Of a DNA stretch of 64,000 bases, positions 1 to 64,000 are shown piece by piece (position 1 is the stretch's first letter; each line of letters begins with the position of its first letter). The stretch comes from Corynebacterium canis (GTDB lineage: Bacteria; Actinomycetota; Actinomycetes; Mycobacteriales; Mycobacteriaceae). The translations under genes and the position numbers were made by a program. The stretch is from contig NZ_CP047080.1 in assembly GCF_030408595.1 (NCBI RefSeq), forward strand, positions 1,509,247 through 1,573,246. The letters run 5' to 3'. The notes beneath the pieces were generated by a model. That model was not told the origin of the DNA, did no database searches, and saw nothing but the letters and a program-made list of their open reading frames with translations.

Positions 1-4
1 AGAG

Positions 5-1276
5 GTGGATATCGCAGCCTGGTTGGCGGAAATGCAGCCCTATATTGATGCGGTGGTTGAGCATTGCGCGTTGACTCCGCGGGCGGCGAAAGTGCTTCTT
101 GCTGGTGGTTTTAATCCGAGCGTGGAGAACCTCAAGCTGTATTGGAACGATCGCGATGATTATTATCGGCCCAGCGCGGATAACCAAGGGTTTAGCATTG
201 GGGATCAGGAGCATTTTAAGGCAGCGTTGAGAAAGCTTTCCCTGACAAAGACGCCGTACCTAAACGCCGTGCGGCAATTGGAGGTATTCCCGCAGGAAAA
301 GGTCGAGTTGTTGCTTGCCGCCGCATATGACCGAAACTTGGAAGCCGTGACGGCCATTGCCAAGACGCTGCGTCAAGCGAAGGTGCCTATGACCGATGAG
401 CAGGTTGATCTTTTGCTTGGTTGGTACACGCCGTATTCCGAAAAGTCCTTTGACCTGTTGCTCCGTGCCGCGAACCCATTGCCGGCCAAGGCAACGCTGC
501 AGTTTGGGATGGGCTATGGCAGGGTGGCCGGCGCGGTTTTGCATTGGGCCACGCATGCGGAAATGAATGATCCATTGCGTGGGTTTTACGCCGACCAATT
601 GGAGGCGCTGAAGACCATCGAAGATAGCGCGTTGGGTAACGAGCATCTGACAAAGTTGCCTTTACAAGGCAAAATCGTTGAGACCGATTACGATGAGTAC
701 CCGTGGCTTTCTCCTTCCCATAATGCCGACGCCATTCGGGCAATCAAGGAAGGCGTCTTTGACAACCTGATTGCCTCGTTGCGTCGTCCGGCCGGTCAGC
801 CCGGTTGTGTGATGGATCCTAGGACCTCGGCGAGCGAAACCGTCGCCGCGGTGCAAGAGCAATTGGGGTTAAGCGAAAACGCTGCCACCTATTTCCTGCA
901 ATTGTTGTGCCTCGTTGAATGCACGGATCGAAACATTAAGCGATGGAACGCTTGGCGCAAGAAAGAATTCGATCAGGCGCGCGCGGAATTGCTTGCGGCT
1001 GGGCTGGTGGTCGAAGGGAAACGCTCTCGAGCAGGGCGAACGGTGTTCTTCGACGGTATGTGGCTGGAGGCTTCGAATCCCCATATGCCAATGGAAGAAT
1101 GGAAAACCGAGTATTACCTGGTTCGCTACAATCCAAAAGCGTTTTCGGTTGTGCCGTGGTGTCCGCCGATTCTGCCCGCGGAGGAATTGTTTGTTGCGGC
1201 GTGGAAACGTTATTCGTCTGGGGATGTGCCGCGCTATGAGGAATTGACCACGAAGCGGTATCGGAAACGTCGATAA
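5..1276 (+). CDS. Uncharacterised protein, C-terminal part (probably 5'-truncated by window edge)
   Basis: I do not recognise this gene with certainty. The frame is open at the left edge of the window; the first in-frame start is GTG at 5, but no upstream sequence is visible, so it may be the end of a longer gene. As read it is 423 residues, mainly helical. The last 150 residues (YFLQLLCLVECTDRNIKRW, then a basic helix and RAGRTVFFDG, then PHMPMEEWK) look like a winged-helix-type tail. I recall similar tails at the C-terminus of very large uncharacterised actinobacterial proteins. It ends in a basic KRYRKRR tail. It lies 147 bp upstream of an SPFH gene and a 781-aa helical protein on the same strand, so the three may form a functional unit. 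That it encodes protein is clear; its role is unknown. Confidence 0.7.
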   Translation: MDIAAWLAEMQPYIDAVVEHCALTPRAAKVLLAGGFNPSVENLKLYWNDRDDYYRPSADNQGFSIGDQEHFKAALRKLSLTKTPYLNAVRQLEVFPQEKVELLLAAAYDRNLEAVTAIAKTLRQAKVPMTDEQVDLLLGWYTPYSEKSFDLLLRAANPLPAKATLQFGMGYGRVAGAVLHWATHAEMNDPLRGFYADQLEALKTIEDSALGNEHLTKLPLQGKIVETDYDEYPWLSPSHNADAIRAIKEGVFDNLIASLRRPAGQPGCVMDPRTSASETVAAVQEQLGLSENAATYFLQLLCLVECTDRNIKRWNAWRKKEFDQARAELLAAGLVVEGKRSRAGRTVFFDGMWLEASNPHMPMEEWKTEYYLVRYNPKAFSVVPWCPPILPAEELFVAAWKRYSSGDVPRYEELTTKRYRKRR

Positions 1277-1423
1277 TATATGCGAATCTTTCGCCGTTTC
1301 CAGGGATCTATTGAGGGCAAAGAGGTAGCACTTGGCATGTAAAATGTAGGATATTTTACGGGACAACTCATGTCTCAGTCATATCCTTCGATGCCTGATT
1401 AAATTCACTTTTTAAGGAGATAG

Positions 1424-2599
1424 ATGCTGTACTTTATTCCAAAGCCGAATGAGGCCCTTTTGGTCTCTGGTGGGCTGCGGCAGCGTCACGGCACGCCATT
1501 TCGTGTGTATATTGGCCGCGGCGTTATCGTGTTGCCGCTGATACACAAGGTGGATCGTCTGCACATTGGCTCGCGTTCGGTTCGGGTGACCGTTGATGCG
1601 CAAACCGCCCAAAACATTTCGCTCCAGGTAGAGGCCACTTTTGTGTATCGGGTTAATCCCGATCAGCAAAGCATCGCCGAGGCGGGATCGCGGTTTTTGG
1701 GCACCACCGATGAGGAAATGAATCGCATCGCCTCGGATGTGTTTTCCGGTGAGGTTCGTTCTTTGGTGGGTGCGCGCAGCGTTGAGGATATTATTTGTGA
1801 TCGCGATTCGCTGAATATGGATGTGCTGACGGCCACGGAGCCGAAATTGCTGGCAATGGGTTTGAAGATTGATAATTTCCAAATCAATGAGATCAGCGAT
1901 CATAACAATCACATCAATAACCTCTCGCAGCCGGAATTGAGCCGCGTTCGGAAACTCGCCGAGGTTTCTGCAGCGCAGGCGGATGCCGAAATTGAAAAGG
2001 CGCAACAACAGGCGGCGCGCGATAAATCCTTGTACCAAAAGGAAACGGATCTGCAGGTTTCCTCGAATACAATGGAGACGGCAAAGCAACGCGCCCGCGC
2101 CGCCCAATCCGGGCCGACCGCCGAGGCGGAAGCGTTGATTGAGTTGACGCAGCGCCGCAAGGAATTGGCGGCCGAAGAAGCGGAATTGCGCGAGGTGGAA
2201 TTGATCGCTCAGGTGATTAAACCTGCCGAAGCGGAGGCGAAACGCCGCACCATCGAGGCGCAGGCGGAAGCGCAGGCACAACGCTTGCTTAATGAGGCGC
2301 TGGCATCGCACGATCGGATCGGTTTAGACGCCGAAATTATTCAGGTGATGCCGGAGGTTGCCAAAAACATCGCTTCCGCATTGGCGGAAAGCCGAATCAC
2401 CATGTTTAACGGTGGGGAAGGGCTGACCCAATTGTATTCCGAGATTACCGCGCTGACCCAGCACCTTATTGGCAGCGCGCGAAATCAGGCCCTGAGCAAT
2501 CAAGATGATTCGCAAACAACTGCCGATGTTGCGAATGCGCTCGCCCTCTCCGAAACCGACGTGAATTCGGTTGATAGCGCCGAGCCGATCGGTTCTTAA
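1424..2599 (+). CDS. SPFH/Band 7 (flotillin-like) domain protein
   Basis: 391 residues, with AAGGAGA at 1414-1420 placed well before ATG 1424. Residues 1-170 have the SPFH/Band 7 layout (VTVDAQTAQNISLQVEATF, then a long helix LLAMGLKIDNFQINEI typical of stomatin/flotillin folds). Residues about 180-300 form an Ala/Glu/Gln-rich coiled coil (AQADAEIEKAQQQAARDK, AEAEALIELTQRRKELAAEE), the flotillin signature. The Ser/Asp-rich tail is probably disordered. No clear N-terminal membrane hairpin is visible, so membrane attachment would be peripheral or partner-mediated. SPFH proteins form large ring or cage oligomers that scaffold membrane domains or guard membrane proteases. No NfeD-type or FtsH partner is adjacent; both flanking genes encode large unknown proteins. 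Confidence 0.85.
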   Translation: MLYFIPKPNEALLVSGGLRQRHGTPFRVYIGRGVIVLPLIHKVDRLHIGSRSVRVTVDAQTAQNISLQVEATFVYRVNPDQQSIAEAGSRFLGTTDEEMNRIASDVFSGEVRSLVGARSVEDIICDRDSLNMDVLTATEPKLLAMGLKIDNFQINEISDHNNHINNLSQPELSRVRKLAEVSAAQADAEIEKAQQQAARDKSLYQKETDLQVSSNTMETAKQRARAAQSGPTAEAEALIELTQRRKELAAEEAELREVELIAQVIKPAEAEAKRRTIEAQAEAQAQRLLNEALASHDRIGLDAEIIQVMPEVAKNIASALAESRITMFNGGEGLTQLYSEITALTQHLIGSARNQALSNQDDSQTTADVANALALSETDVNSVDSAEPIGS

Positions 2600-2637
2600 C
2601 CGCGGCGGATCAATCCCGCATTTGTAACGCATTCATC

Positions 2638-2681
2638 GTGCCCCCGCGCCGGCTGTTTCCTTTGAGCCGATGCGGGGGCAC
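2638..2681 (+). terminator. Strong two-part hairpin after the SPFH gene
   Basis: GTGCCCCCGC (2638-2647) pairs perfectly with GCGGGGGCAC (2672-2681). Inside it CGGCT (2650-2654) pairs with AGCCG (2665-2669), leaving a small T-rich loop. A short T run (CTTTTCC) follows. It sits 39 bp after the SPFH stop and separates that gene from the next, so it is probably a factor-independent terminator. Confidence 0.6.
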
Positions 2682-2767
2682 GGCTTTTCCGCGGGCTTTG
2701 TATTTGCGTAAACAAGCAATGACAAGCGATTATATATTTTACACATTTATTAGTAGTGTTACGGGAT

Positions 2768-2777
2768 GTGACGTCAC
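2768..2777. promoter_or_regulatory. 10-bp perfect palindrome GTGACGTCAC (possible operator)
   Basis: GTGACGTCAC is a perfect palindrome, 210 bp before the next gene. A possible -10 (TATACT, near 2870) lies downstream. No regulator is assigned; symmetry and position are the only support. Confidence 0.25.
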
Positions 2778-2981
2778 TCCCTGCATGCGGGGGTGTGGCT
2801 CGTCTTGTTTCGGACATTGTGGTGTAAAACTAGTGAGGCTATAACGCCGGTTGCGAATCTGCTACGTAAACTATACTTCGGTTGAGTTGTGTCAAGTGCG
2901 ATACGCTGCGCCGATTTTGCGCCTAGGGCACGTTGTGCAGGATTGTTACGGCGGTGGCTTTTGTCGCTGGAGGAGAATGCG

Positions 2982-5327
2982 TTGGATAACGGAATAAATC
3001 GTCGGCGTGCGCTCGTGGAAGAAGCGCTGATGATGGGTGGCCTACGCGCATTTGAAAAACTCCAGTCGGCCTTTGCTGGGGCATCGGACGAACAGCGCAA
3101 AGCGCTTGCCCAGATCGTCCCTCCCGAAACGCTTTTTACCTATGAAGGCCCCACCCCGCGCGCCTGCTACCTGTTGTTGGCCAGCGAGTCTCCGGGGGCT
3201 GCGGCGGAGCAATTGGTGCGCAACGGGCCGTTTCACGGTGACTATTCGCGGTTATTGTTGGGTGCGGTTGGGCGCACCCCGGAGTGGATTTGCGCATTCG
3301 TTGCGGCGCTGCCCAATGATTTCATTGGCTGGGGTTTGCAGCGGGAGGTATTGCGGCAGTCCAAGGTGAAATGTTCGAGCGTGAGTTACCTGCGGGCTTT
3401 TGTTAGCAATGGCAATCGCTGCACCTATTACGTGGACCGTCCGGTGGAAAGTTTGTGCGATTTTTTCCGCAACGATCCGGGTCTGCTGAACCACGAGCTT
3501 ATCGTGGCGCTCAGCACACCCGGCATTGTCGATGAGATCACTCGGTTCCCCGAAAAGCTCGATACGTGGGTCCAGGCGATCGTCCAACTCGCCTCCGAGG
3601 ATCCACAGCTGCGCAACCGTGTCCTCGACGCGACGTTGAAAGGCCTGTTCAGGGGCGTGTCCAAAATGGATTCCGCGCTGCATATCGCGGTGCACGAGGC
3701 CCTAGACCCAACTGCGGAGGAGGTAGCCGCGCGGGTACGGGAATATTGCCTGCTGATGTCGCAGGGGTTGCACGGCTGCATCGAGCTCGGCCAAACGATG
3801 CTGCGGCGCAATCTTGGCGCCTGCCCGAGCGAATCCCTCTTGGCGGCTTCCCATGATGTGTTTGAACTCGGCGAGGCGCTGTTGATGCGAAGACAGCTTG
3901 GGTTGCTCCGCGAATGGGCGTTGATCACCCCCACGAGAACGCAAAAGATCTGCTCCGTCATGCGCAAGCTGGCCAAGCGGGCACCCCACGACGTGCGAGA
4001 TTACATTGACCGCGTCGATGGCCCGTGCGCCAATGAGCCGGCGGGGGAGAAGCTGCGAATCCCTACGCCAAAGGCAAAGTTCGGCACTATCATGTACGAA
4101 CACACAGCGCCGCTGCCCAGTATTGAAGAGCGGCAGTTCGCTACCTTCGTTTCCCATATTTTTGGGCAGTTCGCCAGCGGCACCGAATTGCAATGTGTGA
4201 TCGATTATTTGGGCAGCAGGCCGGGGTATGAGATCCCCGCGGAGCTGGCTGCCAAAGCGCGAGCCTTCCCGTTATACGAGGATTCTGCGGCCCCGCGCGT
4301 GCAGCTTGCGCGCCTGCTCAGAAGCTGCGACGATCCGGAAAACCAATTCGCGGTAAAACAGGCGTACGGCAGGTTGCATTACGACGATTACCAGTGGGAA
4401 TACATCGAAACCAATGCCCCAATCGGGGTGCTGGGGGCGTTGTTTCAACATGTTTGGGAGGTGCAGCACCAGGGCGTGAGTTATCGCACCGTGACCCCGT
4501 TTCCGCGCCAGCACCGCGCCTGGGAGCTCGACGATTTCCGCCCCGAAAAGCTTAACTTTAGCCAGCTGGACACTATCTCCACTGGTTTGGTGTGGCGGGG
4601 CATCGGCGATGCTCCCGTTCCCGCAACCGCCCCGATAGAAGAACGTATTTTCGATACGCTGGGCATGTTTAATGAGTACCAGGATCGCGCCCTCGAAGCG
4701 TTGATTAGCCGCGACGCGGAGATAGCCATGGACTGGGCGGCGTGGCTTTTGCAGCACAACCTCGATACGCTGGCCGCACTTGCGCACCCAGCGGCACTGG
4801 TCTCCGGCATGTCCGTCAATGCGTTCGGTTTGCAGCCGGTACTGCAGGCTCTTGCCACGGTGCGTCGCCCGCTGGTGGCACCGGAGTATTCATTGCTCGC
4901 CCTTACCAGTTGCGCCCTGCACCAGCGCCATCGGTACGCGAGCGCGCAAACGCTGGCGGCGTGGGCATTGTCGGGGGTTTTCAAGGCGGATTTTTTCGCG
5001 GACCAGGTTGCCACGTTGTGGTCGCTGGGCCTGATCCGCCCGGCGCGCCTTGCGGCCACGCTTGCGGACGCCGCCCAAATTAACGCCATCAGCGGTTACC
5101 GCATCCTGCAGGCTGTGGAGCGCATTCTCAATGATTGCGAAGATATTGGCGAAAGCGAGACGCTGTTGCGGTTCGCGGCGATGCTGTCACTCGATTACGG
5201 AACCCCGATTTCCCTCCCCGATACGATCGTCAATGTGGTCGATCCGCCCCGCGCGATTTCGGTCCTGGCCGCGGTCATTCCGCGCGAGACAAAGCTGGCC
5301 CGCGCGGCCGCCGCCCAAGCGCAATAG
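2982..5327 (+). CDS. Large uncharacterised alpha-helical repeat-like protein
   Basis: 781 residues from TTG 2982, chosen because GGAGGAG at 2969-2975 sits six bases before it. The frame is open further up (GTG at 2889 would give 812 residues) but has no good ribosome site there. The protein is almost wholly helical, Leu/Ala rich, with regularly spaced amphipathic helices like HEAT/ARM-type scaffolds; no catalytic motif, signal peptide or membrane segment is visible. It resembles, loosely and from memory, the DUF6493 family of actinobacterial proteins. It follows the SPFH gene and ends only 7 bp from the stop of the convergent Ltp gene. A scaffold or adaptor role beside the SPFH protein is a guess from the context. 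Confidence 0.7.
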   Translation: MDNGINRRRALVEEALMMGGLRAFEKLQSAFAGASDEQRKALAQIVPPETLFTYEGPTPRACYLLLASESPGAAAEQLVRNGPFHGDYSRLLLGAVGRTPEWICAFVAALPNDFIGWGLQREVLRQSKVKCSSVSYLRAFVSNGNRCTYYVDRPVESLCDFFRNDPGLLNHELIVALSTPGIVDEITRFPEKLDTWVQAIVQLASEDPQLRNRVLDATLKGLFRGVSKMDSALHIAVHEALDPTAEEVAARVREYCLLMSQGLHGCIELGQTMLRRNLGACPSESLLAASHDVFELGEALLMRRQLGLLREWALITPTRTQKICSVMRKLAKRAPHDVRDYIDRVDGPCANEPAGEKLRIPTPKAKFGTIMYEHTAPLPSIEERQFATFVSHIFGQFASGTELQCVIDYLGSRPGYEIPAELAAKARAFPLYEDSAAPRVQLARLLRSCDDPENQFAVKQAYGRLHYDDYQWEYIETNAPIGVLGALFQHVWEVQHQGVSYRTVTPFPRQHRAWELDDFRPEKLNFSQLDTISTGLVWRGIGDAPVPATAPIEERIFDTLGMFNEYQDRALEALISRDAEIAMDWAAWLLQHNLDTLAALAHPAALVSGMSVNAFGLQPVLQALATVRRPLVAPEYSLLALTSCALHQRHRYASAQTLAAWALSGVFKADFFADQVATLWSLGLIRPARLAATLADAAQINAISGYRILQAVERILNDCEDIGESETLLRFAAMLSLDYGTPISLPDTIVNVVDPPRAISVLAAVIPRETKLARAAAAQAQ

Positions 5328-5334
5328 GGCCGCG

Positions 5335-6063
5335 TTATCCGCCGGATCGTTTCGTCAGGGTGTCCACCGCGTATTGCGCCTCCTCCGAGGTGAATTGACC
5401 GCCGTATTCGGAGGTAAGTTGCTCGTAAACCTGATTGATCGGCATATCCATCTCATTCACATACACCTCCGCCTGTTTTAATGCGTTTTCCTTCCAATCG
5501 ATATCCAGGCTTTCGATCGCCTCCTGGGCCGTCTCCGGAGTGAAACTATCGTAAGTCACCAGCTGTTCTTGGAGATCCTTTTTGGAAAGGTTCAGCAAAT
5601 CGGCGTATCGTTGCGCGGACACTTTCGCCGCTTCCACATCGGTATTTGTACCGGCGGGCGCCCCGCTCGACGTGCTAATCGAAGCAGTGGGCAAGGGTCC
5701 CGTCTGGATTTCCGGCGGGGATAGAAAAAGCATTCGGCTAATCATCGGCACCACAAATACGGCTGCGACGATAATCAGTGCGATAAACAATACGGCGCCA
5801 ATGATCCCCGCGATCAGGCACCCGTTCTTCTTCTTTTTTTGCGGCTGCGGGGGTTGCTGCATGCCCGCATAGTTCGGCGCACCAGCTTGCGGCATCCCCG
5901 CCGGAGGCATCCCCGCAGCGGGACCGGGGCCGTAGAACCCTTGTCCGGGTGTCGGCGTGGGGGGCACTTCCGCCGGTGTGTTCTGTTGCCCTTGGGGTGC
6001 GCCGTTGCCGCCGCCGGGGTGATAGCTATAGGGGTTTGGTGGGGTCGAATTCGGGTTTGTCAT
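5335..6063 (-). CDS. Membrane-anchored Ltp-repeat protein (host cell surface-exposed lipoprotein family)
   Basis: 242 residues. Residues 1-75 are a Pro/Gly/Gln-rich cytoplasmic tail, 76-79 a KKKK stop-transfer charge cluster, 81-108 one hydrophobic span, and 142-237 two tandem Ltp (PF07553-type) helical repeats. Repeat 1 covers about 144-190 (AAKVSAQRYADLLNLSKKDL) and repeat 2 about 192-237 (ALKQAEVYVNEMDMPINQVY, then SEEAQYAVDTL). This predicts a single-pass protein with the repeats outside the cell. The family is named for Ltp of phage TP-J34, a superinfection-exclusion lipoprotein that blocks phage DNA entry; chromosomal actinobacterial copies are mostly unstudied. No lipobox is present, so it is an integral protein. 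GAAAGG precedes ATG 6063. Confidence 0.8.
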   Translation of the reverse strand: MTNPNSTPPNPYSYHPGGGNGAPQGQQNTPAEVPPTPTPGQGFYGPGPAAGMPPAGMPQAGAPNYAGMQQPPQPQKKKKNGCLIAGIIGAVLFIALIIVAAVFVVPMISRMLFLSPPEIQTGPLPTASISTSSGAPAGTNTDVEAAKVSAQRYADLLNLSKKDLQEQLVTYDSFTPETAQEAIESLDIDWKENALKQAEVYVNEMDMPINQVYEQLTSEYGGQFTSEEAQYAVDTLTKRSGG

Positions 6064-6290
6064 CGAAACCTTTCGCGTAGGCTGCGACCATATTATTTGC
6101 CAAAAGCTTATACGCTTCTTGCTACCTAATCATGTTAGCTATTAAGCAGTACCAAAGAAAACACGCACACAATGCGAAAAACTGGTGCCCGCAACATTTG
6201 GGGCCACGCATTGTTGCTTATCGACGCCCCGCCACCCCAACCAATCAGCTAAAACTTGCGCATTGCGGGCTTTCTGCCAAAACGCGTTGA

Positions 6291-6323
6291 AGCCCAGCTG
6301 GGAATCATGTTCTCAGCTGGGCT
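6291..6323 (-). terminator. Hairpin downstream of tRNA-Pro
   Basis: AGCCCAGCTG (6291-6300) and CAGCTGGGCT (6314-6323) form a 10-bp perfect stem with a 13-nt loop, immediately 3' of the minus-strand tRNA. A short T run follows a few bases later on the minus strand (GCGTTTTGG). It probably terminates or bounds the tRNA transcript. Confidence 0.55.
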
Positions 6324-6327
6324 GTTG

Positions 6328-6401
<74 letters not shown>

Positions 6402-6502
6402 GTGTTGGTCTTGGTGCGAGTGCACCGCGGCAACTGCTATAGGTTACAACACTGTGGTTCCCTTGGGCTAATCCGCAGGTCAGCGCGCAGATACGGGGAG
6501 GA

Positions 6503-7465
6503 TTATCGGACTCGGATCGCGCCTGGCTGGATGGTTACCTCGATGCGGGTGGTTTCTCCCACTTCGTCGCCGTCGATCTCAAAGATGCGGGGTTCGGCCA
6601 GGATGATGGTGAATTCCGTGGCCCGTCGGTGGGTGATGGTGCTGCTGCTGTGTGCGCTCATGTGCCGCGTGAACACTCGTTTGATCCCGTTGTCCCACAC
6701 CACATTGCGCAGGGTGTCCAACCAGCCCCAAATCCCGCGCGCCTGCAGCACGAGGATATCCAGTTCGCCGTCGCTGGGGTCGGCGTCGGGAAGCAACCGG
6801 AAGCCGCTTTGCAGGGTGCCGCAATTGCCTATGATCAGCGTGTGCGCCCGCAGCTTTTTGGTTTTCTTGCCGTGCTCGGGGTGCCGGCGGGGGAGCCGCA
6901 GCCGGATATCCACCAGTTCGCTTGCGGATACCGCCCTGCCCACGGATTCGAGGTAGGCGAGCCACCCAGCGGTTTCCTTGAGGCTGTCGTTGGTTTCGGT
7001 GATCATGTGGGCGTCGATACCAAAGCCGGCCATGACCACAAAGGCGTGGCGGCAATGTCCCGCTGCGGTACTGATTTCGGCCCACCCGATATCGATGCGG
7101 CGCGGGTTATTGATAAACGCGCGGTTAAAGGCGGCGGTGGGATTATTCAGCGGCACCCCCAGGTTGCGGGCCAGCAGATTGCCGGTGCCCAGCGGGATAA
7201 TGCTCATTTCGGCGGTGGATTTCGTCACGGCGAGGTGTTCGGCCACGGCCCGGATGGTGCCGTCCCCGCCCGCCGCAAAAATAAGCGTTGCCCCGGCGTC
7301 TATGGCGCGTTGGGCGGCCATTTGGCCGGCGTCCTCCGGGGTGGTTTCGTACCAGGCGACCTCAAGGTTTTCAACATTAACCAGCCGCCTGTCAAAGGCG
7401 GCCTCTAACGCGGCCTTATCCGTTTTTGTTGGGTTCCAGATAATACCGATGCGGTTGCCCGTCAC
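6503..7465 (-). CDS. Diacylglycerol kinase family lipid kinase
   Basis: 320 residues from a GTG start. The N-terminal DAGK catalytic domain shows the IIWNP opening, the nucleotide-binding FAAGGDGTIRAVAEHL (GGDGT) motif near residue 65, and PLGTGNLLARNLGVP near 92, all hallmarks of the YegS/BmrU/DgkB family. The C-terminal half carries DADPSDGELDILVL, also family typical. It should phosphorylate a membrane lipid such as diacylglycerol or a related polyprenyl or sphingoid substrate using ATP at the cytoplasmic membrane; the exact lipid cannot be read from sequence. It stands between the tRNA gene and the YchJ-like gene, on the same strand as the latter but 42 bp away. Confidence 0.9.
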   Translation of the reverse strand: MTGNRIGIIWNPTKTDKAALEAAFDRRLVNVENLEVAWYETTPEDAGQMAAQRAIDAGATLIFAAGGDGTIRAVAEHLAVTKSTAEMSIIPLGTGNLLARNLGVPLNNPTAAFNRAFINNPRRIDIGWAEISTAAGHCRHAFVVMAGFGIDAHMITETNDSLKETAGWLAYLESVGRAVSASELVDIRLRLPRRHPEHGKKTKKLRAHTLIIGNCGTLQSGFRLLPDADPSDGELDILVLQARGIWGWLDTLRNVVWDNGIKRVFTRHMSAHSSSTITHRRATEFTIILAEPRIFEIDGDEVGETTRIEVTIQPGAIRVR

Positions 7466-7507
7466 AGTGGTTGTCCTTCCCCTAGCGCTGAGGTGATACC
7501 ACTTACT

Positions 7508-7936
7508 TTAGGGGGAACCGCCGGTTTTGGCATCGGCCTTCATGGTCCCAGCCACATACAGCCATTGGTTGCCCTCTTTGCGGAACCGCGAAAGCTCCCG
7601 CTGCACTCCAGGGATGCCTTCGCCTAGGCCCGCGAGAATCCCGCCCGGAATCGCCGCCGTGGGCTGGTTTTTTACTAAGTAATGCGCGGAGAATTCCACG
7701 GTATTGCCAACCGCACTATGCACCTTGAGCGCAAAGTATTGGATGTTTGGGTCCAATTCGTAGCGCGCGGGCCGCGTTTCCGGCGCGTGGGTGCGGTGGA
7801 GGTACGCGGCGTCGCCACGCACGAAGGCGGTGTACCGCGAGCGCATCAGTGCTTCCGGGGTGGGTGCGGGCGCGCCACGGTGGTACACGCCGCAACATTG
7901 TTCGTATGGCGTTCCGCTACCGCACGGACACATCAT
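7508..7936 (-). CDS. YchJ family protein (UPF0225) with N-terminal SEC-C metal-binding motif
   Basis: 142 residues. The N-terminus MMCPCGSGTPYEQCCG is a SEC-C Zn-binding motif (CxCxnCC), followed by the YchJ core: RSRYTAFVRGDAAYLHRTH near residue 35 and an NTF2-like fold that includes FSAHYLVKNQ. Family members are small cytosolic proteins of unknown biochemical role, possibly linked to translation or secretion through the SEC-C tag. The start ATG (7936) overlaps the end of the hydrolase/OsmC gene (stop at 7933-7935), so the two are translationally coupled. Confidence 0.88.
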   Translation of the reverse strand: MMCPCGSGTPYEQCCGVYHRGAPAPTPEALMRSRYTAFVRGDAAYLHRTHAPETRPARYELDPNIQYFALKVHSAVGNTVEFSAHYLVKNQPTAAIPGGILAGLGEGIPGVQRELSRFRKEGNQWLYVAGTMKADAKTGGSP

Positions 7937-9114
7937 TGGTCCTCATCGACGATCCGCACGCCTCCGAGCAATTGTTCGATCGGCGTGTTGGCTGCGGCCG
8001 CCAGCAATTCCGCGCGCTCCGACTCGGACACGCTGCCCAGCAGGCTGATCTTGCGGCGCAGCACGGGCTGTTCGTCGGAGCTAAACACCTGAGACATGCT
8101 TACCTCCACATCGTCCAAGCCGCGGATCTTGGATTCCTTCGCAGCCTCCCGGATCGCCTGCGAGGTCGCCGCGGCGAGCGCGGAAAGCAGCAATGAGGTC
8201 GGCGAATAGCCTAGGTTTTTGCCTCCCAATGCCTTTTCGCGGTCGGTGGTAAAGCTGTGCGTCCCGGTGCGCACCTGGTCGGTGTACCGGCCCGCCGGGA
8301 TGGAGCGCGCGATGGCCACGCCTTCCGGGATCGCGTCTGCGATTGCTTCCTCGTGGGGTTCCAGATAGGGCTCCACCCAGGTGCGGATCAGTTGCGCCGC
8401 GCGCTGTGCGGATCCGGCGCGGGTGCACAGGTGGTCGACCTTATCTAGGGCGATCAAAGATTTGGGGTACCGCGCCACCAGGAAGATTTTCTGGGCGTTA
8501 TCTATGCCGACAGTTTGATCGATCGGGGAGTGCAGGATCAGCAGCGGCCGCCGCAACCTTCCGATATAGCTTTCCGGGTTTACCTCCGCCAAGTCCTCCA
8601 GGAATTCGCGTGAGATGGTGATTTCGCGGCCGCCCAGAACGAGGGTGACGGCCCCGGATTCGTCGACTTCGCCGATGCGGTCCGCGAAGTGCAGCACGGC
8701 GTGCGCGGGGTCGAAAGGCGCGCCGATGGTGGCCACCGCCCGCAAGCTTCGAATCTGCGTTCCCGCCTTGAGCGCCGCCGCACCGCCGAGGGAATGCCCG
8801 ATAAGCAATTGCGGCACCTCGTAATGTTCGCTCAACCATTCGCTTGCCGCGACGAGATCTGCCACGTTTTCGCTAAAGGTGGTTTCGTGGAAATTGCCTT
8901 CGGATTGCCCCAGCCCGGGGAAGTCGAAGCGGAGGCAGGCGATCCCGTGTTCGGCCAGCGTTTTGGATACGCGGGCGGCGGCGGGGGTGAAACGGTTGCC
9001 GGTAAAGCAGTGGGAGAACATCGCCCACGCCACGGGTGGGGTGTCGGGCGTGTCGATAGTCCCAGCCATGGTGAGGCCCTTGCTGCTGGGTAGTTTTACG
9101 CTGACGGAATGCAC
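7933..9114 (-). CDS. Bifunctional alpha/beta hydrolase-OsmC fusion protein
   Basis: About 393 residues from GTG 9114; a TTG at 9159 and an ATG at 9069 are also in frame. I chose 9114 because family proteins begin with a short strand before SSKGLTMAG. Residues 1-245 are a serine hydrolase: nucleophile elbow GHSLGG, oxyanion strand WAMFSHCFTG, a possible late Asp in LILHSPIDQTVG, and a His in VDHLCTRAG. Residues about 260-393 are an OsmC/Ohr-type domain (TGTHSFTTDREKALGGKN, LLLSALAAATSQAIRE). The usual redox-active OsmC cysteine pair is not evident, so peroxidase activity is doubtful. Fusions of this type are widespread, with no settled function. It is divergent from secA2, and the 140-bp gap presumably holds both promoters. 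Confidence 0.85.
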   Translation of the reverse strand: MHSVSVKLPSSKGLTMAGTIDTPDTPPVAWAMFSHCFTGNRFTPAAARVSKTLAEHGIACLRFDFPGLGQSEGNFHETTFSENVADLVAASEWLSEHYEVPQLLIGHSLGGAAALKAGTQIRSLRAVATIGAPFDPAHAVLHFADRIGEVDESGAVTLVLGGREITISREFLEDLAEVNPESYIGRLRRPLLILHSPIDQTVGIDNAQKIFLVARYPKSLIALDKVDHLCTRAGSAQRAAQLIRTWVEPYLEPHEEAIADAIPEGVAIARSIPAGRYTDQVRTGTHSFTTDREKALGGKNLGYSPTSLLLSALAAATSQAIREAAKESKIRGLDDVEVSMSQVFSSDEQPVLRRKISLLGSVSESERAELLAAAANTPIEQLLGGVRIVDEDQ

Positions 9115-9254
9115 GAGGTGTTGCTCGCTTTCACAACGACGGTTATTGCTCGAACACAACCTTATCCCAGCTAGGAGCCACTGGTCGCGGCGTGTGGCCA
9201 GGTCCTGGTTTATGGTTGGGGTTGGCCATACATCACATTAAAGGAGACGCACCG

Positions 9255-11537
9255 GTGGCGGGATTTGACTGGTTCTGGAAGGCTATGGGCGGTCAGCAGG
9301 GCCGTAACCAGAAGCGCAGTAAGGCGATTGTGCAGCGCGCCGACGAGTTGCGGCGTGATTTGTGGCAGCTTGACGACGCCGCGCTGGCAGCCCGCGTCAC
9401 CAACTCCACCGTCGCCGACGACCCCGCCTTGTTGTTGGCGTGTTTGAGCGTGGCGGCGCATCGCACGATCGGCATGGTGCCGTTCGATGTGCAGAATCAG
9501 GCGGTATTGCGCCTGCTGGAGGGCGATGTGGTGCATATGGCTACCGGCGAGGGCAAAACCCTGGTGGGCGCGATGGCGGCTACTGGGTTCGCCTTGTCCG
9601 GCAAGCGTGTGCATGTGATGACGGTGAATGATTACCTGGCGGACCGCGACGCCGAGTGGATGCGCCCCCTAGTGGAGTTTTTTGGCTTGTCCGTGGCGAG
9701 CGTCACGGAGAAATTGACGCCCGAGCAGCGTCGCGCGGCGTATCGCAGCGATGTGGTGTACGCCCCCGTAAGCGAAATCGGGTTCGATGTGCTGCGGGAC
9801 CAGCTGATTACGTCCCGCGATCAGGCGGTGCAGCACGGCGCCGATGTGGCGCTGGTGGATGAGGCGGATTCTGTCCTCGTCGATGAGGCGCTGGTGCCGC
9901 TGGTGCTGGCGGGCAATGAGCCGGGGCGCGCGCCGACCGGCAAGATCGTGAATGTGGTCAAGCGCCTGCGCCTAGGCGCGCATTACACCGTGGACGATGA
10001 TCGCCGCAATGTGTTTTTAACGGATGCGGGGGCGGCCGCCGTGGAGCGGGCGTTGGGGATCACCAGTTTGTATAACGATGAGCACGTGGGTTCGACCTTG
10101 GTGCAGGTCAATCTGGCGTTGCATGCGCAGGAATTGCTGGTGCGCGATGTGCACTACATTGTGCGCGATGGCAAGGTGGCGCTGATCGACGCCTCCCGCG
10201 GCCGCGTTGCGGATCTGCAGCGGTGGCCGGATGGTTTGCAGGCCGCGGTGGAGGCCAAGGAGGGGTTGGCGGTGTCCGAGGGCGGGCGCATCTTGGACAC
10301 GATGACGCTGCAGGCTTTGGTGGGGCGATATCCGATGGTGTGCGGCATGACCGGCACGGCCGTGGAGGCCACGGACCAGCTCCGCCAATTTTATGACCTG
10401 CGGGTTTCGGTGATCGATCGCCACAAGGAGCTGCAGCGTTTCGACGAAGCCGATCGCATCTACGCCACCGAGGCGGAGAAAAACGATGCGATTGTCGCCG
10501 AGATTATCGCCCTGAATTCCGTGCAGCGCCCCGTGCTGGTGGGCACGCACGACGTCGCGGAGTCCGAGGCCCTGGCGACCCGGCTGCGCGGCCACGGGAT
10601 CGAGGTGAGCGTGCTCAATGCCAAAAACGATGCCGAGGAGGCGCGCATTATCGCCGAGGCGGGCGATTTGGGCCGCGTGACGGTGTCTACCCAAATGGCC
10701 GGCCGTGGCACAGACATTCGACTCGGGGGCACGGACGAGGCGGACCGCGACGCCGTGGTGGAGCTCGGCGGCCTCGCCGTGATCGGCACCGCGCGGCATC
10801 GCACCTCCCGCTTGGATAATCAGCTGCGGGGCCGCGCCGGCCGCCAAGGGGACCCGGGCACGAGCGTGTTTTTCGTCTCATTGGAGGACGATGTGGTGGC
10901 CGTGGGCGGCGCGGGGGAATCCGTGACCGCGCACCCGGCGGGCGATGGCCGCATCGATTCCAAACGGGTGCAGGATTTCGTGGAGCATTGCCAACGCGTC
11001 ACCGAGGGGCAGCTATTGGAGATCCACGCGCAAACCTGGAAATACAACAAGCTGCTGGCGGACCAGCGGGTGATCATCGACGAACGGCGCGCGAACCTAC
11101 TCGACACGCCCCGTGCATGGGAGGAATTGTCGGCGCGGTCGCCGGAGCGCGCGGCGTCGATAAGCGAACTACCGCAGGAGGTATTGGAGCAGGCAGCGCG
11201 GGAAATCATGCTGTATCACCTGGACCGCGGCTGGAGCGAGCATTTGGCATTGCTCGACGATGTCCGCGAATCCATCCACCTGCGCGCCATCGCTAAGGAA
11301 ACCCCCATCGATGAATTCCACAGAATCGCCGTTGCGGAATTTAAGGAGCTTGCCCAGCGCGCGGTGACGGAAGCTGTGGACACCTTCAATACCGTGCGTA
11401 TCGACGCCGCGGGGGCACACCTCGCAGATGAAGGCCTCGCACGCCCGTCCGCGACGTGGACCTATATGGTGGGTGATAACCCGCTGGCGGGTGGGGGTAA
11501 ATCCGTTATTGGCTCGTTATCTGCAATGTTCAGGTAA
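9255..11537 (+). CDS. secA2: Accessory Sec translocase ATPase SecA2
   Basis: 760 residues from GTG 9255, preceded by AAAGGAG at 9240-9246; a longer upstream frame lacks a ribosome site. It shows the SecA DEAD motor: Walker A MATGEGKT near residue 95-102, Walker B VDEADSVLVDEA near 200, GMTGTAVEA (motif III), STQMAGRGTDIRLGG (motif V) and the arginine finger region QLRGRAGRQGDPG (motif VI). It is shorter than housekeeping SecA and lacks the Zn-binding Cys tail, as expected for SecA2. In mycobacteria and corynebacteria SecA2 works with the SecYEG channel on a subset of exported proteins. The neighbours downstream (odhI, ftsR, DUF151, resR-like) follow the conserved actinobacterial order. Confidence 0.95.
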   Translation: MAGFDWFWKAMGGQQGRNQKRSKAIVQRADELRRDLWQLDDAALAARVTNSTVADDPALLLACLSVAAHRTIGMVPFDVQNQAVLRLLEGDVVHMATGEGKTLVGAMAATGFALSGKRVHVMTVNDYLADRDAEWMRPLVEFFGLSVASVTEKLTPEQRRAAYRSDVVYAPVSEIGFDVLRDQLITSRDQAVQHGADVALVDEADSVLVDEALVPLVLAGNEPGRAPTGKIVNVVKRLRLGAHYTVDDDRRNVFLTDAGAAAVERALGITSLYNDEHVGSTLVQVNLALHAQELLVRDVHYIVRDGKVALIDASRGRVADLQRWPDGLQAAVEAKEGLAVSEGGRILDTMTLQALVGRYPMVCGMTGTAVEATDQLRQFYDLRVSVIDRHKELQRFDEADRIYATEAEKNDAIVAEIIALNSVQRPVLVGTHDVAESEALATRLRGHGIEVSVLNAKNDAEEARIIAEAGDLGRVTVSTQMAGRGTDIRLGGTDEADRDAVVELGGLAVIGTARHRTSRLDNQLRGRAGRQGDPGTSVFFVSLEDDVVAVGGAGESVTAHPAGDGRIDSKRVQDFVEHCQRVTEGQLLEIHAQTWKYNKLLADQRVIIDERRANLLDTPRAWEELSARSPERAASISELPQEVLEQAAREIMLYHLDRGWSEHLALLDDVRESIHLRAIAKETPIDEFHRIAVAEFKELAQRAVTEAVDTFNTVRIDAAGAHLADEGLARPSATWTYMVGDNPLAGGGKSVIGSLSAMFR

Positions 11538-11624
11538 CGTTGGGCACTCGTGGCGGTACCCAACCGCTATGATGAAAAGCATTGGAATTATATCCAGCGA
11601 ATATGTCGACCCGGAGGTTATACA

Positions 11625-12062
11625 ATGAGCGAGAATCACGGCATCCCTGAGCCGCAGGTAGAGACTACATCAGTCTTTCGTGCGGACCTGCTGAAGGAGA
11701 TGGAGTCCAATACTGGGCAAAATCCAGCAGTGCCCGTGGGTGCCGATCAACTACCTGTCGGTGCCGCACTCTTGCTAGTGAAGCGCGGTCCGAACGCGGG
11801 TTCTCGCTTCCTGTTGGACCGGCCCACCACCAGCGCCGGACGTCACCCCGAAGCGGACATCTTCCTCGATGATGTCACCGTGTCTCGCCGGCATGCGGAA
11901 TTCCGCATGAACCACGGCGAGTTCGAAGTGGTGGACGTTGGGAGTCTGAACGGCACCTACGTCAACCGCGAACCCAAGAACGCCGCGATCCTGAACACTG
12001 GTGATGAAGTCCAGATTGGCAAGTTCCGCCTGGTCTTTATCGCAGGGCCGAAAGCCCAATAA
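11625..12062 (+). CDS. odhI: FHA-domain 2-oxoglutarate dehydrogenase inhibitor OdhI (GarA)
   Basis: 145 residues; GGAGG at 11613-11617 fixes ATG 11625. The N-terminal ETTSVFRADLL element has Thr14 and Thr15, the residues that PknG and PknA/B-type kinases phosphorylate in OdhI/GarA. Residues about 48-120 are the FHA domain (SAGRHPEADIFLDDVTVSRR, then HAEFR and DVGSLNGTYVN, carrying the phosphothreonine-binding Arg, Ser and Asn). Unphosphorylated OdhI binds and inhibits the OdhA E1 subunit of 2-oxoglutarate dehydrogenase and so directs carbon to glutamate; phosphorylation closes it on itself. It lies 87 bp after secA2 and 42 bp before ftsR. Confidence 0.96.
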   Translation: MSENHGIPEPQVETTSVFRADLLKEMESNTGQNPAVPVGADQLPVGAALLLVKRGPNAGSRFLLDRPTTSAGRHPEADIFLDDVTVSRRHAEFRMNHGEFEVVDVGSLNGTYVNREPKNAAILNTGDEVQIGKFRLVFIAGPKAQ

Positions 12063-12104
12063 ACCCCCCGTTGCTGCCCGCCTCACACAGGAGTAACTCG
12101 AACC

Positions 12105-12833
12105 GTGACTGCACTCCGCAAAACTGCGGCCGTACAGGCTGTAAAAACCGTGAAGACCAAGTCCATTGGTGTGGTGCTAGAACAGCTGCGCGCAGAGTTT
12201 CCGGACGTTACCCATTCCAAGATTCGGTTTCTGGAAACGGAAGGTTTGATTGCTCCGCAACGTTCCTCGGCGGGGTATCGGCGGTTTACTGAGGAAGATA
12301 TTGAACGCCTCCGCTATATCCTGGTGACGCAGCGGGACGATTACCTGCCGCTGAAGGTGATCCGCGAGCAGTTGGAGGCGATGGATTCCGGGGCCGTGAC
12401 TTCGATAATGCGTGCGAATCGCGCGACGCCGATGATCAGCCCCGACAATTTCCGGGCGCCCGGGGACACGCGCTTCAGCATCGAAGACGTGGCCGCGCAG
12501 GCCGGGGTGGAAACTGAACGCGTTGAGCAATTGCTCAGAATCGGCCTGGTCAAGCCGGACGTGTCCGGGTACTTTACCGTCGACGATGTGCGGGTAGTGC
12601 AAACCGCCGTCGCATTATCCGAATTCGGATTCGACGAGCGGCATTTGAAATCGCTGCGCACGGCGGCGGGGCGGCAGGCCGGGCTGATCGGCCAGGTTGC
12701 CGCGCCCATCGCGCGCTCCCAGGGTGGGGATTCCCGGCAGCGCGCCGAGGAATTATCGCAGCAGATGACGGCGCTGGTGGTGTCATTACACGCTTCACTG
12801 GTCAAAAGCGCGTTGCGCGAGGAGTTGGGTTAG
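12105..12833 (+). CDS. ftsR: MerR-family cell division regulator FtsR
   Basis: 242 residues from GTG 12105 with AGGAG at 12089-12093. The N-terminal MerR-type winged helix starts near residue 20 (KSIGVVLEQLRAEFPDVTHS, then KIRFLETEGLIAPQRSSAGYR, RRFTEEDIERLRYI). A second helical domain (RFSIEDVAAQAGVETERVEQ) and a C-terminal coiled coil follow. The order odhI-ftsR-DUF151-MerR matches C. glutamicum, where FtsR activates ftsZ, and mycobacterial Rv1827-Rv1830. It therefore probably tunes FtsZ levels. The DUF151 gene begins 4 bp after the stop, indicating co-transcription. Confidence 0.92.
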   Translation: MTALRKTAAVQAVKTVKTKSIGVVLEQLRAEFPDVTHSKIRFLETEGLIAPQRSSAGYRRFTEEDIERLRYILVTQRDDYLPLKVIREQLEAMDSGAVTSIMRANRATPMISPDNFRAPGDTRFSIEDVAAQAGVETERVEQLLRIGLVKPDVSGYFTVDDVRVVQTAVALSEFGFDERHLKSLRTAAGRQAGLIGQVAAPIARSQGGDSRQRAEELSQQMTALVVSLHASLVKSALREELG

Positions 12834-12837
12834 CCTT

Positions 12838-13389
12838 ATGGCTTTTATTCCGGTTAAGTATCACGGTGTGCACACCCTTGGACCTGAGAATTTCTACTGC
12901 GCTTTATTGCTGTGGAAAGAAAAAAACCGAGTGATTCCGATTTGGATTTCCCAACGGGACGCTGAGCTTTTGGAGGCGCGGGATGCCGGGTATCAGACCC
13001 GGCGGCCGGGCACCCACGATCTGCTGGCGGAATCGTTGACGCGGTTAACCAATGGTGTGGCGCAGGTAAATATCGTCAGTTATTTCGAGGGCGTATTTAT
13101 TGCTTCGATCGTGACAAACGATGGTCAAGAATTGGATGCGCGGCCCGTGGATGCCCTCATTTTGGCGCAATTGCTGAACCTTCCCGTCGCGGTAGATGAG
13201 GAGGTAGCTGCGCAAACGGCGGTATTTTTGGTGGATTCTGATCTTCAGGACTACCTAGATATTGAACCTTCGGATATCTTTGACGATACTGAGTTATTGA
13301 AGGATGAAGATTTCGAGCAGTTCATGGAAAGCATGGGCGTTTTTGAGGAAGACCTGTTTTCTGAGGACGACGATTCGGACAAAGACTAA
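12838..13389 (+). CDS. Bifunctional nuclease family protein (DUF151)
   Basis: 183 residues. The DUF151 core covers residues 8-125 (RVIPIWISQRDAELLEARD, RPGTHDLLAESLTRL, SRPVDALILAQLLNLPV-like DARPVDALILAQLLNLPVAV). The C-terminal 45 residues are strongly acidic (DIFDDTELLKDEDFEQFM, EEDLFSEDDDSDKD). DUF151 proteins were called bifunctional nucleases after plant BBD proteins with RNase and DNase activity; bacterial activity is not well established. The gene is 4 bp after ftsR and about 100 bp before the second MerR gene, in the order conserved with mycobacterial Rv1829. A link to division or stress control follows from that context only. Confidence 0.88.
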   Translation: MAFIPVKYHGVHTLGPENFYCALLLWKEKNRVIPIWISQRDAELLEARDAGYQTRRPGTHDLLAESLTRLTNGVAQVNIVSYFEGVFIASIVTNDGQELDARPVDALILAQLLNLPVAVDEEVAAQTAVFLVDSDLQDYLDIEPSDIFDDTELLKDEDFEQFMESMGVFEEDLFSEDDDSDKD

Positions 13390-13491
13390 CCTTCCGGTGC
13401 AGGGGCCGTCTTTGGGCGTGTCGTTATTGGAATGCTATTCCAGTTCGTTTAATCTTGCTTTCAGGATTATCCAACGTCACAGGGAGTAGAG

Positions 13492-14031
13492 ATGTACGAC
13501 GAGCCCCGCGGCATCCAAGAGTCATTGTTTGACCTCGGACCCGACGAAGAAGTCGGCTACCGAGTGCCTACGGCATGCCAAGTCGCGGGGATAACGTACC
13601 GCCAATTGGATTATTGGGCGCGCACCAAACTCGTGGTGCCCTCCATCCGCACCGCCAAAGGGTCCGGATCGCAGCGGCTATACTCCTTCCGCGATATCTT
13701 GGTGCTGAAAATTGTGAAAGGCCTGCTGGATACGGGCATTTCTTTACAAAACATCCGGCTGGCGGTGGATAAACTGCGGGATCTCGGGGTGAATGATCTG
13801 GTGGAAATCACCCTCGTGTCGGACGGCACCACCGTGTACCACTGCCGTTCCAATGAAGAAGTGATTGATTTACTTGGCGGCGGCCAGGGCGTGTTCGGTA
13901 TCGCCGTCCCCGGCATTGTCAAAGAACTTACCGGAACCATTTCTTCCTTCCCCTCCGAACGCATCGCTGACGATTCGGATACCATGCGCGATGACCTCGC
14001 CGAACGGCGCCGCAACCGGCGGATTTCTTAG
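13492..14031 (+). CDS. MerR-family regulator, ResR/McdR-like (Rv1830 orthologue by context)
   Basis: 179 residues; AGGGAG lies about 9 bases before ATG 13492. A MerR winged-helix domain sits at residues 23-95 (GYRVPTACQVAGITYRQLDY, ARTKLVVPS, RLYSFRDILVLKIVKGLLDT). A C-terminal domain (SDGTTVYHCRSNEEVIDLL, GGGQGVFGIAV) and a basic tail follow. The order odhI-ftsR-DUF151-MerR equals Rv1827-Rv1830 in M. tuberculosis, where Rv1830 (ResR/McdR) controls growth and division through whiB2. The equivalent role here is inferred from synteny. It is the last gene before a 900-bp repeat-rich gap. Confidence 0.87.
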   Translation: MYDEPRGIQESLFDLGPDEEVGYRVPTACQVAGITYRQLDYWARTKLVVPSIRTAKGSGSQRLYSFRDILVLKIVKGLLDTGISLQNIRLAVDKLRDLGVNDLVEITLVSDGTTVYHCRSNEEVIDLLGGGQGVFGIAVPGIVKELTGTISSFPSERIADDSDTMRDDLAERRRNRRIS

Positions 14032-14280
14032 GCGCGTAGGTTGCGCTCCGCGCCGTCGACTCGTTGACCTGTCGGCCTATCCGAATGGCGGGCGAGTTTC
14101 AGGCGCTCTGCCAGCCGGCGTGGTGACCGTCGCAGTGTCAGTGAGTTCGCCGAAACCAAACAGGTGAATATCACACACTTAGCATCCCGCCGCTGCGCGG
14201 TACCGCAGATATGATTGGCCTCCAACTCGGCGGCACCGATGAAATTCTGCCGCGTTAGATCTGCCTGGTTCTCTGCCGCG

Positions 14281-14375
14281 TCAAATCTGCCTGAGGCAGA
14301 TTCGTCGCGGTCGCATTTCCCCAGGAAAACTGGGCCCAAAAATCAGGCAGATCCTGCGCGGCCAGGCAGATATAA
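14281..14375 (+). repeat. Direct repeat copy 1 (about 95 bp, 240-bp period)
   Basis: Positions 14281-14375 match 14521-14615 at an exact offset of 240 bp. The first 60 bases differ at only three places; divergence increases after about 14350 and the match is lost by about 14385. The unit includes the AGGCAGAT palindrome and a conserved TTCGTCGCGGTCGCATTTCC block. Confidence 0.8.
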
Positions 14376-14520
14376 CACGGCCGTTTCGCGTTCCTGGGAA
14401 AACACCACCACGCGACGACCGGCGTGTCGAATCTGCCTGAGCATGAAAAATCGTCGGCCGATTCTGGCCCAACTCGCTGCATCACCTAGTGGTGAGGATC
14501 TGCCTGCGATGCCTGCCGTG

Positions 14521-14615
14521 TCAGATGTGCCTGAGGCAGATTCGTCGCGGTCGCATTTCCCCAGGAAAACTCGGCCCAAAAATCAGGCAGATCCGGCGGA
14601 GCCAGGCAGATGTGA
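14521..14615 (+). repeat. Direct repeat copy 2 (about 95 bp, 240-bp period)
   Basis: This is the second copy of the 14281-14375 unit, 240 bp downstream. It is followed directly by two more single units (14603-14624, 14633-14654), so the island appears to have grown by local duplication of a dispersed repeat. Confidence 0.8.
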
Positions 14616-14948
14616 CATCGCCGGAGCGCAGTCAGGCAGATTTGACGTAGCCGGGGAAACGGAGGCGCGTAAACCACGGGCAGCTGCAGGGTGCTGCGGG
14701 CAGACGGAAGTAGCGGGGCAGGCGCGGCGCACAAAATGAGCCGAGGGTGCGCTGGGTTTCGGGCTTCACCGAACAGTGTTGAGCTTGACCGTGCCGGTTA
14801 CAGGGGTGTGATGGGCACGCAGCAACAAGGCGGATCGGCGACCACGCCAAGATAGCTGGGGTGCAGCGAACGATCGCCGTGAGTATTCGGCCGTGGGGAT
14901 TCGGCCGTTAAGGTTCGGCGTCAGGATTTGGTGTTTGGTTTCGGCCGT

Positions 14949-15923
14949 TTATGGTTTTGGTGGTTGTGTGGTGTTGGTTTCGGCGCGGTGGATGGCGCGG
15001 CGCAGGGTGGTGATCAGGTCGCGGGGTTGTTGCAGCAGCCCGTGGGTGATACGTAGTGGTTCCCAGCCGAGTTCGCGTAGCCGGATCAACACTTTGGCGT
15101 CGTAGTCACGTTGGCTGCGTTGAAGGTGGTGGGCACCGTCGTAGAACAAACCAACGCGAATATCGGGCCAGCCGGAATCAAGCACGGTCAGCAGGGGTGT
15201 GCCATCGTCTGCCAGCGCACCGGAATCGTAGATTGGGATTTGCACCTCCAGGTGTTGGCGAAGCTGCTCGGCAATCAACCGCAACACGGTTTCCGGAGGC
15301 GACTGCGCCCCGGTGCGGGACAGGTTCAGCAGTTTTTTCAATTGGCGGGCGCTGAAAATATTCCGCGCGATGTCACGCACCAGCTGAAAGTTTAGTGTGG
15401 TGCATGCGCGCAGCGCGTCGATGAGCTGGATGGCGCGGACTTCCCAGTTAGCAAGGTTGGGCACCTGGTAGACCCACCAGGAGTGGCGGTCGCGCTGCAG
15501 ATCAATTAGGCAATCCACCAACGCGTATTCGGGGGCGACGACCTGCATGCCGGGCAGTTCCTGGTCCGGGGTCCACACCCTGGTGCCTGGTCGCAGTCTG
15601 CGGCGGGTGGCGTCGAACACGCTGTGGCTGCGTTGGAAATTACTGGCCACATGCACGGTGATGTGGGCATCATCCACCCAATACTTCAGGCCGGCGTAGG
15701 CTGCGGCGGCCCAGCCGCCGATAATGACATTCGGGGTTTGGGTGAAATGGGCCCGGGCCCGCAGCATGATCGGGGCGGCAAACCCTAGGCGCTGCGGGTG
15801 ATATCGCGAACCCCACTCCACCTCCCGGCTCGCACGACAATACCCACGCGGCATCGCAAGCCGGCGAGTCACATTGATGAAAGAGGTATCAAGCAATTTG
15901 GTGCGACGCTGAAACAAACCCAT
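14949..15923 (-). CDS. DUF559-like putative nuclease-fold protein
   Basis: About 324 residues from ATG 15923 (MGLFQRRTKLL); the frame continues to 15953. No strong ribosome site is visible. The N-terminal 180 residues (PNVIIGGWAAAAYAGLKYWV, then YALVDCLIDLQRD) resemble the N-terminal part of actinobacterial AbiEi-like or DUF559 proteins. The C-terminal 110 residues carry the Vsr/DUF559 endonuclease-fold pattern: QSPPETVLRLI, then LDSGWPDIRVGLFYDGAHHL, then RDYDAKVLIRLRELGWEPLRI. Here ETVLR, the D of PDIRV and YDG supply acidic positions normally near the active site, although the typical EYDG is FYDG. Such proteins are common, often single-copy, and uncharacterised in actinobacteria. It borders the repeat island, on the opposite strand to the upstream gene block. 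Confidence 0.7.
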   Translation of the reverse strand: MGLFQRRTKLLDTSFINVTRRLAMPRGYCRASREVEWGSRYHPQRLGFAAPIMLRARAHFTQTPNVIIGGWAAAAYAGLKYWVDDAHITVHVASNFQRSHSVFDATRRRLRPGTRVWTPDQELPGMQVVAPEYALVDCLIDLQRDRHSWWVYQVPNLANWEVRAIQLIDALRACTTLNFQLVRDIARNIFSARQLKKLLNLSRTGAQSPPETVLRLIAEQLRQHLEVQIPIYDSGALADDGTPLLTVLDSGWPDIRVGLFYDGAHHLQRSQRDYDAKVLIRLRELGWEPLRITHGLLQQPRDLITTLRRAIHRAETNTTQPPKP

Positions 15924-16231
15924 AGCACCAGTGATAACCCCAAAACAGCACAAAACCTAGGGGTTTCCTAAACACACCCCACCAACCTGTGGATAACCCC
16001 AAACAATCCACAGACACACAGGGTGCCAGCAGCAATAAGGTGGCGCCCAGCAAGCCAAAAGGGTATAATGCCGTCCGCAGCAAATGAAACCACTCCCACC
16101 AGCTAAAACCCCCGAGTCCGCCGCAACCCCGCGCAACGCACGGAGAGTGGCCCACCAAGGCGAGTTCCGGTGGTTGTACACTACCGCTCAGCAGGCAAAA
16201 GCGGGGGCGGCGTTTCCCTCGCCGCGCCCCT

Positions 16232-17578
16232 TTACCCCGTCGCCCCAAAGATGGTGGCCAATGCCGCCTGCAATTCGGAGCTGGTGGAAACCACGGTGGC
16301 GGATCCGCCGTGGGTGGTGGCCCAATCGGCGATACCGGTGTCTACCGGCTGGCTGCCAATGTGGACGATTTCCAAGATGACATTGTCCAGGCCGCTGTAC
16401 GGCGTGGTCGGGTCCGCATCTTGGGTTCCGGTGGTGATCAGCACGAGCCGCACTGGGTTATTGGTCTCGCGCGCATGGTCACCGGCTTTTTTCATCGCTT
16501 CGTCGAGGGCTTCGCGGGTGCGGGGTGTGCCGCCGGTGCCGAATTTCCGCATGGCGTCCATGCTGGCGGTGCCGTCGTCGTTTTTGCTGAACTCCACGTT
16601 GCTGCGCCACGCGCGGTTTACGCCTTGCGTCAATGGCGAGGAGTAGTTCCACAGGGAAACATTTCCGCCATTGCGCCCCACGGCGTGGAGTAGGGGGTCG
16701 ATCGCGGCGACGGTTTCGTCGAAGTAGCTGCCGCCGCCCATATCGGTTTGCATATTGCTGGAGGTGTCCAGCAGCACGAGGGTATCGGTCCCGGTAGGCA
16801 GGTTCACCTGCACCTCAACATTGGCTTGTTTCGCCTGCGTCAGCAGTTCGTCGCTGGCGAGTTTCACGGTTTTCGCATCGGTAGATTTTATGAAGTTTGT
16901 GAAGTCATCGGCGGCGCGCGTCTGGTCTTCGGTGACCGATCCGGCGGGGTTGAGCGCCACCGCGTATATGGGCACGGCGATGGTGTCTTCCGGCTGGTAG
17001 AACTCCATCCCCTTCGGCGTCGTGGTAGAGGTCACCACTTGGTATGGCTGCCCGTGGATATTGCCCAGGAAGGCTGCGGCGAGTTTGCCTTCGAAGCTGG
17101 CGGGGGCGCCGATGCTGGCTTGTTCGCGGAGGGTTTCCCAGGTTCCGCTGGGTTTTTCGGAGCCGACTTTGTAGGCCACGCCCAGCGGGTCGGCTTGTGC
17201 TACCGGCCAGGTGGCGGAGGCGGCGGAGCGTTTCGCCGCTTCGAGGCTGCCTTGGACGTCCCCGGATAGGAACACCAGTGCGGCGTCTTTGATGTCTTGA
17301 ACGTGTTCGATTTTTACGCAGTGGTCTTTTACCACTGGTTTGCTTGCGGCGTAGTCGGTGACTAGTTGTTGGAGTACGGCGGTGGAGGCGCTTGAGACGG
17401 GGAGTTTGACGTCCCCTTCGATGCAGGAGCTGTCCGAGGCTTCGTGTTGTTGGTTTGCCTGGTCGCGTTTCATGAGCCACCAGACACCTCCAACGAGGAT
17501 TAGCGCAAGGACGATAACAGCGGCGAAAATGCTAGGGGCAATTGCGTAGTTTTTAAGTCCGTTTGAATGCCGAGCCAC
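16232..17578 (-). CDS. Membrane-anchored substrate-binding/VWA domain protein
   Basis: 448 residues from GTG 17578 with AGGAAG upstream. Residues 14-36 are one membrane span, predicting an extracytoplasmic body. Residues about 50-250 resemble a periplasmic-binding-type domain (VKLPVSSASTAVLQQLVTDY, DAALVFLSGDVQGSLEAAK, PIYAVALNPAG). From about 262 there is a von Willebrand A domain. The MIDAS start is LLDTSSNM at 270-277, where the usual DxSxS ends in Asn instead of Ser; GTGGTPRTREALDEAMKKAG gives the Thr and ITTGTQDAD the later Asp. SBP-VWA fusions are common in actinobacteria, with adhesion or envelope roles suspected. It is the last of a minus-strand series but 40 bp from the next gene, with its own ribosome site. 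Confidence 0.82.
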   Translation of the reverse strand: MARHSNGLKNYAIAPSIFAAVIVLALILVGGVWWLMKRDQANQQHEASDSSCIEGDVKLPVSSASTAVLQQLVTDYAASKPVVKDHCVKIEHVQDIKDAALVFLSGDVQGSLEAAKRSAASATWPVAQADPLGVAYKVGSEKPSGTWETLREQASIGAPASFEGKLAAAFLGNIHGQPYQVVTSTTTPKGMEFYQPEDTIAVPIYAVALNPAGSVTEDQTRAADDFTNFIKSTDAKTVKLASDELLTQAKQANVEVQVNLPTGTDTLVLLDTSSNMQTDMGGGSYFDETVAAIDPLLHAVGRNGGNVSLWNYSSPLTQGVNRAWRSNVEFSKNDDGTASMDAMRKFGTGGTPRTREALDEAMKKAGDHARETNNPVRLVLITTGTQDADPTTPYSGLDNVILEIVHIGSQPVDTGIADWATTHGGSATVVSTSSELQAALATIFGATG

Positions 17579-17618
17579 GAGTGTTCTTCCTAAGCGTTAA
17601 CTGACATGAGGCGTTGGT

Positions 17619-18467
17619 TCATATTGTAGGCTTTGTGCACAAGTCAATGAGTGACTGCCGCAATGGTGCTGCACGTTCGGCGAGTCTGCGTTGGCGTGCA
17701 ACATATTCGGCTTTGCCTTGCGCAGTTTCAATCGCCACGACATGGAATCCGTATTCACTGCAATCATATGGTGACGCTTCCATATCTAGAATTCGAACAT
17801 CTCGTGCTAGTTCGAAGGTGTCCAGCCAGAGTTCGCCCGGCACTAAAGGTCCCAGTTTTGCAGCCCATTTATATAAGTCCATTGTCGCATGTAGGCAACC
17901 ACTTTGATCGAACTCAGGTTGATCTTCGCGGCGCAGCGCGTGAAGGTTTAAGGGGCGCGCGGCAGGGGTAAAAAAGCGGAACGCGTCGTAGTGGGTGCAC
18001 CGGATATTGTGCGTTTTGACGACGTCGTTGGTGCCGTCTTTGCCGAGCCGCAACGGAAGGTTGTGGCGCGGCCGATCCGTCTGATACACCATCGCCCATT
18101 CGTGCAAACCGAAGCAATCGAAGTGCGTCGGGTTCGTCGCCGTGCGTTCCAACAAGTGTTTGACGTATTCGATGGCGTTTCCGCGGCGCGCCCACATGGC
18201 ATGCAGGTCCACGGTGACGCCTTCCGGAGTGCGGGTATAGTCGCGCCAGCGCGCGTGTGGGGGCTCGCCTGCGAGCGTTTCTCCGCGTCCGGGGTGCCAC
18301 CGCGCGAGTTTGCCCGGCGAGATCGGGTAGTACTCGAAAAGGAAGTCGAATACGGGGTGTTTTTCCGCTTTTCGACGCCGCGCCAGGTGCGCCCCAGTAA
18401 GCGCCTCTGCGCGGCTGCGGTGGGCCTCCAAACGGGCCGTCCATTCGCCGACGCTAAGCATCCTCAT
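17619..18467 (-). CDS. Conserved actinobacterial protein, commonly labelled 3-methyladenine DNA glycosylase
   Basis: 282 residues. The sequence is strongly conserved in style (HPVFDFLFEYYPISPGKLAR, WHPGRG, HFDCFGLHEWAMVYQ, CTHYDAFRFFTPAARPLN, GCLHATMDLYKWAAKLGPLV), rich in His, Trp and Tyr, like a small-molecule or metal enzyme. Orthologues in Corynebacterium and Nocardia are, as I recall, annotated as 3-methyladenine DNA glycosylase, but I see neither an HhH-GPD motif nor an AAG-type fold signature, so that label is doubtful. The start overlaps the stop of the CNNM gene (18454) by 14 bp, so it is translated from the same message as the helicase and the two CNNM genes. Confidence 0.75.
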   Translation of the reverse strand: MRMLSVGEWTARLEAHRSRAEALTGAHLARRRKAEKHPVFDFLFEYYPISPGKLARWHPGRGETLAGEPPHARWRDYTRTPEGVTVDLHAMWARRGNAIEYVKHLLERTATNPTHFDCFGLHEWAMVYQTDRPRHNLPLRLGKDGTNDVVKTHNIRCTHYDAFRFFTPAARPLNLHALRREDQPEFDQSGCLHATMDLYKWAAKLGPLVPGELWLDTFELARDVRILDMEASPYDCSEYGFHVVAIETAQGKAEYVARQRRLAERAAPLRQSLIDLCTKPTI

Positions 18468-19503
18468 GGGTCCAATCTCGCACGGTGCCCACGTATTCCT
18501 CGATCAGGTCTTCGAGGGTAAGGATGCCGATCACTTGGCCGCGTTCTCGCACCTGCGCCATATGGGCATTGCGGCGGTGCATCAGGCGAAGCGCCTCGTC
18601 GAGGGTGCAGGTGCCGTCGATATTGGTGAGCGGCCGCAGGGCGGAGCGGGGCAAGAGTTCGTGCGGATCATCGGCGACCATGCGTTCGATAATATCTTTG
18701 ACGTGGATATAGCCGATATAGGCATCTTCACCTGCGGTGACGGGGAAGCGGGAGAACCCGGTTTCCTGGACGGCTTCCTCGATGAGGCCGAGCGGTACCC
18801 CCTGTTCGAAGGGGAGCATCCGGACGCGCTCATTGGGGATCAGCACCTCTCGAATGGATCGGCGATCCGAGCGTAGCGCTTTATTCAGGCGCGCGTGCTC
18901 CTCCTCGTCCAGCAACCCTTCGGAGCGGGATTCGGTGATCATGGTGGCCAATTGCTCGGGATCCACCGCCGCCTCCAGCTCATCTTTTTGTTCGATTCCA
19001 AACATGCGAAGCGTGATGCGGGCCATCCAGTTCATGGCCAGGATAAGCGGTCGGGTGACTTTCACAAACACCATATGCGTGGGCACCAGCATCATGGCCA
19101 CCGATTCCGGCCCAGCGAGCGCGATGTTTTTGGGCACCATCTCGCCAAGCAGGATGTGCAGGAAGGTGACAATGCCGAGCGCGATGGCAAAGGAAATCGG
19201 GTGCAGCAGCGCATCGGGTAAACCCAGGGCATGGAACGGGCCTTCGATCAGGTGCGCGATGGCGGGTTCGCCCACCTTGCCGAGCAGCAGGGAGGCGATC
19301 GTAATGCCAAATTGGGCACCCGCCAGCATCATGGACAGGTGCTCGGAGGCGTAGAGGACCTTGCGGGCGCGCGCCTTGCCCTGGGCGATCAGCGCGTCGA
19401 GGCGGTCGCGGCGGGAAGAGATCAGGGAAAACTCCGCGCCCACGAAAAACGCATTCACGCCGAGGAGCACCACGGTCAAAATCACGGCATACCAGTCGCT
19501 CAT
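18454..19503 (-). CDS. CNNM/HlyC-CorC family transporter (short form, DUF21 plus CBS pair)
   Basis: 349 residues. Residues 1-190 are a DUF21/CNNM transmembrane domain with about four spans (WYAVILTVVLLGVNAFFVGA, AQFGITIASLLLGKVGEPA, FLHILLGEMVPKNIAL). Residues about 215-335 are a CBS pair (IREVLIPNERVRMLPFEQG, VGTVRDWTHEDA at the end). The CorC_HlyC domain found in its upstream partner is absent. Family members move Mg2+ or related cations out of the cell, with CBS domains sensing ATP-Mg. The ATG overlaps the stop of the 459-aa paralogue (ATGA), so the pair is translationally coupled and may work as a heteromer. This pair corresponds to mycobacterial Rv1841c-Rv1842c beside gnd1. Confidence 0.9.
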   Translation of the reverse strand: MSDWYAVILTVVLLGVNAFFVGAEFSLISSRRDRLDALIAQGKARARKVLYASEHLSMMLAGAQFGITIASLLLGKVGEPAIAHLIEGPFHALGLPDALLHPISFAIALGIVTFLHILLGEMVPKNIALAGPESVAMMLVPTHMVFVKVTRPLILAMNWMARITLRMFGIEQKDELEAAVDPEQLATMITESRSEGLLDEEEHARLNKALRSDRRSIREVLIPNERVRMLPFEQGVPLGLIEEAVQETGFSRFPVTAGEDAYIGYIHVKDIIERMVADDPHELLPRSALRPLTNIDGTCTLDEALRLMHRRNAHMAQVRERGQVIGILTLEDLIEEYVGTVRDWTHEDA

Positions 19504-20879
19504 GAGAAATTGCTCGCCTCCTCGTTGGACATCGGGGTGAGGATCACGCGGTCGATGCGCCGCCCGTCCATCATGGTCACGCGGACGCCCCAGCGCCCGG
19601 AAATGCCGGATTCGAATTCGTCGAAGGCGTCGTGTTCGGTCTGCGGGAGCAGCTTCTTTTCGCCGACGGTTGGGATATAACCGAAGCAGGCCATCACCAG
19701 GCCGCCCAGCGTTTCGTAGGGGCCGTCGGGGGCGTGATAGCCGATGCGTTCGGGGAGTTCATCGACGCGGACCAGCCCGGAAACCTCCCAGCTGGCGCCG
19801 AGTTGCTGGAAATCGCGTTCCGCATTGGCGTCATCGTATTCGTCGTAGACCTCGCCAAGGATTTCCTCGACCACGTCTTCGATTGTCACGATGCCCGCCG
19901 TACCGCCGTATTCGTCCGCAACCAGCACAATTTGGGTGCCGGCGGAGCGGACGGCATTGAGCACGGCGTCGCCATCCAAACTCGAGGGGACCACCGGAAC
20001 GGACCGTGCCAGCGCCCGCACGGAGACGTGTTTGCGCTGTTCGCGGGGCACGCCAAAGGCGGCCTTGACGTGGACCACGCCGATCGTATCGTCCAGATCC
20101 CCGTCCACCACCGGGAACCGGGAACGGCCGGTTTTTTGGGATAGGGCGAGCAGGTCCGCCACCGTGTCGTCCACGGACAGGTATTCGATGGTCGAGCGGG
20201 GCGTCATCACGTCCTCGGCGGTAGATTCGCCGAACTTCAGGGAGCGATCCAGCAGCGCCGCCTGGGCCTGCGTGAGGGCGCCGTGTTCGGCGGAATTGCG
20301 GACCAGCGCGCCGAGTTCCTGGGCGGAGCGCGCGGAGGCCAATTCATCGGCGGGTTCCAAGCCGATCTTGCGGATCACCGCATTGGCGGAGGCATTGAGC
20401 GCGCGAATAAACCACCCGAACAAACGGTTGAATGTGCGGACGGGGATTACGGTGAAGCGGGCGGTGCGAAGGGGGTCGGTAATCGCCATGTTTTTCGGAA
20501 CGAGCTCGCCGTACACCATGGATAATAGTGTGGCCACGGCCAGCGCCAATACCAGCGCCACGGCGGTGGCCGTACCGGGGCCCAAGCCGCACAATTCCAG
20601 CAGCGGGGTGAAATATTTGGCCAAGATGGGCTCCGCGAGGAAACCGGTGGCCAGGGTGGTGATGGTGATGCCCAGCTGCGCCCCGGAAAGCTCGAAGGAG
20701 AGGTTGGTGTGGGCGGCCTGCACCGCCCGGGCCTTGGCGTCCCCTTGGGTTTCCACATGGTTGTCAATGGCGGCGCGTTCCAGGCCGGTCAGCGCGAATT
20801 CGATGGCCACGAAAAAGCCCGTGCCGAGGGTAAGCGCGATAAAGCCCAGCAGGGACAGGATACTGAGTGCAGTGTCCAT
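19500..20879 (-). CDS. CNNM/HlyC-CorC family transporter (long form, DUF21, CBS pair, CorC_HlyC)
   Basis: 459 residues. Residues 1-195 form the DUF21 membrane domain (ILSLLGFIALTLGTGFFVAI, GAQLGITITTLATGFLAEPI, MVYGELVPKNMAI). Residues about 215-335 are two CBS repeats (AEDVMTPRSTIEYLSVDDTV, SRFPVVDGDLDDTIGVVHVK, VADEYGGTAGIVTIEDVVEE). Residues about 350-435 are the CorC_HlyC domain (WEVSGLVRVDELPERIGYH). It probably exports or senses divalent cations. The stop overlaps the start of the short CNNM gene by 4 bp, and the start lies only 3 bp after the helicase stop; the four genes 22115-17619 form one operon. Confidence 0.92.
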   Translation of the reverse strand: MDTALSILSLLGFIALTLGTGFFVAIEFALTGLERAAIDNHVETQGDAKARAVQAAHTNLSFELSGAQLGITITTLATGFLAEPILAKYFTPLLELCGLGPGTATAVALVLALAVATLLSMVYGELVPKNMAITDPLRTARFTVIPVRTFNRLFGWFIRALNASANAVIRKIGLEPADELASARSAQELGALVRNSAEHGALTQAQAALLDRSLKFGESTAEDVMTPRSTIEYLSVDDTVADLLALSQKTGRSRFPVVDGDLDDTIGVVHVKAAFGVPREQRKHVSVRALARSVPVVPSSLDGDAVLNAVRSAGTQIVLVADEYGGTAGIVTIEDVVEEILGEVYDEYDDANAERDFQQLGASWEVSGLVRVDELPERIGYHAPDGPYETLGGLVMACFGYIPTVGEKKLLPQTEHDAFDEFESGISGRWGVRVTMMDGRRIDRVILTPMSNEEASNFS

Positions 20880-20882
20880 GGA

Positions 20883-22115
20883 TTACCGGCCAGGCCGCCT
20901 CGGTCGGCGGGGTTTTCGATGGTGAGGGCGCTGATGTGGGGGCTCCACAGGTTTTCCTTTCGGTTTCCGAGCACCGGTGAGTTCGCGAAGGCGGCTGGAG
21001 TGTGTGTGCATCCGTTCGCGATGCGGGCGTACGCCCGCTTGTTTGAATAGCGTAGTCACTTCGGCAAGCTGCTTGTCCGTTGCCAGCGTCACCACCATAC
21101 CGGCCGCCCCGGCGCGCGCCGTGCGCCCGGCGCGATGCAGGTAGGCCTTGTGATCCGCCGACGGGTCCACGTGCACCACGAGCGAGACATCCGAAATATC
21201 GATGCCGCGGGCCGCGATGTCCGTGGCCACCAGCACCCGGGATTCGCCGCTGGTGAACTTGCGCACGGCCTCCGTGCGGGAAGCCTGACCCTTATTGCCG
21301 TGCAGGCCTAAGGCATCGATGCCGGCCTCCCGCAGGGCCTTGACCTGGCGGTCCACATCGTAACGGGTGCGGCGAAACAGCAAGGTCTTGCCCGCGCGAC
21401 CCGCGATATGCAACACCACCTGATCGCGCTCCGCCGCGGTGCCAACATCGAATTGGTAATGCTCCATGGTGTCCACGGCGGCGGTCACCGCGGCCGTGGC
21501 ATGCAACACGGGATCAGCGATAAAACGGTCGACGAGCGCCTGCACATCCCCATCCAAGGTGGCGGAAGAGAGCAGCCGCTGGCCCTGAGGCGTACGCTGC
21601 AACAGGGTGCTCACCTGCGGCAAAAACCCCAAATCGGCCATCTGATCGCATTCATCGATCGCCGTGATCTCCACCGCGTCCAGATGCAGCAAGCCTTGCT
21701 TCACTAGGTCGATGGCGCGGCCCGGGGTGGCTATCAAAAGATCCACCGGGGCGGCGAGAAAGGTGACGTCGCGCTTGATATTCACCCCACCAACCACGGC
21801 GAGGATGCGCAGCCCGAGGGCGGCAGCCGGGGCGTCGAGACGCTCTTTTACCTGCACCGCAAGCTCGCGGGTGGGCACCAAAACCAAGGCGCGCGGGTGT
21901 TGCGGACGCGAGGGCGCACCAGCCAAACGGGAAAGCATGGGCAAGCCAAAAGCGAAGGTTTTGCCGGAGCCGGTCGGGCCGCGGCCCAACACGTCGCGCC
22001 CGGCAAGGATATCCGGAATGGTTGCTACCTGCATGGGAAACGGCTCCGTGATGCCCTCGCGCCGCAGCTCACGGACGATGGTTTGGGGGAGACCCAACTC
22101 TTGGAACGTAGTCAT
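20883..22115 (-). CDS. DEAD-box ATP-dependent RNA helicase
   Basis: 410 residues; GGGAGGACG sits directly before ATG 22115. The order of motifs is complete: Q motif (FQELGLPQTIVRELRREGIT, PFPMQVATIP), Walker A GPTGSGKT near residue 49, PTRELA, TPGRAID, a DECD variant of the DEAD box (AIDECDQMADLGF), SAT, and the C-terminal VATDIAARGID and HRAGRTARAG. It ends in a basic, Arg/Pro/His-rich tail (RPHHRKPRRPRRPGR) suited to RNA binding. It probably remodels RNA, in ribosome assembly or mRNA decay or during cold stress. It is the first gene of the operon with the two CNNM genes and the putative glycosylase. Confidence 0.92.
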   Translation of the reverse strand: MTTFQELGLPQTIVRELRREGITEPFPMQVATIPDILAGRDVLGRGPTGSGKTFAFGLPMLSRLAGAPSRPQHPRALVLVPTRELAVQVKERLDAPAAALGLRILAVVGGVNIKRDVTFLAAPVDLLIATPGRAIDLVKQGLLHLDAVEITAIDECDQMADLGFLPQVSTLLQRTPQGQRLLSSATLDGDVQALVDRFIADPVLHATAAVTAAVDTMEHYQFDVGTAAERDQVVLHIAGRAGKTLLFRRTRYDVDRQVKALREAGIDALGLHGNKGQASRTEAVRKFTSGESRVLVATDIAARGIDISDVSLVVHVDPSADHKAYLHRAGRTARAGAAGMVVTLATDKQLAEVTTLFKQAGVRPHRERMHTHSSRLRELTGARKPKGKPVEPPHQRPHHRKPRRPRRPGR

Positions 22116-22130
22116 CGTCCTCCCAGTGTA

Positions 22131-23576
22131 TTATGCCTCCACCTCGGAACGATCTCCGCTCCACAGCGTGTGGAAATGCCCCGGCTTATCCGTGCGTTCG
22201 TACGTGTGTGCGCCGAAGTAGTCGCGCTGGCCCTGGATCAACGCCGCAGGTAGGCGCTCCGCACGCAAACTGTCGTAATAGGACAAGGAGGAAGCGAACA
22301 CCGGGATCGGCAGGCCGGCGGCAGTGGCGGTGATCACCACGCGGCGCCAGGAATCGATCAATCCTTCCAGCTCGTGCTTGAAGTATGGGTCGAGAAGCAG
22401 GGACTCCACCGCCGGATTGGTGTCATAGGCAGCCACGATGCGGTTTAAGAACTTGGCGCGGATAATGCAGCCATCGCGCCAAATGGTGGCCAGGTCGCGG
22501 GGATCAATGTCCCAGCCGTGCTCCTCCGAACCGGCGCGGATCTCATCGAACCCCTGAGCGTAAGCCACCAGCTTGGAGGCGTACAGCGCGCGGCACACAT
22601 CCGCCACGAATTGAGTGCGATCGGTGGCCAATTCCCGCAGCTCACCGGAGGGCAACACCCCGGCCGTCGCGGCACGTTGCGCGCGGGCACCGGACAAGGC
22701 GCGGGCAAACACGGCCTCGCCGATGCCCGTGGTGGGAATGCCCAAATCAAGGGCGGCCTTCACCGTCCACCGGCCGGTGCCTTTCTGGCCGGCGGCGTCC
22801 ACGATGACGTCGATAAGCGGCTTACCGGTGGCGGCATCAACCTGGGACAATACCTCGGCCGTGATCTCCACGAGGTAGGAATCAAGGTCGCCGGTATTCC
22901 ACTCGCGGAACACCTCCGCAATCTCCAGCGGGGTCAAACCGGCGGCGTAACGCAACAGGTGATACGCCTCGCCGATGACCTGCATATCCGCGTACTCGAT
23001 ACCGTTGTGCACCATCTTGACAAAGTGGCCGGCGCCGTCGGACCCAATATGGGTGCAGCACGGCACGCCATCCACCTGCGCGGCAATGGATTCCAGCAGC
23101 GGGCCGAGCGACTCGTAGGATTCCGCCGGGCCGCCGGGCATGATCGACGGGCCGTTCAGGGCGCCCTCCTCGCCGCCGGAAATGCCGGCGCCCACGAAGT
23201 GCAGGCCGCGGTCGCGCAATTCGGCCTCGCGGCGAATGGTATCGGTGTATAGCGCGTTACCGCCGTCGATAATGATGTCGCCCGGTTCCATGGCGGCGGC
23301 GAGTTGTTGGATCACGGCGTCGGTAGCGGCGCCGGCTTGCACCATAATGAGGGCGCGACGCGGGCGCTCCAACGATGCGACGAAGTCTTCGATCGTGGCC
23401 GAGGGGAGAAACGATCCATCAGCGCCGTAGCTTTCCATAAAGGCTTCAGTTTTGGAAAAACTGCGATTGTATACGGCGACGGTGTGGCCGTGCCGCGCGA
23501 AATTACGGGCGATATTCGAACCCATGACCGCAAGGCCGACAACGCCAATCTGAGCAAGATTTGTCATGGTTGTCAT
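22131..23576 (-). CDS. gnd: 6-phosphogluconate dehydrogenase, decarboxylating
   Basis: 481 residues from ATG 23576 (AGG eight bases upstream); ATG 23567 is an alternative. The Rossmann motif is IGVVGLAVMGSNIARNFARH; the substrate-binding GAGISGGEEGALNGPSIMPG and catalytic KMVHNGIEYADMQ with Lys and Asn are intact; the C-terminal domain includes GQKGTGRWTVKAALDLG and SLSYYDSLRAERLPAALIQG. It oxidises 6-phosphogluconate to ribulose-5-phosphate and CO2 with NADP+ in the oxidative pentose phosphate pathway. Length and sequence fit C. glutamicum Gnd closely. The neighbour on the other side (thioesterase) diverges from a 31-bp gap, so the promoters overlap. Confidence 0.96.
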   Translation of the reverse strand: MTTMTNLAQIGVVGLAVMGSNIARNFARHGHTVAVYNRSFSKTEAFMESYGADGSFLPSATIEDFVASLERPRRALIMVQAGAATDAVIQQLAAAMEPGDIIIDGGNALYTDTIRREAELRDRGLHFVGAGISGGEEGALNGPSIMPGGPAESYESLGPLLESIAAQVDGVPCCTHIGSDGAGHFVKMVHNGIEYADMQVIGEAYHLLRYAAGLTPLEIAEVFREWNTGDLDSYLVEITAEVLSQVDAATGKPLIDVIVDAAGQKGTGRWTVKAALDLGIPTTGIGEAVFARALSGARAQRAATAGVLPSGELRELATDRTQFVADVCRALYASKLVAYAQGFDEIRAGSEEHGWDIDPRDLATIWRDGCIIRAKFLNRIVAAYDTNPAVESLLLDPYFKHELEGLIDSWRRVVITATAAGLPIPVFASSLSYYDSLRAERLPAALIQGQRDYFGAHTYERTDKPGHFHTLWSGDRSEVEA

Positions 23577-23607
23577 GGTACCTGTTCGATTCTGTATATT
23601 CGGCCCC

Positions 23608-24042
23608 ATGAACCTGCAGGCCCTGGTGAAGCTGGTGGAATCCGGCCCCCTCAATGAGCAACAAATCGCCGCCATAAATGCCCGAATCACCGGCATGGAC
23701 GCCACCCTGGGAATTCGCTATACGGAGATCGCCAAAGACGGCGTATCCGCCGAACTGGAGATCGGACCGCACATGCTGCAACCGTTTGGGCTGGTCAATG
23801 GCGGCAGCTACGCGGCCCTCGCCGAATCCGTCGGCTCGTTCGCCGGTTGCCTCGCCGCCGGTGCCCCCGTGGTGGGGCTCAGCAACACTACCCACTTTTT
23901 ACGCCCCGGCACCAGCGGCACTATTCACGCCCAGGCCCGCCCGGTACACCTTGGCAAGCACGTGCAAATGTGGGAAATTAATTGCTCCGTCGACGGCAAG
24001 TTGCTGGCCGTAACCTCCCTTAGGACGATGGTGATGGTGTAG
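23608..24042 (+). CDS. PaaI/YdiI-type hotdog-fold acyl-CoA thioesterase
   Basis: 144 residues from ATG 23608. The core HMLQPFGLVNGGSYAALAES contains the HGG-like NGG loop and the general base Glu seen in 4HBT-II/PaaI thioesterases. VVGLSNTTHFLRPGTSGTIH and ARPVHLGKHVQMWEINC complete the hotdog strand pattern. It should hydrolyse aromatic or medium-chain acyl-CoA thioesters in the cytoplasm; the substrate is unknown. A possible -10 TATATT at 23595-23600 leaves only about 7 bases before the ATG, so the message is probably leaderless, as is common in corynebacteria. It diverges from gnd, an arrangement I recall from C. glutamicum. Confidence 0.9.
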   Translation: MNLQALVKLVESGPLNEQQIAAINARITGMDATLGIRYTEIAKDGVSAELEIGPHMLQPFGLVNGGSYAALAESVGSFAGCLAAGAPVVGLSNTTHFLRPGTSGTIHAQARPVHLGKHVQMWEINCSVDGKLLAVTSLRTMVMV

Positions 24043-24100
24043 CCCGAATCCACCTTTTCGCTGATGCAAGCGTCTAATTGATGCGGCACCATCGGGAAGT

Positions 24101-25579
24101 ATGAATGAATCCGAGGCGACCGGCGGGCACCGCGCAAGCAATTGGTGGGTGCTGGTCATCCTGGCCACCGGCCTTTCCCTGATTGTCTTGGACGCAACCA
24201 TCGTTGGGGTGTCCATGCCGGCGATCATGCAGGACCTGCAGCTCAGCCTGGTAGACGCCCAGCGCGTCAGCGCGCTCTATAACACCGTGCTCGCGGCATT
24301 GCTGCTGGCTGCGGGCACGCTCGGGGACCGCGTGGGGCGCAACACCACATTCCTGCTAGGCCTCGCGTTCTTTCTGGCGGGCTCCGTGTTGGCGGCGCTT
24401 TCCGGCACCGCCGCGGCGTTGATCGCCGGCCGGATCGTGCAGGGCGTCGGCGGGGCGCTGATCCTGCCCTCCACATTGTCCACGGTAAACGCCCTGTTTC
24501 GCGGCCGCGATCGGGCGGCGGCCTTCGGCGTGTGGGGCGCGGTGATCTCGGGCGCCGCGGCGGTCGGCCCGCTGCTCGGCGGCATGATCACCGAATGGGC
24601 GCATTGGCGCTGGGTGTTCTGGGTAAACGTTCCTTTAGGGTTGCTGCTCATCGCCGCCGCGCTGCTTATCGTGCCCAATACCAAGGGCGATGCCGCGCCG
24701 GGGTTCGACGCCGTGGGTTTCCTGCTGTCCGCGGTGAGTTTCGGCGGCCTGGTCCACGGGATTATTCAAAAGAACATCACGCTCACGCTGGTCGCCGCGC
24801 TGTTTCTGGTCGCGTTTATCGTGTGGGAGCGGCTGCGCCTCCAGCAAGGCAAGGTTGTGCTGCTCGATCTTTCCATGCTGCGGATCGGCGCGTTTACCTG
24901 GGGCAATCTCACGGCCATGCTGGTGGCCATCGGCGAATTCGGCCTGGTGTTCGTGCTGCCGCTGTTTCTGGTTTCGGGCATGAACCTGTCCACGCTGGCC
25001 GCCGGCGGGGTGCTCGCCGCCATGGCGGCTGGGGCTTTCCTATCGGGGGCGTTGGCGCGTCACCTGGCGGCCGCGATCGGCCCCTCCGGCGTGGTGATCC
25101 TGGGCCTGGGCCTCGAGGTGTTTGGGGCGTTGCAGCTCGCCGCGGAGGAGCGCCCGGACCAGCAGATATGGCTCGTCGCCGTCGCATTAGTGATCTACGG
25201 GGTGGGGCTTGGCTTGGCCAGCGCCCAGCTCACCAGCCTGGTGCTTGCGCAGGTTCCCGCCCAGCATTCCGGGCAGGCCTCCGCGACGCAGTCCACCGTG
25301 CGGCAGATCGGTTCGGCCCTGGGCACGGCGATCATGGGCACCGTGTTGTCGTGGGGCATGAAGGCATATGTCACCGGCCCGGGTTCGGAGGCGGTGATTG
25401 CCTCCGGGGGCGCCGCACTTGCCGCAATGCGTCACAGTATGGACGTCGATACGCTTGTGCAGGGGTTTGCGGAAGCCACGCGGATAACCCTCTACAGCAC
25501 CGTGGCGTTCCTCGCACTGGGTTTTGCATCCGCGCTATTGGTGCGTCGGTACAGTAACATGCATGCCAACATGGAATGA
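24101..25579 (+). CDS. MFS transporter, DHA2-type multidrug efflux family
   Basis: 492 residues, Ala/Leu/Val-rich, with about 14 membrane spans. N-terminal WWVLVILATGLSLIVLDATI contains the LDxTIVxVA-type motif of 14-TM drug:H+ antiporters; the A motif loop is LGDRVGRNTT and the C-motif-like GAAAVGPLLGGMITE lies in TM5. It is likely a proton-driven exporter of drugs or metabolites; the substrate cannot be read from sequence. The last 17 bases overlap the start of the methyltransferase gene, suggesting co-expression and possibly a shared substrate that is methylated and then exported. Confidence 0.88.
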   Translation: MNESEATGGHRASNWWVLVILATGLSLIVLDATIVGVSMPAIMQDLQLSLVDAQRVSALYNTVLAALLLAAGTLGDRVGRNTTFLLGLAFFLAGSVLAALSGTAAALIAGRIVQGVGGALILPSTLSTVNALFRGRDRAAAFGVWGAVISGAAAVGPLLGGMITEWAHWRWVFWVNVPLGLLLIAAALLIVPNTKGDAAPGFDAVGFLLSAVSFGGLVHGIIQKNITLTLVAALFLVAFIVWERLRLQQGKVVLLDLSMLRIGAFTWGNLTAMLVAIGEFGLVFVLPLFLVSGMNLSTLAAGGVLAAMAAGAFLSGALARHLAAAIGPSGVVILGLGLEVFGALQLAAEERPDQQIWLVAVALVIYGVGLGLASAQLTSLVLAQVPAQHSGQASATQSTVRQIGSALGTAIMGTVLSWGMKAYVTGPGSEAVIASGGAALAAMRHSMDVDTLVQGFAEATRITLYSTVAFLALGFASALLVRRYSNMHANME

Positions 25580-26144
25580 GATTCTCGCCCGCAACCCCCA
25601 GCATTCCGAAAATTACGCGCAACGCTGGCGCAACTTCGTCGCCGAGGGACGCGACATTGACGGCGAGGCCCGGCTTATCGACGCCCTGGCACCCCGCCAC
25701 GCACGCATCCTCGACGCTGGCTGCGGCACCGGTCGCGTCGGAGGCTACCTTGCCGCCCGCGGGCACGATGTGGTGGGCGTGGATCTGGATCCCATATTGA
25801 TCGGATACGCGCGGCAAGACTACCCCGATTGCCGATGGGAGGTCGGGGACCTGTGCAAAGGCGAAATCCCCGGCGGGGAATACGATGTGATCGTCTCCGC
25901 CGGCAATGTGATGGGTTTCCTGCCGGAACAGGGGCGCATCCCGGCACTTACCGCCCACGCCGCGCATCTCGCCCCGGACGGGCGCGCCGTAATCGGCTTT
26001 AGCGCCGGACGGGGGTGGAGCTTCGAGCAATTCCTGGCCGACGCCAAATCCGCAGGATTGCGGCCCTCGCTGCTGCTCTCCTCGTGGGAGCTGCACCCGT
26101 TTACCGCCGACTCCGAATTCCTGGTGGCAATCCTGGAGCATTAG
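25563..26144 (+). CDS. Class I SAM-dependent methyltransferase
   Basis: 193 residues from ATG 25563, inside the end of the MFS gene. SAM-binding motif I is ILDAGCGTGRVGGYLAARGH near residue 50; motif II acidic residue is in VVGVDLDPILIGYAR; YDVIVSAGNVMGFLPEQGR follows. The C-terminal part (AVIGFSAGRGWSFEQFLADA) fits small ubiquinone-type or generic metabolite methyltransferases. The acceptor is unknown. It is translationally linked to the upstream efflux pump and followed by a clear terminator. Confidence 0.88.
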   Translation: MPTWNEILARNPQHSENYAQRWRNFVAEGRDIDGEARLIDALAPRHARILDAGCGTGRVGGYLAARGHDVVGVDLDPILIGYARQDYPDCRWEVGDLCKGEIPGGEYDVIVSAGNVMGFLPEQGRIPALTAHAAHLAPDGRAVIGFSAGRGWSFEQFLADAKSAGLRPSLLLSSWELHPFTADSEFLVAILEH

Positions 26145-26184
26145 AAAACGCCCCGCCACGATGTTGGGGTGGTGAGGCGTTTTC
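26144..26184 (+). terminator. Rho-independent terminator after the methyltransferase
   Basis: GAAAACGCC (26144-26152) pairs with GGCGTTTTC (26176-26184), with further CCGCCAC/GTGGTG-type pairing inside. The T-run is within the 3' arm. It overlaps the stop codon and closes the MFS-methyltransferase pair. The A-tract on the other side could serve the opposite strand too. Confidence 0.75.
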
Positions 26185-26385
26185 CCAGGTCCTGTGCTGG
26201 ATTCTTAACCCTCGGCTATTCCGCTGTTTGGCCAATTGGCGGAAGGGTACACAAGAGGCCAGCGTGGTATTACCTTTCACAGAGTTCCTGCAAGGGCGCA
26301 CTGCACACAATACCCGCTGCGCCGAGGATGTGCTATCAATGTGGGTAACCTCGGCGATGGGTGCCGACCTGCGGAAAGGACCACC

Positions 26386-27675
26386 ATGGCGGACCAGACC
26401 CTACCGGACGCAAGCTCATGGAATAGTGTGTTCGACCCGGTGGAGGGGGTGGAGCTGTGCCTGCGGCGGATCCGCTCTCTAGACCCCACCATCAATGCAT
26501 TCGAGCGTGTGTTCGCCGCTTCCGCGCGGCGGCGAGCCGTGGAATTGGCGGGCGTGCCGATGCGCGAACGGGGTCCTCTGCATGGGGTTCCGGTGGCCAT
26601 CAAGGCCGAAAACGCCATCGCCGGGATCCCTACCAGTTACGGCACGGCGGCCTGCGTCACCCCAGCCGGGGCCGATAGCCACGTGGTCGCGACGCTTCAG
26701 AACGCCGGTGCGATAATCATCGGGACCACGCGGATGCCGGAGTGCGGGGCATGGGCGCTGACCTCATCCGAACACGGCGGGGTAACGCGCTATCCGCAAC
26801 ATGCCGCATATACGCCCGGAGGTTCGAGCGGCGGGAGCGCGGCGGCCGTAGCCGCAGGCATGGTTCCCGTTGCCATCGGTGGCGACGGCGGCGGTTCCAT
26901 CCGCATCCCCGCAGCTCATTGCGGTTTATACGGGTTGAAAGCGCAACGCGGACGGGTATCCACGGCCCCCGCCGAACACCTATGGTACGACCTTGGGGTT
27001 ATCGGACCGATCGCACGTTCGGTTCGCGACCTGCGCCTGATCTACGAGGTGATCGCCGGCGGACCCTTCCCACCCGTCTTCCAAACCCCCACCCGCGTCG
27101 CCGTGGCCATTCGAACAGGCTTGCCGGGGATCCGGGCGCCAAAGACGCTTATCGACGCCGCCCACAACGTCGCCGCAGCCATTGGCGGCGTCGCAAAGCT
27201 CGACGTTCGGCTCCCCGTACCCACCGACGCCTTTATGGTGCAATTCTTCGCCGGCGTCGCGGCCGAGGTCTCGGCCATGGAACATCCCGAACGTTTGGAA
27301 CGGCGGACCCGGCAAATCGCCGCGATAGGGACACGAATCCCACCGCGCATGCTGGAATGGGCGCGCCGACGAGGAAGGGAATACGCGTGCGAACTCGATG
27401 CGATCTTTGCGGATTACGACGTGATCGTATCGCCCACAATCGCCGCGCGGCCTGCCCCCGCAGAGGGGATCCAAGGCAAAGGCCTGATGCGCACCCTGAT
27501 GGCCAACGCACCCTTCGCCGCATACACGGCGCTTTGGAATGTGACCGGGCACCCCGCCATCGCCATACCCTTCGGGCACGGGCCGGACGGACTGCCCATC
27601 TCCGTGCAAATCGGCGGGCCGCGGGACAGCGAGGCACTCTTGCTACACCTGGCGGAACGCATCACACCCCGTTGA
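26386..27675 (+). CDS. Amidase (amidase-signature family)
   Basis: 429 residues from ATG 26386 (AAAGGA upstream); upstream in-frame codons to 26236 lack a ribosome site. The Ser-cisSer-Lys triad of the amidase signature is present: Lys in [11 protein letters not shown] near residue 69, cis-Ser in [17 protein letters not shown] near 147-155, and the nucleophile Ser in [13 protein letters not shown] near 171. It should hydrolyse an amide or carbamoyl compound in the cytoplasm. It is somewhat shorter than GatA, and no gatB/gatC lie nearby, so it is a stand-alone amidase and not the tRNA amidotransferase. Confidence 0.88.
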
Positions 27676-27698
27676 GCTTCGGCGAGATTGCTGGCGGG

Positions 27699-27995
27699 CA
27701 ATATATTTTGCGGCCGAAAGCTCGTTAGGGAACGCCGTAGGAGCGTTTCTAAGCCGTCGAAATCGGCTACCCTTGGTCACCTATGGCCAAAATTCGTTAA
27801 CTGGCCTCATTCGATGCGGTCGGTTGCGCGCGATCTATTTCCGGGCGGGGAGTTGAACGGTGTCTATCGATATTTTTTACATCAAAATCCAGAAATCTGT
27901 GTAAAAAATATCGCGCCGGCGGCCCTGGGCGGCCCCAGATGATGAAAATTACACTAAATCGGCGATTCGTGTGTAAAAAACTTCATGTGAAGTGC
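27699..27995 (+). repeat. 300-bp non-coding direct repeat, copy A
   Basis: Copy A spans about 27699-27995 and matches 28187-28484 with few differences at an offset of 488-489 bp (one small indel near the left end). It carries a 14-bp perfect inverted repeat CGATATTTTTTACA (27868-27881) and TGTAAAAAATATCG (27900-27913) with an 18-nt loop, then a second TGTAAAAAACTTCA motif and CTTCATGTGAAG. No reading frame is conserved as protein. Confidence 0.88.
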
Positions 27996-28186
27996 GCAAC
28001 CTATTGCCACAGGCCCCCTGGCGGGGTGGTGCGTGCCATTCTGCGCCGAAGCCTAAGCCCAGGAACATCACTGATGCACCACTTGGGCCGCCCGGCGACT
28101 TGCGGGGTGCCCGTTGCTGTAGTTGTATCCCACTCGGCGATCGGCGGGCCGCAACATGCCGGCCCCTAGGCGAGGCCGATCGGCGC

Positions 28187-28484
28187 CAATATATTTTCTA
28201 ACCAAAAGCTTATTAGGAAAACGTCATAGGGGCTCCGCTAAGCCGTCGAAATCGGCTACCCTTGGTCACCTATGGCCAAAATTCGTTAACTGGCCTCATT
28301 CGATGCGGTCGGTTGCGTGCGATCTATTCCCAGGCCGGGAGTTGAACGGTGTCTACCGATATTTTTTACATCAAAATCCAGAAATCTGTGTAAAAAATAT
28401 CGCGCCGGCGGCCCTGGGCGGCCCCGGATGATGAAAATTACACAGATTCGGCGATTCGTGTGTAAAAAACTTCATGTGAAGTGC
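28187..28484 (+). repeat. 300-bp non-coding direct repeat, copy B
   Basis: This is the second copy of the element at 27699-27995. The 14-bp inverted repeat is conserved without change, whereas flanking bases vary. The 190 bp between copies (27996-28186) is unrelated, GC-rich, and holds no gene that I can support. Copy B ends 6 bp before the stop of the next minus-strand gene. Confidence 0.88.
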
Positions 28485-28489
28485 ACGAC

Positions 28490-28798
28490 TTAAGCTTGGT
28501 CGGCGTCGGGGAGGACCTCGCACTCGCCGATGATATTGCCACCGTCGAAAAAGGGGAAGCGGGATCCGGCGGAGAGGAGATAGTGGGGGGCGTCGTCGAC
28601 AAGGAAGCGGACTTCGTCGACAAAAGTTTCGAGGCCTTGCTCCACGGGTGGGGTCTTCATGGAGAACACGACGCTCCAAGCGGCGTCGGGTTGATGCAAC
28701 TGGGTGTGCAGCGTTAACGCGCTAGGCAGGGAACGCTTTTCGGGGGCGAAGACTTCTGGGTCCCAGCGGATAATGCAGGGCAGTGGTGGCAAAGACAT
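28490..28798 (-). CDS. Small hypothetical protein (102 aa)
   Basis: 102 residues, not recognised. The sequence (PPLPCIIRWDPEVFAPEKRS, HQPDAAWSVVFSMKTPPVEQ, FVDEVRFLVDDAPHYLLSAG, FPFFDGGNIIGECEVL) has a balanced soluble composition with beta-strand character and looks like a true globular protein. There is no signal peptide or membrane segment. The gene lies between repeat copy B and the pflA end, on the same strand as the pfl genes with an 86-bp gap. Confidence 0.6.
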   Translation of the reverse strand: MSLPPLPCIIRWDPEVFAPEKRSLPSALTLHTQLHQPDAAWSVVFSMKTPPVEQGLETFVDEVRFLVDDAPHYLLSAGSRFPFFDGGNIIGECEVLPDADQA

Positions 28799-28884
28799 AA
28801 AAGGTCACTCCATTGCGTTAGGCCATGTACTTGAAGTCTACGTTTTGGAGCCGAAACGTGCCCTGGGGCACCCCCATACCGGAA

Positions 28885-29751
28885 TTAGAACGCGGTGAGG
28901 CCGTGGGATCGGAAGGTTTCGCGGGCGGCCTCCACACTTTCGGGGGTGGGTGGGCGCACGCCGTGCAGGGTGTATTTCATGCCGAGGCGATGCCACTTGT
29001 CCTCACCCATATTGTGGAAGGGCAGTACCTCCACACGTTCGATTGAGGTTTTCCAATTGGCGGCAATGTTTGCTGCGGCGGCGAGGTTTTCCGGGGCGTC
29101 GGTAAGCCCGGGGACAAGGACGTAGCGCAACCAAATGCGCTTACCCATCGCGGTGAGGCGATCGCCGAAATCAATGGTGGGCTGCAAAGCGCGGCCGGTG
29201 ACCTCGCGATATGTCTCCGGGATGCCGGATTTGAGGTCGAGAAGCACGAGGTCGATATTGTCCAAGTCCTCGTCCGTTAGCCGGGAGCCAAGGAAACCGG
29301 AGGTATCAATTGCTGTGTGGATCCCCGCCTGATGCGCCGCGGCCAATATCCGCCGCGTCATCGCGATTTGAAACAAAGGTTCGCCGCCGGAAACGGTCAG
29401 GCCGCCGCCGGAGGCCTGGAAAATCCGCCGGTACCGCATCACTTTGGCAATGATGTCCTCCACACGCTCCAGGGTGCCTTCGCGCATTTCGATGGTGTCG
29501 GGGTTGTGGCAATACTGGCAGCGCAGCGGGCAACCGGACATAAACACCGTGAGGCGAGTGCCGGGCCCATCGACGGCGGTGACTAGCTCCCACGAGTGGA
29601 CGAGGCCGATATCGCCGGTGCGGCGGGCGTCGAAAAGCGCAGGGCGCTCGAGCGTAATCGTGGCGGTTGACCCGAGGCCGGCAGCGGCGCCCCGGACCCG
29701 AGGCCGGGATTCAGCGGTGAGGGTGACAGGGGCGTTGATGCCGTCGGCCAT
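28885..29751 (-). CDS. pflA: Pyruvate formate-lyase activating enzyme (radical SAM)
   Basis: 288 residues; AAGGAG lies just before ATG 29751. The radical-SAM cluster motif is SGCPLRCQYCHNP, with Cys74, Cys78 and Cys81 in Cx3Cx2C spacing, followed by GGGLTVSGGEPLFQ, DTSGFL and DLKSGIPETYREVTG. It uses a [4Fe-4S] cluster and SAM to abstract hydrogen from the conserved glycine of pyruvate formate-lyase, making the active radical. It is the third gene of the pfl operon, 10 bp after grcA. Short GC-rich hairpins downstream (28840-28871, for example GTGCCC-TG-GGGCAC) may terminate the operon. Confidence 0.95.
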   Translation of the reverse strand: MADGINAPVTLTAESRPRVRGAAAGLGSTATITLERPALFDARRTGDIGLVHSWELVTAVDGPGTRLTVFMSGCPLRCQYCHNPDTIEMREGTLERVEDIIAKVMRYRRIFQASGGGLTVSGGEPLFQIAMTRRILAAAHQAGIHTAIDTSGFLGSRLTDEDLDNIDLVLLDLKSGIPETYREVTGRALQPTIDFGDRLTAMGKRIWLRYVLVPGLTDAPENLAAAANIAANWKTSIERVEVLPFHNMGEDKWHRLGMKYTLHGVRPPTPESVEAARETFRSHGLTAF

Positions 29752-29761
29752 CGGTACTCCT

Positions 29762-30013
29762 TTACGCGCCGTAGTGGAAGGTGCGGGAAAGCACGTCGCG
29801 CTGTTGCTCCTTGGTCAGCTTGACAAAATTGACGGCGTATCCGGACACGCGAACGGTGAGGTTGGGGTAGTTTTCGGGGTGCTCCATGGCGTCCTCCAGC
29901 GTGCCACGATCAAGCACGTTGATGCTCGCGTGGTACAGGCCGGAACCGGCATTGTGTTCGGTGCGGGCGGCTTTCATATCGGCCATACGCTCGTCAAAGG
30001 TTTTGCTGGACAT
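29762..30013 (-). CDS. grcA: Stand-alone glycyl-radical domain of pyruvate formate-lyase
   Basis: 83 residues; AAGGAG seven bases before ATG 30013. Residues 26-81 are the C-terminal domain of pyruvate formate-lyase: [33 protein letters not shown] with radical glycine at 58, and [15 protein letters not shown]. Residues 1-25 are a unique helical lead. In most bacteria this domain is the end of PflB, while a separate copy (GrcA/YfiD) only repairs damaged enzyme. Here the adjacent PflB lacks the domain, so this subunit must complete the enzyme rather than act as a spare. It sits between pflB (31-bp gap) and pflA (10-bp gap). Confidence 0.93.
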
Positions 30014-30044
30014 GTGTTCTCCTTGAATGTGTGCGGGGGAAACG

Positions 30045-32159
30045 TTAGCGGACGGGTTCGTCGACCACGGCGTTCGCGGGGTCCAACAGCGGCTCGTCCA
30101 TGATAAAGCCGGCGTCGAGGATGCCCACCAGGTTGCCTACCTGCTCTTCCTTGGTGCGGCCCAAGCCGGACGGCGTGATCGTATTTGTGAGCGAAATGCC
30201 GTCGAGTGCGTCCTCGTAATCCAGTTTGCCCACGGAGAGCATGGAGGCGAGCATGCCGTGGCTGTCCAGACCGTTTTCGGGGTTGGCGCCCGGCGCGAAC
30301 GGGGTGCCCGCCTTGTGCCCGGAGGGGAAGGAGCCGGTGGCCTTGCCGTAGACCACATTGGAGGTGATGGTGAGCACGGATTGCGTGGGGATCGCGTCCC
30401 GGTACAGGGGGATTTCCTTGATTTTGCTCATCACGGTGTGCACGACGGTGGCGGCGATATCGTCGGCGCGGTCGTCGTCGTTGCCGTAGACGGGGAAATC
30501 GCCTTCGGTGAGGTAGTCCACCACGAGGCCGGTTTCGTCGCGCACGGGGGTGACCTGCGCGTATTTGATTGCGGCGAGCGAGTCGGCGACGATGGACAGC
30601 CCGGCGATGCCGCAACCCATGGTGCGGACGATATCGGAATCATGCAACGCCATTTCGATTGCTTCGTAGGCGTAGCGGTCGTGGCAGTAGTGGATGATAT
30701 TGAGCGCTTCCACATAGGTGCCCACGACCCAATCGAGCATGTCTTCGTATTTTTGCCAGACTTCGTCGAAGTCGAGGGGGCCGTCGCCGGTGATGGGGGC
30801 GAAGCCGGTGACGATTTGCTTGCCGGAAACCTCGTCGCGGCCGCCGTTGATTGCGTAGAGCAGGGCCTTTGCCGCATTGACGCGGGCACCAAAGAACTGC
30901 ATTTGCTTGCCGACGGCCATCGGGGAAACGCAGCACGCAATTGCGGCGTCGTCGCCCCACCTGTCCCGAATCTGCTCGTCCGATTCGTATTGGATCGAGG
31001 AGGTTTCAATGGAGATCGCGGCGCAGAAGTCCTTGTAGCCCTGGGGTAGGGCGGGGTCCCAGAAAATGGTGATGTTCGGTTCCGGGGCGGGGCCCAGATT
31101 GCGCAGGGTTTGCAGCAGGCGGAAGGACGTCTTGGTCACCTGGGCGCGGCCATCGAGGGAAAATCCGGCGTCGGACCAGGTGGCCCGGTAGGGGTCGCCG
31201 GAGAAAATTTGGTCGTAATCAATGGTGCGCAGGAAGCGGACGATGCGCAGCTTGATCACCAGGGCGTCGATAATCTCCTGCGCCTCGGTCTCCGTGATGC
31301 GGCCGGCCTGTAGGTCGCGCTCGAAGTAAATATCGAGGAAGGCGGAAAGGCGGCCGATGGACATGGCGGCGCCGTCCTGGGATTTCACGGAGGCGAGGTA
31401 GGCGAAATAGGTCCACTGCACCGCTTCCTTGGCGGTGGTGGCGGGCTCGGAAATGTCGAACCCGTATTCGGAGGCCATGGCCTTGAGCTGCTTTAGGGCC
31501 TTGATCTGCTCGGCGTGTTCCTCGCGGTACCGGGCCCAATGCTCGGAGAACGGTTGATCGATCACCTTGTCTTTGGCAGCGTTCTTTTCCGCAATCAGGG
31601 CGTCCACACCGTAGAGCGCCACCCGGCGATAATCGCCGATAATGCGGCCGCGGCCATAGGCGTCCGGCAGGCCCGTGACGATGTGGGAGGAGCGGGCGGC
31701 GCGGATACGCGGGGTGTAAATATCAAAGACCGCATCGTTATGGGTCTTGCGATACTTGGTAAAGATCTCCTTGATGCGATCGTTGGGTTCCTTGCCCGCC
31801 TCGCGGATGGCGGTTTCCACCATGCGCCAGCCGCCGTTCGGCATCATGGCGCGCTTGAGCGGGACATCGGTTTGCAGGCCCACGATGACATCATCATCGG
31901 CGCTGATATAGCCCGCTGGGAAGGCATCGATATCGGCCGGGGTCTCCGTATCCACGTCATACACGCGGCGCGCGCGCTCTTCGGACAGGTACTTGGATTC
32001 TAGGTGGTCCCACACGCGCAGGGTTTTGTCGGTGGGGCCGGCGAGGAAGGATGCATCTCCCTGATAAGGAGTGTAATTGCGCTGAATAAAATCACGGACA
32101 TCAATGGCGGTTTGCCATGGACCGGAAGCGAAACCTTCCCAAGCAGCATATTGAGGCAC
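30045..32159 (-). CDS. pflB: Formate C-acetyltransferase core, lacking the glycyl-radical domain
   Basis: 704 residues from GTG 32159. It matches the pyruvate formate-lyase barrel throughout: [40 protein letters not shown] and the catalytic pair Cys409-Cys410 in [14 protein letters not shown]. It ends at [19 protein letters not shown] and a stop, about 55-60 residues short of usual PflB. The missing RVSGYAV segment is encoded by the next gene, with its own ribosome site. Together they should convert pyruvate and CoA to acetyl-CoA and formate in fermentation. The enzyme is oxygen-sensitive, so the locus implies anaerobic growth. Confidence 0.95.
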
Positions 32160-32331
32160 TGTATTTCAAAGCCTTTCAAGTGTTCTTTTATGGGCCTATC
32201 TACCACTATGCGGTTCTGCGTTCAGTGTACACCTGTGTGGGGTTAATGTCTGATGTCTACCCCCTGTGGAATTCCTTACAAGACCACAGTAAAAGTGACC
32301 AACCATACATTGACACGACGGCACACATAGG
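32160..32331 (-). promoter_or_regulatory. pflB upstream region with GTGTACAC palindrome
   Basis: This stretch upstream of pflB contains the perfect palindrome GTGTACAC at 32225-32232, 66 bp before the start codon, and TTGTAA-N16-TAGACA as a weak promoter candidate on the minus strand. No FNR-type TTGAT-N4-ATCAA is seen. The regulator is unknown. Confidence 0.3.
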
Positions 32332-32353
32332 AAAAGCCCCCGAATTGGGGGCT
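32332..32353 (-). terminator. Rho-independent terminator of ndh
   Basis: AGCCCCC (32335-32341), loop GAATT, GGGGGCT (32347-32353). On the minus strand the stem is followed by TTTTCC. It lies 15 bp after the ndh stop, insulating ndh from the pfl operon. Confidence 0.85.
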
Positions 32354-32367
32354 AGGCGTGAATAATC

Positions 32368-33768
<1,401 letters not shown>

Positions 33769-33936
33769 AACGATGAATGCTCCTGAAAAATGCGGATTCT
33801 AGTGAATCATCTGCTTAGCTGTGTGACTATCGTAATGCTTTGTCGCCACGATCACACCTTCGGCGGCGCCTCCGCAGCTCCGCGCGGGGACAGCGGTACT
33901 ATGTGAACCGATTTGGAGGTTCATTCAAGGAGCATT

Positions 33937-35142
33937 GTGGCATTCGAGCATTTGGCGCATATCAGCGCAACGGATTGGCCCGGGGTAGCCACCGTGCCGA
34001 ACGTGCGGGCGGTTAGCTTTCGGCGGGCCGAACGGGGTTTCTACCAAGTGTGCGAACGCAACGACATTGATATCAGCGTGGAACAAGACGTGCTCTTTGC
34101 CCGCATCGCGGACTCCGGCTGGCTCGGGCTGGCGGAGGGGTTTATGGCAGGGGAGTGGCACACCGCAGATTTGGTGGGCGCGCTGAGCACGCTGATTGCC
34201 AGCGGTTATCGCCCCAAGCGCAGCTACCGCCCGGCCCGTTCCGCGTTCGGACCGCCGGGGGGTTCGCTGCCGGCGTCGCTGGTACGCCTGTACGCCGGGG
34301 ACGGCTACAGCCCATTCGGAGGTGTGTTCGCATCCGGCGTGGCCACGACCGTGCGCAACGAGCGCGACGTGGACGTGACTATGCTCGACGAACCCGTGCA
34401 CGTGGAGCGCTGCGACCTGGCCGATGCGCAAACGCGCGCCGTGGACATGCTTCTCGACGCCGCGGGGGTGGGGCGCGGCACTTACCTTCTGGATTACCCC
34501 GCTTCGGGTGGGGCACTGTCCATTCGGGCGGCACAGCGCGAGGCGACTGTGGACACCTGGGCCTTGGACGCGGGCGCGCTGGAGGACCTAAGCGAATTGG
34601 TGCGCGGCGATATTGTCGAACATTCATTGCATATTCGCGAGCTCCCGGATCACGTGTTGCCGCCGGAATTATGCAGACGTGTGTACGAGGCCGTGGTGGG
34701 CATTGGGCGGATCGAAACTATTGGCCGAAGTTTGCGGGGGAGTTACCTGCGCAGCATCGACCAGCTCCTGCAATCGGGTGGGACGGCCGCGCTCGGCGTA
34801 ACCGTGCTTGCCGAGCAACAATTTCCGGTGGTGCGGGAGGCCACCGATCTGCTTCGCGCATACATTTGGCCGGCGTTGGATTATCCGACATTGGATGAGC
34901 TATACCGCATCGTGGACCGGGGGACTTCCTTGCGCATCACGCACGAGGTGCACACAGGCAAGCACAGCCGAATCGCTTGTGGCCTGCAGCGATCATTGTT
35001 TGAGGGGCGGATGCGGGAGGCCGCTGCGGCTGGCTACGATCCCGTGTATCGCCGCCTCTGGCGTTACCACCTCGCGCTGCTCGAGGCGCTGTTTCGCCTG
35101 GGCGTTCTAGATTCGGTGCAGCTTACTTTACGACGTCGCTAG
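33937..35142 (+). CDS. ufaA: Degenerate cyclopropane-fatty-acyl-phospholipid synthase homologue (UfaA-like)
   Basis: 401 residues from GTG 33937 (AAGGAG at 33928-33933). The CFA-synthase layout can be followed: DVLFARIADSGWLGLAEGFM AGEW-type lead, then a methyltransferase-like centre, the SIDQLLQSGGTAALGV block, AYIWPALDYPTLDELY, and the C-terminal RLWRYHLALLEALFRLG. At the SAM site (residues 183-197) the expected LLDIGCGWGG reads LLDYPASGG, so the Gly-rich loop is lost. It may have lost methyltransferase activity or use another cofactor. It is divergent from ndh; its last 20 bp overlap the convergent dedA gene. The ufaA name is by position and homology, and activity is doubtful. Confidence 0.75.
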   Translation: MAFEHLAHISATDWPGVATVPNVRAVSFRRAERGFYQVCERNDIDISVEQDVLFARIADSGWLGLAEGFMAGEWHTADLVGALSTLIASGYRPKRSYRPARSAFGPPGGSLPASLVRLYAGDGYSPFGGVFASGVATTVRNERDVDVTMLDEPVHVERCDLADAQTRAVDMLLDAAGVGRGTYLLDYPASGGALSIRAAQREATVDTWALDAGALEDLSELVRGDIVEHSLHIRELPDHVLPPELCRRVYEAVVGIGRIETIGRSLRGSYLRSIDQLLQSGGTAALGVTVLAEQQFPVVREATDLLRAYIWPALDYPTLDELYRIVDRGTSLRITHEVHTGKHSRIACGLQRSLFEGRMREAAAAGYDPVYRRLWRYHLALLEALFRLGVLDSVQLTLRRR

Positions 35143-35827
35143 TGGCGGGCTCCGTCGCAGCCTCGGGCTCTGCTGCGGCCTCAGGTGCCTCGTCTTCTGG
35201 GGGTGCGGCGCCCCGGTTTTTCCACCACAGGCGAATGATCTTAATGGCCATGGGTACGAACACCGTGGCGAGGCCGGCGATAATGAACCAGTGCAGGAAC
35301 TCCTGTACGAATGGAACGCCGCCGAGCATATAACCAAGGAAGGGAATGCCTGCGCCCCAAAGCGTGCTGCCTAGCGCCGAGTAGAGGGTGAATGCGCGGT
35401 GGTTCATATGGGAGAATCCGGCGAAAACGGGGGTGACGGTACGTACCACGCCGATAAACCTGGCGAAGAGCACGGTGACCACGCCATATTTATCAAAGAA
35501 CCTGTCGGTCTTTTCCACGGCCTCTGGACCGATCCATCGCATCACGCGGCTGCGCAGGATGCGGGGCCCGGCTTTGCGGCCGATAAAGAACCCGAGCTGG
35601 TCGCCGAGCGCGGCGGCGATCGGGATGCCGACCATCAGCGTCCAAAGCGGAGTGAACGGCGGATCGGCGGCGGCCATGATGCCCGCCGTAAACAACAGCG
35701 TGTCGCCGGGGAAAATAAAGCCGATGAGAAGGCCCGTTTCCATAAAGACAATGCCTAGGATTCCTGCCAGACCAAATGTGGTCAGCAGCATGTGAACATC
35801 GAACACAGGCTGGTACGTATCCTTCAA
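35123..35827 (-). CDS. DedA family membrane protein
   Basis: 234 residues. The DedA core is clear: FGLAGILGIVFMETGLLIGF, FPGDTLLFTAG, GIPIAAALGDQLGFFIGRKA near residue 75, FFDKYGVVTVLFARFIGVVR T near 115, and GSTLWGAGIPFLGYMLGGV near 160. Both the acidic residue of the first motif (MET) and the Arg of RFIGVVR needed for proton-coupled function are present. The cytoplasmic tail is Ala/Glu/Pro-rich. DedA proteins act as flippases, for example for undecaprenyl phosphate or phosphatidylethanolamine. The stop overlaps the end of the ufaA-like gene; the upstream 180 bp hold two palindromes. Confidence 0.92.
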   Translation of the reverse strand: MKDTYQPVFDVHMLLTTFGLAGILGIVFMETGLLIGFIFPGDTLLFTAGIMAAADPPFTPLWTLMVGIPIAAALGDQLGFFIGRKAGPRILRSRVMRWIGPEAVEKTDRFFDKYGVVTVLFARFIGVVRTVTPVFAGFSHMNHRAFTLYSALGSTLWGAGIPFLGYMLGGVPFVQEFLHWFIIAGLATVFVPMAIKIIRLWWKNRGAAPPEDEAPEAAAEPEAATEPATSDVVK

Positions 35828-35914
35828 ATCCGGAGTTACATAGGTAGCTAGAAAGATGATAGCGTGTCGCGGCTCCCGGCGATCCCAAAAGTCAGACCAA
35901 AAACGTAAAATGAC

Positions 35915-35928
35915 ATAATGTACATTAT
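35915..35928. promoter_or_regulatory. 14-bp perfect palindrome upstream of dedA
   Basis: ATAATGTACATTAT is a perfect palindrome 88 bp upstream of the dedA start. Its AT-rich symmetric form suits a MarR/TetR-type dimer operator. It stands in an otherwise gene-free gap between dedA and the small membrane protein gene. Confidence 0.4.
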
Positions 35929-35967
35929 CGGACTAATTGAGTGGTATGTGACGGTATGCCGGAATTA

Positions 35968-36004
35968 CGTCACTGTGACGAAATTAGTTGGCGACGAAAT
36001 TAGT
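35968..36004. promoter_or_regulatory. CGTCAC-T-GTGACG palindrome and GACGAAATTAGT tandem repeat
   Basis: CGTCACTGTGACG (35968-35980) is a 13-bp palindrome around a central T. GACGAAATTAGT occurs at 35977-35988 and again at 35993-36004, a 16-bp period. The two features overlap and lie just past the end of the 54-aa gene; binding site clusters are the likely reading. Confidence 0.35.
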
Positions 36005-36009
36005 CAGCC

Positions 36010-36174
36010 TCAGCGGCGTTGCCGGTACGCCTGCACAAGCTGCACCGAGGTCAAAATCATCAACCCGGCGCACATGAGCGCCATCAAGGTCATCTCGTTG
36101 TACATCGTGTAGCCGATAAAGACAATCAGCACGACGATGCGCAACCACAATGCCGGAATCATCTTGGAGATCAT
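36010..36174 (-). CDS. Small membrane protein (54 aa), coupled to yceI-like gene
   Basis: 54 residues from ATG 36174. The start overlaps the stop of the YceI gene (ATGA). The protein begins MISKMIPALWLRIVVLIVFI and is almost wholly hydrophobic: two predicted spans (about 7-22 and 29-46) joined by GYTMYNEMT, and a basic end RQRR. That suits a small helical-hairpin integral protein with a cytoplasmic basic tail. Overlap with the previous gene and the hydrophobic code make it believable despite its size; the competing longer frame in this stretch has no such character. No function is known; a membrane partner of the YceI protein is a guess. Confidence 0.7.
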   Translation of the reverse strand: MISKMIPALWLRIVVLIVFIGYTMYNEMTLMALMCAGLMILTSVQLVQAYRQRR

Positions 36175-36884
36175 TTTGCGTCAGCCACCTTCTCAAACGT
36201 GAGGCGAATATTTAGCTCGCCTTGCTCATCAATCTTTGCCGCCACGAACTCTGGGGTCTCCACGCCGAAGTCCAGCCGGTTCAGCGGCAAGGTTCCGGCG
36301 ACCACCAAGCGTTGCGCCGTGCGCAGCACCTCGAAATCGCCGGAGACTTCGCGGGATGCACCGTGCAATTGTAGGTTGCCGATCACGCGCGCCTTGCCTA
36401 CGGTCCCGTTGTCCGGGATATTGCTCAGCTCCGCCGGGTTGGTCAATTCGAATGAGGCCTTCGGGTAATCGTCTGTGTGCAGCAGGCTGCGGCGCACATT
36501 GATATCGCGTTGCTCCACATCGGTGCGCAGCGTGGTCATATCGACCTCAATTGCACCGGTTTTCAATTGCGTGCCTACCACCTCAATGGAGCCCGTCACA
36601 TCACGCGTGCTCCCAGAGGTCGACCGCGGCTCGCCCGGCAGAATTTCAAAAAACGTGTAGCCGACCGATGTGGTATTTGCGCCGCTGCCGGGAATCACCT
36701 TCCACGTTCCGCTCAGTTCGGTCGTGGCACCAACCGCCTGGGATGCATTCAAGCCTCCCGTTTTAATCCCCGGATCAGTGAGCGCCTTGTATACCACGGG
36801 ACCGACGCTTGCCAGCGTGAGAAGCACAATGGCAATTACTGTCAGAACGAGGAACGGTTTTCTCATACCCAGCATCCTATCCAA
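36171..36884 (-). CDS. YceI family protein with N-terminal membrane anchor
   Basis: 237 residues (ATG 36884 or the in-frame ATG at 36866, MRKPFLVLTV). One hydrophobic span near residues 10-32 predicts export with anchoring. The rest is a lipocalin-like YceI beta barrel: GTWKVIPGSGANTTSVGYTF, GSIEVVGTQLKTGAIEVDMT, LRTDVEQRDINVRRSLL, YPKASFELTNP. YceI proteins bind polyprenoid or fatty amide ligands in the envelope. It is probably extracytoplasmic here. The stop codon overlaps the start of the 54-aa membrane protein gene. Confidence 0.9.
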   Translation of the reverse strand: MDRMLGMRKPFLVLTVIAIVLLTLASVGPVVYKALTDPGIKTGGLNASQAVGATTELSGTWKVIPGSGANTTSVGYTFFEILPGEPRSTSGSTRDVTGSIEVVGTQLKTGAIEVDMTTLRTDVEQRDINVRRSLLHTDDYPKASFELTNPAELSNIPDNGTVGKARVIGNLQLHGASREVSGDFEVLRTAQRLVVAGTLPLNRLDFGVETPEFVAAKIDEQGELNIRLTFEKVADAK

Positions 36885-36889
36885 CGCGA

Positions 36890-37222
36890 CTAGTACGAAT
36901 TTTCAATGGTCTTAGCGAGCCGAATCAGCTCTTCGCACAGCTGCTGAATCTCCTCCTGATCAGGGCTTTCATCCTGTAGGGCGATCTGTATATCCTCGGA
37001 GGCGCAGCGTAGCGCAAATAAGCGATCGTGAAGCATCAACAATTGGCCATAACTCAGGCGAACCCCCTGCCGTGGAATTTTTTTAGTGATGTGAAGGTTG
37101 CGTTGTTCGTAGGCACGTTGCCGGCAGGAGCGATTGCAATATCGTTTCGGCCGCCCACGGTTTGCGGGTGGTAGCGGAATGGGCTTCCCACACCATTCGC
37201 ATCGCTTTTCAATCTCCTCCAC
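36890..37222 (-). CDS. Small Zn-ribbon-like conserved protein beside rbpA (Rv2049c-like position)
   Basis: About 110 residues from GTG 37222; the frame continues to 37276 but that would run into the rbpA promoter. Residues 6-38 hold a Zn-finger pattern CEWCGKPIPLPPANRGRPKR, then YCNRSCRQRAYEQR, with C-x2-C and C-x3-C. The rest is helical (VRLSYGQLLMLHDRLFALRC, EEIQQLCEELIRLAKTIENS). A nucleic-acid-binding role is plausible. The position next to divergent rbpA matches mycobacterial Rv2049c-Rv2050. It ends close to the start of the yceI-like gene (5 bp), so these minus-strand genes may be co-transcribed. Confidence 0.72.
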   Translation of the reverse strand: MEEIEKRCEWCGKPIPLPPANRGRPKRYCNRSCRQRAYEQRNLHITKKIPRQGVRLSYGQLLMLHDRLFALRCASEDIQIALQDESPDQEEIQQLCEELIRLAKTIENSY

Positions 37223-37255
37223 ACGCCCAACCCTAGCCCACGCGCTTTGGTTGGC

Positions 37256-37283
37256 TATAGTGGAGAAATACACCAACCACTAT
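37256..37283 (+). promoter_or_regulatory. rbpA promoter with -10 element inside an inverted repeat
   Basis: A -10-like TATAGT lies at 37256-37261, 48 bp before the rbpA ATG. It overlaps ATAGTGG (37257-37263), whose inverted partner CCACTAT is at 37277-37283. An operator overlapping the promoter is possible. I see no convincing SigH/SigR -35 motif. Confidence 0.4.
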
Positions 37284-37308
37284 TGAGGGTAAGGACGGAA
37301 TAACCTCT

Positions 37309-37692
37309 ATGGCAGATCGCGTACTTCGTGGCAGCCGCATGGGCGCCGTGAGCTATGAGACAGACCGCGACCATGATTTGGCACCCCGCCAAATGGTCAA
37401 ATACCGTACCGAAGCCGGTGAAATCTTCGAAGTTCCGTTCGCCGATGATGCCGAAATTCCCGGCACCTGGATGTGCAAGAACGGGCAGCTAGGAACCCTC
37501 GTTGAGGGCGAGGGAATTGAAGCCAAGCCGGTGAAGCCGCCGCGCACTCACTGGGATATGCTGCGGGAACGCCGCACCATTGAGGAGCTTGACGTGCTTC
37601 TGGAAGAACGCATTGAGCTGCTGCGCAAGCGCCGCCGGAACGCGGCCCGCCTGCTCAAGCAGCAGCAAGAAGAAGCCGAAAAGAACGGCTAA
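37309..37692 (+). CDS. rbpA: RNA polymerase-binding protein RbpA
   Basis: 127 residues; GTAAGGACGG precedes ATG 37309. The signature MADRVLRGSRMGAVSYETDR, PRQMVKYRTEAGEIFEVPFA, PGTWMCKNGQ and the C-terminal helical sigma-interaction domain (PPRTHWDMLRERRTIEELDV) are complete. RbpA is an actinobacterial transcription factor that binds the principal sigma factor and RNA polymerase to stabilise open complexes, and influences rifampicin tolerance. The central Zn site is partly reduced: only one Cys (WMCKNG) is seen, as in several corynebacterial forms. It is followed by a bidirectional terminator. Confidence 0.97.
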   Translation: MADRVLRGSRMGAVSYETDRDHDLAPRQMVKYRTEAGEIFEVPFADDAEIPGTWMCKNGQLGTLVEGEGIEAKPVKPPRTHWDMLRERRTIEELDVLLEERIELLRKRRRNAARLLKQQQEEAEKNG

Positions 37693-37697
37693 CCCAA

Positions 37698-37723
37698 AAA
37701 GGCACTCGATCATGAGTGCCTTT
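37698..37723. terminator. Bidirectional terminator between rbpA and ppm1
   Basis: AAAGGCACTC (37698-37707), loop GATCAT, GAGTGCCTTT (37714-37723). A and T runs flank both arms, so it can end both the rbpA message and the convergent ppm1 message. Confidence 0.88.
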
Positions 37724-37742
37724 CCCTATGTCCGCAGGATTC

Positions 37743-38540
37743 CTAGGAGCGCTTACGCAGCTTCTTCCATTGGTAACGGGCAATCTTTGCGCATTCCTTG
37801 GAAATCTCGCGCACTTGTGAACCCCGATGGGCAATCCCCCAACGCGTGACCTCCAGCAGGGAGTCCTTGACAAAGGACCCATCCAGCTTGGACTCCCCGA
37901 TCTCACGTTCGGTAAACGTGATGGGCACTTCGCGGACATCGAAACCATCGCGAACGGCCCGCCACGCCAAGTCCACCTGGAAGATATAGCCGGCGTTGGA
38001 AAGCTCATCCAGATCCAGGGATTCGAGCAGGCTGCGGCGATACGCCCGGTAGCCGGCCGTCATATCGGACAGCCCGGCCCCCAGCGCCAGCGAGATATAG
38101 ATATTGCCGCCCTTGGATAGCACCCAGCGCTTCTTGGGCCAGTTGACCACCTTGCCGCCGGGCACGTAGCGGGAACCGATCACCAGATCAGCGCCGCGAT
38201 CAACCTCGGCGAGCAGCAGGTGCAATTGCTCCGGCGCGTGCGAACCGTCCGCATCCATTTCGCATATCACCTGGTAGTCGCGCTCCAAGGCCCATTGGAA
38301 CCCCGCCACATAGGCACCGCACAGGCCGCCCTTGCCCTCGCGGTGGAATACCTTGATGTGATCGTCTTCGGCGGCCAGCTTATCGGCCAACTCGCCGGTA
38401 CCATCGGGGCTGTTATCGTCCACAATCAGGATGTCCACTGTGGGGGCGGCGGATCGGACGCGACCGGTAATTAGCGGCAGATTATCTAGCTCGTTGTAGG
38501 TCGGGATGATGACCAACGTACGGTCGCTGGGATTGCTCAT
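37743..38540 (-). CDS. ppm1: Polyprenol monophosphomannose synthase (GT2)
   Basis: 265 residues. The GT2 fold shows [30 protein letters not shown] near residue 41, the DAD motif at 96-98 in EMDADGSH, and [17 protein letters not shown]. It transfers mannose from GDP-mannose to polyprenyl phosphate for lipoglycan and glycoprotein synthesis. Mycobacteria fuse this domain to the apolipoprotein acyltransferase Lnt in one protein; here the genes are separate. The ppm1 start (38540) lies 59 bp inside the end of lnt (stop at 38482), in another frame, so translation is coupled. Confidence 0.95.
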
Positions 38541-40008
38541 GGGTGTCAGTCTCCTTGGATAAGGTTCTCCTGTTGCGGTCCTTCAGTACGGCTGCGGCCG
38601 CAATCAATGCCCCAATGATACCCATTGTGTACTCAATGACTGAACCGAAGCGGGCCGCAATTGTCTTCGAGTCCTTCAATGGCAGATCCGCAACCAACGT
38701 CGTGGCCTCGAAGATTTGTGTGCTTTGGGTGACGCTCCCATCGGGTTGCACAATGGCGGAAACCCCAGAGGTCGCCGCCACTACCACCGCGCGATCAAGC
38801 TCCAGCGCCCGCATCCGGCTCATGGCCAATTGCTGGTAGGTCATATCCGTGAAACCGAAGGTCGCATTGTTCGTCGGGCTGGTCAGAATCTCCGCGCCAT
38901 TCAGCACCGCCTCCCGCGCCGCGGCGTCGAAAGCAATTTCGTAGCAGGTGGCAATGCCCACGGCGATACCGTCCATATGCACCACGCCGCTGCCGTCGCC
39001 GGGCTGGAAATTACCGGCGCGATCCACAAACGAGGAAAACAGCCGGAAAAAATCCCGCATGGGCATCGTCTCACCAAATGGCTGCAGGAATTTCTTATGA
39101 TGCCACTCCCCCTGCCCTTCCTCCGGATCGAACACAACCATGGTATTGCGCATGCCAACTTCATCGCGCGTGAGCGTGCCCACCAGCACGGGGGCGTCAA
39201 CGTGGCGTACCGCGGCGTCGATACCCTTGCGCGCCTCAACATCGGCGAACGGGTTTACGTCGGAGGAATTCTCCGGCCATATTACCAGGTCAACGGGCTC
39301 ATCCAGGCGCTGCGTCTCCGCCACGTGATTAGCCAAAACGGCGCGACGCTGGGCGTTAAAATCCAAGCCCAGGCGGGGAACATTGCCCTGAATCGCCGCC
39401 ACCTTGACCGTGCCCGTCGGCTCCCCTACCTGCGCAAAGCTTAACGCCGTGCCCAGCGCAAGCGGAACGATCAGGTACACCGCACCCCACACACGCGGCC
39501 TGTGCAGCAGCAACGCCAAGCCCGCGCCCGTGATCACCAACATCGCGGTGACCAGCGCCGGGCCGCCGATCGGGGTGAACCATTGGAGGACGCCGCCGAG
39601 TTGCCCCCATGCCGCGCGCGTCCATGGGAAACCGCCGAACGGCCACGAGCTTCGCAGCCATTCCACGGCCACCGTCCAAAGCGAAAATGCTATCGGACCG
39701 AGGCGCGGCCAGCGCACCAGAAGGACGCCGATGGCGCCGAGGAGAATCGAATACAGTGACTCCGTGAGCGCAAGCGCGATATACGGCAGCGGGCCGACAA
39801 ATTCGCCGATCCACGGCAGCAGCAATAAATACGTGACGACGCCGTGCACCCACCCAAACAGCGCACCTTGGCGTTTTGAACGGGCGCGGAGCAGCACGAA
39901 ATACAACAACCCCATGCCCGCGATACCCGCCGGCCACCAGCCGATCGGTTGGGTGGCGGCGTACATGAAAACCCCGGATGCTGCGGCGAGCAGCAACGTG
40001 AGGATCAC
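38482..40008 (-). CDS. lnt: Apolipoprotein N-acyltransferase
   Basis: 508 residues. N-terminal half has about six membrane spans ([64 protein letters not shown]). The C-terminal nitrilase domain has the Glu in [14 protein letters not shown], Lys in [14 protein letters not shown] and Cys in [15 protein letters not shown] that form the catalytic triad. It adds the third acyl chain to lipoproteins at the outer face of the membrane. It is the corynebacterial Ppm2/Lnt, next to ppm1, with a 59-bp overlap. The upstream gene is fxsA with a 4-bp overlap (40005-40008). Confidence 0.95.
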
Positions 40009-40541
40009 TTAAAATCCTCGGGCCGGGCCTTATCCGCCCAAGTCTGGATCTCCTCCTCCGTGGGGTTGGGTTCCGCGGGTTTCGGGGGCTGCGGGCTCGG
40101 CGCGGATTCCATATCAATAAAGGAACCGTAGGTGTTGCCGTAGCGGCTGGTGGCCACGAAACTCCGTACGCCCATCTCTTCGATCCGGGCGCGCAGCTTC
40201 TTCGCCAATATCTTGCGCGCAATCGCACGTGTGGGCGGCAGGATAAATAGCAATCCGATGACCGTGGAAACAAACCCCGGCAGGGCCACCAACACCGAAC
40301 CGGCCGCCAGCAAGCCGTAATCCCCGGCGAGTTGGCCGGGGGTGCTGCGCCCCTGGGATGCGGCTAGCGCAATGCGGCGCATCTCAAAGGCGGCTAGGAA
40401 CAGGCCGCCGAAGAAACAAGCGACCAACAGCAGGAGCGCCCACCCGACACCCAGCCAGGTGGCCATGCCCCAGAACGCGAGCATTTCGAGAATGATATAC
40501 GGGATAGCAATAATCAATGGCACACTGTCAAGATTACCCAT
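40005..40541 (-). CDS. FxsA family membrane protein
   Basis: 178 residues from ATG 40541 (MGNLDSVPLI). FxsA core: IAIPYIILEMLAFWGMATWL, LLLLVACFFGGLFLAAFEMR, AGSVLVALPGFVSTVIGLLF and PPTRAIARKI. In E. coli FxsA relieves exclusion of phage T7 by the F plasmid, but the cellular role is unknown. The C-terminal tail is charged and Pro-rich. No strong ribosome site is seen, so a leaderless start is possible. The order ppm1-lnt-fxsA matches mycobacterial Rv2051c-Rv2053c. Confidence 0.9.
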   Translation of the reverse strand: MGNLDSVPLIIAIPYIILEMLAFWGMATWLGVGWALLLLVACFFGGLFLAAFEMRRIALAASQGRSTPGQLAGDYGLLAAGSVLVALPGFVSTVIGLLFILPPTRAIARKILAKKLRARIEEMGVRSFVATSRYGNTYGSFIDMESAPSPQPPKPAEPNPTEEEIQTWADKARPEDFK

Positions 40542-40631
40542 TTTGGGAGACGCGCTAGCAACGGTGCCCGCCGAACCGTGCGCCGAAAACGCCTTGTTGC
40601 TGCGTATGTTCGCCCCGTGTAGCGTAAAACT

Positions 40632-41642
40632 ATGGGTATAAAAACTGAAGCAACACCGCCGCGCTGGTGGCAGCGGGGCCGCCGGGGATGGCTGCGGCGA
40701 GTGGCCATCATCGCCTGCGTCCTCGGCGCAATTCTGGTGGTGGGCGGCTTGCTTCAACGGGACGGCGAGGTGGGCAAATTCCGCACCGCCGAAGGCTATG
40801 CGGCGTACAAACGTGAGTACGACGCCGCATTGGCGGATATGCCGGCACCCAAACGTATGTTGGACGTGCCCACGGATTTTGGCACCGTGCGCGCCTACGA
40901 ATGGAGCACGCCGGAAACCGAACACAGCGTGCCGGTGGTATTGATTCCGGGACGGGCTTCGGGGGCTCCCATGTGGTCAGAAAACCTGGCGGGGTTTGCG
41001 CGCCAACACCGCGTGATCGCCTTCGACGCCATCGGCGACGCCGGCCTTTCCACCCAGCGCGTCCCGCTGACCGATACGGCGCACCAGGCCCACTGGGTGC
41101 ACCAAACCCTTAAGGAACTCGCCCCCGAAGGCGCGCACATCGTCGGCCACTCCTTCGGCGGCGCGACCGCCGCCACCTACGCCCACCACTACCCCAGCGA
41201 GGTGAAAACCTTGACGCTCCTCGAACCGGCATTTGTGTTTGGCTACCCGCCGGCGAGCGTGCTGTGGTGGTCCGCCATCACGCAATTGCCAGGATTGCCG
41301 CAATCGGCGCGGGAGTACGCGCTCGGCAAAATCTCCGGGTCTGAGTATTCCGCGGAAACGCCCGTGGCCCGCATGATCGACGTCGGATCGAAGGAATATT
41401 CGGCGGCTTTGCCCACCCCGCATCCGCTTACTAATCAGGAAGCCGCCGAGCTGCGCATGCCGGTATACGTGGCCATTGCGGGCGGCTTTTCGCTCGCCGG
41501 CGGATCCGGCGGCGCCGATACGGCAAAAGAGCTTATCCCCCACGCCCAAGTTAAGGTATGGCCGGATACCACCCATTCGCTCCCCATGGAGGTGGCCGAC
41601 CCCCTGGCCGACGAACTCGCCGAATTTTGGGGGCAGCCCTAG
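40632..41642 (+). CDS. Membrane-anchored alpha/beta hydrolase
   Basis: 336 residues. A basic N-terminus (RWWQRGRRGWLRR) is followed by one membrane span at about 25-42 (VAIIACVLGAILVVGGLL). The hydrolase domain shows VVLIPGRASGAPMWSENLAG, FDAIGDAGLSTQRVPLTDTA, the nucleophile elbow AHIVGHSFGGATAATYAHHY near residue 176-181, an acidic residue in GSGGADTAKELIP or WPDTTHSLPME, with the catalytic His in the latter. It probably acts at the outer face. The substrate is unknown. It diverges from fxsA and its end overlaps the macro-domain gene end by 4 bp. Confidence 0.86.
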   Translation: MGIKTEATPPRWWQRGRRGWLRRVAIIACVLGAILVVGGLLQRDGEVGKFRTAEGYAAYKREYDAALADMPAPKRMLDVPTDFGTVRAYEWSTPETEHSVPVVLIPGRASGAPMWSENLAGFARQHRVIAFDAIGDAGLSTQRVPLTDTAHQAHWVHQTLKELAPEGAHIVGHSFGGATAATYAHHYPSEVKTLTLLEPAFVFGYPPASVLWWSAITQLPGLPQSAREYALGKISGSEYSAETPVARMIDVGSKEYSAALPTPHPLTNQEAAELRMPVYVAIAGGFSLAGGSGGADTAKELIPHAQVKVWPDTTHSLPMEVADPLADELAEFWGQP

Positions 41643-42145
41643 CCCAGCGCCTGCCGATACAACCGGTGATTTTCCTGGTCAAAGCAGACAAATAGCACCC
41701 GCTGCACGCGCTGCGCCAGAAACTCCTGCACCGCCGCGATCGCGATGGGCGCGGCGAGTTCCTTGGGGAAGCCGTACACCCCAGTGGAGATATTTGGAAA
41801 CGCCACGCTTGTTGCGCCGAGCTCCTCCGCCACCAGCAGGCTATTGGCGTAGCACTCCGCAAGCAGCGTTTCCTCGTTATGGCCGCCGCCCACCCACGTC
41901 GGGCCAACCGTATGGATAATGTGCCGCACAGGCAAGAGCCCGCCGCTGGTGGCCACCGCCTGGCCTACCCGGCACCCGCCCTGCCGATTACGGATCACTT
42001 GGCATTCCTCCACCAGGCTGGGACCAGCTTTGCGGTGGATCGCGCCATCGACGCCGCCCCCGCCCACGAGCCTGGTGTTCGCGGCGTTGACAATCGCGTC
42101 GATGCGTAATGCGGTGATGTCGCCGCGCATCACTTCGATGTTCAT
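41639..42145 (-). CDS. Macro-domain protein (O-acetyl-ADP-ribose deacetylase type)
   Basis: 168 residues from ATG 42145; ATG 42157 (MLGGMN) is possible. The macro fold is evident: MRGDITALRIDAIVNAANTR with the adenosine-binding Asp and the Asn pair, VGGGGVDGAIHRKAGPSL, HTVGPTWVGGGHNEETLLAEC, and FPNISTGVYGFPKELAAPIA. It should remove ADP-ribose or O-acetyl-ADP-ribose adducts from proteins or nucleic acids. The gene follows the 149-aa unknown gene, whose stop (42151) lies 6 bp before the ATG, so the two are co-translated. Confidence 0.92.
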   Translation of the reverse strand: MNIEVMRGDITALRIDAIVNAANTRLVGGGGVDGAIHRKAGPSLVEECQVIRNRQGGCRVGQAVATSGGLLPVRHIIHTVGPTWVGGGHNEETLLAECYANSLLVAEELGATSVAFPNISTGVYGFPKELAAPIAIAAVQEFLAQRVQRVLFVCFDQENHRLYRQALG

Positions 42146-42150
42146 GCCAC

Positions 42151-42600
42151 CTAGCATTCCAGGGTGACGTTAATAACCTCAAAGTGGGGGTTAAAGTGCA
42201 CGGCCGGCCAATAGCCGTCCTCGAATCTGCCCATCAGGTCCACCATGTGTAGCACAATTGTTTCAGAGTCGAATTCCAGCGAGGCGTCGAATTCCTCCGG
42301 CACCACTTCCGCATTCTCCTCCCCTGCGAAGATCTCCACGATGGTTTCCGCAGCGCGCAATTTCAGCGCTTCCAATTGCTGGCACACAAGCTGGACGCGC
42401 GGGATGAGCGCGCTCACGGATTCGGTATCCAGGTATCGTTCCCAGTCACGAATCACGATGTAGCACTTGCCGAGCGCCGTGGCCACTTCCCCGGTGTATT
42501 CGGGCCTGCTGATTCGGTCACCTTCAGGCGAGAAGAATTCGCTGCGCCGAAACTCGCCCAGGCCGGGAAGCTCGACGAGTTCGTCCTTCCTAATGTTCAC
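42151..42600 (-). CDS. Conserved hypothetical protein, upstream partner of the macro-domain gene
   Basis: 149 residues; not recognised. The sequence begins MNIRKDELVELPGLGEFRRS and includes SRPEYTGEVATALGKCYIVI, IPRVQLVCQQLEALKLRAAE and HFNPHFEVINVTLEC. It is soluble, acidic, alternating strands and helices, and may belong to one of the small DUF families seen as immunity-like or stress proteins. It ends 6 bp before the macro-domain start, and a role together with that ADP-ribose hydrolase is possible from context. Confidence 0.72.
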   Translation of the reverse strand: MNIRKDELVELPGLGEFRRSEFFSPEGDRISRPEYTGEVATALGKCYIVIRDWERYLDTESVSALIPRVQLVCQQLEALKLRAAETIVEIFAGEENAEVVPEEFDASLEFDSETIVLHMVDLMGRFEDGYWPAVHFNPHFEVINVTLEC

Positions 42601-42831
42601 ACAACCCAGTGTAGGTGGGAAAAATACAAAGCATCAGGACCAAAACCCAACGATGGCATTTAGGTTTCGTAACGGAAGTTAACGGTGTGGGTTTTCAATA
42701 ATCGGGAACGTTTCTCAACCCTGCAGCTCAGCACAGTTTTCCCACACCCAATACCTTGCTTTATGGCTAGGCTTAGCGCAATACAAGAGTATTGGCGTAC
42801 GCTTATTTAAATTCGAGAAAACCACGAAGTA

Positions 42832-43209
42832 TTATTCAGAAACGGCGATTTGCGGGCACTGCTGCCGCACCGCTTCGATCACGGCGTCACGCTTCCAGCA
42901 CACAAACTCGAAATCGATTCCCGCCCTCGTTGTTGCGGTCAGTAACACCGCCGCCATGCGCTTATGTTTGCGCAATCCAGTGAGTTCCGTAAACGGGATG
43001 GCGATCTGGCTCTCTTGGGTATTGAAATTCAGCGCGTGCGGTTCAAATACCAAGCGATCCGGCGTGACGCCAAGGTGTCCGCCGCGCGCAATCATTCCGC
43101 CGGTTCCAACGAGTATTTGCAGCGGATTGAAGGCTAATGCTTTCTCTATGAAAGATGCAGGTTTTGTTAAGTGGTTTGCGGGTACTTTTACAAGCAAATC
43201 GGGGTACAT
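42832..43209 (-). CDS. Small GRAM/PH-like domain protein
   Basis: About 125 residues from ATG 43209 (MYPDLLVKVPANHL); the frame reaches 43233. The pattern of beta strands GGMIARGGHLGVTPDRLVFE, IAIPFTELTGLRKHKRMAAV, LLTATTRAGIDFEFVCWKRD, VIEAVRQQCPQ fits a single GRAM or bacterial PH domain; these bind membranes or lipids. No membrane span is present. It diverges from the beta-helix gene across about 40 bp, so regulation may be shared. Confidence 0.68.
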   Translation of the reverse strand: MYPDLLVKVPANHLTKPASFIEKALAFNPLQILVGTGGMIARGGHLGVTPDRLVFEPHALNFNTQESQIAIPFTELTGLRKHKRMAAVLLTATTRAGIDFEFVCWKRDAVIEAVRQQCPQIAVSE

Positions 43210-43246
43210 TGTCACAGTAAACCATTGACACACAATCGAGGCAATA

Positions 43247-43945
43247 GTGGATCTAATTTTCGAACTTGCCGATTATCAATCGGGGGGCCTATCCCGCATC
43301 CGCGCGCTGACGGACATTCCAATGCACGGCGTCCGCGCCGGCGACTACGGAGGTTGGGTTTCCTCCACCCATACCGCGGCCGGGCAACCGCGCATTGCAC
43401 CCACCGCATGGCTCGGCGGGGACGCAACGTTGCGCGGTGAAGCGCGGCTCCTTGACCACGCATTAGTCAAGGGACGTGCGAAAATTCAAGGCCACGCGCT
43501 TGTCTGCGAAGGCGCCATCGTGCGCGGGCAAGCCACGGTCACAGACAACGCACGAATCACCGGCCGCGCCTGCGTACAAGGCAAGGCGACGATCACCGAT
43601 CACGCGCTTATCGACGGCCGCGCCCACGTCCATGGCAACGCCCGCATCTGCGGTCACGCCACCATCACCGAACGCGCACAGGTGTTCGGGAATGCTGTGG
43701 TGGCCGATAATGCATATATCGCCGGTTTTGCGGAAATTACTGCACGCAATCAATACCTAGTAATTCAGAATTTCCCGGCTTTTGAGGGGCAACCTATTAT
43801 TATGTATCGCGACCGCAATGGTAACGCGATAATCCGCCACGGCAATTCCGAGCATTCATTGGACCAGCTGCGCGAAAACAACGAACATCAAATAGGTCAG
43901 CTGGTCAAATTCCTTGAAACATTGATAGTGAGGTGGGCGGACTAG
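43247..43945 (+). CDS. Left-handed beta-helix (hexapeptide-repeat) protein
   Basis: 232 residues from GTG 43247 with GAGGC nearby. Residues about 50-170 hold roughly 18 hexapeptide-type turns, e.g. ARITGRACVQGKATITDHAL and IDGRAHVHGNARICGHATIT, forming a long regular beta helix like YdcK and other acyltransferase-related proteins. Flanks: an N-terminal lead and a C-terminal helix (DQLRENNEHQIGQLVKFLET) that may trimerise. There is no obvious His or CoA-binding loop, so an acyltransferase activity is not certain; a structural role is possible. It diverges from the GRAM-like gene, and after it begins the second repeat island. Confidence 0.8.
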   Translation: MDLIFELADYQSGGLSRIRALTDIPMHGVRAGDYGGWVSSTHTAAGQPRIAPTAWLGGDATLRGEARLLDHALVKGRAKIQGHALVCEGAIVRGQATVTDNARITGRACVQGKATITDHALIDGRAHVHGNARICGHATITERAQVFGNAVVADNAYIAGFAEITARNQYLVIQNFPAFEGQPIIMYRDRNGNAIIRHGNSEHSLDQLRENNEHQIGQLVKFLETLIVRWAD

Positions 43946-44533
43946 TCCATTGCCCTGCCGAGGAATGCTGCGAGCCGCACGGTAGGCCCGACCGCTCCCG
44001 CCCGCCGATCCCGCCGCTCAGGCAGATTCGACATGCCGGGGTGCTTGGGTCGGTGTTTCCGCAGGTGCGCAAAACGGCCGCGTGAGATGTGCCTGAGGCA
44101 GATCTGGCCAAGGTGATTGGTTTGAGAAAGTTCGAACCTTATTGCCCGGGAATGCTCTCCCCGCCGCTTCCGCCGCTATGTCGTGTGTGGTTCCGGATAG
44201 GTTGTGCGCAGCCGTTGACCTGCGATCGTCCGGAATTTCTTCATTAGGGTAGTTAACGAAGAATGGAAAGACGAGCTGCGGCGTTTTTGGGCGTTTTTGG
44301 GCCAGATTCGTCCTGGATTTCTTCGTTGGGGCCCCGAATGAAGAATAGAAAGACCAGCCCCAGGTCGGCAGTTGCGCACAACCCATCGGCGACCTAGGCG
44401 GTTGCGCACAACCTATCGGTGATGTGATGTGGCGGGGTTGAACCGGCTGCCGAACTCGGCTCACGCAAGCAATTCCGCCGGAGCTCCGTGAGCGGATCGC
44501 GGAGCTGGCGCGCCAAAACCTAGAGCAATATGG
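43946..44533. repeat. Second gene-poor repeat island
   Basis: No gene is supported in these 588 bp. CAGGCAGAT...GCCGG (44019-44039) is 20/21 identical to the inverted unit at 14419-14439, and ATGTGCCTGAGGCAGAT (44087-44103) is identical to 14525-14541. Also present are a direct repeat of about 45 bp (about 44229-44275 and 44314-44361, sharing GAAGAAT-GAAAGAC) and two copies of GTTGCGCACAACC (about 44369 and 44400). Confidence 0.7.
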
Positions 44534-47500
44534 CTAGCGGTCCTCCAGCTGGCCTTCCATTTCGAGGAAGGTATTGCGGAGCAATTCCATGGCCTCGGCG
44601 GAGGGCTTTTCCCACAGGCCGCGCTCGGCGGCTTCGATGAGGCGTTCGGAGATATCGCGGAGCGCCCAGGGATTGGATTGTTCGAAGAATTCCTTGTTGG
44701 TGGGGTCGCCGACATACGTGTCGGTGAGGGTTTCGTACATCCAATCGTCCATAAGGCCGGTGGTGGCGTCGTAACCAAACAGGTAATCGACGGTAGCGCT
44801 CATTTCGAACGCGCCCTTGTAGCCGTGGTTACGCATCGCCTCGATCCAGCGCGGATTGACCACGCGGGCGCGGAACACGCGCCGAGACTCCTCGTGCAGC
44901 GTGCGGGTGCGCACGGTTTCCTGCCGGGTGGAATCGCCGATAAACGCATCGGGATCCTTGCCAGTAAGGGCGCGTACCGTGGCGACCATGCCGCCGTGGA
45001 ACTGGAAATAATCGTCCGAATCGGCGATATCGTGCTCCCGGGAATCCACGTTTTTGGCGGCGACCTGGATGCGCTTGTAGGCGGTGCGCATATCGTCGGC
45101 CGCGGCCACCCCATCGAGGCCGCGACCATAGGCGTAGCCGCCCCAGGTGGTGTACACGGCGGCAAGGTCTTGATCGTCGCGCCAATTGCCGGATTCGATC
45201 AGCTGCAGCAGCCCGGCGCCATAGGTGCCCGGCTTGGAACCGAAGATGCGGCGTACGTGCTCCGCCCCATCGTCCTGGGCGTGCGCGCGAACATAGTTTT
45301 GATCCAGCGGTTCGTCGAGGTTTGCAACCATCTGCACCGCATCGTCCAAAAGCGCAAGCACGTGCGGGAAGGCATCGCGGAAGAAACCGGAGATGCGAAC
45401 CGTCACATCGATGCGCGGACGGCCAAGCTCCGCCAGGGAGATCACCTCGAGGTCGATCACGCGGCGGGACGCCTCGTCCCACACCGGGCGAACACCCAAC
45501 AGGGCGAACACCTCGGCGATATCGTCGCCGGAGGTACGCATCGCGGACGTGCCCCACACGGACAGGCCCACGGACTTCGGATACGCGCCCTCATGATCCG
45601 CCTGATAGCGCTCCACCAAGGAATCCGCGAGCAGCTGGCCGGTCTCCCAAGCCAAGCGGGAAGGCAGCGACTTCGGGTCCACCGAATAGAAATTGCGGCC
45701 GGTGGGCAGCACATTGATCAGGCCACGCATCGGGGAACCGGACGGGCCTGCCTCGATAAAACCGCCATCGAGAGCGTGCAACACCTGGTCGATTTCGCGC
45801 GGGGTCTGGGCAAGGCGCGGAATGATCTCATCCGCCGCGAATTCCAAAATCTTTGCGACATCCGCAGGAAGCCCTTCCGCGATCTGCGGAATCGCCGACT
45901 TGTCCCACCCGGCGGCGTCAAGGGCGGTGAGCAGGCCGCGAGCCTGTTCCTCCGCGGCGTCGACACGCGCACGAGTTTCGTCCCCCTCTTCGGACAGGCC
46001 GAGGGCTTCACGCAAGCCGGGCACTGCGGTTTCGCCGCCCCAGAGTTGGCGGGCGCGCAGCATGGCAAGCACGAGGTCAACACGCATTTCGCCGGAGACT
46101 TCCTCGCCGAGGATGTGCAGGCCGCCGCGGATGGCAACGTCCTTGATCTCGCACAGCCAGCCGTCGATATGCATCAGCATGTCGTCGAACACCTCTTCGT
46201 CGGGGCGTTCGTCCCAGCCGAGGTCGCGGTCCATCTTTGCGGCGGTAAGCAGCGTCCAAATCTCCTGACGGATCGCGGGCAGCTTCGCCGGATCCATGGC
46301 CGAAATATTCGCGTGCTCGTCCAACAACTGTTCGAGGCGGGTGATATCGCCATAGGTCTCGGCGCGGGCCATTGGGGGGATCATATGGTCGATAAGCGTG
46401 GCATGCGCGCGGCGCTTCGCTTGTGTGCCCTCGCCGGGATCATTGACCAAGAACGGGTAAATCAGCGGCAGCTCATCGATCGCGGCATCCGAATAGCAGC
46501 CGGCGGACAAGCCCACCGTCTTGCCGGGCAACCACTCCATATTGCCGTGCTTGCCCATATGTACGATCGCATCCGCGCCAAACACTTCGCGCAGCCAGTA
46601 GTACGTGCCCAGGTAATGGTGGTTCGCGGGCAGGTCAGGGTCGTGATAAATGCCCACCGGATTATCGCCGAAACCGCGCGGCGGCTGCACCATCACAACC
46701 ACCTTGCCGAACACCAGTCCGGCGATATAAATCTCATTGGTCTCCGGATTCACGTAATGCGTGCCGGGCGCCGCCCCCCAATGCTCCTGCATTTCCGCCT
46801 GCATATCCTCCGGCAGCGTGGCAAAAAACTCCAGGTACTGCTCACGGGACAGCTTCAATGGGTTGCTCGCCAACACCTCATCGGTAAGCCACTCCGGGTC
46901 GTGCCCGCCGGCGTCAATCACGGCGTGCATAAAGGTATCACCGTCCATATCGGCGTAGCCGGGGATGGCCGAAGTATCGCCAAGGTCATAGCCGGCGTCC
47001 GCCATCGCGCGCAACACCCGCAGCGTGGAAGCCGGGGTATCCAAGCCCACGGCGTTACCGATGCGGGCGTGCTTGGTCGGGTATGCCGATAGCATCACCA
47101 CGATCTTCTTTTCGCTATTGCGCAGGTGACGCAGCCGCGCATGGCGGTACGCGATGCCAGCAAGCCGCGCGCACCGCTCCGCATCCGGCACATAGGAAAT
47201 CAGCCCGTCGGCGTCGTGCTCCTTAAAGGAAAACGGCACGGTGATCAGGCGGCCATCGAATTCCGGGACCGCCACCTGCGTGGCCACATCCAGCGGGGTC
47301 AAACCATCATCGTTTTCATCCCAATCGGCGCGCGGCGAGGTCAACGCCAAGCCCTGAATAATCGGGATATCAAGGGCCGCCAGCTGGGCCACATCCCAAG
47401 CCTCATCGTCCCCGCCAGCCTGCGCCGTTGCGGGCTTCGTGCCGCCCGCCGCCAACACGGTGGTAATAGCCACATCCACGGTTGCCAGCTCGTCCAATAG

Positions 47501-48106
47501 CTCCGCCGGGGCCTGCCGCAACGAGGCGGTAAAGATCGGCACGGGGCGCGCACCGCGCGCCTCAATCGCATCGCACAACGCCTGGATATAGGCCGTATTA
47601 CCAGCAAGGTGCTGCGCACGGTAGTAGAGGACGGCGATGCGGGGCGCGGCGTCGTCAAGCTGCGAAGCCGGACGTTCCAGGTGCCCCCACATGGGCATAT
47701 GCTCGGGGGCGTCAAAGCCCAAGCCGGTCAACAGCACGGTATCGGAAAGGAAACGGTACAGGTGCTCCAGGTTCTTCGCGCCACCCTCGGCAAGGTACGT
47801 ATGTGCGGTAGTGACCACGCCGGCCGGCACGGTGGAAATATCCGTAAGCTCCGCGTCCACCGCAAGCTCACCCGACACCACGATCACCGGCTTGCCCGTA
47901 GCAAGCACGCGTTCCAGCCCTTCCTCCCAGGCGCGCTTACCGCCCAACAAACGGACGATAATCAGTTCGGATTCCTCGAGGTGGCTTGCCAACAATTCGT
48001 CGCTAAGCAGCGTGGGATTAGCAAAACGGTACGAAACGTGCTCGGCGCTGCTGGCGGCTTTGGCGGAAAGCAAGTCCGTGTCAGAGGTGGACAACAATAG
48101 GAACAT
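44534..48106 (-). CDS. cobN: Cobaltochelatase subunit CobN
   Basis: 1190 residues from ATG 48106 (MFLLLSTSDTDLL), with GAAAGGA about 12 bases upstream. CobN/magnesium chelatase H-type landmarks run throughout: VLYYRAQHLAGNTAYIQALC, KIVVMLSAYPTKHARIGNAV, DAIVHMGKHGNMEWLPGKTV, VSVWGTSAMRTSGDDIAEVF, and DYLFGYDATTGLMDDWMYET. It inserts cobalt into hydrogenobyrinic acid a,c-diamide with ATP, working with CobS/CobT or ChlI/ChlD-type partners, which are not in the window. Upstream lies a cobalamin riboswitch. It is divergent from cobG. Cobalt chelation at this late step fits the aerobic pathway coded by cobG-cobL nearby. Confidence 0.95.
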   Translation of the reverse strand: MFLLLSTSDTDLLSAKAASSAEHVSYRFANPTLLSDELLASHLEESELIIVRLLGGKRAWEEGLERVLATGKPVIVVSGELAVDAELTDISTVPAGVVTTAHTYLAEGGAKNLEHLYRFLSDTVLLTGLGFDAPEHMPMWGHLERPASQLDDAAPRIAVLYYRAQHLAGNTAYIQALCDAIEARGARPVPIFTASLRQAPAELLDELATVDVAITTVLAAGGTKPATAQAGGDDEAWDVAQLAALDIPIIQGLALTSPRADWDENDDGLTPLDVATQVAVPEFDGRLITVPFSFKEHDADGLISYVPDAERCARLAGIAYRHARLRHLRNSEKKIVVMLSAYPTKHARIGNAVGLDTPASTLRVLRAMADAGYDLGDTSAIPGYADMDGDTFMHAVIDAGGHDPEWLTDEVLASNPLKLSREQYLEFFATLPEDMQAEMQEHWGAAPGTHYVNPETNEIYIAGLVFGKVVVMVQPPRGFGDNPVGIYHDPDLPANHHYLGTYYWLREVFGADAIVHMGKHGNMEWLPGKTVGLSAGCYSDAAIDELPLIYPFLVNDPGEGTQAKRRAHATLIDHMIPPMARAETYGDITRLEQLLDEHANISAMDPAKLPAIRQEIWTLLTAAKMDRDLGWDERPDEEVFDDMLMHIDGWLCEIKDVAIRGGLHILGEEVSGEMRVDLVLAMLRARQLWGGETAVPGLREALGLSEEGDETRARVDAAEEQARGLLTALDAAGWDKSAIPQIAEGLPADVAKILEFAADEIIPRLAQTPREIDQVLHALDGGFIEAGPSGSPMRGLINVLPTGRNFYSVDPKSLPSRLAWETGQLLADSLVERYQADHEGAYPKSVGLSVWGTSAMRTSGDDIAEVFALLGVRPVWDEASRRVIDLEVISLAELGRPRIDVTVRISGFFRDAFPHVLALLDDAVQMVANLDEPLDQNYVRAHAQDDGAEHVRRIFGSKPGTYGAGLLQLIESGNWRDDQDLAAVYTTWGGYAYGRGLDGVAAADDMRTAYKRIQVAAKNVDSREHDIADSDDYFQFHGGMVATVRALTGKDPDAFIGDSTRQETVRTRTLHEESRRVFRARVVNPRWIEAMRNHGYKGAFEMSATVDYLFGYDATTGLMDDWMYETLTDTYVGDPTNKEFFEQSNPWALRDISERLIEAAERGLWEKPSAEAMELLRNTFLEMEGQLEDR

Positions 48107-48164
48107 AAGACAGTGTGATCCTTTCTCAGGGGATTCGCGCCCCGGAAACGTTAAGCCCTGGAAA

Positions 48165-48262
48165 CTGGGAAAGCCATGCGGTGGGTCTGGCTGTAACAAT
48201 GGCGCGACCGCCCGGAATTTCACCGTGGGTTCCACCACTTGGCTTCGTGGAGCTTAACTGAG
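48165..48262 (-). promoter_or_regulatory. Cobalamin riboswitch upstream of cobN
   Basis: On the minus strand the leader reads GGTGGAACCCACGGTGAAAT, then TCCGGGCGGTCGCGCCATTG, TTACAGCCAGACCCACCGC. This matches the cobalamin aptamer core (GGTG, AATTCCGGG, CGCCACTGT-like CGCCATTGT, AGCCAGA-ACC B12 box). A GGGG-CGCGAAT-CCCC hairpin follows, placed just before the GAAAGGA of cobN (about 48130-48145), suitable to hide the ribosome site when B12 is bound. The exact ends are approximate. Confidence 0.8.
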
Positions 48263-48293
48263 TAGCCTACCCGAGCGGACTAAGCTGAACTCC

Positions 48294-49436
48294 ATGACCA
48301 CCTCATTGCTATCCGAGTCATTCCACCTCGGCGATCGCGACCGCAGCGACGGCTGCCCCGGCGCGCTGAAAATGCATGTGGCAGAAGACGGCCACATCGG
48401 GCGCATCCGCGTCCCTGGTGGACAACTCACCCCGACCATTTGGGAAACCCTCGCCGACCTCGCCGATACGTTCGGCGACGGGGATATCCACGTCACCTCC
48501 CGCGGAAACCTGCAAATCCGCGGCATCACGCAAGACGGCGAATTCGCCCAAGCGGTGCGCGACCACGGCCTGCTGCCCAGCCCGGCACACGACCGCATGC
48601 GCAATATCATCGTCTCCCCGCTCGGATTCGCCGTGCACTCACTGGTAGCCGAGCTGGACGCCGCGCTGCTGGAATCCACACAGGTGACCAGCCTGTCCGG
48701 CCGGACGCTATTTGGTATCGATGCAGGCCAAGGCGATATTTACGGGCACCGGGTTGATTTCGGCGTGATCGATCGCGGCGACCGCTTCCACGTGATCCTT
48801 GGCGGACAGGCCGCCGGCGTGAGTTGCGGGCGCGAGCACGTCGCCCGGGTGTTGGTGCGGCTCGCCGAAACCTGGGCAGAGCGCCGCGGGCCAGCGTGGC
48901 GGGTGCAGGAACGCCCCGAATTGCACGCCGAAATGCTGGCCCAGGTCGCGGAATTCACGGCCCCGGACAAAGCGCCAGAGTTTTCGAATCCGCCGGGGCG
49001 CCCAATCGGCTGGTTGGAGTTTGACGGCGCCGTGCACCTCGGCGCGGGGCTGCGGTTCGGCATGTTGTCGAGCCAGCTTGCCCGCATGATCGCCGTGATC
49101 AATGCGCCGGTGACCGTCACCCCGTGGCATTCGCTGGTGATCCACGGCTTGGCCGAAGATATTGCCGAACAGGTGGTGCGCGTGCTGGCCCCGCTCGGAC
49201 TGATTTTCGACGCCAACTCCACCTGGCTGCGGGTCACCGCCTGCACCGGATTGCCGGGCTGCGCGAAATCCCCCGCATACACCCGCGATGATGCCGCGCA
49301 CCACATTGCGTTGGGCGAGGTGGAGGAAGGGTTGGTGCATTTTTCCGGCTGCGAACGCCGCTGCGGGCACCCGCTCGGCGAATACACCGACTACCTGGCA
49401 GTAGCCGAAAACGAGTACGAAGTCGGCCGAAGGTAA
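48294..49436 (+). CDS. cobG: Precorrin-3B synthase (CobG)
   Basis: 380 residues. A nitrite/sulphite reductase ferredoxin-type fold with two half-domains: DRSDGCPGALKMHVAEDGHI, GDIHVTSRGNLQIRGIT, and a [4Fe-4S]/sirohaem-type cluster CTGLPGCAKSP with SGCERRCGHP near residues 328-366. It performs the oxygen-dependent hydroxylation and lactone formation that makes precorrin-3B, so the pathway is the aerobic type. No strong ribosome site before ATG 48294, so possibly leaderless. cobH follows after 10 bp. It diverges from riboswitch-controlled cobN across about 30-190 bp. Confidence 0.92.
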   Translation: MTTSLLSESFHLGDRDRSDGCPGALKMHVAEDGHIGRIRVPGGQLTPTIWETLADLADTFGDGDIHVTSRGNLQIRGITQDGEFAQAVRDHGLLPSPAHDRMRNIIVSPLGFAVHSLVAELDAALLESTQVTSLSGRTLFGIDAGQGDIYGHRVDFGVIDRGDRFHVILGGQAAGVSCGREHVARVLVRLAETWAERRGPAWRVQERPELHAEMLAQVAEFTAPDKAPEFSNPPGRPIGWLEFDGAVHLGAGLRFGMLSSQLARMIAVINAPVTVTPWHSLVIHGLAEDIAEQVVRVLAPLGLIFDANSTWLRVTACTGLPGCAKSPAYTRDDAAHHIALGEVEEGLVHFSGCERRCGHPLGEYTDYLAVAENEYEVGRR

Positions 49437-49446
49437 GCTACTGAGA

Positions 49447-50094
49447 ATGCACACCTACATTACCGACGGCAATGAGATTTACCGTCGTTCCTTCGCCATG
49501 ATCCGCGCCGAATCCGACCTCACCGCTTTCGACGCGGACCAGGCGCAGGTGGCGGTTCGTATGATTCACGCCGCGGGCCAGACCGACCTCGCCGCGGATA
49601 TCGCGTGTTCTGCGGGTTTGGTGCCGGCCGCGCGCGCCGCATTGCGCGCCGGGAAGCCGATTTTTACGGACGTAAATATGGTGGCTTCCGGCGTGACGCG
49701 CAACCGTTTGCCCGCCGATAACGAGGTGATTTGCACGCTTCACGACGCCCGCGTCCCCGCCCTGGCAGCGCAGCTCGGCACCACCCGCACCGCCGCCGCC
49801 GTGGAGTTGTGGGCGGATCGCCTGGCGGGTTCCGTGGTGGCCATTGGCAACGCGCCGACCGCGTTATTCCACCTGCTGAATTGGCTGGCTGCGGACCCGG
49901 ATCGCCCCCGGCCCGCCGCGATTCTGGGCATTCCGGTGGGGTTCGTTGGCGCGGCCGAATCCAAGGCGGCACTGGCCCAGGATGCCGCCGCATTGGGTGT
50001 GGAATTTCTGACGGTGCACGGCCGTCGCGGCGGTTCCGCCATTACCTGCGCCGCCATAAACGCCTTGGCTACCGAGCAGGAAATCCTGCCATGA
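49447..50094 (+). CDS. cobH: Precorrin-8X methylmutase (CobH)
   Basis: 215 residues. CobH/CbiC signature: DGNEIYRRSFAMIRAESDLT, RMIHAAGQTDLAADI with the catalytic His near residue 41, IFTDVNMVASGV near 80, GNAPTALFHLLNWLAA near 140, and GIPVGFVGAAESKAAL near 161. It moves the methyl group from C11 to C12 of precorrin-8X, forming hydrogenobyrinic acid. The stop TGA overlaps the start ATG of cobIJ (ATGA at 50091-50094). Confidence 0.94.
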   Translation: MHTYITDGNEIYRRSFAMIRAESDLTAFDADQAQVAVRMIHAAGQTDLAADIACSAGLVPAARAALRAGKPIFTDVNMVASGVTRNRLPADNEVICTLHDARVPALAAQLGTTRTAAAVELWADRLAGSVVAIGNAPTALFHLLNWLAADPDRPRPAAILGIPVGFVGAAESKAALAQDAAALGVEFLTVHGRRGGSAITCAAINALATEQEILP

Positions 50095-51581
50095 CCGCAC
50101 AATTGATCGGTGTGGGTGTGGGGCCTGGCGACCCCGAGCTCGTGACCATTGCTGGCGCCCGCGCGATTGCCGAAGCCGATGTGGTGGCCTACCACGCCCG
50201 CCCCGGCGGCACCTCTTCCGCCGGCCGGATCGCCGCCCCGTATTTTCGCGAGGGCCAGATCCACGAGCTGCTCCACTACCCCGTCACCACCGGCATTACC
50301 GAACACCCTGGCGGATATGCCGGTGCGATGGCCGACTTTTACATCTCCGCCGTCGCCCGCCTACAGGCGCATCTCGACGCCGGGCGCACCGTGTGCGTGC
50401 TCGCCCTCGGCGACCCCATGCTCTACAGCTCCTTTCAACATCTCCACCGGGAGCTCGTGGACCACTATCCCACCCGAGTGATCCCCGGGGTCCCGTCCCT
50501 GACCGCCGCCGCCTCCGAGCTTGGCATCCCGCTGGCCGAAGACGATGAGGTGCTGTCCGTCCTCGCGGGCACCCTCGATGAAGGGGAATTGATCCGCCGC
50601 CTCGCAGACACGGATTCCGCCGTGATCATGAAACTCGGCCGCACCTTTACAAAGGTTCGGCGCGCCCTGGTCGCCGCCGGGCGCGCCGAGGAGGCATATG
50701 TGGTGGTGCGCGTCGGCATGGAAGGCCAGCAATCCACCCCCGTGCTCGCCGCCGACCCCGATCACATCCCGTACTTTTCCGTGATCGTGGTCCCTTCCCC
50801 GACCGAAACCCACCACAACCCGGCGGCAGAAAACGCCCCCGCCGGGGAGGTCGTGGTGGTTGGGCTTGGCCCCGGTGCCGCCCGGTGGACCACCCCGGAA
50901 GTCACGGCGGAACTCAAACAAGCCACGGATATCGTCGGCTACTCCACCTACGTCAACCGGGTCCCCGAACGCCCCGGCCAACGCCGCCACCTATCCGACA
51001 ACAAGGTCGAGGCTGAGCGCGCGGCCATGGCCCTGGACCTGGCCAAACGCGGGCGTCGAGTAGCGGTCGTATCTTCCGGCGACCCCGGGGTATTCGCAAT
51101 GGCCGCCGCCGTCCTCGAAACCGCGGACGACGACCAATGGCGCGACGTCCCGGTGCGCATTATCCCCGGCATGACCGCGGCCCAAGCCGTAGCCAGCCGC
51201 GTCGGCGCACCGCTGGGGCACGATTTCGGCATGATCTCGCTGTCCGACCGCCTGAAGCCGTGGGACCAAGTGGAAACGCGCATCCGCGCGCTCGCCGGGG
51301 CGGACATGGCCTTTGCCGTGTATAACCCGGCCTCCAAAGAACGCCGCCACCAGGTAATTCGCCTGCGCGAGATCGTCCTGGAATACCAAGCGCCCGACAC
51401 CCCCGTGGTGGTGGCGCGGGCCGTGGGCTCCGACCAGGAACAGGTGACCCTGACCACGCTCGCGGAATTCGACCCCGAGGTTGTGGACATGCGCACCATG
51501 CTTATCATCGGCGCCAGCACCACGCGACGCTACGGGGATCGCGTGTTTACCTCCCGCACCTACGGCGAGCGCCAAAGTTAG
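50091..51581 (+). CDS. cobIJ: Fused precorrin-2 C20-methyltransferase / precorrin-3B C17-methyltransferase
   Basis: 496 residues from ATG 50091; the longer frame upstream overlaps cobH and is not needed. Residues 1-240 are CobI: VGVGPGDPELVTIAGARAIA, VCVLALGDPMLYSSFQHLHR. Residues 252-490 are CobJ: VVVVGLGPGAARWTTPEVTA, VAVVSSGDPGVFAMAAAVLE, IIPGMTAAQAVASRVGAPLG, NPASKERRHQVIRLREIVLE. Both are tetrapyrrole methylases with a SAM-binding GxGxGxxxLT loop. They do two SAM methylations on the corrin path, with ring contraction by CobJ. A fused CobIJ is typical of corynebacteria and mycobacteria. Confidence 0.95.
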   Translation: MTAQLIGVGVGPGDPELVTIAGARAIAEADVVAYHARPGGTSSAGRIAAPYFREGQIHELLHYPVTTGITEHPGGYAGAMADFYISAVARLQAHLDAGRTVCVLALGDPMLYSSFQHLHRELVDHYPTRVIPGVPSLTAAASELGIPLAEDDEVLSVLAGTLDEGELIRRLADTDSAVIMKLGRTFTKVRRALVAAGRAEEAYVVVRVGMEGQQSTPVLAADPDHIPYFSVIVVPSPTETHHNPAAENAPAGEVVVVGLGPGAARWTTPEVTAELKQATDIVGYSTYVNRVPERPGQRRHLSDNKVEAERAAMALDLAKRGRRVAVVSSGDPGVFAMAAAVLETADDDQWRDVPVRIIPGMTAAQAVASRVGAPLGHDFGMISLSDRLKPWDQVETRIRALAGADMAFAVYNPASKERRHQVIRLREIVLEYQAPDTPVVVARAVGSDQEQVTLTTLAEFDPEVVDMRTMLIIGASTTRRYGDRVFTSRTYGERQS

Positions 51582-52114
51582 ATCCAGACCGGCTGCCACT
51601 CTTCCTCATTGAGTGGCGTGCACATGGCGCGGCAAATCAGCGCGCGTTCGCCGCCATCGGCGCTGATTTGCGGCCAAACCACCCACAGCGACGCCACACC
51701 ATATCCGGCATCTTCGATCTCAGATTCGAATTCCAGAGGGGACCATTCCGCGCTGGCAAGGCTGTCCGAAAACACCGGAGTCTCTTCCTCGTTGGTGTAG
51801 ACCTCCACATAGGAATCGTCGCGCCCCAAGGTCAGCTGCACGACGCGGGGGGCGCTGGCAAAGCTATAGGAATTCAGCAAGTGAAGGGTAGTTTCACGCC
51901 CGTGCTGTTTAGGCGCGACGAGCCAGGCTCGTTTGGTTGGGTTTTCCAAGCCGGGAATGCTGGCCAGTACCGCAGCGACGTCGGCCGCGCTGAGGTCCCA
52001 ATCACCGATCTGGGTCGTGCGTGTCTCACCGTTATTGGAAAGGGTGAAATGCCCCAGCCAATCCTCAACAACCACCGTTGTGTTCGACACATCGAAGTCC
52101 GAAACATTATTCAC
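51578..52114 (-). CDS. Conserved hypothetical protein within the cob region
   Basis: 178 residues, not recognised. MNNVSDFDVSNTTVVVEDWL, GDWDLSAADVAAVLASIPGL, YVEVYTNEEETPVFSDSLAS, GYGVASLWVVWPQ. It is acidic, soluble, and compatible with an alternating alpha/beta fold. Two cob genes flank it, but the last 4 bp overlap the end of convergent cobIJ. A minor AAAGGAACACG ribosome-binding stretch lies upstream. It may be unrelated to B12. Confidence 0.7.
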   Translation of the reverse strand: MNNVSDFDVSNTTVVVEDWLGHFTLSNNGETRTTQIGDWDLSAADVAAVLASIPGLENPTKRAWLVAPKQHGRETTLHLLNSYSFASAPRVVQLTLGRDDSYVEVYTNEEETPVFSDSLASAEWSPLEFESEIEDAGYGVASLWVVWPQISADGGERALICRAMCTPLNEEEWQPVWI

Positions 52115-52224
52115 TTGACGTGTTCCTTTCAGCCCTGAATTGGAAACTTGCTGTCCATCCTATGAGAGCCGTTGTGCAGGGGTGTGGCAACGGGGGTGTT
52201 GAGCCGCAGGTTCGTACGTTCGTG

Positions 52225-52962
52225 CTAGACCTTGTAGACCGCGTCGCGGGCCTCTTGGGCGGTGTGCACCTCGATAATGCGGGGGCCGCCGGGCAATTCG
52301 GGGCGCTGCACCATCACCACCGGAATCCCCAGCTCACGGGCGGCATCGAGCTTGGCGCGGATCAGTTCACCACCGGAATTCTTGGTGACCACGCAATCGA
52401 TCTGATTATCGCGCATCAATTGTTTTTCATCCGCAAGGGTGAACGGACCGCGGGAGAAAATCATGCGGTGGCGCTTGGGCAAATCGACCTCCGGCGTATC
52501 CACGCAACGGATCACATATAGATTGTGCGGATCCTTCGAAAACGCGGCCAATTGCTGGCGCCCGATGGTAAGGAAAATATGGTGATAATCGCGGGCCACC
52601 ACCCGCGCGGCCTCCGCCATGGATGCCACGGGTATCCAGTGATCCCGCTCCTGCGGCACCCAGGCCGGGCGGTGCAAGGCGATCAGGGGAATGCCCGTTG
52701 CGCGCGTAGCCTCAGCGGCGGAGACGCTAATACGTTCGGCGAAGGGATGCGTGGCGTCGATAACCACCTCTACCTTTTCCTGCAACAGCCATGAAGCGAG
52801 GCCGGCGGGTCCGCCGAAACCCCCGATGCGGACCTCGCCGACGGGCAGGGCGGGTTCCTTGACGCGGCCGGCGAGGGAACTGGTCACGTGCCAATTGTCG
52901 TTTTGCAGCAATTGCGCCAGCTCACGGGCCTCGCGGGTGCCGCCGAGGATCAGTGCACGCAT
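52225..52962 (-). CDS. cobK: Precorrin-6A reductase (CobK)
   Basis: 245 residues. The CobK/CbiJ fold shows ALILGGTREARELAQLLQND, RIGGFGGPAGLASWLLQEKV, VVIDATHPFAERISVSAAEA near residue 70, AFSKDPHNLYVIRCVD, and VTKNSGGELIRAKLDAAREL near 190. It reduces precorrin-6A at C18-C19 with NADPH. It is the last gene of the minus-strand run; its start overlaps the cobM stop by 13 bp (52950-52962). Confidence 0.94.
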   Translation of the reverse strand: MRALILGGTREARELAQLLQNDNWHVTSSLAGRVKEPALPVGEVRIGGFGGPAGLASWLLQEKVEVVIDATHPFAERISVSAAEATRATGIPLIALHRPAWVPQERDHWIPVASMAEAARVVARDYHHIFLTIGRQQLAAFSKDPHNLYVIRCVDTPEVDLPKRHRMIFSRGPFTLADEKQLMRDNQIDCVVTKNSGGELIRAKLDAARELGIPVVMVQRPELPGGPRIIEVHTAQEARDAVYKV

Positions 52963-53723
52963 GGGATGGTCCTGCCCTCGGCGTCGCGGGGACGATCATC
53001 GGAATACAGGAAACTATCCGGGAAACCCTCCGCCGCCAGCACTTTGCCAACGATAATCACGGCCGTGCGGGTGACTCCGGCCTCCTGGACTTGGCTCGCG
53101 ATGTCCGCCAGCGTGCCGCGCAGAATAACCTGCTCCGGGCGGGCGGCAAAAGCTACGACGGCAGCCGGGCAATCCGAACCGTAGTTCGGCACCAGCTCGG
53201 CGACCACACGTTCGATATCGTGGGCGGCGAGGTGGATGCACAAGGTAGCCCGAGACGCGCCCAAAGTAGCCAAATCCTCCCCTTTCGGCATCTTCGAGGC
53301 GCGGCCATTCACACGGGTCAGGATCACGGTCTGGCCCACCGTCGGCACGGTCAGCTCGTGGCCCAAGACGGCCGCGGCGGCCGCATAGGAGGGCACTCCC
53401 GGGACGATCTCGTACGGGATGCCCAGTTCAGTAAGCCGCCGCGCCTGCTCCGCAAGGGCGGAATACACGGCGGGGTCGCCGGATTGCAGGCGGGCGATGT
53501 CCTTGCCCTCGGCGTGGGCGCGAACAAAGATTCTAACGATCTCCTCCAGCGGCATCCGCGCGGTATTGATAACCTCCGCATCGGGCGGGCAACTGGCCAG
53601 CACCTCCGGCGGCACGATGCTGCCCGCATACATGCAGATTGGGCAGCTGCGGATCAGCCGGTCGGCCCGCAGGGTCAGCAGGTCAGCGGCACCCGGACCA
53701 GCGCCGATAAAATACACAGTCAC
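52950..53723 (-). CDS. cobM: Precorrin-4 C11-methyltransferase (CobM)
   Basis: 257 residues. Tetrapyrrole methylase fold: VYFIGAGPGAADLLTLRADR, AGSIVPPEVLASCPPDAEVI, DIARLQSGDPAVYSALAEQA, EIVPGVPSYAAAAAVLGHEL, LTRVNGRASKMPKGEDLATL, and AAVVAFAARPEQVILRGTLA. It methylates precorrin-4 at C11 with SAM. It sits between cobL (1-bp gap) and cobK (13-bp overlap) and is probably co-translated with both. Confidence 0.95.
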   Translation of the reverse strand: MTVYFIGAGPGAADLLTLRADRLIRSCPICMYAGSIVPPEVLASCPPDAEVINTARMPLEEIVRIFVRAHAEGKDIARLQSGDPAVYSALAEQARRLTELGIPYEIVPGVPSYAAAAAVLGHELTVPTVGQTVILTRVNGRASKMPKGEDLATLGASRATLCIHLAAHDIERVVAELVPNYGSDCPAAVVAFAARPEQVILRGTLADIASQVQEAGVTRTAVIIVGKVLAAEGFPDSFLYSDDRPRDAEGRTIPCVH

Positions 53724-53724
53724 G

Positions 53725-54960
53725 TTAGTCGTTCTCCTTGGTTACGCGCCATTGAATCACTGGCAGCGCTGGTTTCATAGCGGTAAACGTGCCCACGCGG
53801 TATTCGTGCGCGACGTCGATACGCATGATCGAACCGCCGTATTGCTTACGCAACCGCCAGAGCTTTTGTTCGGATTCTACTGTGACGGCATTGGCCACTA
53901 GGCGACCCCCCACGGGCAGCGCGGCCCACGCGGTTTCAAACACGGCGGCCGCGGTAAGGCCACCGCCGATAAAGATGATATTGGGCGGTGGCGCGTCCAG
54001 AAGCGCTTTCGGGGCCGCGCCCAGCACCTTGAGCGTGGGCACGCCCAAGGCCATGGCGTTGCGGGCGATCCGCTGTTTCCGGTCCTCGTTGACTTCGAAA
54101 CAACATGCGGATAGCCGGGGTTCGGCGCGCATCGCCTCGATAGCGATCGAGCCCGAGCCACCCCCGATATCCCACAACATCTCGCCGGGCCGCGGGGCCA
54201 ATGCGGAAACGGTCAGCGCCCGGATATCGCGCTTGGTCAGCTGCCCATCGGACTCGTATTCGGCGTCCGGCAAGCCGGGCACGCAACTGTGCGTGGGGCC
54301 CCGCGGAACCACCGCAAGTACGTTCAAAGCGCTTTCCGGATTCGGGGGCAAGGCGGCGGTGCCATAGAGCTCCTGCTCGTCGGCGCTGCCGAGATCGCTC
54401 AACACGGTAAGTTTGGCGGCCTCGTGCCCGAGGGCCTGCAAAAGCGCGGCCACCTCCCCCACGCTTGTTTCGTCGCGGCACAGCACCATAAAGGGTTGGC
54501 CACCGTCTACGAATGGCACGATGCTGGCCACGGGTTTTGTCACCAGCGATACCACTGGTGTTTGATCCACCGCCCAGCCGAGGCGCGCGCACGCCAGCGA
54601 CACCGAAGACGGCGCGGAATGCACGCGAATGTACTGCGCGCCGAGGATGCGAATCAGGGTGGTGCCTATCCCGTGGAACATGGGATCGCCGGAAGCCAGC
54701 ACCGCGACCCGGCTTCCCGCAAGTTCCTGAAACAGCGGCTCAATAGAAGGTATGAGCGGCGAGGGCCAGGGGCGGCGTTCGGCGCGACATTGCTCGGGCA
54801 GCAGGTTGAGTTGCCGCCACGAACCCACGATAACCTCCGCATTAAGCAGCGCGTTGCGGGCCGTTTCGGTGAGGCCGGGGAAGCCGTCGGCGCCGATGCC
54901 GACCACTTCGATGGGGGTGGCCGGGTCGGTCGGATGCCGTTTCGCAGCGAGTTGCGTCAT
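53725..54960 (-). CDS. cobL: Precorrin-6Y C5,15-methyltransferase, decarboxylating (CobL)
   Basis: 411 residues from ATG 54960 (MTQLAAKRHPTDPA); the frame runs to 54996 but would overlap the SDR gene. Residues 1-210 are CbiE-like: EVVGIGADGFPGLTETARNA, VAVLASGDPMFHGIGTTLIR, SVSLACARLGWAVDQTPVVS. Residues 235-400 are CbiT-like: KRDIRALTVSALAPRPGEML, WDIGGGSGSIAIEAMR motif I, and NIIFIGGGLTAAAVFE. It methylates C5 and C15 and removes the C12 acetate side chain. It lies 1 bp from cobM. Confidence 0.94.
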   Translation of the reverse strand: MTQLAAKRHPTDPATPIEVVGIGADGFPGLTETARNALLNAEVIVGSWRQLNLLPEQCRAERRPWPSPLIPSIEPLFQELAGSRVAVLASGDPMFHGIGTTLIRILGAQYIRVHSAPSSVSLACARLGWAVDQTPVVSLVTKPVASIVPFVDGGQPFMVLCRDETSVGEVAALLQALGHEAAKLTVLSDLGSADEQELYGTAALPPNPESALNVLAVVPRGPTHSCVPGLPDAEYESDGQLTKRDIRALTVSALAPRPGEMLWDIGGGSGSIAIEAMRAEPRLSACCFEVNEDRKQRIARNAMALGVPTLKVLGAAPKALLDAPPPNIIFIGGGLTAAAVFETAWAALPVGGRLVANAVTVESEQKLWRLRKQYGGSIMRIDVAHEYRVGTFTAMKPALPVIQWRVTKEND

Positions 54961-54982
54961 AGGCACCCATCGTACTGGGTTT

Positions 54983-55702
54983 TTAACGCGGCACACGACG
55001 CCACACGGGGCGCGGCACCAAGCGCATCACACCCGCCACATAACGCAACTTGCCAGGTACCCAGATGGTTGCCGAGCCGGGACGCCGCAGCCGCTCCGCA
55101 ACCTTGGTGGCCACATCCGCGGGGTACACGGATAGGGGTGCGGGTTTCATGCCGGCGGTCATGGAGCCGATCACAAACCCCGGCCGCACCGTGATCAACC
55201 GAATATGTGTTCCATGCAGGGCATCGGTGAGCCCCTGGCAAAACGCATCCAACCCGGACTTGGTGGAACCGTACACATAATTGGGCCGCCGCGGCCGCCA
55301 CCCGGCGATCGAGGAAAACGCCACGAGCGTCGCGGGCTCCGCCTGATGACGCAGCTCATCGGCCAGCACGGTAAGCACGGAAACTTGCGCCGTATAGTCC
55401 ACACTTGCGATTTCTACGGCGTGGGCTTCATCGTGTTCCGCGCGCTGCTGATCACCCAAAATGCCGAACGCGACGATCGCGGTTTCGATGGGCCCATGCT
55501 CCAACACCTGTTTGACGACGCCGCGGTGCGAGGCGTAATCAGTCGCCTCAAAGGGCACCACCTCGACCGCCGCCTCCACATTGGGGATGTGCACGGCCTC
55601 CGGCCGGCGGGCCGCCACGATAACCTTCTTGCCTTTGCAAAGGCGTTGCACCAATTCCACGCCGATATCGCTGGTGCCGCCAAACAATACGATATTTCCC
55701 AT
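54983..55702 (-). CDS. Short-chain dehydrogenase (Rv2073c-like, DprE2-related)
   Basis: 239 residues. Rossmann NAD(P) motif NIVLFGGTSDIGVELVQRLC at residues 3-22; catalytic Ser in LVAFSSIAGWRP; Tyr-xxx-Lys in NYVYGSTKSGLDAF (YGSTK); and VRPGFVIGSMTAGM. It resembles actinobacterial SDR proteins such as DprE2 and Rv2073c, which reduce ketosugars on decaprenyl carriers, but the specific substrate is unknown. It is not known as a cobalamin enzyme, although cobL lies 22 bp downstream; its start overlaps the pepE stop (TAATG). Confidence 0.9.
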   Translation of the reverse strand: MGNIVLFGGTSDIGVELVQRLCKGKKVIVAARRPEAVHIPNVEAAVEVVPFEATDYASHRGVVKQVLEHGPIETAIVAFGILGDQQRAEHDEAHAVEIASVDYTAQVSVLTVLADELRHQAEPATLVAFSSIAGWRPRRPNYVYGSTKSGLDAFCQGLTDALHGTHIRLITVRPGFVIGSMTAGMKPAPLSVYPADVATKVAERLRRPGSATIWVPGKLRYVAGVMRLVPRPVWRRVPR

Positions 55703-56829
55703 TATTGCAGCCCGTGGGGTTGGTTATTTACGGCCTCGCAGCCGTGTTCGGTGACGATCACGATGTCTTCAATGCGCGCGCCGACGCGGCCCTCCAGATA
55801 GATGCCGGGCTCCACGGAAAACGCCATGCCGGGCTCCAACACCAGTTCGTTTCCGGCCATGATAAAAGGCTCCTCGTGGGTGGATAGCCCGATGCCGTGA
55901 CCGGTGCGGTGGATAAAGTCATCCCCAAACCCATGGGCCGAAATAATGCCCCGCGCGACCGCGTCGATACTCGCCGCAGTGACCCCTGGACGCACCGCAC
56001 GCACGGCCGCCGCCTGCGCCTCTTCGAGCACCGCATACAGGCGGGCGAAATCGGGATCGGAAACCGGCTGATCGGGGCCGCCCACCACGTACGTGCGGGT
56101 GCAATCGGAGTGATAGGACGGGCCGAACGTACCGCCGATATCCACCACCACAACATCGCCGAGCTGCAGCACCCGATCCGAAAAGGAATGGTGCGGGTTG
56201 GCGCCGTTCGGGCCGGAGCCAACGATAATAAAGTCCACGGACGCATGTTCCTGCAGGATCAGGCGCTCCAGCTCCGCCGCCACCTGCGCCTCGGTCGCGC
56301 CGGGCACCAACAACTCCGGAACCATGGCGTGCACGCGGTCGATGGCGGCACCAGCCTCACGCAGGGCGCTGATCTCGCCGGGATCCTTGCGCATAAACAG
56401 CTCTTTAAGCACCTGACCAGCCAAGACGGTCTTGCCGTGCAGCAGCTCCTGCAACGGCAGGACGTGGTCGGCGGTAAGCGCGGAGCCGAGGCCGACCACG
56501 GGGGCCGTCGGCAAGCTGCCAAGGGCCGCAATCGCGAGCCGGTGCGGTTCTTCGCCGTCCACCCAACCGCGGACCTCGATATCCAGTTCGGGAATCGCGG
56601 AGAGCGCTAGATCGCCACGGTCCACGGCGGGAAGCAGCATCGTAGGTCTCCCGTTCGCCGGGACCACTAAAGCCGTAAGCCGCTCGTGTGTTTGTATCCA
56701 CGAACCGGTGAGATAGGCGAGCTCGGCGCCGGTACCAAAGATCAATCCATCAAGGTCGGCAGTGCGGGCCGCGGCCGCGGCGCGGGCCAAGCGATCGGCA
56801 TACGTATGCGTTGGAAACAAGGAAGACAT
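55702..56829 (-). CDS. M24 family Xaa-Pro peptidase (PepE/PepQ-like)
   Basis: 375 residues from ATG 56829 (MSSLFPTHTYADRL); the frame reaches 56856. An N-terminal creatinase-type domain (residues 1-125) is followed by the pita-bread catalytic domain. Metal ligands are visible: Asp in VVVDIGGTF, Asp in SYHSDCTRTYVVGG, His in IHRTGHGIGLSTHEE, Glu in FSVEPGIYLEGRVGARIEDI and its downstream Glu. It cleaves Xaa-Pro dipeptides or iminopeptides in the cytoplasm. Position in a run that includes gluQ and helY matches mycobacterial PepE Rv2089c. It is 1 bp overlapping the SDR gene. Confidence 0.92.
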   Translation of the reverse strand: MSSLFPTHTYADRLARAAAAARTADLDGLIFGTGAELAYLTGSWIQTHERLTALVVPANGRPTMLLPAVDRGDLALSAIPELDIEVRGWVDGEEPHRLAIAALGSLPTAPVVGLGSALTADHVLPLQELLHGKTVLAGQVLKELFMRKDPGEISALREAGAAIDRVHAMVPELLVPGATEAQVAAELERLILQEHASVDFIIVGSGPNGANPHHSFSDRVLQLGDVVVVDIGGTFGPSYHSDCTRTYVVGGPDQPVSDPDFARLYAVLEEAQAAAVRAVRPGVTAASIDAVARGIISAHGFGDDFIHRTGHGIGLSTHEEPFIMAGNELVLEPGMAFSVEPGIYLEGRVGARIEDIVIVTEHGCEAVNNQPHGLQ

Positions 56830-56852
56830 GCGCCCATCATAGGCATGCCCGG

Positions 56853-57728
56853 TCACAGCCAGATGAATGGTTCACGCGGAATGGCCCCGATGCTAAAACG
56901 CTCCAGCAATTCCGCGGCCGAGCGCGCCCCCGGCAAACCGATCGAAGCGCCAAGACGTTCGAGCACGTCATCGCCCATTTCGCGGAAGGTTACCGGGCCA
57001 TCCCGCTTGGCCAGCCGCTGGCCCGCGGCGTTCAACACTAGGGGCACATGGATGTAGCGCGGGGTGGCCACGCCGAGCAGATGCGCGAGATATGCCTGGC
57101 GCGGCGCGGAGGAAAGCAGATCGTCCCCACGCACTACTTGGTCGATGTTTTGGAACGCATCGTCGACAACCACGGCGAGGTTATACGCCCAATCGGCGCG
57201 CTTGAGCACCATATCATCGACGAGCCCCACGTAATCGCCCACAAATTCATCGGTGACCGTCCACGAATTCACCGTGCTGCGCAGCCGCAATGCGGGCACC
57301 CGACCCTGGGCGCGCAACGCCGCGCGGCGGTGATCCCGCTCCGCTTCGCTTAGGTCTCGGCAAGTGCCCGGATACGCGCCCAGCAAGGCGTGCGGGGCCG
57401 CCGCGGCCGCTAGAATATCTTTGCGGGAGCAATAGCACTCGTAGGTGGGCAGGCGGCGCAATGCGTCCTCGTAGGCCGCAAAACGGGTGTGCTGGTACAA
57501 CACCTCACCGTCCCAATCCACCCCGAGCGCGGCGAGGTCTTCCAGCTGCCGCGCGGCGGAAGCGTCCGAGGAACGCCCGGAATCGATATCCTCCACCCGC
57601 ATATAGAACGCACGTCCGGTTGAACGGGCGCACAACCAGGCGAGGAGGGCGGTGCGCAGATTGCCAAAATGCAGGTCCCCCGAAGGGGAAGGCGCGTATC
57701 GGCCAGCGCCGCTCGTTGTATCAGGCAC
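56853..57728 (-). CDS. gluQ: Glutamyl-Q tRNA(Asp) synthetase (GluQRS)
   Basis: 291 residues from GTG 57728; it overlaps the helY stop by 8 bp. The class I HIGH motif appears as [20 protein letters not shown] (HFGN); KLTKR-like KMSK is the [13 protein letters not shown] stretch. Zn-site ligands C, C, Y, C occur in [12 protein letters not shown] with [11 protein letters not shown]. GluQRS resembles the catalytic half of glutamyl-tRNA synthetase without the anticodon-binding domain, and attaches glutamate to queuosine on tRNA-Asp. It is placed between pepE (23 bp) and helY in a tight run. Confidence 0.93.
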
Positions 57729-60486
57729 CGATCGCCACCACGCCCCGTCGAATCGCCTCGATGGCCTGCTGCGCGCTGCGGCGAATCTCCCGCGAATACC
57801 CCGTGGCGCGCACCTGTTCGAGTAGGTCAATGACCTGGCGGCACCAGCGCACAAAATCACCAGGGGTAAGCTCAGCGCCGCATTGCGCTGCCGCCGCCAT
57901 GCAATAACCCAGCGGGGCGCCGGCCGTCCACTGGTGAATGGCCAGCGAAAACTCCGGCTCCGGGCGGCGGGTGGCGGGCAGATTATGGCGCTGCTCATCC
58001 ATGACCAATTCCTCCCAAATGCGGTCGGTGTTGTTCATGGCGTTCGCCATCGCATCCGTGGCGGCCTCCGCCACGCGTCGCGTCTCTTTTCGATTCTCAA
58101 AGGTGCACATGCTGACCACGCCGGCCAGCTCCGCGGGATCCAAGCCTTCCCAAATCCCGCGCCGCAAGCATTGCGCCACCAAGAGGTCCGACTCGTTGTG
58201 GATCTGGGCCAGCCGCTCCCCTTCCTCCGTGATAGTGGGAACGCGTTGCTCATCGAACTCCACGTAATTCATCTCTTCGAGCAGGTCCAAGATCCGGTCA
58301 AAGTGCTTGCCCAGGGTGTCCACGGCAGCCGACACCCGTCCGCGCAATTGTTCTAATTCACGCTCGCGCCGCAGCAGGCGTTCGCCCAAACGTGCGAGGT
58401 GTTCGCGCTGTGGCCAATGGTGCACCTCGTGGGCGCGAATCTCCGCGCGCAAACCCGCCACCACGGGACCACCACGCACCCGCGCCTGATGCTTTAAACG
58501 TTTCGGGCGCGGATAATTGCCCCGGCGGAACTCTTCCACGATCGAATTGGTGGTGCGCCGCGGTTTCAGCGTCACATCGCGCGGCAACCGCATATGCCCC
58601 ACCACGATCGGCGGATTTGCAAAAGATTCGGAATCAATGCGGCCGGACCAGCCGGTCTCCATGGTGACCCACGGTCGCGGATCGTGCGGGCTATCCGCCA
58701 CTCGCACAACCACCGCTAACATGGGCTTTTTCTTGCCGGGTAGTGCCAGGACGTCGCCAAGCTGAGCCTTGCGCAGCACCGCCTTTACCTCGCGGAAGCG
58801 TTCCTCAAGGTTACGGCGTTTGGCGTTGCGCTCCTCCGCGCTCAGCCGGTAACGCAGGTCCAGGTAGTCCCGCACCATCGCCTCCGGGTCGGCGCTTTCG
58901 TTGCTGCGGACTTCCTCCGGCGCGAGCTCTTGGATGGCCTCGGCGAATTCGCGGCTTAGCGTGGCCACCGTGTTCGCGGCGCGTTCCGCCTCGCGCACCT
59001 CGTCGACCACGGATTCGTCGGCCTGATACTGGGCGAAAGACTTTTCGAGCAGCCGGTGGGCTTGCTCGTAGCCGACCGTGGACAGCAGATTCACGCTCAT
59101 GTTATAGCCAGGTTCGAACGTGGATACGAGCGGGTAGGTGCGTGTGGAAGCCAGCCCCGCCACCGCCTCCGGATCCATCGCGGGCGACCATTGCACCACC
59201 GCATTGCCCTTGATATCGATACCCCGCCGCCCCGCGCGGCCCGTCAGCTGCGTGTACTGCCCGGGGGTGAGGTCCACATGCGCCTCGCCGTCGAACTTCA
59301 CCAATTTCTCCAGCACCACGCTGCGCGCCGGCATATTAATGCCCAGCGCCAGGGTTTCCGTGGCGAACACCGCCCGCACCAACCCGCGTACGAACAACTC
59401 TTCGACGATATGCCGGAAGGCGGGCAACATGCCTGCGTGGTGCGCGGCGAACCCCCGCTGCAGGGCGCGTTTCCACTGCCTAAACCGCAGCACCTCCAGA
59501 TCGGCCGCGGGGATATCCGCCACCCCGTTATCCACGATTTGGCCAATCTGTTCGGCTTCTTCGTCCGTGGTCAGGGTGAGCTGTGAGTGCAAACATTGCA
59601 TAAGCGCGCCGTCGCAACCCGCGCGGGAAAAGATAAAGTTAATGGCGGGCAGCATGTTTTTGCCGTGCAGAATCCGCAGCACCTCGGGGCGCCCCAACGG
59701 CCGGAATTCGGCCTCCGCGCGCGGCCCCGTGGTTGCGCGTTTGCCGCTTGAACGGGCCCTAAACCCACCCGTTTCCTGCGACCACTGTTCGCGCACATGT
59801 TCGCGGTGTTCAAGGCGGGTCACGGCCTGCTGTAGCGAACGGTTTACCTGCCCGCCCGTGTCCGGCTCAAACAGCGGAAACACCTTCCGCCCCACCATCA
59901 TCCACTGCTCGAGCGGCACCGGGCGAATGTCCGAAACAATCACGTCCGTATCCCCGCGGACCATGGATAACCAGGCGCCGAACTCCTCGGAATTGCTCAC
60001 CGTCGCGGACAGCCCAATGATGCGGACGCGTTCGTCTAAGTTCAGGATCACTTCCTCCCACACGGCGCCGCGGGAGACGTCGGAAAGGAAGTGGATCTCG
60101 TCCATCACAACGTGGCTCAAACGTTCTAATGTTGGCGATTCCGCGTAAATCATATTGCGCAATACTTCGGTGGTCATGACCACCACCTCGGCGTGGCCGT
60201 TTATAGACACATCGCCGGTAAGCAACCCCACCGTTTCCTCGCCGTGCGCCTTTACAAGGTCGTGGTATTTTTGGTTGCTCAGCGCCTTAATCGGCGTGGT
60301 GTAAAAGCACTTTGTGCCCCTCGAAAGCGCGAGCGAAACCGCGAATTCCCCGACGATGGTTTTGCCGGCGCCGGTGGGTGCGCACACCAGCACGCCCCGA
60401 TCCTCTTCGACAGCGCGGCACCCCTGAATCTGAAACGGATCCAGGGGAAACTTCAGGTTAGCTGTGAATTCGGCGAGGTGACTCAT
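57721..60486 (-). CDS. helY: DExH-box superfamily 2 helicase (HelY/Ski2-like)
   Basis: 921 residues. Walker A APTGAGKT at 36-43, DEIH at 129-132 ([15 protein letters not shown]), SATVSN, the ratchet domain and conserved [27 protein letters not shown], followed by a C-terminal helical domain typical of Ski2/Mtr4-type RNA helicases ([20 protein letters not shown] and so on). The orthologue in M. tuberculosis is HelY Rv2092c. It probably unwinds structured RNA or RNA:DNA hybrids in RNA decay or repair. It begins 17 bp from tatC. Confidence 0.93.
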
Positions 60487-60503
60487 GCCTCCAACTTACC
60501 CGG

Positions 60504-61517
60504 TCAGAGCACGTCGTCGAAGTCCGAACCGCTCCGTTCCGCAAGATTTCCGCGCTGCTCAACCCCGCGGGCATTCGTGATTGGCGTCGGCGCGTCAATG
60601 CTTGTCGACGCCGCGATATCGCCCGCCGCACCCACCCCACCCGAGGCGGTGATCGGCGAAGACTCGTCGTCAGCAATATCCAGCCAGTCGGGGCGCTTCC
60701 GGTCCCGGCGCTTATCGTTCAGGCGAGCGAACTGGATGGCCACCTCCACAAGGAGCACCAGCACGAATCCCAGCACCACCATCGAATACGGGTCCTGGCC
60801 TGGGGTAATAAACGCGGCGAAGACGGCGAGCAGAATGATAATTAAACGCCGTTTGGTGCGGAGTTGTTCGTACGTGATCACACCGGCGATATTCAACATG
60901 GCCAGGATCAGCGGAACCTCAAAGCTCACGCCAAATATAAGCAGGAATGCGAGCAAAAAGTTGAAATATTGTTCGCCGTTGAGGGCGGTGGTTTGGCTAT
61001 CTGCGCCGATGGTCAGCAAGAACGAAAGGCCAAGCGCGATAACAAAGTATGCAAGCACCGCGCCGCACACAAACAATGTGACGGCTATGGACACAAACGA
61101 AAACGTCCAGCGGCGCTCGTTCTTCATCAATCCCGGCGTGATAAAACCCCACAATTGGGCGAGCCATATGGGTGAGGCAAACACCGCGCCCGCCAGCGAA
61201 CCTACCTTGAGGCGCAGCATAAACATCTCAAACGGCCCGGTGGCCAGCAGCTTGCATTCGCCATCGGCGGTGAAACTAGCCCGCGCCTCCGGCGGCAGGC
61301 TGCAATAGGGGCCGCGCAAGATCTCACCGAGCGATGGCAGGCCGAACGGGTTGGCCTGGTACCACCAGAAGCCAACGATAGTGCCAATCGCCAGCGCGAC
61401 GAGGGAAATGATCAGGCGGCGCCGCAGCTCCTGAATGTGTTCTACCAGCGACATCGAGCCGTCGGCGGGCCGCTTTTTCTTTTTCTTCTTGGTGGGTTTT
61501 TGTTCAGCGGTGCTCAT
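60504..61517 (-). CDS. tatC: Sec-independent translocase subunit TatC
   Basis: 337 residues. Six membrane spans with the TatC opening SMSLVEHIQELRRRLIISLV and the periplasmic loop LKVGSLAGAVFASPIWLAQL, WGFITPGLMKNERRW, and the later SFEVPLILAMLNIAGVITYE. The N-terminus is lysine-rich (KPTKKKKKKRP). A 75-residue cytoplasmic tail (residues 262-337) with NDKRRDRKRPDWLDIADDES is longer than the E. coli protein. TatC recognises twin-arginine signal peptides and forms the receptor complex with TatB/TatA. It follows tatA by 20 bp. Confidence 0.96.
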   Translation of the reverse strand: MSTAEQKPTKKKKKKRPADGSMSLVEHIQELRRRLIISLVALAIGTIVGFWWYQANPFGLPSLGEILRGPYCSLPPEARASFTADGECKLLATGPFEMFMLRLKVGSLAGAVFASPIWLAQLWGFITPGLMKNERRWTFSFVSIAVTLFVCGAVLAYFVIALGLSFLLTIGADSQTTALNGEQYFNFLLAFLLIFGVSFEVPLILAMLNIAGVITYEQLRTKRRLIIILLAVFAAFITPGQDPYSMVVLGFVLVLLVEVAIQFARLNDKRRDRKRPDWLDIADDESSPITASGGVGAAGDIAASTSIDAPTPITNARGVEQRGNLAERSGSDFDDVL

Positions 61518-61537
61518 GGGACGACGCTGCTACCCCA

Positions 61538-61822
61538 CTATTGCTGTTGCTGCGACTGCTGCTGCGGAGCGGGTTGCTGAACTGGTTGCTGCACCGGCTG
61601 CTCAAGCGGCTGCGCCTGGATGGGCTGCGCTTGCACCTGCTGCTGCGTGATGGCTCGCTGCTCGTGCGCCTCATCGTCGCGGCTCATTTCCTTCACCTCG
61701 GACTTGAAGATGCGCATCGAACGCCCAAGCGAACGTGCCGCATCTGGAAGCTTCTTAGCGCCGAACAAAAGCACCACGAGCACGGCAATAATTATGAATT
61801 CGGTGGGCCCTAGAGTAGGCAT
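61538..61822 (-). CDS. tatA: Sec-independent translocase subunit TatA
   Basis: 94 residues from ATG 61822 ([10 protein letters not shown]); the longer frame to 61837 adds five residues. A single N-terminal span ([20 protein letters not shown]) is followed by the amphipathic helix [20 protein letters not shown] with the FGxxKLP hinge. The C-terminal tail is extremely Gln/Pro-rich ([20 protein letters not shown]). It oligomerises to make the protein-conducting path of the Tat system. It is preceded by pafC (24 bp) and followed by tatC. Confidence 0.95.
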
Positions 61823-61846
61823 GGTGTCTTCCTCCAAGCTGGAAGT

Positions 61847-62809
61847 TTAATTGTCTGATGTTTCATCATACGCTGCCAGGGCAGAACTGGAACGCGCTGC
61901 CACGGCTGAAACGAGGGACGTCGGTGCAACAATACTAACCCGATCGGCGTTACTCAGTGCGAACCGCACAACCCAATCTTCCGAAAGCAGCGGCATCGTC
62001 GCATCAAACCACTCCGCATCGTGCTGGTCACCGAGAGTAATCGGAAAATACTCGGCCAGCCATGTGGCCTCCGAACGCAGCCGCAACTGCACCTCATCGG
62101 CGCCGAAATCGAACGGATTCTTGGCATCAAAACGCAGCAATTCGGTGTGCGGCTCGGCGGCGGCTTCCAACACCTCAACGTCCAGCATGCGATCCGTGCG
62201 GAAGGTGCGGTGCGCCTCCGCCTGGGTATCCCAAGCCGTCACATACGTGATACCCTCGTGCGCGAACACACGTGCTGGCGAGACCTCGCGTACCGACACT
62301 TCATCGGTGGAGGCGCTGTGATAGCGGAACTTCAGCCTATGCTGCTGCTCCATCGCCTGCCGGACGGCGTCCAACACAGGTTCGGTAGACACCTCACCCG
62401 CCAACGAATCCACCACGGCAACCATCTCATCCTGCATAATGCCGCGCAGCTTCTCCGCCGCGCTGAGCACCGCGGATCGGTCCATCAACCCCGGCACATT
62501 CTCCAAGGAATCCAGGGCCAATAACAACGCCCCGGCCTCGGTCTGCGTCAGCCGCAACGGCTGATCCATGCCCTGATTATTCGTAACATTGACGCCGAGA
62601 TAGCTGTGGTCCAAATCCACCAGATCGTCCGGAAACATGCCGGGCAAACCGCAGCACCACAGGCGATCCAAATCGTCTTTAATTTCGGATGGTTTACGGC
62701 CCAAATCGGCGGCGGCCTCCATGATCGTGCGACCCGGATGGGCCTCAAAATACGGAAGCAGATTGAGCATACGAACCAAATCTTCGAGCCTGGCCGAACT
62801 ATGCGCCAC
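61847..62809 (-). CDS. pafC: WYL-domain transcriptional regulator PafC
   Basis: 320 residues. N-terminal winged helix DLVRMLNLLPYFEAHPGRTI, EAAADLGRKPSEIKDDLDRL, then the WYL domain with LKFRYHSASTDEVSVREVSP and ARVFAHEGITYVTAWDTQAE, and a C-terminal WCX part. PafC pairs with PafB as a heterodimer that activates DNA damage genes independently of LexA, on binding single-stranded DNA. The start overlaps the pafB stop by 11 bp, so the two are coupled. Confidence 0.93.
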   Translation of the reverse strand: MAHSSARLEDLVRMLNLLPYFEAHPGRTIMEAAADLGRKPSEIKDDLDRLWCCGLPGMFPDDLVDLDHSYLGVNVTNNQGMDQPLRLTQTEAGALLLALDSLENVPGLMDRSAVLSAAEKLRGIMQDEMVAVVDSLAGEVSTEPVLDAVRQAMEQQHRLKFRYHSASTDEVSVREVSPARVFAHEGITYVTAWDTQAEAHRTFRTDRMLDVEVLEAAAEPHTELLRFDAKNPFDFGADEVQLRLRSEATWLAEYFPITLGDQHDAEWFDATMPLLSEDWVVRFALSNADRVSIVAPTSLVSAVAARSSSALAAYDETSDN

Positions 62810-63752
62810 GGTACACCTCCTGCGCCACTGCCAATTGCTGAATCACGGCCTCGCGCACCTCGCTCGGACCCAACACAACCGCGTGCGGAGCGTACGCCGC
62901 GGCGGTCCTGACCAGCCAATTCCGATCCACACCGGTGAGATCCCAAGTCCCATCGGCCCGTTGCACGCCCTTCGCTGCAAGCTCGTAGGCGCGCCCCTCG
63001 GCGATGGCCAGGTGGGCGTCGATAAGCTCCTGCCCGGTGCGCAACAACCGCTCCACAAAGCCTTGCAAATCTTCGTTCGGACGCGGGTGCGTCGCCTCAC
63101 CCACCGGCACAATGTCATCGACGCGCGTAATGCGGAAGGAACGCGGGGCATCACGATCGATATCGAAGCCCACGAGGTAAAGCCGATCGCGCACGTTGAC
63201 CAAACCCCACGGGTCCATCGTACGTGTGATCGCCTGCGCCGCCTGCCCCGAACGATACTGAAACGCTATTCGACGCCCGCGCCGGGTGGCGTTGAGCAAT
63301 GCGTCCAGCTGGCGAGCAGACAACGTAGAAATATCGTTTACTGCCGTGAATTGAGGTGCGGAATGGAGCTCACGATCTGCGCCTGCAGCTGCCAGCTTCG
63401 TCCACCCGGAGCGAGCGAAGGAACCAAGGTCCGGATCGAAACCCAGTTCGCCCGCGAGACCGAGCACGGTGGCCTCCGCGGGCGTAAAGTGCACTGGCGG
63501 CAACATGTACCGCTCGCGCTGCAGCCGGTAGCCAGCCTGAGCCACGGACTCGATGGGCACCCCTACCTTAGCCAAAATAGCACGGTCACGCGTGAAAATC
63601 GTATGAAACGACGCCGCCGAATACTCCGCATAACCATCCACGTGTTCATGAATCCACTGCGGAGATAAAAACTTGCGGCCAAGGCGATCGGCATTGAGAA
63701 ACGCAAAGGTCAAATTCGTGAGGCGTTCAATGACGCGATCACGAGCTACCAT
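62799..63752 (-). CDS. pafB: WYL-domain transcriptional regulator PafB
   Basis: 317 residues. The first 100 residues form the winged-helix domain, starting RDRVIERLTNLTFAFLNADR; YSAASFHTIFTRDRAILAKV and VPIESVAQAGYRLQRERYML follow. The WYL region lies at residues about 145-230 (RRGRRIAFQYRSGQAAQAIT, PWGLVNVRDRLYLVGFDIDR), and then a WCX-like domain. With PafC it controls the mycolic-actinobacterial DNA damage response. The start overlaps the pafA stop (ATGGTAG), giving translational coupling. Confidence 0.93.
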   Translation of the reverse strand: MVARDRVIERLTNLTFAFLNADRLGRKFLSPQWIHEHVDGYAEYSAASFHTIFTRDRAILAKVGVPIESVAQAGYRLQRERYMLPPVHFTPAEATVLGLAGELGFDPDLGSFARSGWTKLAAAGADRELHSAPQFTAVNDISTLSARQLDALLNATRRGRRIAFQYRSGQAAQAITRTMDPWGLVNVRDRLYLVGFDIDRDAPRSFRITRVDDIVPVGEATHPRPNEDLQGFVERLLRTGQELIDAHLAIAEGRAYELAAKGVQRADGTWDLTGVDRNWLVRTAAAYAPHAVVLGPSEVREAVIQQLAVAQEVYRGA

Positions 63753-64000
63753 GTACTACCCCCTTGATGAGAGTTCATATAGGCAATCATTTCATCGACT
63801 CGAGCATCGGTTGTGGCAAATGGGTCGCCGAGTTCCGCGCTCAATGCCGCCGGCTGGTTGATCTTTAACCGCATCCAATCCACCGTAATCGGCGAACCCG
63901 TGGCAAACGCGTGACGCAAAAACTCACCGCGCAACCGCGCCCGCGTGGTCTGCGGCGCGGCACCCGCAACGGCACGATCGATATCAGCATCGGTGGTCCA
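63746..64000 (-). CDS. pafA: Pup-protein ligase PafA, C-terminal fragment (gene continues beyond the window)
   Basis: The window holds the last 84 residues of this gene, on the minus strand, with its start beyond 64000. It reads WTTDADIDRAVAGAAPQTTR, then ARLRGEFLRHAFATGSPITV, DWMRLKINQPAALS, then DPFATTDARVDEMIAYMNS. This fits the C-terminal domain of Pup ligase PafA in actinobacteria (TRARLRGEF and VDWxxLKLN). PafA joins prokaryotic ubiquitin-like protein Pup to lysines of target proteins. Corynebacteria lack the 20S proteasome, so pupylation here serves other ends, such as ferritin disassembly. Position directly before pafB and pafC agrees with known order. Confidence 0.93.
   Translation of the reverse strand, partial: WTTDADIDRAVAGAAPQTTRARLRGEFLRHAFATGSPITVDWMRLKINQPAALSAELGDPFATTDARVDEMIAYMNSHQGGSTW

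Follow-up and report, generated by a model that had tools for sequence, protein, structure and literature searches.

How does a pyruvate formate-lyase (PFL), the enzyme that turns pyruvate and CoA into acetyl-CoA and formate, operate when its gene stops short of the glycine that carries the radical? This question is raised by a locus of Corynebacterium canis, lying in a 64,000-nucleotide stretch of DNA (the window), in which pflB, a small open reading frame (ORF) and pflA follow one another on the minus strand. The large and small ORFs occupy different frames and are separated by 31 bp, and a dedicated activase is encoded 10 bp downstream of the small ORF (PflA; TIGR02493, 298 bits against a cut-off of 231.75). 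A sequence-only reading of this DNA had proposed that PflB keeps its cysteine pair and ends before the radical segment, that this segment is encoded by the next gene with its own ribosome site, and that the small product is an obligatory subunit with a unique leader. The gene layout that it described is present in the sequence as claimed, and its account of PflB is upheld by both profile matches and alignment to the E. coli enzyme (Table 1). Further along, 3' of pflA, the window also holds a 273-nt direct repeat (27731-28003 and 28220-28492; 93% identical).

Table 1. Features of the split PFL locus of C. canis (positions in the window)
Feature	Position	Strand	Basis or remark
pflB large subunit, 704 aa, GTG start	30045..32159	-	PFL barrel and both catalytic cysteines
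pflB large subunit without strand beta-10, glycyl-radical loop and C-terminal helix	30045..32159	-	PF01228, TIGR01255, alignment
Arg325 codon, at E. coli Trp333 position	31185..31187	-	Trp otherwise conserved
Codons Cys409-Cys410 (E. coli Cys418-Cys419)	30930..30935	-	Alignment
Large-subunit C-terminal tail, residues 686-704 and stop	30045..30104	-	Largely non-homologous; modelled disordered
AAGGAG ribosome-binding site of small subunit	30019..30024	-	Within the 31-bp gap
Small glycyl-radical subunit (GrcA2), 83 aa, ATG start	29762..30013	-	NF008341, PF01228
Small-subunit leader, codons 1-24	29942..30013	-	Conserved; no clear YfiD or intact-PFL counterpart
Gly58 codon, radical glycine (E. coli Gly734)	29840..29842	-	RVSGYAV motif, alignment
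pflA, activating radical SAM enzyme, 288 aa	28885..29751	-	TIGR02493; CX3CX2C at residues 74-81

The two products divide single protein families between them. Of the 106 positions of PF01228 (Gly_radical), 1-65 match residues 621-685 of the large protein and 66-106 match residues 24-64 of the small one, a division also seen at the DNA level; TIGR01255 (formate C-acetyltransferase, 744 positions) is likewise shared out, with 1-679 on the large protein and 684-741 on the small. The large subunit matches PF02901 with 655 bits over residues 19-605, scores 982 bits against TIGR01255, just below the cut-off of 994.2, and is 57% identical to E. coli PflB over aligned columns, and its cysteine pair is invariant across 43 aligned PFLs. 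Its predicted model superposes on E. coli PFL (2pfl) with a TM score of 0.94. The last well-aligned residue, Phe685, corresponds to E. coli 693 and is followed by a variable tail, which in the genus loci extends 0-15 residues past residue 689 and differs between species, and which in C. canis is modelled with pLDDT below 50 over 688-704. The glycyl-radical domain is absent from the large chain, PF01228 positions 66-106 sitting on the separate ORF, and the enzyme, to judge from these profiles and alignments, is split at a domain boundary. A side search returned two PDB chains (38la_A and 38lb_A, formate acetyltransferase of 687 and 739 aa) that match the large part and not the radical domain; neither was among the best 50 fold-search matches to the large-subunit model (library to 2026-04-08).

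One feature of the large subunit is, among the rows compared, peculiar to C. canis. Arg176, Arg435 and Trp333 are presumably pyruvate-pocket residues in E. coli; Arg172 and Arg426 are present in C. canis PflB, and in the E. coli alignment the Trp333 position is taken by Arg325. Tryptophan stands there in 102 of 103 split rows (some of them duplicates, the exception being C. canis), in 8/8 Bifidobacteriaceae and in 75/75 other intact PFLs, a set of 83 intact rows from which G122 (the one joined Corynebacterium gene, see below) and Cellulomonas citrea were left out. Loss of this tryptophan was thus rejected as a hallmark of split enzymes. If the base is correct, Arg325 may mean an altered or reduced PFL activity in this strain, and it has no bearing on the split. 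Elsewhere in the large subunit, 49 positions mark split enzymes against other intact PFLs, of which 36 are common to most Bifidobacteriaceae and 13 are not; because the majority are shared with these intact enzymes, the body of the enzyme appears to have changed little with the split.

The small protein exceeds the threshold of the NCBIfam family GrcA2 (NF008341; 159.9 bits, cut-off 145) and aligns to residues 69-123 of YfiD (6owr) and 695-756 of E. coli PFL, the match to YfiD excluding the longer N-terminal half of that protein. Gly58 is the glycine of RVSGYAV, a motif identical in 96/96 loci of the genus, as are 35 of the 59 positions of the radical domain (25-83), suggesting that the small protein is under strong constraint. 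For leader residues 1-24 neither YfiD nor the intact PFLs inspected offer a clear equivalent. The leader varies more than the domain (mean entropy 1.09 vs 0.32 bits over 96 loci), and R9, M13 and R17 are identical in 96/96. Structure prediction places a helix at residues 6-20 with low to middling confidence (block means of 68 and 61 pLDDT) and, with the small protein modelled alone, gives no confident model of residues 21-33, a stretch that includes much of the beta-10 segment. R9, M13 and R17 are spaced as if along a single helical face, but a shuffling test of conservation in 94 of the 96 leaders found no significant helical periodicity: at period 3.6, 579 of 5000 shuffles did as well, and the signal peaked at 3.9. 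The leader is found in the 96 split Corynebacterium loci aligned and also in Dermabacter, Actinomyces, a Trueperella metagenome-assembled genome (MAG), Rothia and one further genus. Of the original interpretation, then, the domain-boundary split and the obligatory small subunit are supported, and the claim that the leader is unique falls.

Is the small protein the only source of a radical domain for this PflB? The C. canis genome is a single contig of 3,045,310 bp (completeness 99.99). Across it PF02901 matches once and PF01228 only on the two pieces at the locus, so that a profile search with these two families, the check that the earlier reading had called for, found no second intact pflB or other complete PFL. 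An anaerobic ribonucleotide reductase, NrdD, is encoded away from the PFL locus. We extended the survey to 201 Corynebacterium genomes, 102 of which had a glycine-radical match, five with NrdD only and 97 with a PFL; 104 had no PFL. The order large gene, small gene, pflA on one strand was kept in 97/97 loci, and in one of them pflA lies as far as about 830 nt from the small gene. In 96 of the 97, C. canis included, the PFL is encoded by two separate ORFs, the exception being G122, where it forms one frame. Many other genomes offered candidate fused PFLs in frames of some 780-890 aa, and these were discarded since at least one stop lies between the large and small pieces. No intact PFL radical domain was found in the genus, the best PF01228 match scoring 82.6 bits vs about 112 in the intact PFLs scanned. 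The 15 near-complete PF01228 matches that did occur were all NrdD-like, being 70-100% identical to one NrdD over comparisons that span 190 to 614 aligned residues, with two of them confirmed by Pfam.

The arrangement also occurs outside Corynebacterium. Other genera of the same GTDB family yielded a matching PFL in 6 of 301 genomes, all intact (frames of 753-787 aa). A class search over 394 genomes gave 45 matches, three of them above the GrcA2 cut-off: two Corynebacterium, one being C. canis, and a genome from another family (G610), also split. In a scan of named species with the Rothia protein as query, from which the best 80 of 580 loci were chosen by likeness to that query, 10 had the split boundary, 69 were joined (a few of these truncated at contig ends or frameshifted) and one, in Rhodoblastus acidophilus (L254), was broken elsewhere, its PFL frame being interrupted near residue 583, away from the domain boundary. 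The ten split loci comprise seven from Corynebacterium, of which one sits at a contig edge, together with those of Dermabacter hominis, Actinomyces gaoshouyii and the Trueperella MAG, the last with a stop inside the large gene. We found no intact PFL in the four split genomes outside Corynebacterium (G610, and those of L184, L189 and L191; completeness is known for G610 only). Protein names in a protein collection add Rothia, Arcanobacterium, Schaalia, Actinotignum and Changpingibacter, on the small protein alone. Cellulomonas is facultative and Streptomyces aerobic. Because their loci in the scan keep intact PFLs, the link between the split and a facultative lifestyle is only partial. Some genomes of other classes hold separate radical-domain ORFs alongside near-complete PFL-type domains, an arrangement resembling a spare part; one example from the phylum search is G785, with a 747-aa frame whose radical domain is near-complete and, in a 100-aa frame, a separate radical-domain ORF.

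With these surveys in hand, several ways of explaining the split without an obligatory second chain can be weighed. The worry, named in the sequence-only reading as a possible refutation, that a sequencing or assembly error created the stop is removed by the 95 further genus genomes with two ORFs, in which the junctions differ in gap, frame and stop codon. A programmed frameshift or stop read-through yielding a full-length PFL might be suspected from the closeness of the ORFs and from the common frame that they share in 39 of the 96 loci. However, the relative frames across these loci are divided 39, 24 and 33, the gaps run from 3 to 287 nt, the large genes end in TAA (65), TAG (23) or TGA (8), and in 94/96 loci an SD-like motif stands upstream of the small gene, a mixture that no single mechanism fits; the product would moreover hold the leader and the gap sequence as an insert. 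On its frames, gaps and stops we reject this explanation, to which we attach practically no probability. That PFL is decaying, the split being a step toward a pseudogene, gains some colour from the many sampled Corynebacterium without any PFL and from individual broken genes, namely the stop in the Trueperella MAG and a pflB in fragments in one Corynebacterium (G170; at this locus, L039, the small gene and pflA are whole). Yet G170 and a locus at a contig edge are the only two of the 96 split loci with an incomplete large gene, which is whole in 95/97 genus loci, the small gene is strongly conserved, the cysteine pair is invariant in the aligned PFLs, and other families show this boundary and leader as well, all of which makes decay very improbable.

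The remaining alternative of this kind is the one implied by the name of the family, that the small protein is an ordinary spare of the GrcA/YfiD type for oxygen-cleaved PFL. It has on its side a score above the cut-off of a family that NCBI calls "autonomous glycyl radical cofactor GrcA2", to which the C. canis protein belongs, and a match to YfiD over the structured half. The resemblance to E. coli GrcA/YfiD is real: two reports (PMC8683613, PMC12338860) describe a separate small protein that likewise bears beta-10, the radical loop and the C-terminal helix, depends on PflA for activation and works together with the PflB cysteines. In E. coli, however, PflB is made whole, and GrcA comes to its aid once the radical domain of PflB has been damaged, whereas PflB of C. 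canis never has the domain. GrcA also carries a disordered N-terminal half of 60 residues, the half left out of the match, unlike the 24-residue leader of C. canis, and grcA lies far from pflB, whereas the C. canis small gene adjoins it. A spare requires a complete PFL to repair, and none was found alongside the small gene in C. canis, in the other sampled split Corynebacterium or in the four split genomes outside the genus; PflB lacks precisely the region that the small protein carries. In the genomes examined, and contrary to its name, the protein is the sole radical domain of the PFL. We therefore consider a spare-part role hardly credible. As the only PFL-type glycyl-radical domain found for a truncated PflB, the small protein should be obligatory, as the sequence-only reading held, and very probably the locus encodes a complete, working PFL of two chains.

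How such an enzyme arose can be approached through trees of the large domain. In a tree of 118 large domains, in which every fourth genus locus was kept, the split label needs three changes, vs 29.6 on shuffled labels. A slower tree of 42 rows, with bootstrap unsettled (correlation 0.929), needs four and places Bifidobacteriaceae inside the split group (82/91). Topology tests, whose groups were chosen with the first tree already in view, rejected the split genes as one clade (p-AU 3e-7) and left standing a placement of Bifidobacteriaceae outside the split group (p-AU 0.239). In the trees, the intact PFLs of Bifidobacteriaceae and Cellulomonas citrea are the nearest one-chain relatives of the large subunit, differing from it in having a single chain, a complete Gly_radical domain and no leader. 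The 118-row tree suggested C. citrea as a second re-fusion, which we set aside as insecure since placement outside the split group is compatible with the data (p-AU 0.247). C. citrea, joined and leaderless, and Bifidobacteriaceae may be ancestral joined relatives or re-fusions.

The joined gene of G122 is a clearer case. It nests among the split genes, placement outside them being rejected (p-AU 0.015), and at its junction a Tyr codon replaces the TAA stop of its relatives and is followed by 14 codons of former gap that lead into the ATG of the small gene. The fused junction (L040) keeps an AAAGGA stretch and the old ATG, and a free small subunit might still be made. This recent re-fusion is known from one genome, as a query of linker plus radical region found no other such fused protein among the best 120 of 7036 proteins. 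The simplest account is that the gene was split once, with a leader gained, that the arrangement then passed into several families, and that the joined state was regained at least once. In Silvimonas terrae (L211, 5233-5430) an intact PFL is followed by a separate radical-domain frame of 66 codons and then by pflA. This could plausibly represent an intermediate, in which a neighbouring spare was later turned into an indispensable part.

A close precedent for a two-chain PFL is man-made. According to work on E. coli PFL (PMC8683613), residues 693-759 take in beta-10, the radical loop and the final helix, and the oxygen-cleaved enzyme is susceptible to proteolysis at 690-695. The same source reports that an engineered pair of tPFL (1-695) and truncYfiD (61-127) had, once activated, an apparent kcat of 204 per s vs 105 for PFL; that the radical installed amounted to 2.7 uM for tPFL:truncYfiD, 15.9 for cPFL:YfiD and 0.5 for tPFL:YfiD; and that calorimetry detected no binding between tPFL and YfiD or between cPFL and truncYfiD. 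The engineered enzyme thus resembles the natural one in being cut within a few residues of the same place into the same two pieces and in being competent once activated, and differs in being poorly activated and leaderless. Since matching engineered pieces turn over, two such chains can catalyse; since they acquire the radical poorly and the two mismatched pairs showed no detectable binding, a split enzyme would need something that the pieces from E. coli lack, namely good docking and activation. The leader, on the strength of its conservation and its co-occurrence with the split, is probably a docking or activation element; that it supplies what the E. coli pieces lack is our guess.

From these comparisons we infer how the two chains would be assembled and would act. 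The large chain would give the barrel, the pyruvate and CoA site and the cysteine pair, and the small chain the tenth strand of the barrel, the Gly58 radical loop and the C-terminal helix, docking at the place of the intact enzyme's own C-terminus and so completing a normal PFL fold. The 24-residue leader would aid this docking or the activation that follows, in which PflA would install the radical on the small chain within the complex, perhaps helped by a separate radical domain being easier to expose; the radical would then pass from Gly58 to Cys410 as in E. coli. Oxygen would cleave at the glycine of the small chain. In oxygen-cleaved E. coli PFL residues 696-733 have to move (PMC8683613), whereas in C. 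canis no stump of the loop would be left in the large-chain site. With the cleavage site located there, cells could replace a damaged small chain with no half-loop of the large one in the way, and an advantage in swapping the oxygen target is plausible.

Whether any such benefit keeps the chains apart divides two readings that otherwise overlap. It may be that the two-chain enzyme works and that its split arose as a neutral chance event, became fixed a single time and has since travelled by descent and transfer with no oxygen-related advantage, a reading whose chances we put a little short of even. The trees are compatible with one split, the re-fusion points to a joined state that cells tolerate, intact PFLs persist in the Cellulomonas and Streptomyces loci, and there is little sign that the small subunit is translated in surplus. 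On this last point, the ribosome site of the small gene has a median duplex energy of -8.8 kcal/mol vs -7.9 for that of pflB, and is stronger than the latter in 50/93 loci and weaker in 43/93 (Wilcoxon p 0.036) and stronger than that of pflA in 74/93, by a rough measure from which 4 of the 97 loci dropped out and in which pflB start codons are uncertain; site strength neither demonstrates nor excludes surplus translation of the small chain and bears on it weakly. Against neutrality speak the retention of the arrangement in 96/97 genus loci, although loss of a stop could undo those in a suitable frame, and the conserved residues of the leader. More tentatively, and with a probability that we would place nearer one in three than one in two, the two-chain enzyme of a whole group of actinobacteria could be a modular PFL, in which a long-lived catalytic body receives a short-lived, freely exchangeable radical cartridge. 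Every hit by oxygen would then be followed by a fresh cartridge as part of normal operation, and the helix of the leader would be the key to docking and activation.

The small protein is itself already known through the GrcA2 family, a name or a similar one being borne by proteins of Corynebacterium, Trueperella, Arcanobacterium, Actinomyces and relatives; what is new is its pairing with a truncated PflB together with the absence of any complete PFL. In the open-licence PMC literature, by titles and the starts of abstracts, we found no description of a naturally split PFL or of GrcA2 as the sole radical domain for a truncated PflB. For annotation, an "autonomous cofactor GrcA2" in bacteria that bear the split is probably a PFL subunit, and score cut-offs set for full-length proteins can miss the large subunit, as the TIGR01255 score of the C. 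canis protein illustrates (982 vs 994.2 bits).

Whether radical transfer needs covalent attachment, and how PflA gains access to a buried glycine, are hard to test in a one-chain PFL. A natural separation, in what is apparently the sole PFL of the cell, offers a system in which docking, activation and exchange can be measured separately, and lets one ask whether a detached oxygen target speeds recovery from air. A fermentation enzyme that is a single protein in E. coli would be made of two in Corynebacterium and its relatives, with its oxygen-sensitive radical tip as a separate piece. If the modular reading is true, the cofactor of this enzyme would be a disposable protein subunit, and E. coli GrcA would be a partial version of the same idea.
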